Below are positions 1 to 64,000 of a stretch of 64,000 nucleotides of DNA, one piece after another. Each line of letters begins with the position of its first letter. Positions within the stretch are counted from its first letter, which is position 1. Source of the stretch: Tubulanus polymorphus. Taxonomy: Eukaryota > Nemertea > Palaeonemertea > Tubulaniformes > Tubulanidae. Both the position numbers and the translations under genes were made by a program. The notes under the pieces are model-generated. The model searched no databases. It was not told where the DNA came from and was given only the letters and a program-made list of their open reading frames with translations. The DNA is taken from assembly GCF_964204645.1 (NCBI RefSeq), contig NC_134032.1, positions 13,014,275 to 13,078,274 of the forward strand, given 5' to 3'.

Positions 1-470
1 GGGACAGCTGTCGTATTGCTAGTTAACTATGCGGGTATGTTTATAACGGGGAATATACCGCCGTACAGGCCTGCCAGGACTGCCATTACCGATTACATCG
101 GATACGTCCCAAAGGATATCATTATGCGACGGAAGATCGTATTGTTTTACCTTCGTTGACGCGTCATTAGAAAGTACGGATTATAATACGTCGTAAGGTT
201 GTATAAACTGAGGGTAAAATCGCGATAGCTGCGAACGATTATAGTTGGCTATAGATACGTATGTTGAATTCAATAACAACCGCCTGGAATCATTGAATAA
301 AATAATTGAAAGCATTGTGAACTACATTCAAACGATAATAGACTACAGTTTATTATTAAAACCGATCACGGGCAACTAAACTGAAATTCGTGATTTCTTT
401 GGTGTAATAATAGTTATTTCGTCATCCATCAGAGTATTGGAGCTTCTATGTAGAGCCCTTGCACATACGA
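1..470. other. Left-edge non-coding stretch, no gene seen
   Basis: I see no open frame with coding character and no obvious repeat here. It is AT-leaning sequence that runs into the promoter elements of the first gene and may include part of its upstream regulatory region. Confidence 0.4.
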
Positions 471-626
471 TGACGTCATAAAAAATCCTATATCGATTCT
501 ATAGAGATCGTGTGCGTGTGACGTCATAATTTGTACCGGACTGAGTCAGTGATCGAATCTGTACTTGTCAAAACGAAAGATATACTTGTAGATCTGCCGT
601 GCGCCGAAGTACAAGTATTTATAAAC
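471..626 (+). promoter_or_regulatory. Putative promoter: two CREs, one AP-1 site, TATA box
   Basis: Two perfect cAMP-response palindromes TGACGTCA lie at 471-478 and 519-526, an AP-1-type TGAGTCA at 542-548, and TATAAA at 620-625. The TATA box is about 65 bases before the ATG at 690, so a start site near 650 would give a 5' UTR of about 40 bases. The clustering of CRE and AP-1 sites with a TATA box suggests an inducible CREB/AP-1 responsive promoter (inference). Confidence 0.55.
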
Positions 627-689
627 GGTTAGATTGGGTTATTGTTAAAATTGTTTAGTTTTATATACGATAAATTCTGAAAAGCAAAC

Positions 690-1070
690 ATGCAGCACAA
701 TCAGCAGCCAGACGTCGAGTATTTTCCGAATAAGAAACCGCTGGACATCGACGACACGTCCGTCACGATGCAACCGTCGATCAACGAATCGAAAACGCAA
801 ATCCACGTGAAGAAGGCGCGAAGCTGGTTCAAACGGATCAATCACGTGCTGGAGGATAAATCGAAGAAGAGTCTGACGACCGAATCGGACGCCGGTAGTA
901 CGGTCGTCGATGCGAATAGCGGGCATCACCGTATTCTGAAACGAGCTTTGAATATCATATTCGTAACGATCGGGGTGTTCCTGCTGTTAGCCGTGATTGT
1001 AGTGATCATATATACTATCGTCAGTAAGTGCATCAGTTATATATACATGAAATTGAAAGAGGTTTTTTAG
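690..1070 (+). CDS. Small single-pass membrane protein, 126 aa, unknown family
   Basis: I do not recognise the family. The ATG at 690 has A at -3 (caaacATG), and the frame is uninterrupted to TAG. The first 85 residues are hydrophilic and basic/acidic mixed, with no signal peptide. Residues about 86-111 form one strongly hydrophobic segment (IIFVTIGVFLLLAVIVVIIY), followed by a short basic tail ending KLKEVF. This predicts a C-terminally anchored or type II protein with most of its mass in the cytosol. Support for a real gene comes from the TATA/CRE/AP-1 promoter just upstream and the sensible codon use. The ORF on the opposite strand at 645-929 is a shadow. No intron is needed. It could also be the only coding exon of a longer gene. 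Confidence 0.6.
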   Translation: MQHNQQPDVEYFPNKKPLDIDDTSVTMQPSINESKTQIHVKKARSWFKRINHVLEDKSKKSLTTESDAGSTVVDANSGHHRILKRALNIIFVTIGVFLLLAVIVVIIYTIVSKCISYIYMKLKEVF

Positions 1071-4000
1071 TATTTAGTAAAAAACCTTATTTGGAATCCT
1101 GTGGAGTTGAATGATTATAATGATGTGTGTAGCGTGTAGCGTACAGTGAACGGGTGGTGGGCTCCGGGTAGCAGCAGTCAGCCAGGGCCAAATTCGGTTT
1201 TCGTATCTAGTCGACCAGTGGTCGGAACTAATAACCGAATGCGCTTAATTTCCGAACTATTTCCGGAATATAGTTCCGACTAATTAACATTCGGTTTCAC
1301 TCAGTTCGACTTATAGTACACTAACTCCGATTACCGAAGTTCTCCGTGGGTGAACTATGGTTTTCCAATAGTGGTCGGATCTGATAACCAAACGCACAAT
1401 AGTTCGGTCGTAACGCATTTCACAGTGTCGGCCATGTTGGAAATTGGCCCAAACTACAGCGACCGCGCTCAATACCGTTGCCGACTAGTTCCGACTTACT
1501 GACATCGGTTTCACTTTAGTTCACCCCGTCTTTCGCGTAGGCTTACTGCGCTCTATAGTCAATCCAGGGTTGTATGCTTGAATGCTGGGCTCAGTATCAT
1601 GCGGGACAAAATAATCCTTGGGAACATTTTGAAATTTGATACGGTGTGTTTCTTGGTGTTCTGCTTTCCATCGACCAATAGCGGAAAGAAACCCCGAAAC
1701 CACTTGTAATGTCCTTATATAGACACTCAGCTCTCCGATATCATTTTTTCTAGCCATTCGCAGTTTTCGAAATACGTTTTTTATAGATTTCGTCGGAAAC
1801 CCAACTAGGACCTCAAGACATTAACTTACATTCCGATGATTCCAGGTCGTTCTCACAATTTCTGATTGAGGCTTACTAGAATTCTTGAACGTTACATTTT
1901 GAAGGTCGATAGCTGCGGCACACATTTTTATTTATTGTCGCGCGGTCGTCACATTTCATATTGCAGCTGCAAATCCTATCATTGCACCAGAACAAAACAG
2001 CTGTGTCGACGTTATATGTCTCAAACAGATGTAATTAAATCTATAATGAAAATATAGGCTACATATGAAACTATTATAGTTTTCGAGGGTAGTAGATCAT
2101 TGTTTTAAAAAAAGAAATTAAAAATTCCTCCCTCCATCAATATATTCGCAATAAGACTTGGGGAATTTTGATATTTTTGATAAATATTTTGCAAAAAGAT
2201 ATCAAACAAATATAAATGAACACTATACGCTTTCCGACCCGAATAGGTAAAATGATCAAATGGACCATGATTGAGGATATAGCTGCCTAATAGAAAAAAA
2301 GACATTTCACCAGTCGGTTTATATATGAACTCATATTACGTGCAATATGTTCGACGGTACTGGCGCTCGGCCATTTACAAATTTTCTATCGTTGCCGCCG
2401 AATAGCGGTATAGAGAGGATATTAGGAAACTAACTAGCCACGATTCAGCGGTTATATCAGAAATCCCCGGGGAAGCCGCGCATTTCACTAATGAAAGTTT
2501 TATCATTAGCGCATACAATATACATATGTAAATGCGTGTCCCATGTGTCCATCGCCGGAATGTATATGACGACTACTACCAGTAGCTGTTCCGCGTGTGA
2601 CGCCATCCGATCTTTCAATATAAGCTATTTAGATCAAAGATGTTTTCGCAGAATTCAATCAGTAAACCGCTTAACGCATATTTTTATGCCTTTTACTTAT
2701 AACATCCTCGCCAGGACCCAGGTACACATAAAGACCAAAAAAAATTATCGGGAGGTTTTCAAACTCCGAGGGTTTAACATGAAAATCACGTATATATTGC
2801 TAACCAAGCCGTAGTAATGCGGAAAGGCTTATGGGTTATGACTTCTTCACCCAGTCCTAGAAGTGGTTGTAATCACTCTCCACTGCTTAGATCCTAGTGT
2901 ACCCAACTGAGATAACTTCATACACTTAAGTCTCGGTGAAATGCCTTCAACACTTCTTTAGGTCTAGTAAACCTCGGCATGCGATTTCTATGCCTATACA
3001 TGATAAGCCGATGAGCCTTGTGTAATGAGTTCATGTTGCAGGGCGTTACCGGTAGATGAAGGGCTCGAGGGAAAGCTGATGATAACGAGCTTCTGTGATG
3101 ATACAGATGTAAAAAAAAATGTCGTCATAGTTCTACCGATATTGTAGCTGTATATGAATATTTAAACGCCTAGCCCGATATTGAAAATTCATCATGTTGT
3201 CGTTAGGCGACACGAAAAAAACGACTAGTTCAATATGGAAAATATCAGTAGAATTCCTGCTGCCAGCCCGAATTATTGGTTATTTATACAGGATTCGACC
3301 ATTTCCTCGTTATTTGATGTACGAACTAACGACAGGAAGTGAGGAGAGGTGGCAGCACATGACGGTGCAATCATTTTTCTATCATTTAATATACATTCAT
3401 ACTTCATTTTATCTATTACAAAATAGGAATCCTTCCCCATTTAAAGGCACGCATCAGAACATATCAGTCACAATCGTTGGTGAAAAGGTCAACCATCGGA
3501 TCGAGTGTAGATACAGTTCAATGTATCACGTTTGAGTTACTGGACCCAGGTGACAGCTGGCTGACATCCGCGATGGTTTTTTTTTTAAATCGTCGCTATG
3601 TCAGCTATCCGCTGTAACTCGAACTGAAATTTCCAGGAGCTCCTAGTGACATCATTTAGACCAATCACGGCCGTAGGATTGGGCCAGCCTTACCATAGAT
3701 GTGGTCCCATTGATTACACCAGGTGACCAGCTGTAAACCAATCGTTGTCCATGGTTGACCGACCAAAGTGACACTAAGGTGTGGCAGATACTGATGTATT
3801 TTCACGATCCACGAGGATGTCTGAAGTTAGCTTCTGAAAGTTTCGAGATTTGTCCAAAAATTCCGATCTCCAGAGAAACAGTAATGAATTGAACTCATTA
3901 CCATAGGCATGGCTTATTTGTTTACAACGAGCCAGTAGTCCAAACACAGACAGGATCAGTCAAAATACTCAGCTCGGCCCGTATACAGTTGTGAGTTGGA

Positions 4001-5627
4001 GTTAACTAAAATCAGTTCATTTTCAATGAAGAGAATGTTTCAACTCAGAACCGTGGAACTGGATCCCTACAGTTAAAGGTTTAGTTACGAAGTTGATATA
4101 TAAATAATTCCTTTTTCTCGTGTCTCTTCTATTTAAGTTTTCAAAACTAGCTATTTCATAACACTAATGATATATTTTACATACGTAATTTCACGACTCG
4201 GGCTACATCTGCCGCAAAAAAACGTTTTACCCAATATAATTGGACAATTATACATTCGACGATAATATCGAGGCAGCTGCTCGGTTAGTTGAAACCGATG
4301 CGCTATTTGGTTATATCAATATCACCATCGCGCGCTACTCATCGATTTCGGGAAGAAGTAGTAACACCCATCGTGTTTGAAAACCTGACGCGAAAATATA
4401 TCGTTTCAAAGCTGATTCGATACTAACAAGTGTATATACGGTTTGTATGTTATAGAGGTTGTGGCGCGCCATACTGGCGACTGACGCTCTTAGAACAAAT
4501 GGTTCTTCTGAAGAACTGTATGCGGTTCTTTAGCTTGCGTCTGTGGAGGAACCCTATAGGAACCTGTTCTTCGAAGAACCTCTCTAAGGTTTCCCGAAAA
4601 ACTATCACTCAAATGTATAGGTTTCTTCAAAGAACAAATCGTTGTATGGAAGAATCTCGGGTTTCGACGAAAAACTTTCAGTTCTATTAAGGGGGATGAC
4701 GTTTAAGTTTTAACTGAGGTTCATATGCATTTGACAACTAAGTCAGAATGAACTTATCTTAACTCACAACCGTGGAACTGGATCTCGGACTATTACTACC
4801 GTAGAGGGTCTACTGCTGTAATATGGCCATGCTCATACAGCTAGCCTGGTACGAACGTATGCATAACAGCAATGAATATTTTACGAATACACAAATTACC
4901 CTAGTCTTGTGGCCATAAGCAAAATTGATGGCCGCCATAAAAAGCGAGCAAATACAGTACAGTCTAGGCACTAAATCGTTCGATCGAAACAATGACATAA
5001 TATTTGTGTAATTGTTGTTTGCAAATGCGATCACGTGACTGCACAGACGAATCGAGTTTTATGGTCGATGTTAACGACTTTTCCGCGGTACATGAAGGTA
5101 GTGTAGTCTCGATCGGTCGTCGTCGTTAGAAATAATATCGCATTGCTTAATAAACTAGGTTGACGAATCCACTAATATATGTATCGATTTCTCAGTCTCA
5201 AACCACGCCTTCAGGCGTTCGCCATTTTTTCAGCCCCATCAGCGATCACTTGTTGAAAGTGTCTGTGACGATAGAATGACTTATATCTACACTGTTAATT
5301 CGTTTAGAAATAACGTTTTTGATTTTAATTTTGTGAATTTTGTGGACCCACGCGATGCCTTGTCGATCGAAAATTGGAGAATGGGGTGACAGAACACGGT
5401 ATCGAACGTCTAAAAGATAGTATTGAAAACCCCGAGAAAAGAAAAATAACTACGGAAAAGGGTTTCTTTTAGTTTGTGATTTATTATAATAACATGAATC
5501 TGATAATTTAGTTAATTATTTCCACAATGAAATAACAACATGCCATGAAGAGATATACAAAATATGCAATTATGAGATATTCTAATATCATTTGGAGGAG
5601 ATTAAATGAAGCCAACAAAGCCTCATA
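1071..5627. other. Gene-poor stretch with scattered degenerate repeats
   Basis: No convincing exon is seen. Between about 1195 and 1515 there is internally repetitive sequence: variants of 'agtggtcgga' and 'gttccgact' recur on both strands, suggesting a decayed inverted-repeat element. Around 3540-3790 there are palindromic pieces with repeated 'ggtgaccag'. At about 4490-4650 the motif 'ggttctt' and its complement recur many times. ORFs at 2491-2814 and 3194-3535 have no recognisable motif and are not called as genes. Confidence 0.4.
3984..4066. repeat. Palindromic MITE family B, copy 1
   Basis: Begins with acagttgtgagtt and ends with aaccgtggaactggatcc, the inverted counterpart found in the better copies at 26134-26236 and 55762-55871. 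A further partial copy lies at about 4720-4786. Confidence 0.55.
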
Positions 5628-5747
5628 ATAGTCATCTTCGAATAATGCTGAAGATGACTATTAGGATTCATGATAGTCATCTTCGAATGCTGAAGATGAC
5701 TATTAGGATTCATGATAGTCATCTTCAAATGCTGATGATGACTATTA
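5628..5747. repeat. Three tandem short hairpins
   Basis: Three successive units each contain 'agtcatcttc', a short spacer 'gaatgctg' or similar, then 'gaagatgact', so each unit can fold on itself. The units are joined by 'attaggattcatg', giving a spacing of about 43 bases. The first unit has a slightly longer loop and the third carries substitutions (gatgatgact). This is a small tandem array of perfect or near-perfect inverted repeats. Confidence 0.8.
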
Positions 5748-8700
5748 GGATATAGTCAAAATATCGAAAATAAAGAAAAACCTTTTGGGCCTCGATTTTT
5801 CAAAGCGTTGAGTTTTCTTTGTGTCAACTTGGAAAGAGTGTTTCGTTAATGATTGTCTAAGGGGTAGATCCGGGTAGATCCAGGTAGATTGATGAAACAA
5901 TATTGACGCCACAAGGCCCTATATGCAAAAATAGCGTTTTATTATTGTCATTGTATAAACATAGTTATCTTAGAATTGAGTCACGGTTGGACTCGGTGGT
6001 AGATTGCATGCGCCGGTGGTTGAATGAGAGCGTTTCGCATCAGTTTTGAGCTGGCGGCATATATAGACCGGGAACTGTGTCCGTATCTATGGCAACAGCA
6101 GTTCATGGCTCTTACTCACGAAGGAAAGAAGATTAAACAGATTGCACATAGCGTGTTCGGGGACTTCTGGATAGACTTCGGGAGAGTCGCGCAATCTTTA
6201 GCGGAATCGCTCATCATCAATAATTACAAGATTAGATTGGATTACTCAACTCGAAGTTGAAACTCATTTAGAATCGCTTTACAGCCGAATTTTTCCGATA
6301 CCGAAAATTCAATTTGTCTGGGCGTCGCTCATTATTTCTATAACTATTTTTCGGTCAGAGGGGGTCGTGCGGGTACGTTCGCGTTCCTATCAGCGCATTT
6401 GCTAATTACGAAATCTTGCCGGGCGCGATCGTTTGTGTGGCTAAAATACGAATCCAGATATTCTTTAAAAGGATCTATAATATTCAGTGAATTTCTTTGG
6501 GAGGAATGTTTAGGGAGGAATGATAGCTCGAATCCTTGAACAATTAAACCCTCTACGCGTGTTACAAAAACATTTTTGCCGAAAATGGCTCGATATAGCG
6601 TTTGAGTTGAAACGTCAAATCCTCTGATACTTTTCCTTTGTACTGTGGGTTCTATTCTTCAAATTGGGCAGTCAATTATCTATGAAAACAAAATAGCTCG
6701 TCCCTACCCCAAAAAGCTTGATCGACAAAAAGAGTATTGTGAATGCTAGTAAAACAAAGAGATCGCGCGATGGGTCTCGTGCAGCGCTTAAAGTGATGCC
6801 GAAATAAGAGAACATTTCAGAGTGAACTACTTTGCGTTATTACCACGCTAAATAGCATCCCAAACACCTGGCTGCCTCTTTTCGAGAATGACATAAAAAC
6901 TCATTAAAGTTTCATCAGCAGGCTTGTATTGTATTCATAATTAATGTAACTGTAACTGTAGTTTCGTGAAACTGGACTCAACTGACCAATAGGGTTGATC
7001 CACACGCAATATACTTAACCACATGTGTCTATGTATGTATATATTCAACTAAAAACTATTCTATTCGTTTCAGATATTCAAGTCCCATCCTTTAATGTCC
7101 TCACAATCTATGTGTAATACCAATGAAATTATTCTTACTTTTCCTATTTTCGATTCTAAAATAGTTACTTCCTCTGTTTGCCCCTTGGCACTTTTCAAAG
7201 CCTATTACGTGATTTTAGTATTTTTGTCTTTTCGCATTTTTTTCTTGCTTAAACGTAAATTTATAATTATTTCTATACTATTGTTCATTTATTTTATTTT
7301 TTCTGTTTATAGTCGACAGTCAGTCATCGAGTAATTCTACTCAAGGTACAGTGTCGTTACGTTCTATCACATCAGTTCTTGCATTTGGAAATGGGTTTCT
7401 CGTATAATATGCCTATACCTATCAGACCAATCGCATCAGTATCCTCTACCTAATATAACATGCACCCCAAACAATAAACAATGACATTGACTTAGCTACT
7501 CCAACCGTACACGGGTCATTTGCTCAAAAGGTTGGTTACAGTTTAACCAGTGGATGAAGTGATAATTTAGAGGGTACCCGACGGTAAACTTAAAGCAACC
7601 TTCTGAGCAACACTGACCCTTTCGCTGATATATCCCGCCAATTTCTTCGGTAAAATTTAGATTAAATGGTATTTTTGTCTCGTTTGACGCCGGCTATGAG
7701 TTCTCTCCTTATTCAATTTATGCCACCATTGCTATAACAAAATATACCTCGTACACCGGTGCTACCACCATTGCGATGAGATATGGCTTATCTTCTCAAT
7801 TTTGTGATCCTACCACCATTGCCTCTGCGCGATATCCCTTATCTCGAACTTCTGGTTCGGTCACGATTGTCCCCCACCTATGGTTGATACGCGTAGCTCT
7901 ACGTCACTTGGATTGACATAATTCCTGCGGGATTGGTTGGTAGAGGTGGCATTTCCTAAGCAAAATGCCTAACTTTGCAATAGCCCCGTTGCCGAATATA
8001 CAAATGTATAGTAGCAACTGGCAAGAATGATCGTTGCAGCGAACATAGTAAAAGATACCGTTTCCTGCAAGGAAACTGTCTTCATAAAAATGTACAGAAA
8101 AATATTCCCGACACATTTCTCACCCTCGCAGTCGCATTGGATAAGAATACGCAAAGCGATGTCCTATGAATACAGAAATCTCTCAAGGATCCCGATGCGA
8201 GAGTGTGTCACTACTTTGTCGTGGGATTGTATCAGTCTGCAGCCTCTGAACCCTGCAACCCCCGTCAAACAGTCATCCTTACTATCTCCCAATTTCTATC
8301 GTTCAGGGTATATCTGACAAATTGTGATCGAAATGATGAACCAAACAATGTCTGAGGGGTGATGGGTTCAAACTGTAGTTTGATACATAAGCTTTCTTAT
8401 ATCGCACGAAACAAAAATCAACCTTCAAAGTTTCCCTCTTCTCCGAAGCCTCTTTGCGAATTTCAAAACTATAACCGATAATTTGCAATGATATGAACAG
8501 TGATACAGGGGCGGATCTAGGGGGAGTTCTGTGGGTCTGGAACTCCGCCATCGAGGTTATCCTTTCACCAGGACGGAACTCATCCTCTCTGAAATGATTT
8601 CGGATGGATTTCTTCAAAAATATCTAGCACCGTGTATGGGATCTGCCTGTGGCCTTTATAGGTGCAGTGGCTGCCTTATCTTTTCATTTTTCTAGATCCG

Positions 8701-9671
8701 CTCCTGTGATAGTGTTTGAATAATGCTCTCGGCTGTTTAAATAACGCTTCATGAATTCCAGTTTGTAATCGAATTATTCTCATTTCAGTGGTCCCTATCT
8801 GCAAGCCAAAGAACGAGACAACACCTAATAAAACATGTGTGTAATTAAAGGTTTCGGGTTTCTAGGTTACGGGACAAACAGCGCCGCGCAAGAGTTTTTT
8901 GTTTAGATAATGGGACAATCGTCGCGTGTCGCAGTCGGTTATGTAATCTACGATCCATATTAAACAACAGCTCATTCCACAGTTCGTGGTTACGGTTAAA
9001 TTTACATGTAGTGAAATTTTCAATGTTGGCAGTACATGATTCCGCTTGTGGCAGGTGAGGATCCACCAGGTGCGCTACTGTGCACAAGGATGAGGCATCG
9101 GTGCTGGTTTTCTTCTCTTGATTTTGATCGAGTTGGTGGCGAGTCCTCAATTGGTAAATATTTACTCAGAACCGTGGAATTAGGTCTAGGGATAGCGTCA
9201 GGATAAACCCTAACACACAAACTGTGGAATTGAGTGAAAAAATGGAATTATTGCTACAATGTTTAAACGAAGCTGATCGGAGCCTCTGTGACATGTATAT
9301 GATTGTCTGGGATATTTTTTTCATCTGGTTTTAAGGAACTGTATATAATCTATATGTTCGTAGTGTTTAATCAAGCCTTAATTTTGAGTCACCTGAAAAA
9401 TTAGCTAACGAAAAGTCGTATTGCTTAATTCTAATTCCCAGCTGCCTCTTCCAAATAATTCGTAAGTATACGCATTCCCGTGCGAACATCTCTATCCTTG
9501 CTCGCGTATCGAGGTTTTGAACGTTCATCCGACAAAACTAATTCTAAGCCCAACGTAGGCGTAGGCACTGTGCAAAAACGTTAAAAATCATTACAACCTT
9601 CACAAGCTATCATTTGCGTGCATCATATTCATCTCCGGACAATGTTGAACTCAGTTACGCACACGGCTAGG
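5748..9671. other. Gene-poor stretch, degenerate repeats only
   Basis: No exon is supported. At 7720-7850 the phrase 'taccaccattgc' recurs three times with 'gatatggcttatct'-like neighbours, a degenerate tandem repeat. A piece of the 76-bp repeat family (gtggcaggtgaggatccaccaggtgc) sits at about 9040-9088, and family B fragments at 9160-9232. The 78-codon ORF at 6024-6260 is not recognisable. Confidence 0.4.
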
Positions 9672-9890
9672 AATAAGCCCAACGCGCACGATACGGAGAA
9701 ATCCAACATGAAACAATCGAAAGATGTTTAACAAATGAAACATTGGTTGTCCGGCTAAACGATGTAAAACGTGAAACACTTTTACTTTTATGCGTACAAG
9801 TTCTTGTTTCGCGTTTCGCAGAGCGCCACATCAAACAATGTTAGAACATGGCGAAGATGTTTCGCACATGCAGATACTGCGTTGGGCCTT
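9672..9890. mobile_element. Small inverted-repeat element (MITE-like)
   Basis: The left end 'aagcccaacgc' is matched in inverted orientation by 'gcgttgggcctt' at the right end. A further copy of the left tip occurs at 9546, so the element may be nested or longer. No coding capacity. Confidence 0.45.
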
Positions 9891-10644
9891 ATAAACAGGG
9901 GTTAATGAGAAACCCGAGTGACGCCTACTTCTTTACTCGGTAATAATGAATTCTCTTTATTAGCTGTGTAGAGTAATTGAACTCGTTTATCTTCAGCAAT
10001 AACATCAACTTAGACTGCACTTTATGCGACAAGGATAGCAGTGGTTCTAGCACATCCATTTTTAAGCAGTTTTCTTCATTCAAACTTGTCTGCTTCGGAG
10101 TTATCTCATGTTTTAATTTAGACGTGTATTATTGATTATCTTGATCAGTTTTTATGAGCGATTATTTTCAAGTTTTGGAGATATTTGAAGAGAGATGTAT
10201 CTAACGTATTGATATCTAATTTGAATGCATGTTCGAAGGCCTGGCTACACTACTGTGTTACAGGATTTCACTAATGGCAATCGAGTTGGCCTAATCGCCA
10301 GGGCGTAAGATATCTTCCAGATGCTAAACTTGAATTGAAAAAGAAAGATATTGTTAAGTCAAATCCAAAAACAGCGGGTGTATCTGTAGCAGATCGCCCT
10401 GCTGATCTACGGTGACACGTACAGTCAAGCACGCCATCTGGTGGGATATCTAATCGCACCCTGTTCCTCATTTGCTGTTAGCATTTTCTTCTCGTTTTTG
10501 ATCCATAAAAGATTTTCATATCAAGCACTTGACGGGCACCTTGCACACAGCATCTAGAGCAGCAAAAGGTCTCCGAGTTAAAACTGATGAAAGCCATCAT
10601 GTAACACCTTTTCTTAAGCACAATCTTTTTTAAATGATATTCAT

Positions 10645-10970
10645 CATCCTCCCTGGGCAGGGATTCGAACCTGATGGCATCGCTAGACTTAGCCACGACA
10701 CGAACCGGGTGCACGGGTACATGCGCAGCTTTGCCGCGCGAAAACTTGCGGCACCAATCAGATTGCTCGTTGTATAATCGCTGAGGCAAATTTCAGGGAA
10801 AAACTGAGTGGAAGAACCCGGGTTAAAAGAAAATTGGATTTCTGATTGGCTAATAATGACATCATCTAAGCTGCGCATGAAGCTGCGAGCCCGGGCTAAT
10901 GTGGCAGGGGTTTGTGCCGTGGCCGAATCAAGCGATGCTATCAGTTTCGAATCCCTGCCGGAGGAGGATG
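10645..10970. mobile_element. Inverted-repeat element with tRNA B-box-like tips (family E), copy 1
   Basis: The left end reads catcctccctgggcaggg followed by attcgaacc; the right end has ttcgaatccctgccgga followed by ggaggatg, its inverted match. The tip contains a sequence close to the pol III internal B box (GGTTCGAATCC) in outward mirror orientation. Internal GC-rich segments (cacgacacgaaccgggt, gtttgtgccgtggcc) are also mutually complementary. Related copies lie at 35192-35457 and, shortened, at 56413-56512. ORFs across it arise from the repeat. Confidence 0.7.
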
Positions 10971-11950
10971 GACATCCATATGATTTTGATCGATTCTGTA
11001 AATTAATGATTGGATGATTGTTTCGGCAGTAGAAGCTAATCTTGGAGCATCGGATCGTAAAGCCGAAAATGCGAATGATATAGAGGTTTTTGCACGTTAC
11101 GCCATTTAAGTTTTTTGCCAACCAGTGTTGGAGTCTTTGCCATATATGCATAACGAAAAGATTAATAAAATCTCGAGGGTCTGTCAATGTAAATCATTTA
11201 TTGTGTTTGCCAACCAAATATGGTTTGTGTTCGCCAACTGCAAGACCTCCATAAATATGAATCAGATTTTCGGTTGATGAAAAAGAACTATTACTATAAT
11301 TTTGGGACAGTGTAAATTCGGGAGTTCGAACGCATTGTAGGCCCTCTGGCAAGCGTAAACTGAGTGAAATGCGGCGTACGTTTCTGCAGCAAATTAAAAT
11401 ACATCAGGTCTATCTGGCGTGATCTGTCCCCGCTGTACGGAGTTCGTAATCTTCATCGATTTCTCATCAAATAATCTGGCATTGTCATGGTAACTCTCGG
11501 CCTAAACACATTTAACAACGTGTATAGCATCGGGTTAGAATACACGATGCCCTTTTTTTCTAAATACTTCCTGGCCGTTAATTGAATCGATCTTGATCTT
11601 GTTCTTTTAGGAAAATCGGAAAGCAAATCAAACGAGCAGTATGAATCGGGTATGTATGTATAACTGACCTTACGGAGCGTCTCCCTACCTTCCCATTGAG
11701 ATTGCCCTTAATCCCATACAGCAAAACCGACACTCTAGGAAATTGCATATTTTCGTGAATATTTTTCCATAAAATTTGTTAGCACCGAATAAGTGAGAGT
11801 CGGCCCTTCGAAGCTCTGCTTAATTCGAGGATTGCCAGTTCTGTTTTTTAGACTGACACTGACATTGGAACATCCTTTATAAATATAAAATTTGTTACGA
11901 TTTCTTCTGGGAATAAACTATATATCTTATATTATATTTTGTACCGTGCC

Positions 11951-12181
11951 ATGCGATCGAACCGAATAACTCGGCAAAATCCACCATTTTCCATTTCTAT
12001 AAATGTAATTTCAGATGAATCATCGGGGTCAGGTGACCAGGTTATATTGGACACGTTGATTCAAGTGCCTTCAACTATCAAGCCGCCAACGCCTGGTGTA
12101 AAATTCGATCCGAACCCGGAAGTACGGTCACTTCCGGAAAATAGAAACTTCAACTATGTATATCATAGTAAGCAGCATTGA
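11951..12181 (+). CDS. Possible short coding region, 76 codons, unknown
   Basis: ATG at 11951 to TGA at 12179-12181. The peptide is proline-, serine- and asparagine-rich (TLIQVPSTIKPPTPGVKFDP in the middle) and contains no motif I know. Amino-acid composition looks more like a real disordered protein tail than random translation. An AATAAA lies just after the stop (aaataaaac near 12192). It could be the last exon of a gene whose earlier exons I could not find, or chance. Low confidence. Confidence 0.22.
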   Translation: MRSNRITRQNPPFSISINVISDESSGSGDQVILDTLIQVPSTIKPPTPGVKFDPNPEVRSLPENRNFNYVYHSKQH

Positions 12182-13562
12182 CCGCCGTCGCAAATAAAAC
12201 AATACTATGCCATTTAACGATGCTGCCACAACTAAAATTGGAAAATGATTACAACTTTAAGGCTGGAATCTAAACCTACACCGACACGAATATACAACGG
12301 TTGTGGCAATCACACACGGGATGATTCTCTGTCCATCGAAATCGGGAACAGAGTTTAACGATAATGCCAAGAACTTACGTACAATACTAATGTAGCAGCT
12401 ATTCATAATGAATCGTATAGTGCCCGAGTTGGAATCTAAATCTGGAGTTTGCGCCATCGTCCCCCAACGAATCAAAGAACAACCTAGTGGGATTTTAGAC
12501 TGGAGACGGGCTTTGGTCGTAGGTAAATCACGAATATGGCCTGGTCATAGCGTATAAGATCAACCGTTAACGATATTCTTAATCGTCGAACCAGTAGATC
12601 AGATATATACAGAGATCATGCAAAATAGGAGAAACGCAAAGTTTATTGATGCGTAATTTCTACACCATACCACCGCTGAGCTAAGGACAAGATTCGTCGT
12701 CTTTTATTTGTTACTCGCCATGGACAATTATAATCCGACGTGCTTCGAACGACGGACTTGCCCATGCGCCACGATGCGTCGCGTATAGTTTGTGAATGTA
12801 TAAATGATACGTGTATTTTATTTTTTTTGCTAGAATGTAAATATACTTATACTATCCTATACTAATATCGACGCGATCAGATCATATCATAAAAATAATC
12901 TAATATCAAATTACTACTGTAAACGTATTTGCACCACGCGAATTTAAATCGTTCTTCACGTGATAAACTGAATAGATATCTGTCGTCGTCTCCTTTTGTC
13001 GTTTAAACACTAATGACATTTTCTATATATGTGTATAATGTTCATCGTTTTTCCTCTTTAAAAGTGGCCCTTAAATAACGATATAGTCCTGTCTTCTATG
13101 AAGACAAGTGCATCTACGTTTAAGTAGCTGTCTCGGCATAGTAAACTCCGCATAAGGCGTAATACGAATATGTCTCCGATCATCACGAACCGCGTGTTCA
13201 AAGTATTTTGAGTTCACATTTCTTACCTTATTTCATGGCTCCAGAGTTATGATTCAGCATTACGGGGATAAGTGCTTTTGAGCCACCGTCATTGTGTTCT
13301 GCATATAGCTACCCAATTCTTTCCGACAAGTCGCCAGTGGCCGACTGAACAGGGAAGGCAAAATAACAATAATGGTTGATTCAACATGGTCGATTCGATG
13401 TCGTAGTCAATCGGCCCGTCATCCGGCCAAACCTTTGTGCGACGGCCTGTGATGTCATTTACGTCAGATTTCAAGATAAATTCAATAATATAGATTGAGA
13501 ACTTCTAATGTCCAATTCCATAGGTTCTCGCTTAGATTTGACTAGAGATAATAAGATAAAAT

Positions 13563-13761
13563 TCCACTATGTACAAATAAAAAGAATTCTAAAATCGATA
13601 ATTTATTTATTCAAAAAATCTAAAATGTAAAATACACGACGTTTCGATCTCACCCTAGAGATCATCGTCAGGGTGAGATCGAAACGTCGTGTATTTTAAA
13701 TTTTAAATTTTTTGAATAGATAAATTATCGATTTTAAAATTCTTTTAATTTGTACATGGTG
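13563..13761. repeat. 199-bp near-perfect hairpin element
   Basis: Left and right halves are inverted copies: gtacaaataaaaagaattc pairs with the right-hand end, and cgacgtttcgatctcaccc at 13638-13656 pairs with gggtgagatcgaaacgtcg at 13671-13689. The loop is about 14 bases (tagagatcatcgtca). Outer arms are AT-rich. No protein is encoded. The minus strand of the centre reads CTGACGA, a short stem-loop, then GAAAC, which resembles the conserved core of a hammerhead ribozyme. Confidence 0.8.
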
Positions 13762-16613
13762 GGTTTGTATCTTATTATCCGTTAGCCACGTTTGAGTGTG
13801 GTTATCGCGCTACTTGACTAGAGATGTCTTCATCTCTGCAGTTATCGGTCGTTATCTATTTCTTTGATTTCGATGATTCAAATTTTTAACGATGCGTATA
13901 TACGTAAAACCGCTACAGTTTTACCGGCCCTATGTTAAAGAATATTGAAGTCCTACTTTCGCAAGTTGTGGACTTACATATTTTTTCAGATCAAAAGTAT
14001 ACGATTTATTCGGAGTTTACTATATTTCAATTCTCAGTCACGTGACCCGAAGAGCGTGGATTCAAGATTACTTATTTTAGGGCGACAGTGATGTATGGAA
14101 TCGATAATTTCTAAAACTGTATCTGATTCAATTTCTTCTTATTCGAAATCGATATCACAAATATTCGTCTTCCTCTTTGGGTTCCGGGGGTTCGAGTACT
14201 GATGGGATATAGAGCCAGCTTTGACGATGAATTCTGTGAATGTTCGTCGTATATACATATACACATTACCTACATATACATACTGAATTGGTGCTATGTT
14301 CATTTCCTAGGACTCTACTGCATCCCCCGCCAACCTACGTAACGTGTTCTTATGTGAGGCTGACCGATCATCGAAATTCTTCAAATTTGCATCTGGGGCC
14401 AGTTGCACAGTGGCCCTGACTACGTGCCATTATTAGAAATTCAAGAGTAGTTACTTCTCGAAAAATTATCAAAATACTCTCAAAAGCCGGTTGACTTCTA
14501 GTTCATTTATAATTAAACTACTATTTTTCGATGTCAAATCGCGGTGAAAACTACCGCAAAGGGCGACACCAAATTAGTCAGGTCTGAGTTACGACTTAGA
14601 TTAAGACCAGTCTTCTGAGACGATCTTAGCTCTAGGGCACAATCTAGCGACTTTTTTGAACCAGTCGTGATTTAGGACCTCTTTTGGAATTAAATCACGA
14701 CTATGCGGGATCAAGCTTGGCCCGGGTTGTGAAATCTCCAGTAGTGAAATAATCGACGGCCTGGAACCACGACTGTAGCACTTCCTTCAGATGATATTCA
14801 ATGTTATGGTGTGAGTCTTGACGATCAGTGTTTTTGAAAGTGTACTGATAAAAAATGTCTAATGTCTGGTGTTTATATATATATATATAAAAGTTCATTT
14901 TCATTGAATAATACATGCGTGAAGTCCAAATAATCGTAATTTTAGGGAGAAGTGAGTTGAAAATAAACCATCTGTTGTTCGGTCTGTGAGATGATGACGT
15001 ACGGTGTGACGGGTGAATGGACGTATGGTCGCGTCTCGAACGAACATGCCTTAAGATGAAATGTTACATATTTTACGCAAGTTTTCCTCGTCAATCCACG
15101 TGTCACGCTATGTCATTGCAATTTATGTATTCACGCGCGACTCGTCGATGTTCAGGTCTAAGTCGATTTGTCTGTTAGTAAGTGTATTTTCGATGACCCG
15201 CTGTACGAATTCACGCATTTTGCACGATTATTTCTTTTTTATCAATCGTCGGATCGCAACGAAACGTATTCCTTGTTGTCGGTCGAAATATGACATCGAA
15301 TTCAAACTAGCATGGTCGTAGAATGATGATTGAAGCCACGTCATTGATCGAACTCGTTTGCAATGTCGATATTTCTATAGTGTAGTAGGGAAAAATCAGA
15401 AATAATACCTACCAGTGACGTGAGAACGCTACTGCGGCTATCGAGGATTCCGCAGGTTCACAGTCTTCCGAAAAACTAAAAAAAAAAATCAATTATCAAT
15501 GAAAACTATACAAAGAATTAAAGTCAATCTTATACGTATCCTTTTGGCGACACTGTTATATGATCGCTTTTAGATTCAGGAGCCTAAAAATGCAATTCAA
15601 AGTTCACTTGAATAAGACCGCCAAACCGACTGTACGTCGTACCCATAGCGGCGTGTCGGAGGCCCGCAACTCATCGGAGAGTGTCGTGCAAGCCTGGAAA
15701 TGGTTAAAACGCGAAAGAACCTGGATTGTTCACCAGCCTTAGAATTTTGCAACTTTAAAAAAGATGTATATTACCGAAATACATTGTTAACACGAAAGGC
15801 GTTATTTTTGCTTAGATTTGTATCTATTCACAACGAACTGCGATTTATGTTTTTGAAATGTGATTGAACTCTCGATGTGTGCGTTATAATATGCAAATTG
15901 GATGCTAGATGAATTATATAAAACCAATGGAATATCATACTAACTATTATTATGAATTCGGGTCGCGGTTGAAAAGCCACGACGCCGCATTGAAATAAAA
16001 TTATTCTTTCTTAACAGCAAAAACCCGACTGTTTACTTCTCAATGATCGCGGAATGACGCGAATTCACTCACACAGGAGTCCGCCATCGTGGAAGGGGCT
16101 GATCCAGAGCTTATATTGAGGGCTAGCACCCGATGAAAAGGGCAACTATTATGAAAAGAGGCACTTTTCACTTATTATTCAAAATTCATTTCGTTTTAGA
16201 AATGATACTTTTGTTTAGAAGAATTTCAGATGATTGTCTTGTAACCCTAGCCGAATTTCGAATCCGAATTTCTAAATCCGCCCCTGGTGGTTTACGTTCA
16301 CCGGAATGAAGAATGACATAACCGATGAGGATGCAATCAAGACGCAAATTCTGAAGGGACCACAGATTTTCTTGATGAAAGGTTTTCTTAACTTCAGTGA
16401 GAAGATAGGGTATTACGCGACCCAGGCCCCGATAATACCCCCTATAGACCCTCCTAGACGACCGTCTGGAATCGAAGTCTGTCTAAACCGTTAAGTTTGA
16501 AATTTGAATATATACATCTAGACATGACATTCATATTGTGTCATGGTTACGATATAATGTCTGTTTGACTATCATTTTCGTTTACGGTGACCTGATTAAG
16601 ACTTACGACTTCG
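13762..16613. other. Non-coding stretch with unresolved coding-like pieces
   Basis: A degenerate copy of palindromic family A covers parts of 14395-14715 (ggggccagttgcacag at its left). A short TA run lies at 14872-14889. Between 15060 and 15745 several open segments on both strands have coding-like composition but cannot be joined into a recognisable protein. AATAAA at about 15994 could end a plus-strand transcript. Confidence 0.35.
15553..15742 (+). CDS. Possible terminal exon, unknown product
   Basis: Preceded by a weak acceptor (cgcttttag), then open to TAG at 15740-15742 in one frame. The peptide is basic and includes KVHLNKTAKPTVRRTHSG and ends WKWLKRERTWIVHQP. A polyadenylation signal AATAAA follows at about 15994. 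I recognise no family and find no convincing upstream exon, so this may be chance. Confidence 0.2.
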
Positions 16614-18571
16614 CAAAACAGGTTTGTAGCGGCGTAAAAGTCTATTCATTTCAGGTTGATTAATGATTGAAATTTTATCAAAATAAGAGGAATGGAATTC
16701 TTACGTCATGAGTATTGTTGGTTCGAGGTGAAAAGAGAAATCGAGGTCACTGCGGATTCAATGTGGAATTACAAGACAACGTCAGTTGGTCGTCGACTCA
16801 TGTTTGGACTTATAGATATCGTTTGGACGCAAATAATATCGAATGTAATTTTTTCTGAATCATCTTATCATCAACATCTGTAAGTAGGGCACGGGACACG
16901 TATCCAATTGTGCATTTCTTAAACGTTCGAATCAGGAAATAGGGTGTATATATGTGTTTATATACCTTAGGCCTACGTTTAGACACGTTCCGTTGCGGTC
17001 TCTCCCGATTCTGGAATTTTCAATTCTAACGCGTTCGTTTCGACCGGAATGCGTTCTATTCCGGAATAGGGTGATCTGTGACTGGTGGTGGTGAGTTTGC
17101 AATCCGGAATCTGGAATTGCGACATTTACTGAATTGCTGAATCAAGTACACAATTCTGAAAATGCGGAAAATTACTTTAATCGTTTTCATAATTAGTTCT
17201 GGTGTTTTTATTATAATGACTGGATTTATCGCAACCCACTACCGAGGATCTACATCGATACCGAGCCTGCCATCCGTCACGACTCTCATTACCAGCACAT
17301 CTACTGACTCTCTGAAGGAGGTTGATCCCCAACAACGTCCATTCCCCCTAAATCCGCCACCGCTAGAGGTAATACCATTCCCGCAGAATCCATATCCGGT
17401 TATGACCGGCTTGTTTGTCGGTCGAACTGGTAACTTGATGTTCCAATACGCGGGGCTGTATGCTATTTCTAAACACTATGATGTCATGCCGGTCATGCCG
17501 GTCAATTTTGGAATAGCGACAGCTTTCAAATTAACGGCCCCCTCTATAACGCTTAAGAAAAATAGCGTCAAAATCGTGCTCTACGAAAAAGGCGCGTGTA
17601 AATTCGATCCCAGGTTTTTCAATTTAAACATCACCGGTGTGTTCGCCAGCCGTGTCTGGGGTTATTTACAGTCGTGGAAATATTTTCAAAATGAAACCGA
17701 CGAAATTCGTAAACAATTCACGTTCCGAAAACACATAAAAAAGGCCGCCGAAAATTTCGTACAGCGTAGCGCGTACAATCTTTCATTGCTCACTAGCGCC
17801 AAAATTACGACTATCGGCATACATATAAGACGCGGCGATATGACGTTAAAATACTTATCTGAGTACGGCTACGTCATAGTTCCGGTCAGCTATATAAAAA
17901 ATGCGATGGACCGCATGACGTCATTGTACGGTGAAAATCTACTGTTTATTGTTGCGTCAGATGATATTCGGTGGTGTGAGAAAAACGTACCCAGAAAAAA
18001 TGCGAATGTAGTTTTTTCTAAAGCGAAAGACCCGGCTTTAGATCTGGCTATATTGTCCTCGTGCGATCACGTGATCATTTCGACTGGTTCGTTCGGATGG
18101 TGGGCGGCCTGGTTAGCAAATGATCCGACTATATATTACAAGGATTGGCCGCGTAAAAATTCGACACTGGCACGACAGGTCAATCATGAGGATTATTTTC
18201 ATCCACATTGGATCGGCTTAACCGGAAAGTGAAAGACGTTTGCGGTTTTGATGGGCGGATCTAGGAATATTGGAGTCCAACCGAATAGAATGTGAATCCC
18301 TCGAACAAAGGAGCCCACGCCGAGTCGCCTCGGTGTTGGATTTACATCCGTAAAAAGATGCTATTTCTGAAATGATGAGTATCAAATGCGCTGGTTGTAA
18401 CGACAATAGCAGAGAGCTCATATACTATGCTCGGCAGCGATCATTCTTCCTGATAAACCGATTCCCCGTTTCCCAGCTTGTATTCAAAGCACACTTCTTC
18501 CAATAAGCCCACTTTGATAGAAATTAATGAGAAGGGTCAATCTTTAAAAACCCTGAGAGGCCAGTGGCGCA
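16614..18571. repeat. Tandem segmental duplication, copy A (carries GT11 gene A)
   Basis: The block shares colinear sequence with 19836-22628. Shared landmarks are acaggtttgtagcg (16619 and 19841), gttggtcgtc-actcatgtt, gggcacgggacacgta, the 5' leader with acgcgttcgtttcga, the whole fucosyltransferase ORF, the post-stop gtgaaagacgttt, and the distal aaagcacacttc with gagaggcc near the end. Copy A lacks the insertions present downstream of gene B. Confidence 0.85.
17162..18232 (+). CDS. GT11 alpha-1,2-fucosyltransferase-like protein A, 356 aa
   Basis: Predicted Golgi type II glycosyltransferase that would transfer fucose from GDP-fucose to a terminal galactose in alpha-1,2 linkage (family knowledge; substrate not provable here). 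Residues 6-25 form a single signal anchor, followed by a Ser/Thr/Pro-rich stem. The catalytic domain starts at the GT11 glycine-rich entry GRTGNLMFQYA (87-97). The GDP-fucose-binding motif HIRRGD is at 221-226. The conserved C-terminal STGSFGWWAAWL is at 307-318. Length matches FUT1/FUT2-type enzymes (about 340-370 aa). The gene is a single exon with ATG at 17162. It has a tandem paralogue 3.2 kb downstream on the same strand (20387-21472). Potential N-glycosylation sites include NIT (156-158) and NET (177-179). All family motifs are intact, so it should be active. Confidence 0.9.
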   Translation: MRKITLIVFIISSGVFIIMTGFIATHYRGSTSIPSLPSVTTLITSTSTDSLKEVDPQQRPFPLNPPPLEVIPFPQNPYPVMTGLFVGRTGNLMFQYAGLYAISKHYDVMPVMPVNFGIATAFKLTAPSITLKKNSVKIVLYEKGACKFDPRFFNLNITGVFASRVWGYLQSWKYFQNETDEIRKQFTFRKHIKKAAENFVQRSAYNLSLLTSAKITTIGIHIRRGDMTLKYLSEYGYVIVPVSYIKNAMDRMTSLYGENLLFIVASDDIRWCEKNVPRKNANVVFSKAKDPALDLAILSSCDHVIISTGSFGWWAAWLANDPTIYYKDWPRKNSTLARQVNHEDYFHPHWIGLTGK

Positions 18572-18849
18572 AAGAAATGTCATAGAAATTACAGCGTTTC
18601 AAAAAGAAAATGGAATTCGACATAATTCCGATGAAACGACGGATTTCAATTCAGTTATATGGTTTATCTAGTGACAATAGAAGTTATAGTTGCAATGTGC
18701 AGAGACAATAATATTTATAATAATGATAATAAAATAATTGTCATTTAGAAAGCGCCGGCATTTTAGTAATATTCACCATTGTTTTGATTTTAAGTGCCCC
18801 CTAGTTTGTCTCTTTTCATCTGTTAACTGATTTTTTTTGTAATAAAAAA

Positions 18850-19312
18850 ACATCTATCTGTTGTACCAGACCACGTCGATTGTCTGGTGCCGCAAATTAG
18901 ATGCCGAAAAACTTAGCACTGTAGATATCGATAGAAACGAACGTATTTGTACATATTGTAGTCTAGGTCTTAACAAAATCCATTTTCTTTTCGAATATTC
19001 CAAACTTAACAATGTACGAAAAACTTTCCTAACACCATTTTATGTAAATAGACACTTTTAAAATGTCACAATTACTTAATGCTTAAAATAACAATATCCT
19101 AATCAAACTCACTAGATTTGTAAACGTTGGCCTCAAGTTATTCAAGGAAATTGTATATTTAAATGTATTATCTCCATTACTATTCTATTCTATCAGTATT
19201 TTTGTTTTCTTGTTTTTAAATTTTGTAAATTATAAATTTCATTGTATAAGTTATTGTAACCTCTATGTACCAATGTTTTGGTTAGAGTGAAATAAACTTT
19301 CAAATTCAAGTG
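18850..19312 (+). mobile_element. 3' remnant of a non-LTR retrotransposon
   Basis: A short frame at 18861-19061 contains DRNERICTYCSLGLNKIHFLF followed by EYSKLNNVRKTFL. This is the typical cysteine-containing C-terminal region after the reverse transcriptase in several LINE clades (pattern RxCxxC...HFLFxC). Here the last cysteine of the pattern is Tyr. The rest of the ORF is missing. An AT-rich 3' tail ends in aaataaactttcaaattcaa. It is a dead 5'-truncated copy lying between the two duplicated fucosyltransferase blocks. Confidence 0.6.
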
Positions 19313-19494
19313 GTTTCAAACGCAAACCAAACGTTCGGCATGGCAGATGACTGGATAGATCTAGGAACGAAGTTGGTAGAATTATTGCGTGACCGGGCCT
19401 GATGTCGCTAGCACATTGTTCAAAAAGGAAAGATAAAGGGTTTTAAAGAAATAGCTTTTCAGCTAAAAATTTATTTCCAAATAATTCAAAATAA

Positions 19495-19700
19495 TGTTTA
19501 CCACTTGACTATCTGAGCCGACGCAGTTACTAGTAATTGGTACCGAGGGAAGCAACTGGGCGGATCTCGTATCCCGCTAGTCGGCCTCAGTAGCTGGGAA
19601 TTGGAGCGCTGGGCTGCGATCTCGGTCGCTCGCAGTTGAGTGTGTATAGGAGTCGGTAGGCGTTGCGTCGCTTGTCGGCATAAGCCAGCCTTAACAGTGC
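19495..19700. repeat. GC-rich repeat shared with 58 kb region
   Basis: The segment ending gcgtcgcttgtcggcataag and ccagcctta is the inverted counterpart of ggctggcttatgtcgacaag with gcaacgcgacgcctacc at about 58084. Both copies also contain degenerate 'gacgcctaccg' and 'ggcaacta' words. Probably copies of one MITE family. Confidence 0.5.
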
Positions 19701-20386
19701 TTGCTCCATATTAACTTAAAATTTGAATAAATCTTGAAGTGACATTTTTACCGTCGTGTCTGTTTGAGAATAGTTTCACTTTCGCTTTTAATCATTATCA
19801 GAACATCGGTAATCTGCTTAGACCCGTGTTCCCGCGAAAACAGGTTTGTAGCGACGAAGACGTCTGTGCATTTAAGAGAGCAGATCTATACATTCGCTGT
19901 GAAAAATTTATGTTCAAAAGTAAAATAAATCAAAAAGAAAAGGGGAAGGAATTTAGGTACGTTTCGCGTGGTAGATCACTACGTGTTCAATGCGTATATC
20001 CACAACACAGTTGGTCGTCAACTCATGTTTGGACTTCGCAAAAAATATCGGATTTAGTTTTTTCTGAACCATTTTATTATTAAAGTCTGTGAATAGGGCA
20101 CGGGACACGTATTCAATTGTGGATTTCTTGAACGTTCGAATCAGGAAGTATAAGGTGTATAGAATATGCTTAGACGTCGTAGGCCAGCAGCCTTCGTTTA
20201 GACACGTTTCGATGTGGTCTCTTTCGATTCTGGAATATTCAATTCTGACGCGTTCGTTTCGACTGGAATACGCTCTGAATATTACGGAATGGCGTAATCT
20301 GTGACTGGCGGTGCTGAGTTTATAATCCGGATTCCTTCGGACAAAAGTCATAACTTTTTACTGGATCGCTGACCACAGCCCGAATC

Positions 20387-21472
20387 ATGTACTCAACCAG
20401 GAAAAAGTGGAAAATTATTTCAATCGTTTTCATAATTAGTTCTAGCGTTATTTATATGATGAATGGATTTACCGCAACCCAGTGCCGCTGCCGAGAATCA
20501 TCATCGACGATACCGGACCTGCCATCCGTCGAGACTTTCATTAACAGTACATCTACGATGAATGTTGAACGTCAACAACTTTCATTACCCTTAAATCCTC
20601 CACCGCTAGAGATAAAATTCCCGAAGAATCCATTTCCAGTTATGACTGTCTGGTTTACGGGTCGCATTGGTAACTTGATGTACCAATACGCGGCGCTGTG
20701 TGCTATTTCTAAACACTGTGACGTCATGCCGGTCATCCCTTTCGATTTCAAACTAGCGACGGTTTTCGAATTGACAGCGCCTTCTTTAAAGCTTGCGAAA
20801 AAAGGCGTCAAAACTGTGCTCAAAGAAAAAAGCACAGGTAAGTTCGATCCAAGGTTTCGCAATTTAAACATCGCCAGTTTGCCCGCCTGTCGTATCCGGG
20901 GTTACTTACAGTCATGGAAATATTTTCAAAACGAAGCCGACGAAATTCGTAAACAATTCACATTCCGAAAACACATAAAAATGGCCGCCGAAAATTTCAT
21001 AGAGCGTAGCGCATACAATCTTCCATTGCTTACTAGCGCCAATATTACGACTATCGGCATACATATAAGACGCGGTGATATGAAGTCAACACGCTCATTT
21101 CGTTTCGGTTACGTCACAGTTCCGGTCAGCTATATAAAAAATGCGATGGACCGTATGACGTCATTGTACGGTGAAAAAGTACTGTTTATTGTTGCATCAG
21201 ATGATATTCCGTGGTGCGAGAAAAACGTACCCAGAAAAAATGCGAATGTGGTTTTTTCTAAAGCGAAAGACCCGGCTTTAGATCTGGCTATATTGTCATC
21301 CTGCGATCACATGATCATGTCGACTGGTTCGTTCGGTTGGTGGGCGGCCTGGTTAGCAAATGGAACGACTATATATTACAAGGATTGGCCGCGTAAAAAT
21401 TCGCCACTGTCACGACAGGTCAGTCATGAGGATTATTTTCCGCCATATTGGATCGGTTTATCCAGGAAGTGA
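20387..21472 (+). CDS. GT11 alpha-1,2-fucosyltransferase-like protein B, 361 aa
   Basis: Paralogue of the gene at 17162-18232, with the same architecture: signal anchor at about residues 9-28, Ser/Thr-rich stem, GRIGNLMYQYA entry, HIRRGDM motif at about 226-232 and the STGSFGWWAAWLAN motif near the C terminus. Single exon; ATG at 20387. Its N terminus is five residues longer and differs clearly from copy A in the stem and early catalytic domain. From about the middle onward long stretches are identical (for example PVSYIKNAMDRMTSLYGE). An N-linked site is created at NGT in the C-terminal region. All GT11 motifs are intact. Predicted role: Golgi fucosylation of galactose-terminated glycans. 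Substitutions near the motif I region (KSTRSFRF versus TLKYLSEY in copy A) may alter acceptor choice (inference). Confidence 0.9.
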   Translation: MYSTRKKWKIISIVFIISSSVIYMMNGFTATQCRCRESSSTIPDLPSVETFINSTSTMNVERQQLSLPLNPPPLEIKFPKNPFPVMTVWFTGRIGNLMYQYAALCAISKHCDVMPVIPFDFKLATVFELTAPSLKLAKKGVKTVLKEKSTGKFDPRFRNLNIASLPACRIRGYLQSWKYFQNEADEIRKQFTFRKHIKMAAENFIERSAYNLPLLTSANITTIGIHIRRGDMKSTRSFRFGYVTVPVSYIKNAMDRMTSLYGEKVLFIVASDDIPWCEKNVPRKNANVVFSKAKDPALDLAILSSCDHMIMSTGSFGWWAAWLANGTTIYYKDWPRKNSPLSRQVSHEDYFPPYWIGLSRK

Positions 21473-21726
21473 AAGACGTTTCCGGTTTTAATGGGCGGGG
21501 TCGGAGAAAAAATCAAGTGAATGTCCCGAACAAAGCAGCCCTCACCGTGTCGCCACGGTGTTAGATTTAGCCTACATCGGTTAGGATGCAATTTCGGAGA
21601 GAATGAGTATCTTAATGTGAACAAGTTGTAACGACATCTATGTAGCTGGCTCGATAAAAGACTACGAGAAATTTCGTTGAAAGGTGCATTGTAGGCAAGA
21701 AAAATGATTTAACAACGGTTGTCGCT

Positions 21727-21796
21727 CGGGTTCCCCCTTAGGCGAGCACCAAAAAAAAAGTTTTTTTTTACGGCGCGCCTAAAAAGGGGGAACCCG
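21727..21796. repeat. Hairpin with C-rich/G-rich arms
   Basis: cgggttcccccttaggcg at the left pairs with cgcctaaaaagggggaaccc at the right, around a loop of A and T runs. It looks like the core of a small foldback element inserted 3' of fucosyltransferase B. Confidence 0.65.
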
Positions 21797-21954
21797 AACG
21801 ATTCGTTTTATATGGCCAGATTTTAGGCGAACGGGGGACACTATGAAACAATAAAGCAACAGTTTTAAATACGGGGAACGATCATACCGGCAATTTCAAC
21901 CATTTTCAACACGTGAAAAAAAAACGCTTGGAAAGAGGTTAATTGAGTAACATG

Positions 21955-22045
21955 ACAGTTACATGTCACGAGTTACAACTTTGCAACTGATTGCGTTTAC
22001 AAAATATTGTATATGATTCGATACTTAGCTCCCCCTGGTGGCGAG
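21955..22045. repeat. Solitary relative of the 154-bp repeat
   Basis: Contains gtcacgagttacaactttgc, aactgattgcg, acaaaatatt and then ctccccctggtggc, in the same order and spacing as the units of the 26887-27500 array, so it is probably a single diverged unit plus the start of the next. Confidence 0.55.
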
Positions 22046-22245
22046 AACATGAAATTGGGTAATCCCAATTCAACGTGAGATGTATCCTATGACAGTGCTA
22101 ATGATAATCAAATATATATCAAGATTATAATGCAAGCTTTTGATATTTTCCTTGGTACTTTAATTGATAGAAGCGTCTTCAAAAATTGCCGATTCCAGCG
22201 AACAACAATGTATGCATCAGTCAGCTTAACTGTTTATAGGCTGCA

Positions 22246-22385
22246 GGGGCCGGTCCCTAGTCAAGACTTAAGACCAAAAGTGGTATTAAACCTTAAGACT
22301 GGTCTTAAGTTGTTAGATTGGCTATAAAACTAAGTTTGTCTTAGACCGCGGTCTTAAGTCTAAGCCAGTCTATGGAACCGGCCCT
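22246..22385. mobile_element. Palindromic MITE family A, copy
   Basis: Starts ggggccggt and ends accggccc. The two halves are inverted versions of each other built around 'gacttaagacc' and 'ggtcttaagtc'. A central 'gttagattggctata' is shared with the copies at 23696, 34632, 49111, 55623, 58378, 59221 and 60923. It has no coding capacity and a length of about 140 bp. Confidence 0.8.
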
Positions 22386-22867
22386 TGGTGTGTCTAGGGT
22401 GGAAGCCAAATACCAAGACAATCAGCGTTTTCAATAATTGGATTCCGTTCCACAGTTCTTTGCTCGGCAACGGTTGCGCGAGTGTTGAACCACGTTTCTC
22501 CCTGAAAAAATCGTTTCCCCGTTTCCCATATTGTATTCTAAGCACACTTCCTCCAATACACTCAAGCCCGCTTTAATCGAAATTAATGAAAAGGGTCATT
22601 CTTCATAATCCCCGAGAGGCCCGTGGTGAAATTAAACAGCAAAAAATGTATCGAAAAAAAATTGTGTAGTTAAACAGTTGTAACGACGGAAAGTATAAAT
22701 GGCGACCATATAATTTTCAGGGCATAATTAAATCATCATGCCCTAAACGCCAACATGGGGTTGATCAATTTCATCTTTTTTTCGTTCTTAATTACCAGAA
22801 TGCGATTATGATATCACGATTTTTGATGCAGACCAGATACGTAGCGGTAAAAAACAACGTATCAGAG

Positions 22868-23180
22868 GCGCATTTGTTTGAAATCGGTTTATAGGAAACA
22901 CGTCTTTGTTCATGCCGTTTTACAAACCGGTTCGCATAAACCGGCATCTTTGTTCAGGCGTAAACCTAAAGGTTTCCGAAAACCGACTTAACGCGTTGCG
23001 AGCGGTTCGCAACATCGAACCGACTTTTCCAACATGGCCAAATAAGGAAAATTCCGCGGTCAGCTGACTCAAACCGAATTCTCGTTCTGTCGCATTTGTT
23101 TGCTCTACCGCAAACCGGTTTATGACGCAATAAAACCGATATAAACCGGTTTTATAGAAACCGATTTCAAACAAATGCGC
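22868..23180. mobile_element. MITE with long terminal inverted repeats (313 bp)
   Basis: gcgcatttgtttgaaatcgg at the left is repeated in perfect inverted form (ccgatttcaaacaaatgcgc) at the right. Inner sequences also pair (aaaccggttt on both sides). No transposase is encoded. Confidence 0.8.
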
Positions 23181-23252
23181 TTCCGATTGGCTAGATACAT
23201 AGACTGGTGCCAGTGGCGACCCGTCCACCCAAGAAATCTTGGGCAATGTAAT

Positions 23253-23651
23253 TAGGCGCTTTTACGAAATTGAATCTGATTCAGTTTAGCTAAATCCGAT
23301 TCGATGTTGGAAAACAAAAGGATTAGTAAATCGAATGGTTTTTCGTAAATGAGTCGAATCAATTTATCAATTTAAAGGTCGCGATTCGAAAGAAAATGGT
23401 GACCGAATTATTGATAGATGATGGTCTGCAATAGATGTCTTTAGCCCGCGGTCAAAGAGGACGCCAAGTTGGATTTCACTGACTAAATCGCCACTAACTT
23501 GCTCGCCGAGCAAGTTAGTCGATTTAATAAATCAATTTACTAAACCGCGTCCATAAACGAGTTGGTTTACCAAATCAGATTCACTAAACCGCGTGCCGTA
23601 AACGTGAAACTTAAATCGATTTACAAGGATTCATTTTCGTAAAATCGCCTA
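23253..23651. mobile_element. MITE with taggcg termini (399 bp)
   Basis: Left end taggcgcttttacgaaattg and right end cattttcgtaaaatcgccta are imperfect inverted repeats. The terminal ta on both ends could be a TA target duplication, as for Tc1/mariner-type or Harbinger-type MITEs (inference). Internally it holds many 'gatttagtaaatc' type palindromic words and the hairpin ttgctcgccgagcaa. Confidence 0.7.
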
Positions 23652-23695
23652 TTCACCATTGAAGGCTGTGCGTGTTGGCGTGAGGCAATCAATCC

Positions 23696-23832
23696 CAGGG
23701 GTCGGTTGCACAGTCAGTCACACTTAAGACCAGTCTAAGACCAACTTAGTTCTGTAACCAATCTAACAACTTAAGTCTTAAAATTTAAAACTACTTTTGG
23801 ACTTAAGACACGACTGTGCAACTGGCCCCTGG
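23696..23832. mobile_element. Palindromic MITE family A, copy
   Basis: Ends read ccaggggtcggttgcacagt and actgtgcaactggcccctgg in inverted arrangement, with 'cttaagacc' and 'taacaacttaag' inside. Lies directly beside the taggcg MITE. Confidence 0.8.
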
Positions 23833-23935
23833 TAAGCGAGGATGGTTCCGCTGTATTTCAATAAGAGCAAATGAAGCCACGATCATTCAATAATAATGGA
23901 GTAAAACGTTTTATCCCGTACAAAAAAAAAGATAA

Positions 23936-23941
23936 TTTATT
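23936..23941 (-). terminator. Polyadenylation signal for TCP1/CCT1
   Basis: AATAAA on the minus strand, about 390 bases after the CCT1 stop codon and the nearest canonical signal that I see. Confidence 0.5.
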
Positions 23942-24329
23942 ACATAGATGGCAGCACAGATACCGTTTAGACCGTATAATCACTCAACTCAAGTTATAAT
24001 AATTTGATCAGATGCTTCACAGATGGGCAGCGCAATTTTCTTTTTCATGAGAATTCGAACCCTTCGAAAGAAATTCTGTTTGTTTTAAACCGTAATTTAG
24101 CGACAATAAAAAGGAACTCGCGAGAACTTTTCTTGAATTCAGTCGATATATGTTCATAATACGCAGTAAAACCAGCTTAATCCGGATCATTCGAATATCA
24201 ATTTCCAGATGCTTAAAATTCATGTACGGACGAACCGTATGAATGACGAACAGGATCAGATCGAAATCTGGATTAAGCCGGCTTAACCGTATAATTCGAA
24301 TCTTACAAAGCTAATCATTCATTCTTAAG

Positions 24330-27300
24330 TTAACCGAGCATTCCGGAATTGACGGCTTGTTGATACGACGGACCGCCCTGGCCTTTGTTTTCCGGCGCCA
24401 GTTTGATCATGTCGTCGATTCGTAGAATGGTGATCGCGGCTTCGGTGGCGAATTTCAAACTCTTGATCTTCGATATCGCCGGCTCGAACACGCCGGCTTT
24501 CTTGTTGTCGCGAACGACGCCTTCGTACAAGTCGAGCCCGACCCTGAATACGAAAGAGAATGGAAAACTCATTTTCATCACTGAATTATTAACCAGTTAA
24601 ATGTACATACCGGTATACTGCGGCAGGATGATGTCAGGTGTGGATCTAGAGGGGGGTTTCGATCCCCCTGCTCAGCTACCAAAACAATTTTTTAAGCGTT
24701 TTCTTGAAGGAATTGTACTCAAGACAAAGTGGGCGGACAGTACCAGATAATTGGTACTCATTTCATCACTGAATTATTAACCAGTTAAATGTACATATAC
24801 TGAGGCAGGATGATGTCAGGTGCGGATCCAGAGGAAAGGGGGGTTCAGAGGACGTGAACCCCCTGCTCAGCTACCAAAAAAGTTTTCTAATCCTTTTCTT
24901 GAAGGAATGTACTCAAGACAAAGTGGGCGAACAGTACCAGGTAATCGGTACCATACCATCTTATGTTTGGCCAAACAATATGTCGTATAGGCCCCCTATC
25001 ATTAGAGATTTTAGTCGACAGTTTAACATTTATTAACATTGTTTATGAACCCGCGAAAAAATCCTGGATCGGCGCCTAATGTCATAATAAGACCCTCGTC
25101 TTAGTAGACATATCATTTCGAGGGATTTGAACTTGATGACGATGTGAAATACCCTGTCATGGTACTAACCCATACCCTAGTGGACACATTTCCTAAGGAG
25201 GGGGTTAGAATGAAATATGCAGTATTATAATTTCCGCCAGGGCGTAAGGCTTTTTTCATTAAAAGTATACCCCCTTTTTTGCCCTTTTTCTTTTCTACGC
25301 TTCACAGTGTAGAAGTACTTTCTGTAACTTTTCTTTTATGTAATAGTGATGACTGTATTTCTGTATTCTGTATTGTATCTCTTTAGTAAAGAAATACACT
25401 TATATTGCTATTATTATCATTATAATTACCATTTTAGATCGGCGTGTTCCGACTTCGTTTGAGATGAATTGTGATAGGCCCGCAGTTTCGCGACGAGGTC
25501 CGTGGAATCTTGCGCGGCGTTGACCGCGAGCTGTTTCGGAATCACCAGTAACGAACGCGCAAACTCGGCAATAGCTAACTGCTCCCTAGAACTCTGTAAC
25601 ATAAAATAAACAAGATTTTTACATACAGCTTAGCTTATACGGCAGGTGTCAATCTGCAGGCTGGAACCACCCGCCCCCTTCAGATTCGCAACCATCTGCG
25701 TGAAGTTTTGACAATATTGCTTTCTGACATGCATTTAGGACTTCACCAGAGACGTTTCTAATCGAAAATGGACTGCAAACACTAGAAACTAGGTTTTTCA
25801 CCAGAAAACTTTCAAGTAGTGATCATCCACACTTCACACAATGTTGAGTTACATGATCAGTGGGAATCAGAAATTCCCCGATATTCTCCAGACCCATTTA
25901 ACCAACGATTCCTTGATTAAATCATATCCTCATAACAGCCGTTTAATTTTACTCAAGAGGTTCCTCGTGCCACTCAACACCAGCAAAAACAACAAGATGC
26001 CAAAAATTTAGATTCCCCGACGTTTCTCCGATTTTCAAGAGAAATCAGAGCCAAACTTTCTGTGCAGGGAAAATAAAACCAGAATTCCCTGATATGTAAA
26101 AGCCCGGTGATTAAGGTTTGATTTTAGGCTGCAGGACCCAGTTCCACAGTTGTGAGTTAAGATTTGACTCACCACAGTTAACTCATTGAAAATGAACTAA
26201 TTCTAACTCTAACTCACAACTGTGGAACTGGATCCAGATTGATATGTGCACAGTTAAACAGTTTTAATATATCGAAGAGAACATACCAGAGAAGTTGCGT
26301 AATTTTCCAGATAGATCGATAACGCAGCCTCGACCGCTCCACCGCCGGGTACGAGCGATTTCGATTCTAGTACTCGTTTCACCACGCAGAGGGCGTCGTG
26401 TATCGACCGTTCCATTTCGTCGACCATGAAGTCGTTGGCACCGCGGAGAATAATTGACGCAGCTGTGCGAGCCTTCGTTCTGAAATTTAAAAAAAAAAAA
26501 AAATATACGAGATACGAGGACTTCACAGTTGATCATGACAATCTAGGATTCCATTTGTGGCAAGTGAGGATCCACCAGGTGCGCTAGTGTGCAGTAGTCA
26601 GTGGCAAAGCGTGTATCCACTAGGTTTGCTAGCACGCACAAGCAGGGTCCCTACAGATCGTCATTCCTGGATATAAGCAGTTTACAAGAAGTTAGAGAAG
26701 ATTTCATCGAACAAAGTCGCACGGAAACTGTTTGATTTTATACGCAATTTAGCACTCTCATCAAATTCCCCTGACGTTAAGCTATTTTACAAAATTCATT
26801 TTTTTCAAGACTAGGGGTCCAGGGACACCATGCCCACTTGGGAAGTGGTTTCAAATGCTCAACAATCTAACAATTTCAACATTCAACGCCCCCTGGTGAC
26901 CATTCACAAAAACCAATGACCTTGAAACTCACCACAATCATAGAACCTGTCAGCAACTACGATTTTGTAATTGATTGTGATAACAAAATATGCCTCGTTA
27001 CCAATTTAATATGGAAATACTAAGTCATTCTACTATTCACCGCCCCCTGGTGACCATATTCAAAACCCAATGACCTCGAAACTCACCACAATCATAGAAC
27101 ATGTCATGAACTACAACTTTGCAATTGATCATGGTAGCAAAATATGCCTAGGTACCAATATAATAAAGAAATACTAAGTTATTCTACTATTCAACGCTCC
27201 CTGGTGACCATATAGATAAACTTATGTCCTTAAAACTCGCAACAATCATAGATGATGTCATGAGCTACAACTTTGCAATTGATTGTGGTTACAAAATATG

Positions 27301-30300
27301 CATAGGTACGAATATAATAAAGAAACGCTAAGATATTGTATTATTCAACGCCCCCTGGTGGCCATATACAAAATCCAATTACCATGAAACTCACCACAAT
27401 CATAGAACACGTTATGAGCTACAACTTTCTAATTGATTGTGGTTGCAAAATATGCTTAGGTATCAATATTATGTGGAAAAACTTTTTCCCACTTACGAAT
27501 GAGTACTGGTGACACCAAGATGGCCGCCAATTGCGTCATAATTGGCTGATGAAAAATACCTGTCTCAGGTATAAAACATCCCTTTCCAAAGAATACCCAT
27601 CACAAATTGCAATGAGAAATGATAAACCAGTAGGAAGCTACAGGACTCAGAATTTGGGCCAAAATTAACATTTTTGGGCACTAAAAAGGTCATAGGACGG
27701 CCATCTTGAGTCCGATCGACCCAATTTTTGTTATGTTGATGGGCCCTGGGGGGATTCACATATATCCGAAAGATCAAGGTAATTGATCAAAGCGTCTTCA
27801 AAATTTCCCTCAAAAAGTTCAAAAATGTGTAAAAAGTGCTGATTTTGGCGAACAACAATGGCTGCCAGTCGGCCATCTTGATTCTGACGGGGGCAGTTTT
27901 TGGGCTGAAGATGTGTCTAGGGTAGATACATGTGTAACCCAAATATCAAGACGTTACCTTGAAGCGTCTTCAAAACTTCCCAAAATAACTGGATTCCGTC
28001 TATGGATGGACGGACGGACGGACGAAAAGTGAACGCAATAGCCCGCTGGGACTAAAGTCCCAAGTGGGCTAAAAAGTCAGAATTCCCCGACTTTTCACCG
28101 ATTTCCTGTTAAGTGGCCACCCTGGCTATCTTACGTACCCTTTGATAAGGATCAGCTCATCGTCGCAGATACGTTCCTGCACGACTTCATCGGCCTGACC
28201 GAGATTAGTGGCGTCGAATGACTCATCTCCTTCTAGATTGGCCATCGTCATAACTAACTGACCTGCAGAGAAAATACACAAGCAAATGAAAATACACATT
28301 CGAAGTTCATTGTGTTACCGTCCCTATTTATCTGCTGTTTATCTTTAATTTTCAGGAAATGGTCCAACGATTTGAATTCTTGTGCGTAAATTCTGAGCTC
28401 ATAGCATATAAATATCACTGTTCCCACAGTTACATGACTTAAAAATTCCCAAGTATTTCATGGTTGATTTATCCGAATGGAAAATGGGGCCTACATAAAA
28501 ATGGACAGATATCATTATACTACATTTTAATGGTTACTGGTTGATTAAGGTGACTTTTCAAGAGAAATTGCTGAAGAAAGTTGCGTTGGCAAATGCAATG
28601 TGTGAAATGTAAATGAATTTCCAAAATATTTCCCTGATTTGAGGAAAATTTTTCAAATTTCCAGACTGGGAATTATTTTTTCCAAAATTCCGAAGTTTTT
28701 CCCAATTTCAATGATCAAGATATCCATTTTTCACAAATTATCGCATCAACCCGATAAAGCACACTTACCTCCGGTGGCTTTAGCGATACGTTTCAGATCG
28801 GCCTTCTTACAACGTCGCACGGCCATCGCGCCGACCTCGACGAAATACTTCAAACACAGATCATCGATTCCACCCGTCGTGAGGATCACGTTGGCGCCGG
28901 TCGCGAGGATTTTCTCGATTCGTTCCTTCGTGATGTCGGATTCCCTGGCGAAATAAAATAGATCACAATACGATGTGGTAGGCTTTCGACCGTTTGATGA
29001 TGAACATCGGTGAGGGTTCGTTCAGATCAGGGAACCAAAAATTCCTTGATTAAATAAAGTTATCCTTAGTGAGAGCTGTTTCTTATCAAGATGTCCCTTG
29101 TGCCACTCATCATCAGCAAGAACAACAAGACACCATCAATTCAAATTCCGTGATTGAATTATAAGATATCCTCAGTGAGGGCTGTTTCTTATCAAGAGGT
29201 TCCTTATGCCACTCGTCACCATCAATTGAAATTTTCAACACTTTTCTATGATTTTCAAGAAAAGTCAGAATCCCCATATTTTTCCCTGATCTGCTGGACA
29301 AGTAATGCACTTTCTTTGATTCTGTAAATTTCGAGTTAATAAACGTACCTTTGTCTGATGGCGTCTAATTTCTGCGGGTCGGATACCAACACTTGCACGC
29401 CCATCTTCATCTTAGCTTTCTGCAGGTTGAAATCCAAACACGCGATCTTCGCGTTCGTGATCTTCTTCACCATCACTGAAATTAACAGAAATAATTTACC
29501 ATTAAATAATACACTGAAATGTCAAGTACTAGCTAACAAACAAGATCATTCTATGAAACGGCAACCAGGGATTCGGGGCAACATGCGCGCCTGGGATTGA
29601 TCTGAGAAGCCGGTCAGAAGTGTATTCCAATCGGTTCACAACTGAAGTTGGCTGACAACTTCTAAACACTCTTAAAACATAGCTTCACGTTACGATTCAT
29701 TTTAAAGAAAATTAAACGATGATAATCTGCCAACTTTCTCGTTCGAACACAACCACTTTTAACCGTCAACGTTATAAATCTAGATAATCGAGACCGAATT
29801 TACAATTGTTTCACAAATGTGATTCTAATTTCGCTAAATTCACTCGTTTTTCGAGTCGTGCGATTAAGAAATCGAAGACCTGACAATAATGTCGCATGAT
29901 CGCTGGTGTAACGAGTCAATACTTACATTGAGAAGCGACCGTGCAGTTCAACGCGTATCCGTTAATCATTTGACTCTCGCGACTGCTCTGGCCGTGCGCT
30001 TTCAAAACGTTGATAGCTTTGATCGGATAACGGTGTCCGCCTTTACCGTCGGATACCTTAATCGCGTTCGCCGCGTCGACGACCATGTTCGAGAAGAAGT
30101 CGGCGTCAGTGGAAAAACGTCAAGGGAAATTTTCTCATTCAGCAAATTATTTAAGTCATAACCAGGCCACTAGATTAGACCAACACGCCACTGATTTTAA
30201 CTAATTGTACGCGTTATTCTTATTTATGGGTGACTTAAGTGAACCTTTAATCAAACTTTGAATAAATGCAAAGATTCTTTATCACCATTCTTCCAATTTT

Positions 30301-33199
30301 TATCGCCCACGCTTCATGTCATTGTTCGGAGCTTCATCAGACATTTTCGATTGAAAATGAACTAAAAACACCAGATATTAGACATTTCATCAGCACACTT
30401 TCAAAAACTGACCATCTACACTTCACTTGTGTCCAGTATTTCCATCTGATACATTTTCAATTGAAAATTCACAAATGAATTAATCGAAAAATGAACTACA
30501 AACACGAGGTGTCTATTGGTTTTAAGTCAATAATAACAGTTAACAATTCAATACTACCATAGAATATATCCACTGGTTAACTACCATCCATTCAACAACT
30601 GGCCCCAGACAATTATCATCAAGTTTATTAAAATTGATCGTCGAGACTTCCGATTGATCCATAACTAACGACAAATATCATAATCATGTCAATAAAAGGA
30701 TATGATCCGATGACTTTGCTCGCCATGCTGGTTTTCGCTGCATTGATGATGCTGTCCTTGCCGAGTTCATCAACTCCTAACGTCAAATGTTCTTGGATGT
30801 ACTTACAAGCTTCTCTGAAATGGTAAAATCGGGCAATTTAAATTACAAATCGTCTGGCCATACAACAAAATATAAAACATTTGTTTTTCTAAGTGGACAG
30901 GAGCTGGTAACTCAACTGTTAGAGCTAACCAGTGGATAATTGCCATAATGACAATTGAAATAGCTTTGTAACTCTGATCCACCAGTTAACTCTTAACCAA
31001 CGTCTGAGCAACCGGCCCCATATATCTTATTGCTGAAACTTCCACGACGTTTTTTCAAGTAAAATTCCGGAACTTAAATCCTGCAAATATTCATATTAAT
31101 CAGACCACTCTTATTATCCCCACTTCAGGTACAGCTCTTAGGGCTTAGGGGTGTCCTCCTCAAATATGTCAATTTTCAATTAATATGTAGTTGTAATCAA
31201 ACAAAATTTGTATTCCCATGTTCATATATTTGAGAAAATAAATTCATACAGTCATTCACTTTTAAAGCAGTTTATAAGCAGTACTCACTTGCAAGCTAAT
31301 CTATATCCAGTTATAATCGATGTGGGATGTATTTTATTTGTCACCAGTTCATCGGCGTTCTTTAACAACTCCGCAGCAATAATCACCTGTACGAAAAAAT
31401 AAGAAAATGTCTATACGTCAAAAATCTTCGAAAGGGTCCAGTTTTATGCGAGTATAACCTGGAATCACCCCTTCTAGGATTCATAGCATAACCGAACTAA
31501 TTCCATGACTCCATGATATTTTTGTGTGGCAACCAATTCAGACAAATAGGTAGAGTGAACTTCGCCTTACTCGGACATGGGCAACTCGGACTTATGGCTA
31601 ACTCTTGACAAAAACAAAATCATTTTTCTGACTTCCTAACATATGATATCCATAACTCGGACTTTGTTTCATGGATTTTACGGGCCCCAGTTTGTCTGAG
31701 TTTAAGGTAAGGTTTACTGTAGAATTTTTTTAAACCAGAACTTATAAATTTCTGAAATTCAACATTTTAGATACCAATGCGTGAGCGTGTCTGGGAATTT
31801 CGCTGCACTTACAACAGAAGTCGTTCCGTCGCCAACTTCCTCGTCCTGAAGCTGAGCCAACTCAACGAGAATCTTTGCCGCAGCATGTTCTACTTCCAAC
31901 ATTTTCAGTATGGTGGCGCCATCATTCGTGATCGTCACGTCCTACAAATAATGATCATTATTGGCAGGTGTTGCTAGTGAGTAAGATATCAATCACCAAG
32001 TGCAAATACGAATTCTAATTCTACTGGCAAGTGAGGATCCACCAGGTGAGCTAGCGTTCAGCAGGACATCAACTACTGTGGCGATAGAGGATTCCACTTG
32101 TGGCAAGTGAGGATCTACCAGGTGCGCTAGTGTGCTGTAGGACATCAACTACTGCAGCAATATAGGATTCTACTTGTGGCAAGTGAGGATCCACCAGGTG
32201 TGCTAGTGTTCAGCAGGACATCAACTCCTACAGCAATAGAAGGTCCTCCAGGTCTGCAGGTGTTGCAAACAGTTTCTAGGTCTTTCGCGCTACAATTTCT
32301 TCCACATTTCAATTGAATTAATTCTGTAAGATTCACCAAAACTTACCCCGATATCATCAACCAACATCTTGTCCAACCCGACAGGACCTAAGCTGCTTTT
32401 CACGATATTAGCTATGCTTGAAGCTGCCATAACTAAAAACAATTAACCAATTAGTATTACTGTATTAGTAACTAATTATCACGTAAACATCTGAAAGCAG
32501 GGGACCAGAAACAAATAGCAAAGAGATTTACAACAGTTTCCTGTTGAAAACCTATGTAAAAGAGAATTGGTGGCTTTACTAACTGAATCCTGAAAGTGGC
32601 CGGTTTACGACGCCTCTGTCCAAAAAGACTGAGACTAGCAAGCTTTGCACGTACTTGAATCAGGGCCTGGTCATCATTGAGAGCGATATACCACACGCAC
32701 TTAAGGTTTCCAGTGAAGTGGTACTTAGGATTCTGTTGAAAATCCCCAGGTCAAATGAGTCTAAATAAAGTGACAAGCCCTGTCTTGTCCATTTACTTTG
32801 AAACTCGAAGTCCATTTGGCGACAGCTAATCCCAGCTCATGTGTATCTAGGACCCTCATCGTAAGTGTGGGTAATTCTTTTTTAAGCTTAAATTTTCTCA
32901 AGCGTGGATTATTTCCAATTAACAACGTGTCCGCAGGATGAATCACTTGATGGATTTTTCTAGAAGGAACCGGCAAAAGTGACGGTCGGAGCCGCCCGGC
33001 CGGCGGGCAAGTCTGGTGAGAATTAAACCAGCGTTCACTGGACCCCAAACAGTGGTAGGCGACTGTCGCACCTCTTCAAAGAAAGAAAATAAAATCCTCT
33101 CCCATAAAAATATAAATATATCCTACCGTTTTGTGTCCTGATCGATTGTCCGGTGGTTCTTTCACCACCGACGGACAGAGTTGCCATAGTGTCAGCCAT
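24330..33199 (-). CDS. TCP1: T-complex protein 1 subunit alpha (CCT1), 12 coding exons, 558 aa
   Basis: Alpha subunit of the cytosolic group II chaperonin TRiC/CCT, which folds actin, tubulin and other clients with ATP. Coding exons in transcript order: 33199-33127, 32432-32347, 31941-31813, 31386-31289, 30814-30704, 30108-29927, 29475-29349, 28944-28769, 28262-28139, 26479-26287, 25593-25430, 24543-24330; they sum to 1677 nt in one frame. Visible motifs are NDGATIL (residues 59-65), the ATP-site GDGTTS (90-95), the long CCT1-specific run in exon 10 with [10 protein letters not shown] and [19 protein letters not shown], and the C-terminal [18 protein letters not shown]. Human CCT1 has 556 residues, so the gene is complete. 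All introns are GT-AG except intron 5, which is AT-AC. Start chosen at 33199 ([19 protein letters not shown]). It faces NMD3 head-to-head. Confidence 0.95.
25430..25593 (-). CDS. TCP1: TCP1 exon 11
   Basis: Part of the CCT1 entry, noted separately because no long ORF marks it. It encodes [19 protein letters not shown] and continues through [19 protein letters not shown]. The NAAQDSTD stretch carries the conserved aspartate of the group II chaperonin ATPase. Acceptor ttacag, donor gtaatt; joins in phase to exon 12 (LKW|VGLD). Confidence 0.9.
25647..26110. repeat. Dispersed repeats in CCT1 intron 10
   Basis: Begins with gtcaatctgcaggctggaac, the tip of the family F element (see 38752-39150), followed by 'caccagaaaactttcaag'. 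From about 25855 a second repeat with 'attccccgacgtttctccga' and 'gaggttcctcgtgccactca' is shared with 29035-29290. Boundaries are unclear. Confidence 0.45.
26134..26236. mobile_element. Palindromic MITE family B, good copy
   Basis: ggacccagttccacagttgt at the left and acaactgtggaactggatcc at the right are terminal inverted repeats. The middle contains gttaactcattgaaaatgaa. About 103 bp, in CCT1 intron 10, no coding capacity. Confidence 0.8.
26548..26640. repeat. 76-bp-family repeat, two diverged units
   Basis: Contains ttgtggcaagtgaggatcca with ccaggtgcgctagtgtgcag, followed by a second diverged unit (agtggcaaagcgtgtatcca with ctaggtttgctagcacgc). Lies in CCT1 intron 9. Confidence 0.6.
26887..27502. 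repeat. 154-bp tandem array, four units
   Basis: Units start with cgccccctggtg (or cgctccctggtg) at 26887, 27041, 27195 and 27349, giving an exact 154-base period three times over. Each unit contains aaactcaccacaatcataga, then a variant of 'atgagctacaactttgcaa' and 'acaaaatatgc'. The array sits in CCT1 intron 9 and is followed by a unique block and a terminal stem-loop (28040-28074), suggesting it is the core of one larger element spanning about 26880-28075. Confidence 0.9.
27503..28075. mobile_element. 3' part of the array-bearing element, ending in a stem-loop
   Basis: Has two related blocks with 'ggccatcttgagtccgat' and 'ggccatcttgattctgac', each followed by 'atcaag' and 'gcgtcttcaaaa', then a GGAC tetranucleotide run at 28010-28025. 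It ends in the stem-loop tagcccgctgggac / gtcccaagtgggcta followed by aaaag. A central minisatellite plus a terminal hairpin is the layout of non-autonomous Helitron-type and mollusc 'pearl' elements (family knowledge). Assignment here is inference. Confidence 0.5.
29035..29290. repeat. Dispersed repeat in CCT1 intron 7
   Basis: Two diverged copies of a segment with 'aaattccttgattaaata', 'agagctgtttcttatcaag' and 'gtgccactcatc' follow one another here. A third relative lies at about 25855-26110 in intron 10. Confidence 0.5.
30109..30703 (-). other. TCP1: AT-AC (U12-type) intron 5 of TCP1
   Basis: On the minus strand exon 5 ends ...GTCATCGGATC and the intron begins ATATCCTTTT, which matches the U12 5' splice-site consensus ATATCCTTT exactly. 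The 3' end reads TTTTCCCTTGACGTTTTTCC and then AC, with CCCTTGAC a close match to the U12 branch-point consensus TTCCTTRAC about a dozen bases from the AC. No GT donor or AG acceptor near these ends preserves the frame. With AT-AC splicing the join reads [18 protein letters not shown], which follows the family sequence with no gap. Confidence 0.9.
32011..32255. repeat. 76-bp tandem repeat, three units, in CCT1 intron 2
   Basis: 'tggcaagtgaggat' recurs at 32025, 32101 and 32177, an exact 76-base period. Each unit continues with a variant of 'ccaccaggtgcgctagtgt', then 'caggacatcaactactg'. The same unit occurs singly or in pairs at 9040, 26548 and 63862. Confidence 0.85.
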
Positions 33200-33559
33200 C
33201 TTGGATTGTTAGTGCACGAGGAATTTTTTACGGCCGTGATTATATCGTAGCGTAGAGAGATTGAATACGTCACCATTTGCTGTAGTAGAACATATGCTGA
33301 CAGTACGGTCACGAGTATGATTTAACCTTAATCCATTTAGACAACCAGACCGATTGGCTGAAACGTTGTTCAGTGAAAACCTTCGATAAATTTTATCATC
33401 AATCATTTTACTTGCTTTTTAGTTACATTTAATAATTTATAAGATAATTTTATAATTTTTCATACATTCTATATCTCAAAAATCCCAAAATATCGATATT
33501 CTATTCATTGAAGGGTATCATCGTTTCGCCATGAAAGGTTTATTCTTTACAGAAACAAG
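33200..33559. promoter_or_regulatory. Divergent promoter region between TCP1 and NMD3
   Basis: Only 360 bases separate the two start codons, which face away from each other. No TATA box is well placed for either gene. A CCAAT box in reverse orientation (attgg at 33353-33357) lies near the middle. The right part is AT-rich. The sequence ttctttacag directly before the NMD3 ATG could be an acceptor for a 5' UTR intron or simply pyrimidine-rich leader. A shared bidirectional promoter is the simplest reading (inference). Confidence 0.6.
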
Positions 33560-36500
33560 ATGGAGGCGCTGGAAATTGTTGGCGATCAACATGTGGGATA
33601 TATGTAAGTTCAGCTGCCTGGACGTTCACGGATTGACTCGTGATTTTAAGGTTTTAAAAGTAGAGATAGACGCGGCCTGATTCGTTCTAAATAAAGTTTA
33701 CCTGGTCCTGGTCTCTCCATTCAGAGACCCCCATCATCGTTATCTTGTCCACGTCCACGATGACGGGCCACAGTTACGTCACACAGGCCAGTTCCAAAAA
33801 AAAGGCCAACACTACTACGCCACTAGAGTATAGTAGGGTCAGGAAATAAGAGGAGAGAAACTAAAAACATGATTCCGAAAATTCTACTTTTTCCTGTTTT
33901 GGGCAATTCAAGTTCTATGTATGACCTTATGTAACGTTGTTAGTGAAAAATGAAAATATTATCCCTACACATGCAAAGAAGTGCAATTTCCGCGGTTTCA
34001 GAAAATGTCAATCAGAGTGTCTATTCGAAAAAAGGGCTCAACTTCACTTCAGTCAAATTAAGAAAGGCTGAATCCTGTGAGACCTACACAGGGCACCACC
34101 AGGTGACCGGGGCATCCCTGACCTTTTACCAAGAATCTTAGTGTCTGATGTACCACACACAGATCGGTTACACAAGGATCGTAGATCACTGTGGAGACAG
34201 CCACACAACAGGACTGGGTGAACCCTGACCTCTGAGTACTGAAGAAGTATTGACCCCTCTGCTCTGGTTTGCTATCCGACAAATGATATTATTTGGTTGT
34301 TTTTGCAGCTTGTGTTGCGAGTGTGGAGTTCAAATTGAACCGAACCCTGCGAACATGTGTGTGGCGTGTTTACGCTCACAGGTCGACATCACTGAAGGAA
34401 TACCGAAACAGATGGCGCTTCATTTCTGCAGGAACTGTGAAAGGTATTGTCAATAAACCCTGTTAATTCAAAATTTAGTCTTTAAATTTTCAAATCATCT
34501 CCATGGCCTAGTTTCACGAAAAAGTTTAAGCCTAAAACGGTTAAGTTTGAATTATTGTCCTCGTTGAAAACATGACGTAACCATTGGCAATTACACCAAA
34601 AATTTGAGTTTATCTTTTTTGTGAAACCGAGCCCTAGTCTTAAATTGTTAGATTGGCTATAGAACTAAGTTGATCTTAGACTGGTCTTAAGTCTAAGCCA
34701 TGACTGCGCAACCAGCCCCGCGGGGACAGTTTCACGAAAAAGTTTAAGCCTAAAACGGTTTAATTTGAATTGTTGTCCTCATTGAAAACATGAAGTAACC
34801 ATTGGCAATTACACCAAAAATTTAGTTTAATTTTTTTGTGAAACTGAGCCCTGCACTCGCGGATATAAATCAGTCGGCACTGTCTGGAAGGGTTAAGCCA
34901 TTATGTTGCATAACTTTTTTCTATCCTGCAGATATCACCAGCCTCCGGCCGCTTGGGTTCCTGCAGCTCTTGAGTCAAGGGAATTGTTGTCAATTTGTCT
35001 GAAAAAGTTGAAAGGTTTGAGTAAAGTGCGACTGATCGACGCCTCGTTCGTGTGGACAGAACCGCATTCGAAACGTATCAAAGTGAAGTTAACCATTCAG
35101 AAAGAGGTAATATCTGATTTCATGTCCACGGCAGAGACGACTTTCGTGAATGATTTTGTTAGTCGGGATGAGGAAAATCTGGAAAACAAACTCATCCTCT
35201 ACCGGCAGGAATTCGAACCTGATAACATCGAGATTGCCACGGTATGAAAACCTGCCACACTAGCCCGTTTTATTTTAATCTGGGTTTTTCCCATTTATAG
35301 TTCTTCCGTGAAATTTGCCTCAGCGATTATACAACGAGCAATCTGATTGGTGCTGCAAGTTTTCGAGGGGTTAACCTGAACACCCGGTTTAGTGTGGCAG
35401 CGGTTCGTGGCATGGCTGAGTCTAGCAATGGTTCGAATCCCTGGCGAGGGAGGGTGGGAAAACTGGGAATTTCGGCAAATTTTTCAAAAAAAAACCTTGA
35501 AATACTCGGGGAATTTGGATAATGCTATTATTGGCCGCATGATTCAATAAGAAATGAATGAATTGTAAGATTTTAAACCACATGAAACGATTCTAATTGA
35601 TTGACAGGTGAATAACGGTGCTATTTTACAACAGACGTTTATCGTCGAGTATATCGTCAGTAATCAGATGTGCGACGACTGTCATCGCGTCGAAGCCAAA
35701 GATTACTGGAAGGCTGTTGTCCAAGTTCGACAAAAGGTAAAATCCAGGCAATTCCCGATTCCTTTTACCCCTGTAGGAATTCCGAGTCTTTTGTTGAAAA
35801 TCCGAGAATTTGAATTTTGGTGTCTTGATCTGCTGGTTACAAGTGCCATGAGAAACCACTTCAACCCTGAGGATATGCCCAAATCCAATCTGGAAATCTT
35901 AGGTCAGGGTGCAGTGAAAATCATGGAAATACTAGGAAAATTTGGATTCCCTGATCTTAAGAACCCTAATCCTAAACAGCCAGAAAAGAAACTGGTGCTG
36001 GCAAAAATTCATGATGAATTTTTGGTGCTGGGCATTGTTCGAAAATCGCCTTGTCTTTTTATTTTTTGCTTTATTTACTTTCTGTAGACGGCGCATAAGA
36101 AGACATTATTTTACTTGGAACAGTTGATATTGAAGCATAAAGCCCACACCAATACAACTAGTATCAAAACACTGACAGGTAACAAAAATGATATCCATTT
36201 AGGCTTAGAAAAATGAAAGAGGGCCTACTATGCCTTCTTTCTCCTAATCAGCCATGTCACTTCTGTAAACTGCGATAAAGTTTGTAAACAGTTCATTTCT
36301 TTAACTGTTGGGTCTGTTATAGTTAGTTCGATCATGATCTTTTTAATCCAACTGCTCACGTAACGCCAACCTTTTTGAGAGAACAAATTAGCAAAAACTC
36401 AAATTCAATAGAAATACCATTCATTATAACGTCACGTTTTTCATTGGTCTCAAGAGTGGCGTTTTAAAGAACTTTTGTACTGTACTCGGTTTCAGATGGA

Positions 36501-39500
36501 ATGGATTTCTTCTACGCGAATAAACAAGACGCTCGAAAGTTCACGGATTTTCTGCTGGCCGTCGTACCGTGTCGATACCAGACGTCACAACAGTTAATAT
36601 CGCACGATCAAAGGAGTAATTTGTACAACTACAAATATACTTACTCGGTCGAAATAGTTCCCGTGTGTAAGGCAAGTCATAAAACACAAATACTGATCCG
36701 CTAGATTATACAACTTGATTTTCGATTCCTTGAAAAACTTTTTTAAGTTTGTGAACTTTTAGGGATCATTCATTTATTACTTACGCATAAAATTTGAATT
36801 TTTCAACCCCCCCTCCCGTTCTGTACGCAAAATCAGCCATTTTTTCATATACATTAAGCATTACAGTACGCAATTGCACTTACTCCTCCACCCTCCCCTA
36901 ATGCGTACGTAATAAATGAATAACCCCTTACTGGACTGTTAAGTTGGTGAACTGTTACTGAACCTCAAACTGAGCTGACTACGACCACTTTTTCAGATAA
37001 TTCTTATTCTTTCAAGGAGCCCAAGTACGCAAACATATCAAACTACTTTCAAAATCGGAATAATTTCATTTTGAATTAAACTACATACGATTTTTTATGG
37101 CAAATAACTCTCAATTTTGGTGAAAACTACTAAAATCAGATATTCTGATTGTCTGGTCTGGACTGGTTCTCGAAATGCTTTGAGATAAACGCGTTCATGT
37201 TTCTGGTTTTTGTTTTTGCGGTTTTAGGATGAAATCGTGTGTCTTCCGGCGAAACTAGCTCAGCAACTCGGTAATCTAGGTCGAATAGCCGTCTGTAACC
37301 GAGTGACGCAAACAATTCATCTAATCGACCCGAATACCTGTCAGAGTAAGTATCGACGCTGCTTTATGTTATTTAACCCTTCCAGTGCGGTGTAGAAATC
37401 GGTGATGGATTTGCTCATACATCGCACAACGGTGTATCCATGTAAATATTAGTAACTAAAATCTTACGCTGCACCTGGGTGTAGACACCAAATAGCATGC
37501 AACAACGCACTGGGGTTGAATTTTCCAAAATTGCCAAATAGTCTAGCGCTCTATAAGGATGTCTCTACTTAAACTGCTCCTGTCACTTAGAAAGTGTTTA
37601 TTTTGCTGCTCACCCATTCAGACATTCACCATCAGAAGTCTGAATGTACGGATATTGTATCATCTGAAATAAAACGTTTTTGTTTTCCTTTTCACTTCAG
37701 TTGCCGAGGTGAATAGTAACGTGTTTTGGCGTTCGCCTTTCACGGTGATTTGCGGTCCGAAACAACTAGTCGAATACCTGGTCATGCAAGTCGATATCAT
37801 CGGTGATAAACACCTCGCTAGCGGACACGGTCGCGAATCTGTCAAGGTAACGAAAATACTGTATTCGAACTGTGGCCACTGACCTGGAAAACTCAGAAAG
37901 TGGCTACCTTGTAATATTTTCCATTCTCTTCTGTGGTAAACGGGAAGTTTGGCCACGCTTTTTGAATGCCTTTTATTAAAAAATCTTTTCCTTATAGCAT
38001 GTATTGGCTGACGTGTATGTTGTGAAGGCCAGTGAAGTCGGGGTTGAAGAGCCTAAACATTGCCGTACTCATCTTGGACATTTACTGCTAGCCGGTGATT
38101 CCGTTCTGGGGTATGTTGTTTTTTCGGGGGTTTTACAACCCCCTAAACCCGCTGAGCAGCACTTGTTGCATTAGCGGGTTTGTGAAATTTGTTATCACTC
38201 AACCCACTGAGCGCCACTCAAGACCTTATTGGCAGGCTCACAGTTTCTTTTTCCCGATTTAGGGGCTAAGAAACTTAGCCAACACAAGGATTCGGGATCC
38301 GTGAACTTTGGATCAATGATATCAATGACTGATTGCTGAAACCGCTGTTTAAATTCTTCATTAGTCGTCTCTCTTCCCTTGAAAAAAGAAACATTGAATA
38401 TCATTGATACCCTGTGTGGTGGTTAGCCTGTTGAGGGTAAAACATAGAAAATAAAACTAAGATAGTCTTAGACTGGTCCTAAAAACATCTAAGTCATAAC
38501 TGAGTAATTCATCCTTTTGTGCCGAAACGATCATTTCAGGTTTGATTTGTCGAATGCTAACGTCAACGACGCGAACTTGGACAAAATGAAACAGGAGCAA
38601 ATTCCCGACGTGGTCCTCATCAAGAAAGTCTACGGCGACAACACGCGTCGTATGCGTCGACGTCGCTGGAAACTGAAACATTTAAATCGCGACATCGACG
38701 ACGGAAGCAGCATTCAACGGTACGCAACATCTCATCGATTCTTATCCCCATTATCAATCTGCAGCCTGGAACAAGCGGCCTATTTAGCTCAGTGAGATAA
38801 GGCGTATGCTGTTGCATCCACTATCAGTGCTGAGTGGCGAGTGGGTTCGAGTCCTGCTGGCTGCTTACAGTGTGCGGGCAACACTTAAAGGCCGTCCCAT
38901 CATGAGGTTAAATGAAAAATCCAATAGGGTTAGTCTTGGGAAACCAAGATCTGAACAACGTAAAGCAAACAGACAAACAAACTTGCTTTCTTGTGACAGG
39001 GGATCCGCCCGTGGATGTTTGTAGTAAATTTATCAGTTCATTATCAATAGAAAATGTCTTGGGTGAATTGCTCTGTGAAAGTCTAGACTGGTCACGATTA
39101 TTGCATAAAGCATCGAACGTCTGGTTGAGTGTCCAAGCTGCAGATTGATATCAGTTATGATGGGTCATAAAACCTTGAACAGCGAACTTAAGATGAATTA
39201 AAAATTGTTGTCACATTTATTTATTCTATGCACAGGGATTACAACGATTTCTTGAACGACCTGGAAGAGGACGTGGACTACAGACAAAACGTTGATATCT
39301 ATTTGGGTAAGCATTTCGTCTATTTGCGATGTAGTGGCGATGCATTGGGTTATTCCGGTGAAATATACAAAAATTTCCTTTTTGAAGCCGAATATTATCA
39401 AACCGCTAATGAGAAAAGTTGATTCGAATTTAATAGAATTAATATAGTAGAATTGAGGCGCTGTTACTGAGTATCTACTTGCTTGCCAAAGTAGCGGTGC

Positions 39501-39799
39501 CAGTAACCCCATTCTTAACCTGATAAGTCACCTCTTAAACCGGACTGATTTATTTCATTAGTCACGAATAGTGCGAATAAAGCGGTGATCAATGTATGAT
39601 TGAAATAACATCCTTTTTCGTCATTCTTGATAAATATCATTTCAATTTTGTCGTTTCAGATCGCGAAAAAGTTGCAGTTGAAACGGACGATTCGGAATAC
39701 GGCGATGAAGCCCCGAAAATCAGTTTACAAGAGATGTTAGACGACCTTCACATTAGCAATGATGCCACCGGGGGCGAAGGTGACGATATGATCGAGTGA
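33560..39799 (+). CDS. NMD3: 60S ribosomal export protein NMD3, 12 coding exons, 505 aa
   Basis: Adaptor that binds the pre-60S ribosomal subunit and links it to exportin CRM1 for nuclear export. Exons: 33560-33603, 34309-34443, 34932-35106, 35608-35736, 36088-36178, 36496-36671, 37228-37345, 37701-37846, 37998-38110, 38540-38719, 39236-39306, 39660-39799; total 1518 nt in one frame. The N-terminal zinc-binding region has LCCECG (16-21), CVAC and FCRNC. A further MCDDCHRVEAKD lies in exon 4. A basic nuclear-localisation patch RRMRRRRWK is at about 412-420. The acidic C terminus carries a leucine-rich export signal ISLQEMLDDLHI at about 480-491. Human NMD3 has 503 residues, so it is complete. 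Intron 6 uses a GC donor. An AATAAA follows the stop at 39851. Confidence 0.95.
34507..34852. repeat. Two copies of a 'gtttcacgaaaaag' element flanking a half family A element
   Basis: 34507-34635 and 34722-34852 are near-identical direct copies starting tagtttcacgaaaaagttta or acagtttcacgaaaaag and ending in tttttgtgaaac-gagccct. Each is itself an inverted-repeat element (gtttcacgaaaa versus ttttgtgaaac). Between them, 34632-34720 is one half of palindromic family A (aattgttagattggctatag). All lie in NMD3 intron 2. A relative lies at about 63303-63412. Confidence 0.7.
35192..35457. mobile_element. Inverted-repeat element with tRNA B-box-like tips (family E), copy 2
   Basis: The left tip tcatcctctaccggcagg with aattcgaacc mirrors the right tip ggttcgaatccctggcgagg. 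Internal cctgccacactagcccg pairs loosely with the right-hand gtgtggcagcggttcg. It sits in NMD3 intron 3 and creates a false extension of the exon 3 reading frame. Confidence 0.7.
36672..37227 (+). other. NMD3: GC-AG intron 6 of NMD3
   Basis: Exon 6 ends GTGTGTAAG and the intron starts GCAAGT, the strong consensus seen at GC donors. The acceptor is ggttttag before GATGAAATC. This gives VPVCK|DEIVCL in frame. The nearby GTAAGG donor five bases upstream would create an immediate TGA at the junction. Confidence 0.85.
36762..36927. mobile_element. MITE with gggatcattcatttatta termini (family G)
   Basis: Left gggatcattcatttattact and right gtaataaatgaataacccc are inverted, with 'tacgca' steps just inside. 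In NMD3 intron 6. A second copy is at 42014-42150. Confidence 0.8.
37375..37558. repeat. Partial copy of the ccctttcagtgc MITE (family H)
   Basis: Starts taacccttccagtgcggtgt and shares 'aaatcggtgatggatt', 'ggtgtatccatgtaa' and 'ggtgtagac' with the complete element at 61456-61748. The right terminal repeat is missing. In NMD3 intron 7. Confidence 0.6.
38752..39150. mobile_element. 399-bp TIR element (family F) containing a tRNA-like segment
   Basis: Left tatcaatctgcagcctgga and right tccaagctgcagattgata form 19-base terminal inverted repeats with one mismatch. Inside, 38782-38872 has tagctcagtgagataagg (an A-box-like start) and gggttcgagtcctgc (B box), the layout of a tRNA-derived SINE head. 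It lies in NMD3 intron 10, starting 33 bases after exon 10. Relatives of the tips occur at 25647, 47388-47670 and 51337. Confidence 0.7.
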
Positions 39800-39850
39800 A
39801 CAGGGAAAAACTCGCGATTCACGTGTGAACTGTGATGATTGATGTGTTGA

Positions 39851-39856
39851 AATAAA
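39851..39856 (+). terminator. Polyadenylation signal of NMD3
   Basis: AATAAA 52 bases after the NMD3 stop codon, giving a very short 3' UTR. Confidence 0.75.
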
Positions 39857-40413
39857 TTATCATATATAGATCTAATTTCCTTGGGGTTTTTTCTTTGTTA
39901 AATGTTTGCATCATTCTCAAGCATATGACCACGGAATACTGAATGCAGTAAACGATTTCCTAATTCGGCTATGGCCAGTTCAGACTTTAGATTGGCTTGG
40001 GCGAAATCATTTTCCGACGTCCTTACGCGTTTTGACCCTCACTCATCTCTGATCAATTTTGCCGGTCCGAGTTTAGTTTAGTTTTACTCGATCCTGAACC
40101 CGTCTACACCAGGACGTGCTGCCATCTACTGTTAAAAAAATCTATATAAAATTGTTGCTACAACATATCGAGTTTCAATAAATTCATCATATCTACGCAC
40201 GAATTACTCCAATTTTGTTCATATTCTTGCTTTTTGTTAATTAAAAACAAATTTTGACTTATGATAGATTTGTCTATCTGTCAATAGAATTATTCGAAAT
40301 ATTTGAATGGTGTAAATCGATGCAACACTCGGGGTAGCCTAGAAACTCGTGTAAACATTCGTGAGAAAATTCTGAAAAAGAGCGCATAGTTTTTTTAACA
40401 CGGAACCGAAGTG

Positions 40414-41304
40414 ATGGAAGGGTTGGAGCTCATAGAACCGACTGAACTTTACAACATTCTCAATCAATCGACCGAATATCCGTGCGTTAGTGATCAAAAC
40501 TATCTACTGCTATTGGACGCTCGGTCGAAGTGCGAATTCAACGAAAGCCACGTTATCACTTCGAAAAAGTCGCCCGAAGACGACGAAGGGAATTTTATCG
40601 TGCCGTACAATGCTGAACTGGAATGTAAAGAGCATGTCATTGTGTACGACGGCAACACGCAGTCGGTTGAAGAGCCAAGTCGAGCCGTTCGAAGCGCCTC
40701 GATCATGTTCAACAACGGCAGCAAGAACAACGTGAAAATACTCCGCGGCGGTTACGAAGAATTTTCGGCGCTGTATCCGTTCTTGCGCACGCAGGAGACC
40801 ATCTACATGCCGCAGGAACTGGAAGATTTCAAAACCTACCCGATAGAAATTATACCCGGTTTGCTTTATCTGGGCAACAAGCGCCAAGGCAGCGCTCCTT
40901 ACATTTTCAAAGACGTTAAAATTAAGTGCGCCATCAACTGTACGATGAACGAAGCCGAAGACGTTGCTCCAGAGAATCCGGACGTTATAGACGTTCCGGT
41001 GACTGATTGCGCGGAGGCTGATATTTCGAAATACTTCGAAAAAGCTTGCCGCGTAATAGACAATTACAAGAACAGGGACCAAGTGGTTTTGGTGTATTCG
41101 GATTTAGGAATAAGTCGTAGCGTGGCTATCATTTTGGCGTATTTGATTCATACTTATAATTATCCGTTGGATGCGGCTTATAAGCACGTCCAGCAGTGCG
41201 GAATGACCGTGCGTCCGAATCGAGGATTTATTCAACAATTGTCTAAATGGGAAGAAACTAAATTCGGGGAATGCGTAACGGATATCAGTGATCCAAGATT
41301 GTAA
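40414..41304 (+). CDS. STYXL1: STYXL1 (MK-STYX)-like pseudophosphatase, 296 aa, intronless
   Basis: Residues about 8-125 form a rhodanese/CDC25-like domain and 140-285 a dual-specificity phosphatase-like domain. The phosphatase signature HCxxGxxR is replaced by YSDLGISR (228-235): Tyr for His and Ser for the catalytic Cys, with the Arg kept. The rhodanese loop also lacks the catalytic cysteine (VYDGNTQ). Both sites should therefore be catalytically dead, as in vertebrate MK-STYX, which acts as a binding regulator in stress-granule and MAPK-linked pathways (family knowledge). PNRGFIQQL and the end GECVTDISDPRL match the STYXL1 C terminus. The first ATG with a good context (gaagtgATGg) is 40414. 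The gene is one exon, 615 bases after NMD3 on the same strand. Confidence 0.88.
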   Translation: MEGLELIEPTELYNILNQSTEYPCVSDQNYLLLLDARSKCEFNESHVITSKKSPEDDEGNFIVPYNAELECKEHVIVYDGNTQSVEEPSRAVRSASIMFNNGSKNNVKILRGGYEEFSALYPFLRTQETIYMPQELEDFKTYPIEIIPGLLYLGNKRQGSAPYIFKDVKIKCAINCTMNEAEDVAPENPDVIDVPVTDCAEADISKYFEKACRVIDNYKNRDQVVLVYSDLGISRSVAIILAYLIHTYNYPLDAAYKHVQQCGMTVRPNRGFIQQLSKWEETKFGECVTDISDPRL

Positions 41305-41342
41305 GATGTATCTGAGCTAGTAATTCACTCCTCTCCTGCCAA

Positions 41343-41348
41343 AATAAA
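41343..41348 (+). terminator. Polyadenylation signal of STYXL1
   Basis: AATAAA 39 bases after the STYXL1 stop codon. Confidence 0.7.
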
Positions 41349-42013
41349 CTTATAGATTAAGATAATTAGTTGATTCTGCAGAGCCGTCGGAACAGGGGTG
41401 GCAAAAGCCGCCCCACTTTTTTGCTTAACCAAAAATTTGTTTGTGCTTTTTCAAAAGCTCGATGTAGTGCGTAGCAGCTCGTCGTTCTGTGTACTAGGTG
41501 GTTGCTCACGACTTATTGAATTTTCAAAATTTTTCTGGGGGAGGGCCCCCACACCCGGAAAAAAGCCGGAAATTCGGAAAAAAGCCTCGCCACTGAAAAA
41601 TCCCTTCCGCAACGGCTCTGCTCTGAGCGAGCGATCTATCGCATAAAAAGCTACGTTTTTATTTCAAGTTGATAAAGGCTCCAATTACAGGAACAATCAT
41701 CCAGTTTCCACATTTCAGTTACTGTACTCTCTTTTTTTTTCACTAGAATTCTAAGAAGACAAATTCTAAATCGTGTGCCACCAGTATCGGTGTCGCGGTG
41801 ACTATCTATCATCATGTGATGAGTTTCTGTCTTCTGTTTAAGTTTTATGGGAGACAAGTTGATAATTCTTTATGGGCAAATACGGATTTTGATTGCTGAG
41901 CCATCAATGATCTGTGAGGCATAGATAATATGTAAATTCCGGTTGTCTCGAAATAAAAGGACCGCCTCAGAACGTCTACTGCGTATGGGGCATAGTTTTT
42001 TAACTGATTCTAT

Positions 42014-42150
42014 AGGATCATTCTTTAAGTGCGTACGCATAAAATTAGAAGTTTTCAACGCAAAATCCGCCATAAAGCAACAGACAAATATACGCAATTG
42101 CACTGGGCTCGGCCCTCCCCAATGCGTACACATAATAAATGAATGACCCC
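42014..42150. mobile_element. MITE family G, second copy
   Basis: aggatcattctttaagtgcg at the left and cataataaatgaatgacccc at the right, with 'gcgtacgcat' and 'atgcgtaca' inverted inside. Internal 'acgcaattgcact' is shared with 36762-36927. Confidence 0.75.
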
Positions 42151-42507
42151 TTATTGTTTGTTGTTCATAAATTATGATGTCAAAAATATTGTTACGTATA
42201 AGTTATGAGATTGTAATCTGTTTACTGGTGGTTGAATAAAAAAATTAATTTTTCATGAAATTTTTCGATGAATGAATTTTAAATCTAGTACATATATACA
42301 ATTGTTTCAATTTTGATTTACGTGAGTTTAAATTTAAGCTCAAAAATGACGGTGTCAATCGTTTCAATTTTGTCATAAAATAAAAGTACCCGTATGTCTA
42401 ATAATAGTTGGTATTCTCGGTAAAGTGCGCTCACGATGAGTAACCGATGACTCATGTAAACAATTCCCGCCCTTGTAAGCTCGGAAATGTCCGTGAAGCG
42501 ATATCGA

Positions 42508-42582
42508 CCAATGGGAATCGGGAACTCGTCGCTCGGTGAATTCCGGCAGGCTGAAGGCGCAGCGCTACGTGCTCTATAAATA
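42508..42582 (+). promoter_or_regulatory. Alpha-tubulin core promoter: CCAAT and TATA
   Basis: CCAAT at 42508-42512 and TATAAATA at 42575-42582. The TATA box predicts transcription start near 42605-42612, leaving a leader of about 125 bases before the ATG at 42732. Confidence 0.75.
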
Positions 42583-42731
42583 TCGACGCAGTCTATGACG
42601 TGTCTGTTACTTCACACGCAGACTCATCGTACGTCGCAGTTGTGAATTAAAAGACTACAAAAAGCAGCTTAAATCACGTTTTTCGAAGAGTTTTTTTCAT
42701 CGGACTTATCAACGACTAGATCATATCAATC

Positions 42732-45661
<2,930 letters not shown>

Positions 45662-45729
45662 ACGATGTAGAACGGCCTCTCGACAATCGTCTTAAGAATG
45701 TATAACAAATTCAAATTCTCTGTCTTTCG

Positions 45730-48823
<3,094 letters not shown>

Positions 48824-51800
48824 TTATTTGAATATCTTGCTCGAGCACAGCATCAAAGAAAATTCTGAAAGAAAAAATGCATTATATGTAGGTATAATTA
48901 TTTAACTTCATCCACCATTCATTTTACAGTACACTGATCGGGTTCATAATTCTCCGCCTGCTCCGCAGGATTCGAACCCATGAACACTCGTTTGATGAGA
49001 CGAGTATCAAAAGACTATAGTCGGCAACTTCCTTATTTTCTAAATGCAAGGATCACCCGGGAGGATCACGGGCTCGATTCATGGTAGTCGTCGAGTTTTC
49101 TCTCTATTCTGGGGCCAGTTGCACAGTCGTGACTTAAGTCCAAAAGTGGTCTTAAATCTTAAGACTGGTCTTATTGTTGGATTGGCTATAGAACTTAGTT
49201 GATCTTAGACTGGTCTTAAGTGTAAGCCATGACTATGCAACCGGCCCAGGGGTTGAGGGAGAGAATTTCAAGAAAAAGAGACGTACAGTGGAATAAACAG
49301 GATCAATATCTTACCTTCGTAGTTAATTTTCCCATCTCTATCCAAGTCAGCTTCTTTCATCATCTCTTGCACGTCTGAGTCGGACAGCTTCTCTCCGAGA
49401 CCGCCGAGCACTGATTTCAACTCCTCCGCCGTGATGTAACCGTCTCCGTCTTTGTCGAATACGTTAAAAGCCTGTTGCATTTCTTTGATATCCTCGGGTT
49501 GCGCTCGTTCCCGTCTGAGCATCATGTCGATGAACTCTTTGAATTCAATCGAATTGTTTCCTAAATATTTCGGGAGAGAGAGGTACTTTTTGACGCGGCA
49601 AAATCGTTACAATAATGTTTTTTTCACATCTAACAACTACTATATATGCCTTATTGAAAGGGTACTGTGCGAGATGATGTGCATTGTATAAACCTTTCAG
49701 TTTTCTTATTAGAAATACCGGTATAAACTCAATCTACAGCTCATAAGGGAAATTCACTGACCATCTTTATCGAAAGCGGACATAAACTTCTGTAGCTCCT
49801 CGTCGGTTGGATCGTGGCCTAACGTCTTCATCAGCGATTTCAGTTCTTCGATGCTGATCTTGCCATCGCCATCTTTGTCAAACCTGTTGAACGCTTCTCT
49901 CAACTCTAAAAAAACAACGTTTATATCAGCTTTATGTATTTAATTCAAAGTTTGGTTAGTAATTACTTCTTTTTGACGTGCCCTTTCGAATTCCAACAAA
50001 GATTCATGATCCGATGCCCTTAAATCAGGACAAACTTCCCGGCAAGGTGATACTATATTAAAGCTTTTATGCAAATTTAGCATGATTATCGGCATAACTA
50101 CATATTACGTCAAAACGTGAAACATGAACGGCAAATGTTTTGGTCCGGCCAAGGCCAACCCTGCTACCGGCCATGGGGATAATATATTTCATAGGGGCGA
50201 GCCCAGGCCCAACTGTAGAGGGTAGCATACGATTCACGACAAACAGGGGGTATGGGTACCTTGTTTTTGAAAATTTTGAAATCTATTGCTTTTTGGCATA
50301 ATTCCCAAGCATTTCCGAGGCACAACATTTTCACGACAGTGTGCCTTAGGTGCTATACCGTTTGAATCCGAGCCGCTGTAAATTCGGAATTAACTACCGG
50401 AGCTTTAAGCTGAAATTCGACATACGACCCAGCGGGTAACTTGGTGATTAGTGAATATCAATTAAAGGTATATTTGTATATCGCATCACGAACAGCGATG
50501 GACGTAAATATAACGTGCACACCGAGCGCGCGCTCGTAGAAAATGACACACCCTGTATAATGTAACTACATAGATCCGCTATAACAAAAACCCGCTAGTG
50601 ATTCTACAATCATTAATTTCTACACGCATCGCGGTATAAGACTCTAATCAATTATTGGAGCCTGCGATTTTTTTGGTGATGATTCGACTTCTAACAAGCC
50701 ATCGGCGACAACCAGGTTCTGGGGCTTGGGCTTGTCGTCATGACGTATGCATGAGCCAACTCCGGAATTTCCGTGTGTTAGTTCCCATTGCATTTTGGGT
50801 ATGTTGTATCTAGGCCTACTAGGTAAATTTTGTCAAGACAACTCTTTGAATTTCGACGCCTTTCTTCAGTTATGAGGTCATCTTCAAGGTCATGTCACTT
50901 AACTGTTTGAATTTCGACTCCTCTTCAAGGTCATGTCGCTGAAAAACTTAGATTTTAGTGCCTAGTTCTGCCGTTAGGTGGTGCACTGGACCCATTCTTT
51001 GCACCGCACAACAAGACCCCATACTAACTTTTTACGGTACCCAAGTAACATCTACGAGCTATCATCCCAACGTTACGTCAAGCTCGATCACAGACCGACA
51101 CAGGAGAAGAAGGAAGCCCGAAAACCAATAACGGAAAATGTAGAATAGCCGCGCAACGGCGTCGAATAGTTTAGATTTAATATCATTTGATATCGAATTT
51201 TACTTTCAGATTTGTAAGTTTCAGGGGCTGGTTTTATAGACTAGTATGATCTTTGACCCGGGGTGAACTTTATACACATTAATGGAAAATCTACGAAAAT
51301 AATGCGTAATTTGATTATGTTTGAGTTAGCGAATGGTATCAATCCGCGGCCTGGACCACACCCCTCACACATTCGATAATGCATCACTATTCTTTCAATT
51401 TTTAATCGCCCGGGCTTCGCACGTTTTCATGGCTTCACCTGATGCATTTTCATTTGGACATTTTATTTACATTTGATCGTCGCCCCGATGTTCAGCACTT
51501 CGCCTAATACACTCGAATTGATCGTGAGTTTAAGATTTGAAAATAGACTAAAAACACCAGACATAAGCATAAGCGTTGTCTATTTGATACTCTTCAGGAC
51601 GTCATCAAAGAAATTTTTATGTACAATTGAACTGAAATTAAAAATGAACAACAAACGACAGACACTTGGCACGTGTCCCAAAACTCTATGAGAGAGCTGT
51701 CGATACGCGGATTGTCTATTTTTATGTAGAGCCAATCAAACGATGCGAACCGATCGAAACCCCGATGTATTATACAACATACTGTAAGAAATGAAAATTA

Positions 51801-51892
51801 TGCGGTTTCGTTGACTGTACGTCGTATGAATACATTATTTTTTCTACGATTTTCGTTAAAAAAGAATCGATAATTAAAAACTTACTCTTCAT
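48824..51892 (-). CDS. Calmodulin-like four-EF-hand protein, 4 exons, at least 145 aa
   Basis: Ca2+-binding sensor of the calmodulin superfamily. Exons in order: 51892-51886 (start ATG), 49905-49762, 49560-49315, 48864-48824; total 438 nt in frame with consensus splice sites. Loops: EF1 [14 protein letters not shown]2 [14 protein letters not shown]3 [14 protein letters not shown]4 [14 protein letters not shown]2 has Asn instead of the usual Gly at loop position 6. The central linker is calmodulin-like ([20 protein letters not shown]), and the C-terminal extension [13 protein letters not shown] differs from calmodulin. The exon around the start is also open upstream (ENHYDENN before the Met). 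A tiny upstream exon at 52439-52434 (ATGAAG then gtatga) would give a 155-aa protein starting MKENHYDENN. Which start is used cannot be decided here. Confidence 0.88.
49111..49249. mobile_element. Palindromic MITE family A, copy in a CaM-like gene intron
   Basis: ggggccagttgcacagtcgt at the left and actatgcaaccggcccagg at the right. Two halves with 'gacttaag' and 'cttaagtg', and central 'ttggattggctatag'. It ends 66 bases from exon 49315-49560. Confidence 0.85.
51337..51700. repeat. Family F-related sequence
   Basis: Starts tatcaatccgcggcctggac, then 'ctattctttcaatttttaat' and 'cgcccgggcttcg', which match 30270-30330 in CCT1 intron 5 ('cgcccacgcttc'). 'aaaaacaccagacat' recurs here and at 30364. 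The right end is not clear. Confidence 0.45.
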
Positions 51893-54800
51893 GTTGTTCT
51901 CGTCGTAGTGATTTTCCTGCAAAGAGAGAAACAGCAGATCATCACATATGAATCAGTCGGATTCGATATAGATCGATTGCGGCGGTTACGTCGTTGATCG
52001 GATTAGCGACAACAGCCAATCACAGCGAAGCTCTATGGATATCGATGATTGATTGGTGCATTCCAATGCATACGCAATCGCTTACGTCGCATTGAGACAT
52101 TTCAAGCGGCCTAAAATATCCGCCTAGAAATTCGAGTCATACCGGGTACAAATCTTAGGCAGGTTTCGACTTCAACGTATTCCGCTTTAGGAATATACCG
52201 TGACAGGATTACATTAAACTGTCTCAAACCGGTCGCTTCTATCAGGTTTACAGACGGTGCTATACTGCTCGAAACTAACGCGCCAGAAGAGAGTATTCCA
52301 GAATCGGGTGGGGAAACCTGCCTTTAGAAGCGTTGTGTAGAATATCCATTATCTAACTCGAATTACCACGTAAAAATCACCGTAGCCCATATTGTGACTC
52401 GAGGATTCTACCGCAAAAAATCATTCATCATACCTTCATTTGTTGCCTTAATGCGCACGCCAAATTCCCCATAATAAACCGCAGTCAGCATAAGAACTGA
52501 CGATGAATGTACTGCGAATGAATATACAGAAAGCTGATATACATATGATTTAGACTTTAAAGGCAAGAGAATATTAATTTTTCAGCATCAAACGCTGATG
52601 TATGATACTGTAGTCTATACCAGCCTCAGGTCTTTACACGTGTATACAACATGAATAAAAAACGATCACTGCATATTCTATAGATGGATTAGAAAGAGAA
52701 GATGCTTGAGGTGACGATGCGAACGTATGATGATTCTGGAACAATGGGTATATACCGGTTCACCGCCAGATGGCGAGAAATAACGTGTCCAAAACGCTTT
52801 AAACTGGCTAAATCTATCAAGTTAGGTCTAGATGTACATAGATCCCTCTGGTAGTATGTAAATAGTATGTTGTAAATAACGTTTGTTACGTTTTAAAATA
52901 CTTTTATTTCATGTTTTTGTAAATAATTGTAAATATAGTTTTTTTCCTTCATATACCATAGAAATGGTTGGAATGTAATAGATATTCGTATCCGTATTCG
53001 TAAAATGTAAATGCGTAACGTTTTTGGGGATGAATTAAATTTTCTTTTTGATATTGTACCCTACACTTACTGAACTTCGCGAAACCATTCCTAATTTAGA
53101 CACATTTTGAAAGTTTGACATATTAAAGAATTCCAAATTTCCAATTAGCACAATTCATTAAAGATGGTTTGGAAATGTATATATTCCTCCTGTAGTGTAA
53201 TGTTAATGTTATGTTTTGAGTAATAATAGTATTTCGTTATATAAAGCTTTGATTTTCTTTACTTCGAAATGAATATGAAAAATGAATATATCATATTCAT
53301 TGAATATGAAGCGCTGCAACTCGCAAACTAAACCAGCGAACCTAGCGGATCCTCAATTGCCACAGTACACCCAGAAAGTGATCGTCCCGCAGCGAATTAA
53401 AATCAACTAAATATAAGATCATCGCGTATAAACGATGTGAATATGGTGCCTATATCCTTTCATCTAGTTTTAACATTGATCATTAAAGAATTATCACGAA
53501 TCTATTCGGCAAAACCCATTTGACTAAATTACGAGTTTTTTCTTTCAAGTATATGGGAAATTTGTATGTATTTTGATATGAAATTCGATCGGCGATAAGT
53601 CAGCTAAGTTCAACCAACGCTCGACGGGAAACTGCCTACGTGGTTTGTAATAAACTCAGCATGGATAATTCAATAAACTTGAATCAAAGAGGCTCCCGAT
53701 TATCGTCTGAAACACTGGAGGGATTTCGCGCATCGTGCTTGTTCAAATAAGACCAATTCTCATCCCTCAGCAGAAGATCGATAACTGCACGTTTTCAAAA
53801 TAGTCAGAATAGTCAGAATAAGTTACTTTACACGTGCGTGGTGGTGTAACCCCTTAAAGATGTTCACTATATTCAACTCCCAGAGCATCGGCGTTTATTT
53901 TGCTATCTGCAAATTGTAATTCATTTCCATAGTGATCGTGTGCAAATAATAGATATTGTTTAGACAAAATAACGATTGAATCACTTTGAATGCATAATAT
54001 ATGAACACGCCGCCGCGCACCCGTTCCGTTTTTTATTCCGGCGTTCATGACATTTCGAAAAACAGAGATAGTCGTCGTTCTAATTCCTCGATACATGATA
54101 CGCTGTAACTAATGAAACGTGGAAAGTGTCGGTATATTAAAAGTACCACCGGGTGCAGACCGTATTAGCTGTACTACGAAATCCGAAAATAAGCAAGCTT
54201 TAAACTCCACAAATCAGCAAAGCTATATAAAAAAAAAGAATGCACCGATATATATGAAAAAAATAGATTTTGCAGACTTTCCGGGGGCAACGTCCCTTTA
54301 CCTTTCGATTTTCGAATATAGATCTCAAAGACTTTCTAGAGGCCCATCTCTTTACTTTTTAACATCGAGTCGATAAGGTACTCGCCCAATCAAGCCTATA
54401 TACGGTACTCGCCTAATCGAGAGTACCCGGTATATACGTAACGCTACATGCTCTTTATACGTGGTTTTATACTTATGCACAGGACATACACCTTGATAAT
54501 GAATAGCCACAAGACGTTAACAGATACAGACGTAAGCAGATTAGGATATTCGTAATATCAAAAATAAAAAAAAGCATTTCCAAAATAAGTCTTAATGTCT
54601 CAGAGAGACATGGCAGTTTTAAACCACATGCATATGCTTCGATATTACCTTTCTGTTCGCGCTCGCAAAATTACCCATTATTCTACTAATAGACTGTAGA
54701 TTTTACGTATAAATCCTTGTTACGAATAGTGATAATAACTGATATCCAACACCTAGAATCAACGCGACAAGATCAGACTCGATGATCAGTTGCTGCGGTG

Positions 54801-55622
54801 TACGTTATATAGTGGTTATCGCGAATTTCGCACTAGCAGATCAACCAGGAGTTCCCGTCCTAAACCGCGTATATATATTTATGCCGTGATGGCCTCGTTG
54901 ACGCGTCCTCAAGGGTCGCGTTGTAATTCGTGAATCTGATTTTTCATCAGCTTCATATATTCTGCACTATTTGCAGAGTCTCTAGTTACGTATATAAGAA
55001 CATTTTTCCTACACCGTTTTGAGGATGACTGCCCGCTAACAGCCAAAACGGTGGTTTTGGTTTAATGAGATTTCGTTTAATGAGATATTGTTTCTGAAAA
55101 GGTTCTCGAAGAAAAATACCGGGGTACTTGTATGCATTCAACGTATTTTTGGCTTATGAAATTATTCGATTTTCCAGGTTATACATTTAGTTATTTCATT
55201 GAAGGGGTCCACAATATTTTGAAACGCCGATACCGTCACTCTCTATACGGCCAAAATCTCAGATCCCTGGATGCAGAATTAACTCATCGATAATTGGATA
55301 ATTTCAACCCTAAACTGTGTGTAATTTGACCCTGATTCTGGTGCCGGTGGTGTGTCGAGACATGACTGTATTTTTAAACTATGGTGACCACACCCGTGTT
55401 TGTGATAGTGGCAGCTGAATTGATAATCTAGAGCACAATATGTAAATTAAGCCGACGTTTCTTGCGTTATTCAGTCTGCAGCCACTGACTGTAATCGAGG
55501 CATTTTGGCTAATTTTGGAGACCTTATACTTATTGTCACAACGCACGCCACGCTATTAAACAATGAACACAGAAAACACGAAATCAAACATGTTTGATGT
55601 CGGAAACATTGTTTTCTGTGTG
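51893..55622. other. Intergenic, AT-rich, no gene seen
   Basis: Apart from the possible 6-base coding exon at 52434-52439, I see no coding signal. A palindromic 'gccaaaacggtggttttgg' lies near 55045. Otherwise unremarkable. Confidence 0.4.
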
Positions 55623-55748
55623 GTTGCATATAGTCACGGCTTAGACTTGTGACTAGTCTAAGACCAAATTTGTTTTATAGCCAATCTAACAACTTAAGAG
55701 CAGTCGTTACATTTAAGACCTTGGATTCAAGCTAACCGCGCAACTGCC
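55623..55748. mobile_element. Palindromic MITE family A, copy
   Basis: gttgcatatagtcacggctt at the left, central 'tatagccaatctaacaac', and cgcgcaactgccca at the right. Confidence 0.7.
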
Positions 55749-55761
55749 CATCCTGCCAACA

Positions 55762-55871
55762 GGGTCCAGTTCCACAGTTCCGAGTTAGGATTTAACTCCG
55801 AGTTAAATCATCGATGATGAACTAATTTTAACTCACAGTTAACTCTAACCCACAACTGTGGAACTGGGTCC
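55762..55871. mobile_element. Palindromic MITE family B, best copy
   Basis: gggtccagttccacagttcc and ctgtggaactgggtcc are perfect terminal inverted repeats over 16 bases. The element is 110 bp and lies immediately next to a family A copy. It gives rise to spurious ORFs. Confidence 0.85.
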
Positions 55872-56412
55872 TGGTTTCTGTTTCCTATTGCGTCGTGTGC
55901 GTTGCATGGGCTATACTAGTAGCGAAGACAGATTCTGCGCGTTGCCGTCCATGGGGGATTTCAATCATGCGAAATGGGGAATGGGCGAAACGGGGAGAGA
56001 CGAAATTTGTAAGTGCGAAATTTGTATCGAGGGTGCTGAATGGAGCTAAAGAGCAAGGAAGCTAATTCTACAAGGAAGCGGGCGAGAGAGAATGAGGATT
56101 TGTATAAATAAAATGTCGAAAGGCGAAAGAAGTAATGATTAATAAGAAATATACATATTCGTATAAGTAGAATAAATCTTATTCTATATAAACCTTTGTT
56201 AATGTTTAAAATGTGCAAACATCTTCTGTTGCTATTCGTCTGTTTTTGTGTGCATGATGTGTTTCAGTCTCACGTGTAGCCCTATTATCCTGTTACATTT
56301 TTCTTCGTTAACTTATGTTTGCAATCGTCCAATGATTGAACATTTTAAAGCAAATAAATTTCAATTGTAATATTGGCAGAAAATATGGAGAAAAATTGAA
56401 AGGGCAGGGTGG

Positions 56413-56512
56413 AATTCATCCTCCCTGGGCGGGGATTCGAACCTGATGACACCGCTGGACTCGGCCAGGGCAGTCTCGATGTGTCCAGGTTCGAATCCCT
56501 GCCGAGGGAAGA
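56413..56512. mobile_element. Short family E element with B-box-like tips
   Basis: tcatcctccctgggcgggg with attcgaacctg is mirrored by caggttcgaatccctgccga with gggaagatg. It is only about 100 bp, so most of the interior of the 326-bp copy at 10645 is missing. Confidence 0.75.
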
Positions 56513-57907
56513 TGGGTGGCATTATAAACCGTTTAAACACTTAGATTACCTGATGTCTCCACAGAGTAAAGTTAGATTTTCGAACTTGTGATGCCATGGT
56601 AACGAAAGCGAGTGAAGACCTTTGATCGAGCTTTTATCCTTTAGCTGCTAACGGGTAGAACACAATATAGAGACAAATTAATTAATTGACTCTGAAGAAA
56701 AAATGATTGATCCTATACAGTCCTCCGTTTTCATCAGTTATACCGCAGGTCTTATAGAAAATGGTTTAAAAATCTTTTTGGCGGGAAAATCGTTTCCCGA
56801 CAGACTTTCTTTTAAAAAGAAACGTCACTAGGGTTTCAGTGCCTTAATCTTAAGTACAGCTCTAGGTCACGCCCGTATCTGTATCACGTATTATCAAATG
56901 TATCGATTACGTTCGTTACATTTAATTAATGTATGTATCTATCGCTTGATAGTTTACAGAAAATAAATATTACCAATTCATAAAGATACGTAAGATATTC
57001 ATAAGAAATTGTTAAAATCAGTTTAAAAAAAATATATATACCAACTTTATTGAGCAGATGATATTTCCTAACGAACACGCGGTCTCTAACTGCGGCGCGG
57101 GAAATCTATACGAATTCGTGATCGTTGCATGATTATAATACACTACACGTAATGATAAGTATATAGGTTTTTGGTGAACACGCCCGATTCCGAATATCTC
57201 CAATAACAATGACAGAATACTCAGAGGCACCATAATAAAGCGTGAAATATGTAACATTGTATGTTCTATCTAACGCAGGTATTATTACCTCGAAGCTCTC
57301 GACATCAAAGATGTTTTTAGCTTTTTTTGCGTATTTTACGAAAACAATAGTCGTCGTCAAAGGTGATATACATGTTTATTCATCGAGTATGCGCCACAGG
57401 CCTAGCTACAGACGTCAAACGTTTTACAGGCAGTGCAATGGCAGTCAACCGTGACTTAACTTTAGATAGCATCGTACTGTGAGGTCCTTGCATTCGTGAC
57501 GTCATTTTGTGCCTGCAAACCGCTGGAGACTTTGAATAGACGTAGCAGCCGGCCTCCGCTCAAGTCCGGATCTCTTTGGACCGTAAAATGTGTCCGTTTT
57601 GTTTAGTTTGTAACTGTTCTATGTTGCAATACCCCTAGTTTGCTCCACCTTAATTTGTCTGTTCTTGACATTTGTTAAACAGCATTGTGAATTTCGTGAA
57701 CTCTGTATTCCTGAAGATTACTATTAGGTTAGTCCTCGTAACGGCTAATCAAAAAATTATGAACTTTAAGGAAACTTGTGGGCTTCATTTTCTTGTTAGA
57801 TCGGTGTGGGATTCTCCATATATCGTCACAACACGGACATAGTGACGTTTCACCAATGGTTCGATCTCAAGTTCCCCCCCCCCTTGAAATTAGAATCAGT
57901 TAGCCGG

Positions 57908-57984
57908 CAGGATCTAGTTCCACAGTTAAGAAGATTCGACTCGAGGATCAACTCTTTGAAAGTGAACTGCCTACTGGATCCTGG
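57908..57984. repeat. Palindromic MITE family B, degraded copy
   Basis: caggatctagttccacagtt at the left, 'gaaagtgaactgcctactgg' and atcctgg at the right. Confidence 0.45.
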
Positions 57985-58007
57985 ATATCACTGAATTTCC
58001 ATGTGCT

Positions 58008-58280
58008 AGGCTTGCTTATGTCGACAAGTGACTCGACGCCTACCGGCGCAACTGAGTTTATCGCCGATTAGTGGCAACTAAAGGCTGGCTTATGTCGACA
58101 AGCAACGCGACGCCTACCGACGCATATCGCCGATTAGCGGCAACTAGCGGCCTGCGAGAGGCCACCAGTTGCTGCTCTATCGGTTCGACATAAGCCGGCT
58201 TGCGACGGCAACCCGACGCCTCCGACTCGTCGCAAGCCGTATCCGGCTAGTTGCCCATGTTCTACTCCGGCCTACGATAG
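58008..58280. repeat. GC-rich repeat with cttatgtcgacaag units
   Basis: ggcttgcttatgtcgacaag at 58009 and ggctggcttatgtcgacaag at 58084 are direct repeats, each followed by gacgcctacc and 'atcgccgattag'. ttcgacataagccggcttgc near 58182 is inverted to them. Related to 19495-19700. Confidence 0.6.
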
Positions 58281-58377
58281 GCCGTCATATCCGTTCAGGT
58301 CGATTCCTCTGAAAGCTCTATATTTTCTTCATTACTCCTAGTTCCTCTTCACTAACTCAATTTGTCGGTACTATAAA

Positions 58378-58509
58378 GGGCCAAGTTGCACAGCCATGAC
58401 TTCAGTTCAAAGGTGGTCTTTTAATCATTAGACTGATCTTATCTTGTAAGACTGGCTATAGGACTTATGAACGGTCGTAAATACAAGCCATCATCGTGCA
58501 ACTGGTCTC
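58378..58509. mobile_element. Palindromic MITE family A, copy
   Basis: gggccaagttgcacagccat at the left and atcgtgcaactggtc at the right, with 'agactggctataggactta' in the middle. Confidence 0.7.
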
Positions 58510-58842
58510 AGTAGAGGCTTGTCCCACGGAATTCGGATTCGGAAAATGATACCTTGTTTCTCCTAGCCGGCCGGGTCATTTAGTTAACTGTAATCAGTTC
58601 ATTTCCAGAGCTGCCGGTACTGTTATTGTTAGCTTGTTCATGATTTTAAATTGAGGCAATGTACGTGGTAGATAGACGGCCGGCCGGGTCAACTTTTTAG
58701 CTTAGCAGAAAGGAAAAACAAGGTATCATTTTTAGCCCAACGTTGATTGAAAATAGACTATACGTGCAACACTTTCTGTTAGCCACGCGTCTATTCACCT
58801 TCAGATCACGAGTCACAGACGTATCTATCTAAATTAAATAGC

Positions 58843-58848
58843 TTTATT
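58843..58848 (-). terminator. Polyadenylation signal of the KIAA0319-family gene
   Basis: AATAAA on the minus strand, about 115 bases after the stop codon at 58963. Confidence 0.65.
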
Positions 58849-58962
58849 TGTTTTTTATATTAAACATCTCGTCCTCAATGTATATACAATTATATCTATA
58901 TTTCATATGTGATATTCTCCGTGGAAACTGAACTGCGCTGTGTGTGTGCGTGGGGCAGGTTG

Positions 58963-61900
58963 TTATGTCTTGTACTTGTTTTTGTGTTTTATGACGCCGT
59001 TTGTGCTGTTTTTGCGCAGATATCCGTTCGATTTGCGGTGATTCACGAATAACGTCTCTTCTTCCGTATCCGAGCCCGACACCATCAGACTACTGTGTTG
59101 CATCTTGCCTGAAAAACAGAAGGCGAATACTTGACTTTTATATACAACTTCCCTTTTGTCGTTGTATATCTCCCTGAACGGATAGTAAGAGCTTGAGTAA
59201 TCGTCTTAATCAATCTTCAGGACCGGATTCCTAGTCGTAGCTTAGCCACAATACCAGTATGAGACTATCTTAGAATTAGTTCTATAGCCAATCTATACAA
59301 CTTGAAACTAGTATCAGGATCTAAGACCATTTTCGGACTTGGCTCTCGACTATGGAACCAGCCTCAGATGATTACTTAAGGTTAGAGGTCATGAACTGGG
59401 AATTGAATGTAGGAGCAGATACTAATTAGTTAGATCGATTGTAAAAACAATTTTCGAAAAAGATTGACACATTTTTTGTCAGAAATGGGCAGATTTTCTG
59501 GTGCCGCGAACTTCGTTGTAATGAGGTCCCGCTATATATAGAACTATCGGTTATAACAAACATATTTTCTGGTATCCTGAAGTTCATTGTATTGTAACAA
59601 GGTTACGCTCTAACTAGCCGTTGTTCCCGGTTCTAGGGGTAATCTAGAACTAATAATCATTTTCATTGACTAAATCTAGAACTAAACTACTAATTACTGT
59701 AAGCGACTAAATTCTGAGACTCGAATTAATCTAGACGATGCTTAGATACACGATTTTCTCTTTTCGCGTTTTGATATCTTCCTTTTAATATCTAACCATT
59801 ATAACGTGCATTTGAAAACTTTGTTATATGTTCCTTATTTGATTATTTTGATAAAGAATCAGAAGAGCTACATATAATATTAAACTAAACATGGCATTTT
59901 TCAGTTTTAATTGATTCAACGATCAAATCAACGCGTTTTAATCAACTAATTGAAATCATCGAACTCTAATTTAGCTCCGGTTTGTAAGTCGTTTTTTTTT
60001 TCATTAATTCTTCCCGTAGGAATAGATATAAATGACGTATACATATAAACATGAACACTCATCCCTAGACGAAATGGTTTATTCCGATGAAAGTTCCCTA
60101 CATGAAATTCCAGGCACCTATTAATCAAACCAGAGGTTGAGCGCCAGCGCAATCTTCCTCGAGGACGAGTCCTCTGATGTCATTTAGAATGCTGGCATGC
60201 ACGCGGTTATCGATCACAATTATGTAACGATGAAAAAATAATATCCATATTTTGCACCTAAGGATTTCTGTAAACAGAGTACAATATTTCCAATGGCGTG
60301 TGTATTTTAAGCTGTAGCCAATTAGCTCGAAAGCCCGTTGTCTGAGACTGTGTTTAATACAGTCGGGAACCACCCGAAGTGTGCTGATAAAATATCTAAT
60401 GTCTGGTGTTTGTAGTTCATTTTCAATTGAAAATGTTTAGGCCGAAGTCCTGAACACATTGTGAAGTTTGGAAGAATCATTGGAAGCACAACAGAGTTAA
60501 ACCATCAAATGTCTGAGGGCAGTGCAGGATCCACACAGATGACATACTGGTCATACTGGTGTCCGTAAAAAATCAACTTCTTCATTTTCTCATGGTTTTT
60601 ACTAAATTGATTTGGATTGATTTTAACTGAATTAACTAAAATCGGTAACTTGAATTGTAAGGGTTACCTTATTTTTAGGGTAAAATAACAAATCTGACCG
60701 TAAAACTTAAGCGATTACGCATTCTGGTGATTTTCAGGATAATATTCTGAGGGTTATGATGAAATACGTGACTGAATTACATTGATTCATATGATAGATT
60801 TGCTCGATTGAACCTAGTCGGGGTCGGGGTCGTCTTACATACCACGCATCAAGGCAACTTTACGATATCTCCCTGTTTAGAAAAAAGAGTTTCAATGGAA
60901 GCAAAGAAGGCTGATACATAAGCTCAGTTGCAAAATCATGACTTAAGTCCAAAAGTTGTCTTGGACTGGTCTAAAAGTTGTTAGATTGGTAATGGAACCA
61001 AAACGAGCCAAGACTGGTTTAGATAAGCTTTAGATGATCTTAGACTGGTCCCAAACCTAAGCTATGACTGTGCAACTGGCTTTTTTGTAAAGCCCGCCAA
61101 ATTCAGATCATTCGGGACGCTCGAAATATATCTTCATTAAACACCATGAAGTCGTTCATTCAAATCATCACCATGAAGTCGACCATCGGTCACCATATAA
61201 ATCATCACAATTTTCTTCAAATCCCGATTAATGTACAGTACATAAATCGGGATTTAAAAATTGCGAATTAAAGACTTACACTTAATTGAATTGAAAGTAC
61301 AGTACTTTCAATTCAATTTACTAAGTGTAAGTCTTCATTTGGATAAGTCGTCAAGATAAAGATTTTCTCAACTACGGCAACTTATGCAACTGCTTTTTAC
61401 ATACACTTATAACGTAATGAAGACAGACGACCAAAAATGATAACCAGATTCCGTTTACCCTTTCAGTGCGTCTACACCGCAGTGCGGTCTATAAATCGGT
61501 GATAGATTTTGCTAGTACACGGCACTGCGGTGTATTGATGTAATCAGTAATTAGTAATTACCTCTCTTGAAAACTGGCAGCGCCTGTCAAACATAGTGAA
61601 ATACTAGTAACTAACGATACACCGCGCCGCGGTGTAGACGCACTATAGTGGTATTCCCGTTATTCAACACACTAGGGTGGAATTTTTTAGAGTTTTCAAA
61701 TTATCTCCAGCACTATAGAGTATTAATTAGTCAGCACTGAAAGGGTTAAAATCCGGAGTAAAATGATCTGAATGAAGCGAGCGTAAACTCAGGCATTAAC
61801 TCTTATTATCATATCTTACTTGGTAACAGTTCGAGTTTATCTTTATTTGCATTTTCGAATTCGTCTGGAAGCAGTTGATATCGATGGCGTTTTTTCGGCC

Positions 61901-63700
61901 TATATTTTCTGTACCTGAAATCGTCAAAAAAAGAGCCTCGAAAATATATCAATACGATCCATCAAAGCGTGTCGAAAAACAAGTTGCCCGCGGGCGGACA
62001 CTGAAATCAGCGAAACGCCTTTTTTTTCGAATCACGTGAAGTGTTCGAATATTTCGCTGCAGGCTATGTGAAATAAAATCTAACAAAATTCAATAAACGA
62101 AAATCTATCTCGGTTGTATAGAATAACAACCCTGGCAGGTTCAAACACCCCTCCCTCCTTAATACTGGGTACTTCAATCAGTTAAAATCAGTTCCGTGTG
62201 ATGTAGTTAGTTACCTAATCGTCTTTGGTAAGCTATTATTATAGAATGGGCTGAAAATATCCGATCGTGAAAGAACAGGTTACTGAATACATATACCTTA
62301 ATTCTCTGCAGCTGGTACTTACCTTCTAATACAACAAATGGCACCCCACACAAGACCTCCAAATGTTACAGCTAATAGGAATGTTACAATGACTACATAT
62401 AATATACTCCAATCTGAAATAGATGAAACCGAAAAATACAGTCATTAAAAGATGAAATACAATGTTAAACGCCAAAAATACATTAAGAAGATTCCTCTTT
62501 ATGTATTTTTGTTAATGCGCATAAAAACGATGTCAATTGTGAGTGTACAAAGTACACTACAATATCTGCTAAATGCAATTTACATTGCGCAATCGATGGT
62601 ATTTTTTAACTAACACAGAGACAGTTGTATACACAGTTGTTTCGTTCAGTAGATGACTTGAAAATTGTTGTGCTTTGTTTGTCTGGTTCACATACGTGAT
62701 GTGATACTAATAGCTCCCCCAGAGCTAAAAACCATGTACTTTAATCCACATAAGCACACATGCCAGAACACTAATAGCTATTCAAAGAGCTAATCGGTTA
62801 ACCTACAAGCACTACCTGCTTTTTTCGTTTTAACTATTTCAGGTTGGCCACTTTCCACCCATTTACAAATTCCCCCAAAGATTTCTCTGACTTAAACACG
62901 CGATTACACATCATTCCCAGAGTGTGTCAGAGAAATATCTAGGTTAAAAATCTTACAAATCATTCATTTTCATTGAAACAAGAAAAAAGTTTTCCAGGTT
63001 TTTGTTAAATTGGTCAAATTCTCTTGAGTTTTTCAGTTCAGTGGCGCCACCCTGTATTTACATCGTGTATTTACATGTCTTGTTACGTGAAGTAAATTGC
63101 TGCGTAATTTTGCGTTTTCTCAACTTACCACAGTTTTGCTGCCGGAACCAGAGATGCGATTTAAATATATTCGTCATCCAAAACGGATCACAGATGCATC
63201 TCCGTGACGACTGTTCGCACTGTCCATGACCGGAACAATTGTTCTGGCAAACTGTAAAACAATATCAAATCATATTACGCTATAACCTGATATACAACAT
63301 GGATCCGATCTCATGAAAAAGTTTATGCTGAAAACAGTAAATGTTCATCAACAGTGAAAACATGAAGTAACCAATACAGTCAAACTGGCTTTTTTCATAT
63401 CAGTTTAATCGGGATTTTGATTTCATCCGAGTATTATTTACAGTCTTTCAAATCATGAACACATATAGAATATGACCTTTATTCTGGATTTATCTGAACT
63501 GAATGATTTTCATCGGTCCCAAATAATGATATAGGGTGCTTGAATACTTACTGACAGTGTCGATAAAATACACTTCATAATCGAGAATATCTTTTTCGGC
63601 GCGAATTCGACGTCGCAGCACGTCGACTATTTCTGGACCGGGTCTCAACTGAAGGTGTTGATCCGTGCCAACTATATGCACATAAAACTGTACAATTAAC
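58963..63700 (-). CDS. KIAA0319L: KIAA0319/KIAA0319L-family membrane protein, 3' exons (partial)
   Basis: C-terminal part of a large type I membrane protein whose vertebrate relatives have PKD-type ectodomains and act in membrane traffic and cell adhesion (KIAA0319L is also known as an AAV receptor). Six exons are visible in order: 63700-63552, 63251-63129, 62413-62323, 61914-61820, 60872-60843, 59108-58963; phases join without a break. They encode a juxtamembrane region ending in the cysteine-rich CSGHGQC and CICDPFWM motif, a transmembrane segment (ILYVVIVTFLLAVTFGGLVW), a basic stop-transfer KYRPKKRHRYQLLP and a cytoplasmic tail with HSSLMVSGSDTEEETLF. This order and the SSLMVS-acidic block are characteristic of the family. 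The gene continues beyond the right edge, so PKD domains and the start are not in view. Confidence 0.85.
59221..59367. mobile_element. Palindromic MITE family A, degraded copy
   Basis: Central 'agttctatagccaatctat' with flanking 'gactatcttag' and 'aagaccattttcggactt'; tips are decayed. In the last intron of the KIAA0319-family gene. Confidence 0.55.
60923..61080. mobile_element. Palindromic MITE family A, copy
   Basis: ctcagttgcaaaatcatgac at the left and gctatgactgtgcaactggc at the right, with 'gttgttagattgg' in the middle. It lies 51 bases upstream, on the minus strand, of the 30-base exon at 60843-60872. Confidence 0.7.
61219..61335. repeat. Two adjacent hairpins
   Basis: 61219-61255 pairs aaatcccgatt with aaatcgggattt around aatgtacagtacat, itself palindromic. 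61271-61335 pairs aagacttacactta with taagtgtaagtctt, and attgaattgaaagtac with gtactttcaattcaat, with almost no loop. Both are centred on 'gtacagtac'-like cores. Confidence 0.85.
61456..61748. mobile_element. MITE with accctttcagtgc termini (family H), complete
   Basis: taccctttcagtgcg at the left and cagcactgaaagggtta at the right are inverted. Inside are repeated 'cgcggtgtagacgca' and 'ctacaccgcagtgcgg' words that can also pair. In an intron of the KIAA0319-family gene. A truncated relative is at 37375-37558. Confidence 0.8.
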
Positions 63701-63861
63701 CTGCAATTACAAGAACAACGCTACAACAGCTCGGCCCATGTTGAACGTGGGTACCACCAGGTGGCGTGACTAGCACTCAGTTTTTAAAGAAATACAACTA
63801 GCTCATTTTCAATCGACTGATCTGAATTTAAAAGCTCATATCATACGAGCTACCCGTTACT

Positions 63862-64000
63862 ATTAGTGACACCTGGTGGATCCTCACTTGCCACAAGTGG
63901 AATCCTTAGTCTTTTGCCGCAGTAGTCGATGTCCTACTGCACACTAGCGACACCAGGTGGATCCTCACTTGCCACAAGTGCGATAATCTTTCACCGCAGC
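63862..64000. repeat. 76-bp-family repeat, two units, inverted orientation
   Basis: gacacctggtggatcctcac and gacaccaggtggatcctcac recur 81 bases apart, each followed by ttgccacaagtg. Between them is 'gtcgatgtcctactgcacac'. This is the reverse complement of the array at 32011-32255 and runs off the right edge. Confidence 0.75.

Follow-up and report, generated by a model that had tools for sequence, protein, structure and literature searches.

Does the CCT1 (TCP1 alpha) gene of Tubulanus polymorphus contain an intron that is removed by the minor spliceosome, and would such an intron matter for the supply of chaperonin? The question arises from a 64,000-nt stretch of contig NC_134032.1 (hereafter the window), in which the original prediction had placed an AT-AC, U12-type intron within the CCT1 gene. 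The coordinates given for that intron proved to be exact, and the gene, for which no strand had been stated, lies on the minus strand (Table 1). We consider it about 96% probable that intron 5 of TCP1/CCT1 is a U12-type AT-AC intron removed by the minor spliceosome, one that is most likely old and without a special control function.

Table 1. Coordinates of the CCT1 gene and of the elements at the exon 5/exon 6 join (window positions)
Feature	Position	Strand	Description
CCT1 (TCP1 alpha) gene	24330..33199	minus	start to stop codon, 12 coding exons, 558 aa
CCT1 exon 5	30704..30814	minus	111 nt
CCT1 intron 5, AT-AC, U12-type by sequence	30109..30703	minus	595 nt, phase 2
Intron 5 5' splice site ATATCCTTT	30695..30703	minus	9/9 to RTATCCTTT
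Intron 5 branch-site match TCCCTTGAC	30119..30127	minus	8/9 to TTCCTTRAY
Intron 5 3' terminal AC	30109..30110	minus	
CCT1 exon 6	29927..30108	minus	182 nt

The CCT1 gene and its exon 5/exon 6 join

The coding exons measure 73, 86, 129, 98, 111, and 182 nt (exons 1-6) and 127, 176, 124, 193, 164, and 214 nt (exons 7-12, the last including the stop codon). The encoded protein matches Pfam Cpn60_TCP1 with an E value of 8.4e-163, and solved alpha-subunit chains align over its residues 7-557 (best E 3.6e-275). Nine distinct solved sequences match it at E values of 1e-200 or below, every one of them subunit alpha; the best non-alpha CCT subunit is gamma, at E 8.2e-53 with a partial CCT1 query. Judged from these matches, the product is full-length CCT1 (TCP1 alpha) rather than one of the other CCT subunits. 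Scans of viral contigs with CCT1 gave no confirmed relative, and a scan of prokaryote contigs returned only two archaeal loci and no eukaryotic relative. Apart from intron 5, all ten introns of the gene have GT-AG ends. The longest of them, intron 9 (1659 nt), holds at 27001-27480 what appear by eye to be about three repeated units of ∼155 bases each.

Several neighboring features of the window can be named. The CCT1 start at 33199 (minus strand) stands head to head with that of NMD3 at ∼33560 (plus strand), a gene identified by Pfam NMD3 in two stretches; some 360 bases separate the two presumed start codons, and it is possible that the genes share a promoter. A tubulin gene, alpha-like by reading, occupies 43937-45658 on the plus strand, ∼10.7 kb from the CCT1 start, with Pfam Tubulin and Tubulin_C matches across 44474-45658. 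CCT counts tubulin among its clients, and the proximity of the two genes is probably a coincidence. Also on the plus strand, two adjacent open frames of glycosyltransferase family 11 (17144-18229 and 20357-21469) form an apparent tandem pair, and a further open frame (40402-41301) combines rhodanese-like and dual-specificity phosphatase domains.

We assessed the join between exons 5 and 6 by listing the candidate pairs that keep the reading frame and introduce no stop, with donors 30780..30601 and acceptors 30200..30031 as the near range. This yields 84 pairs, comprising 61 AT-AC, 22 GT-AC, and 1 AT-AG; GT-AG and GC-AG pairs are absent from this set (0/84). The top protein score of the 84 belongs to 30703/30109 (134), which is free of gaps against the corresponding stretch of solved CCT1. 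The two runners-up, at 126 and 125, each have an indel; the first lengthens the protein by four residues and the second shortens it by one. The best-scoring pair joins SKVIGS to DADFF, as had been predicted, and this junction aligns to the solved CCT1 chains without a gap. The transcript is thus likely, as far as frame and protein fit can tell, to be spliced at 30703/30109.

Class signals of intron 5

At the donor junction (30703), the exon ends in ...GTCATCGGATC and the intron opens with ATATCCTTTTATTG; at the acceptor junction (30109), the intron closes with ...TTTCCCTTGACGTTTTTCCAC and exon 6 begins with TGACGCCGAC. Two features named in the original prediction, a donor of exact U12 consensus and a branch-point-like motif at the right distance, were both recovered (Table 1). 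The branch-site A lies at 30120, 11 nt upstream of the intron's final base; this spacing fits the U12 class, because the published optimum for the distance from branch site to 3' end is 11-13 nt (review, PMC3584512). The consensus strings used here, RTATCCTTT and TTCCTTRAY, agree with the examples in Table 1 of PMC7367187. By the same measures, the remaining ten CCT1 introns look different: their donors score 3-6 of 9 against the U12 string, compared with 9/9 for intron 5, and 4-6 of 6 against the major-class GTRAGT, compared with 2/6 for intron 5. Their best branch-like matches, taken from the same 45-nt stretch, reach 5-7 of 9.

Two further properties of the intron bear on its class. Of the 20 nt that precede the terminal dinucleotide, 80% are pyrimidines, some of them belonging to the branch site itself; in the other ten introns of CCT1, all GT-AG, the figure lies between 55% and 85%. 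Intron 5 therefore does not clearly show the missing polypyrimidine tract that its class would lead one to expect. Its phase, 2, accords with the U12 class since U12 introns have a reported bias against phase 0 (PMC7367187). Within the intron, positions 30325-30468 carry a fragment of a dispersed repeat, with copies elsewhere in the window that include 60377-60436 (92% over 60 bases) and 25735-25837 (75% over 104 bases). A close published likeness for the signals as a set is the human SMYD2 U12-type AT-AC intron, given as ATATCCTTTA...CTTTCCTTGACT...AGCAC in Table 1 of PMC7367187. Its donor is identical to that of intron 5 over nine bases, its branch site is nearly identical, and it too ends in AC; it lies in a different gene and differs in phase, being a phase 1 intron.

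How often would such motifs arise by chance? Counting both strands of the window, 4 of 127,984 nonamers match RTATCCTTT exactly, and 21 of 7,375 ACs follow a branch match that scores 8/9 or better and places its A 10-14 nt upstream of the last base. The product of these two frequencies is 8.9e-8, a figure that applies to one fixed junction and assumes independence. The strict combination of ATATCCTTT, CCTTRAC, and AC is found twice in the window, both times with the donor and branch site of intron 5; the acceptors are 30109 and 30105, the latter of which shifts the frame. In 100 dinucleotide shuffles, the strict combination appeared 0.13 times on average and at most 4 times. Because free motifs are less striking in 64 kb, the weight of the evidence lies in their coincidence with the exon join demanded by the protein and not in the motifs alone. 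A loose motif scan of the window was uninformative and was dropped: it found 109 pairs, and shuffled sequence yielded 77.8 on average.

Minor-spliceosome snRNA genes and the mode of removal

A search for minor-spliceosome snRNAs had been proposed as a check on the original prediction, and we carried it out for U12 and U6atac over the genome of 267,791,593 bases in 77 contigs. U12 snRNA gave one match of 111.8 bits over the full model length (gathering 53), which Rfam confirms on the fetched stretch. The U12 gene contains GUAAGGAA, the part of this snRNA that base-pairs with branch sites. U6atac gave three matches (gathering 33), which score 96.5, 93.5, and 40.5 bits. The first two are strong, contain AAAGGAGAG, and terminate in a U run; by eye, the AAAGGA of U6atac can pair with the UCCUUU of the intron 5 donor. 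The third match (C8:15260197-15260307, corresponding to 1501-1611 of L006) has no final U run and is perhaps a decayed copy or pseudogene. Searches for U12 and U6atac in 14 control genomes gave no matches, and neither did Rfam on the 64-kb window. Since the genome contains a full-length U12 gene and three U6atac matches, two of them strong, it is likely that the minor spliceosome is present in this organism. The earlier claim that the animal keeps a working minor spliceosome is thereby supported as to retention, through the U12 and U6atac genes; that the whole machinery works is an inference.

In the reading that we prefer, the donor ATATCCTTT would be recognized by U11 and then by U6atac, and the branch site CCCTTGAC would be recognized by U12. 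Intron 5 would then be excised by the minor spliceosome, with the neighboring exons otherwise joined by major-class splicing.

Two other accounts of this join deserve consideration. The true junction could be an ordinary GT-AG or GC-AG pair, with the AT-AC motif a coincidence, and when the range is widened to donors 30813..30171 and acceptors down to 29961, there are indeed 27 GT-AG and 24 GC-AG pairs that preserve the reading frame. The near range contains none of this type, however, and the 12 of these 51 that come closest in length make a protein that is 4-29 residues shorter. All 12 of those inspected lose a 10-residue stretch, and in 8 of the 12, the protein takes up intron-derived residues starting SYPFIDM. 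We regard an ordinary pair as the true join as extremely improbable. The same counts qualify the earlier claim that only the AT-AC pairing keeps the CCT1 frame: with 84 near pairs and 51 wider-range pairs keeping it, "only this pairing" is too strong, yet 30703/30109 fits best and the AT-AC conclusion stands. Alternatively, the intron could have AT-AC ends and still be removed by the major (U2) spliceosome, as are some sodium-channel AT-AC introns. Its pyrimidine-rich 3' end would suit such removal, and having AT-AC ends is not enough to settle which spliceosome acts: one intron with such ends, human SCN4A intron 21, requires the major one (PMC2831892). However, the U2-type sodium-channel AT-AC introns described in that paper all have G at +5, whereas intron 5 shares their AT-AC ends and has C at this position. 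The 9/9 U12 donor, the well-placed U12 branch site, and the presence of U12 and U6atac genes likewise speak against removal by the major spliceosome, to which we assign a very small chance indeed.

Relation to mammalian TCP1 and the question of control

TCP1 was already known to carry a minor intron: the mouse and human genes are treated as minor-intron genes (PMC6717393, PMC8034651), a precedent that the original prediction does not mention. The mouse Tcp1 minor intron is reported as 350 bp, compared with the 595 nt of intron 5, and is retained in six tissues, in liver more than in the other five (PMC6717393). Patients with minor-spliceosome disease are reported to have altered splicing around minor introns, that of TCP1 being one of them (PMC8034651). 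The mammalian intron and intron 5 are alike in gene and in intron class, and the two are likely to be orthologous as far as this comparison goes. Intron 5 is most likely an old intron of the kind known in mammalian TCP1 and retained by descent, and we infer that it is ancestral. A mouse Tcp1 exon that by its place is probably the second spans 86 nt (PMC5063418), the length of CCT1 exon 2 here, a match that serves as a side hint that the structure of the CCT1 gene may be old. Against wide conservation of the TCP1 minor intron, two fly U12-intron studies mention neither TCP1 nor a chaperonin in their main text (PMC7644725, PMC2831892). TCP1 is also unnamed in a pan-eukaryote survey (PMC10639083), and in PMC11529804, it appears solely as a protein.

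The original prediction went further and proposed a possible rate-limiting control point for chaperonin production. That slow U12 splicing can limit expression is a published general proposal (PMC3584512), and the greater retention of the mouse Tcp1 minor intron in liver means that retention varies by tissue. Other mouse data count against slow splicing of intron 5 as a limit on the supply of chaperonin in this organism. In thymus, the Tcp1 minor intron is reported to show low retention, significantly below that of the major intron upstream of it, and liver gave no similar significant difference (PMC6717393). In addition, PMC7367187 states that differences in the excision rates of U12 introns are too small for a meaningful effect on expression, and nothing in the window bears on regulation. 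Neither the mouse Tcp1 retention data nor this statement on rates supports the proposed control point, and we think it improbable that intron 5 acts as one. A tissue- or stress-dependent splicing brake on CCT1, through which the supply of chaperonin would track minor-spliceosome activity, seems to us slightly less probable still.

With a minor intron already on record for TCP1 in mouse and human, the U12-type intron 5 described here looks real but ordinary. If its position matches that in mammals, it would add one more taxon to a known TCP1 intron and would not open a new question. The earlier remark that gene finders assuming GT-AG will misannotate this join is reasonable. For annotators, intron 5 offers a clean example: a gene finder restricted to GT-AG pairs would lose conserved residues at the exon 5/exon 6 join.
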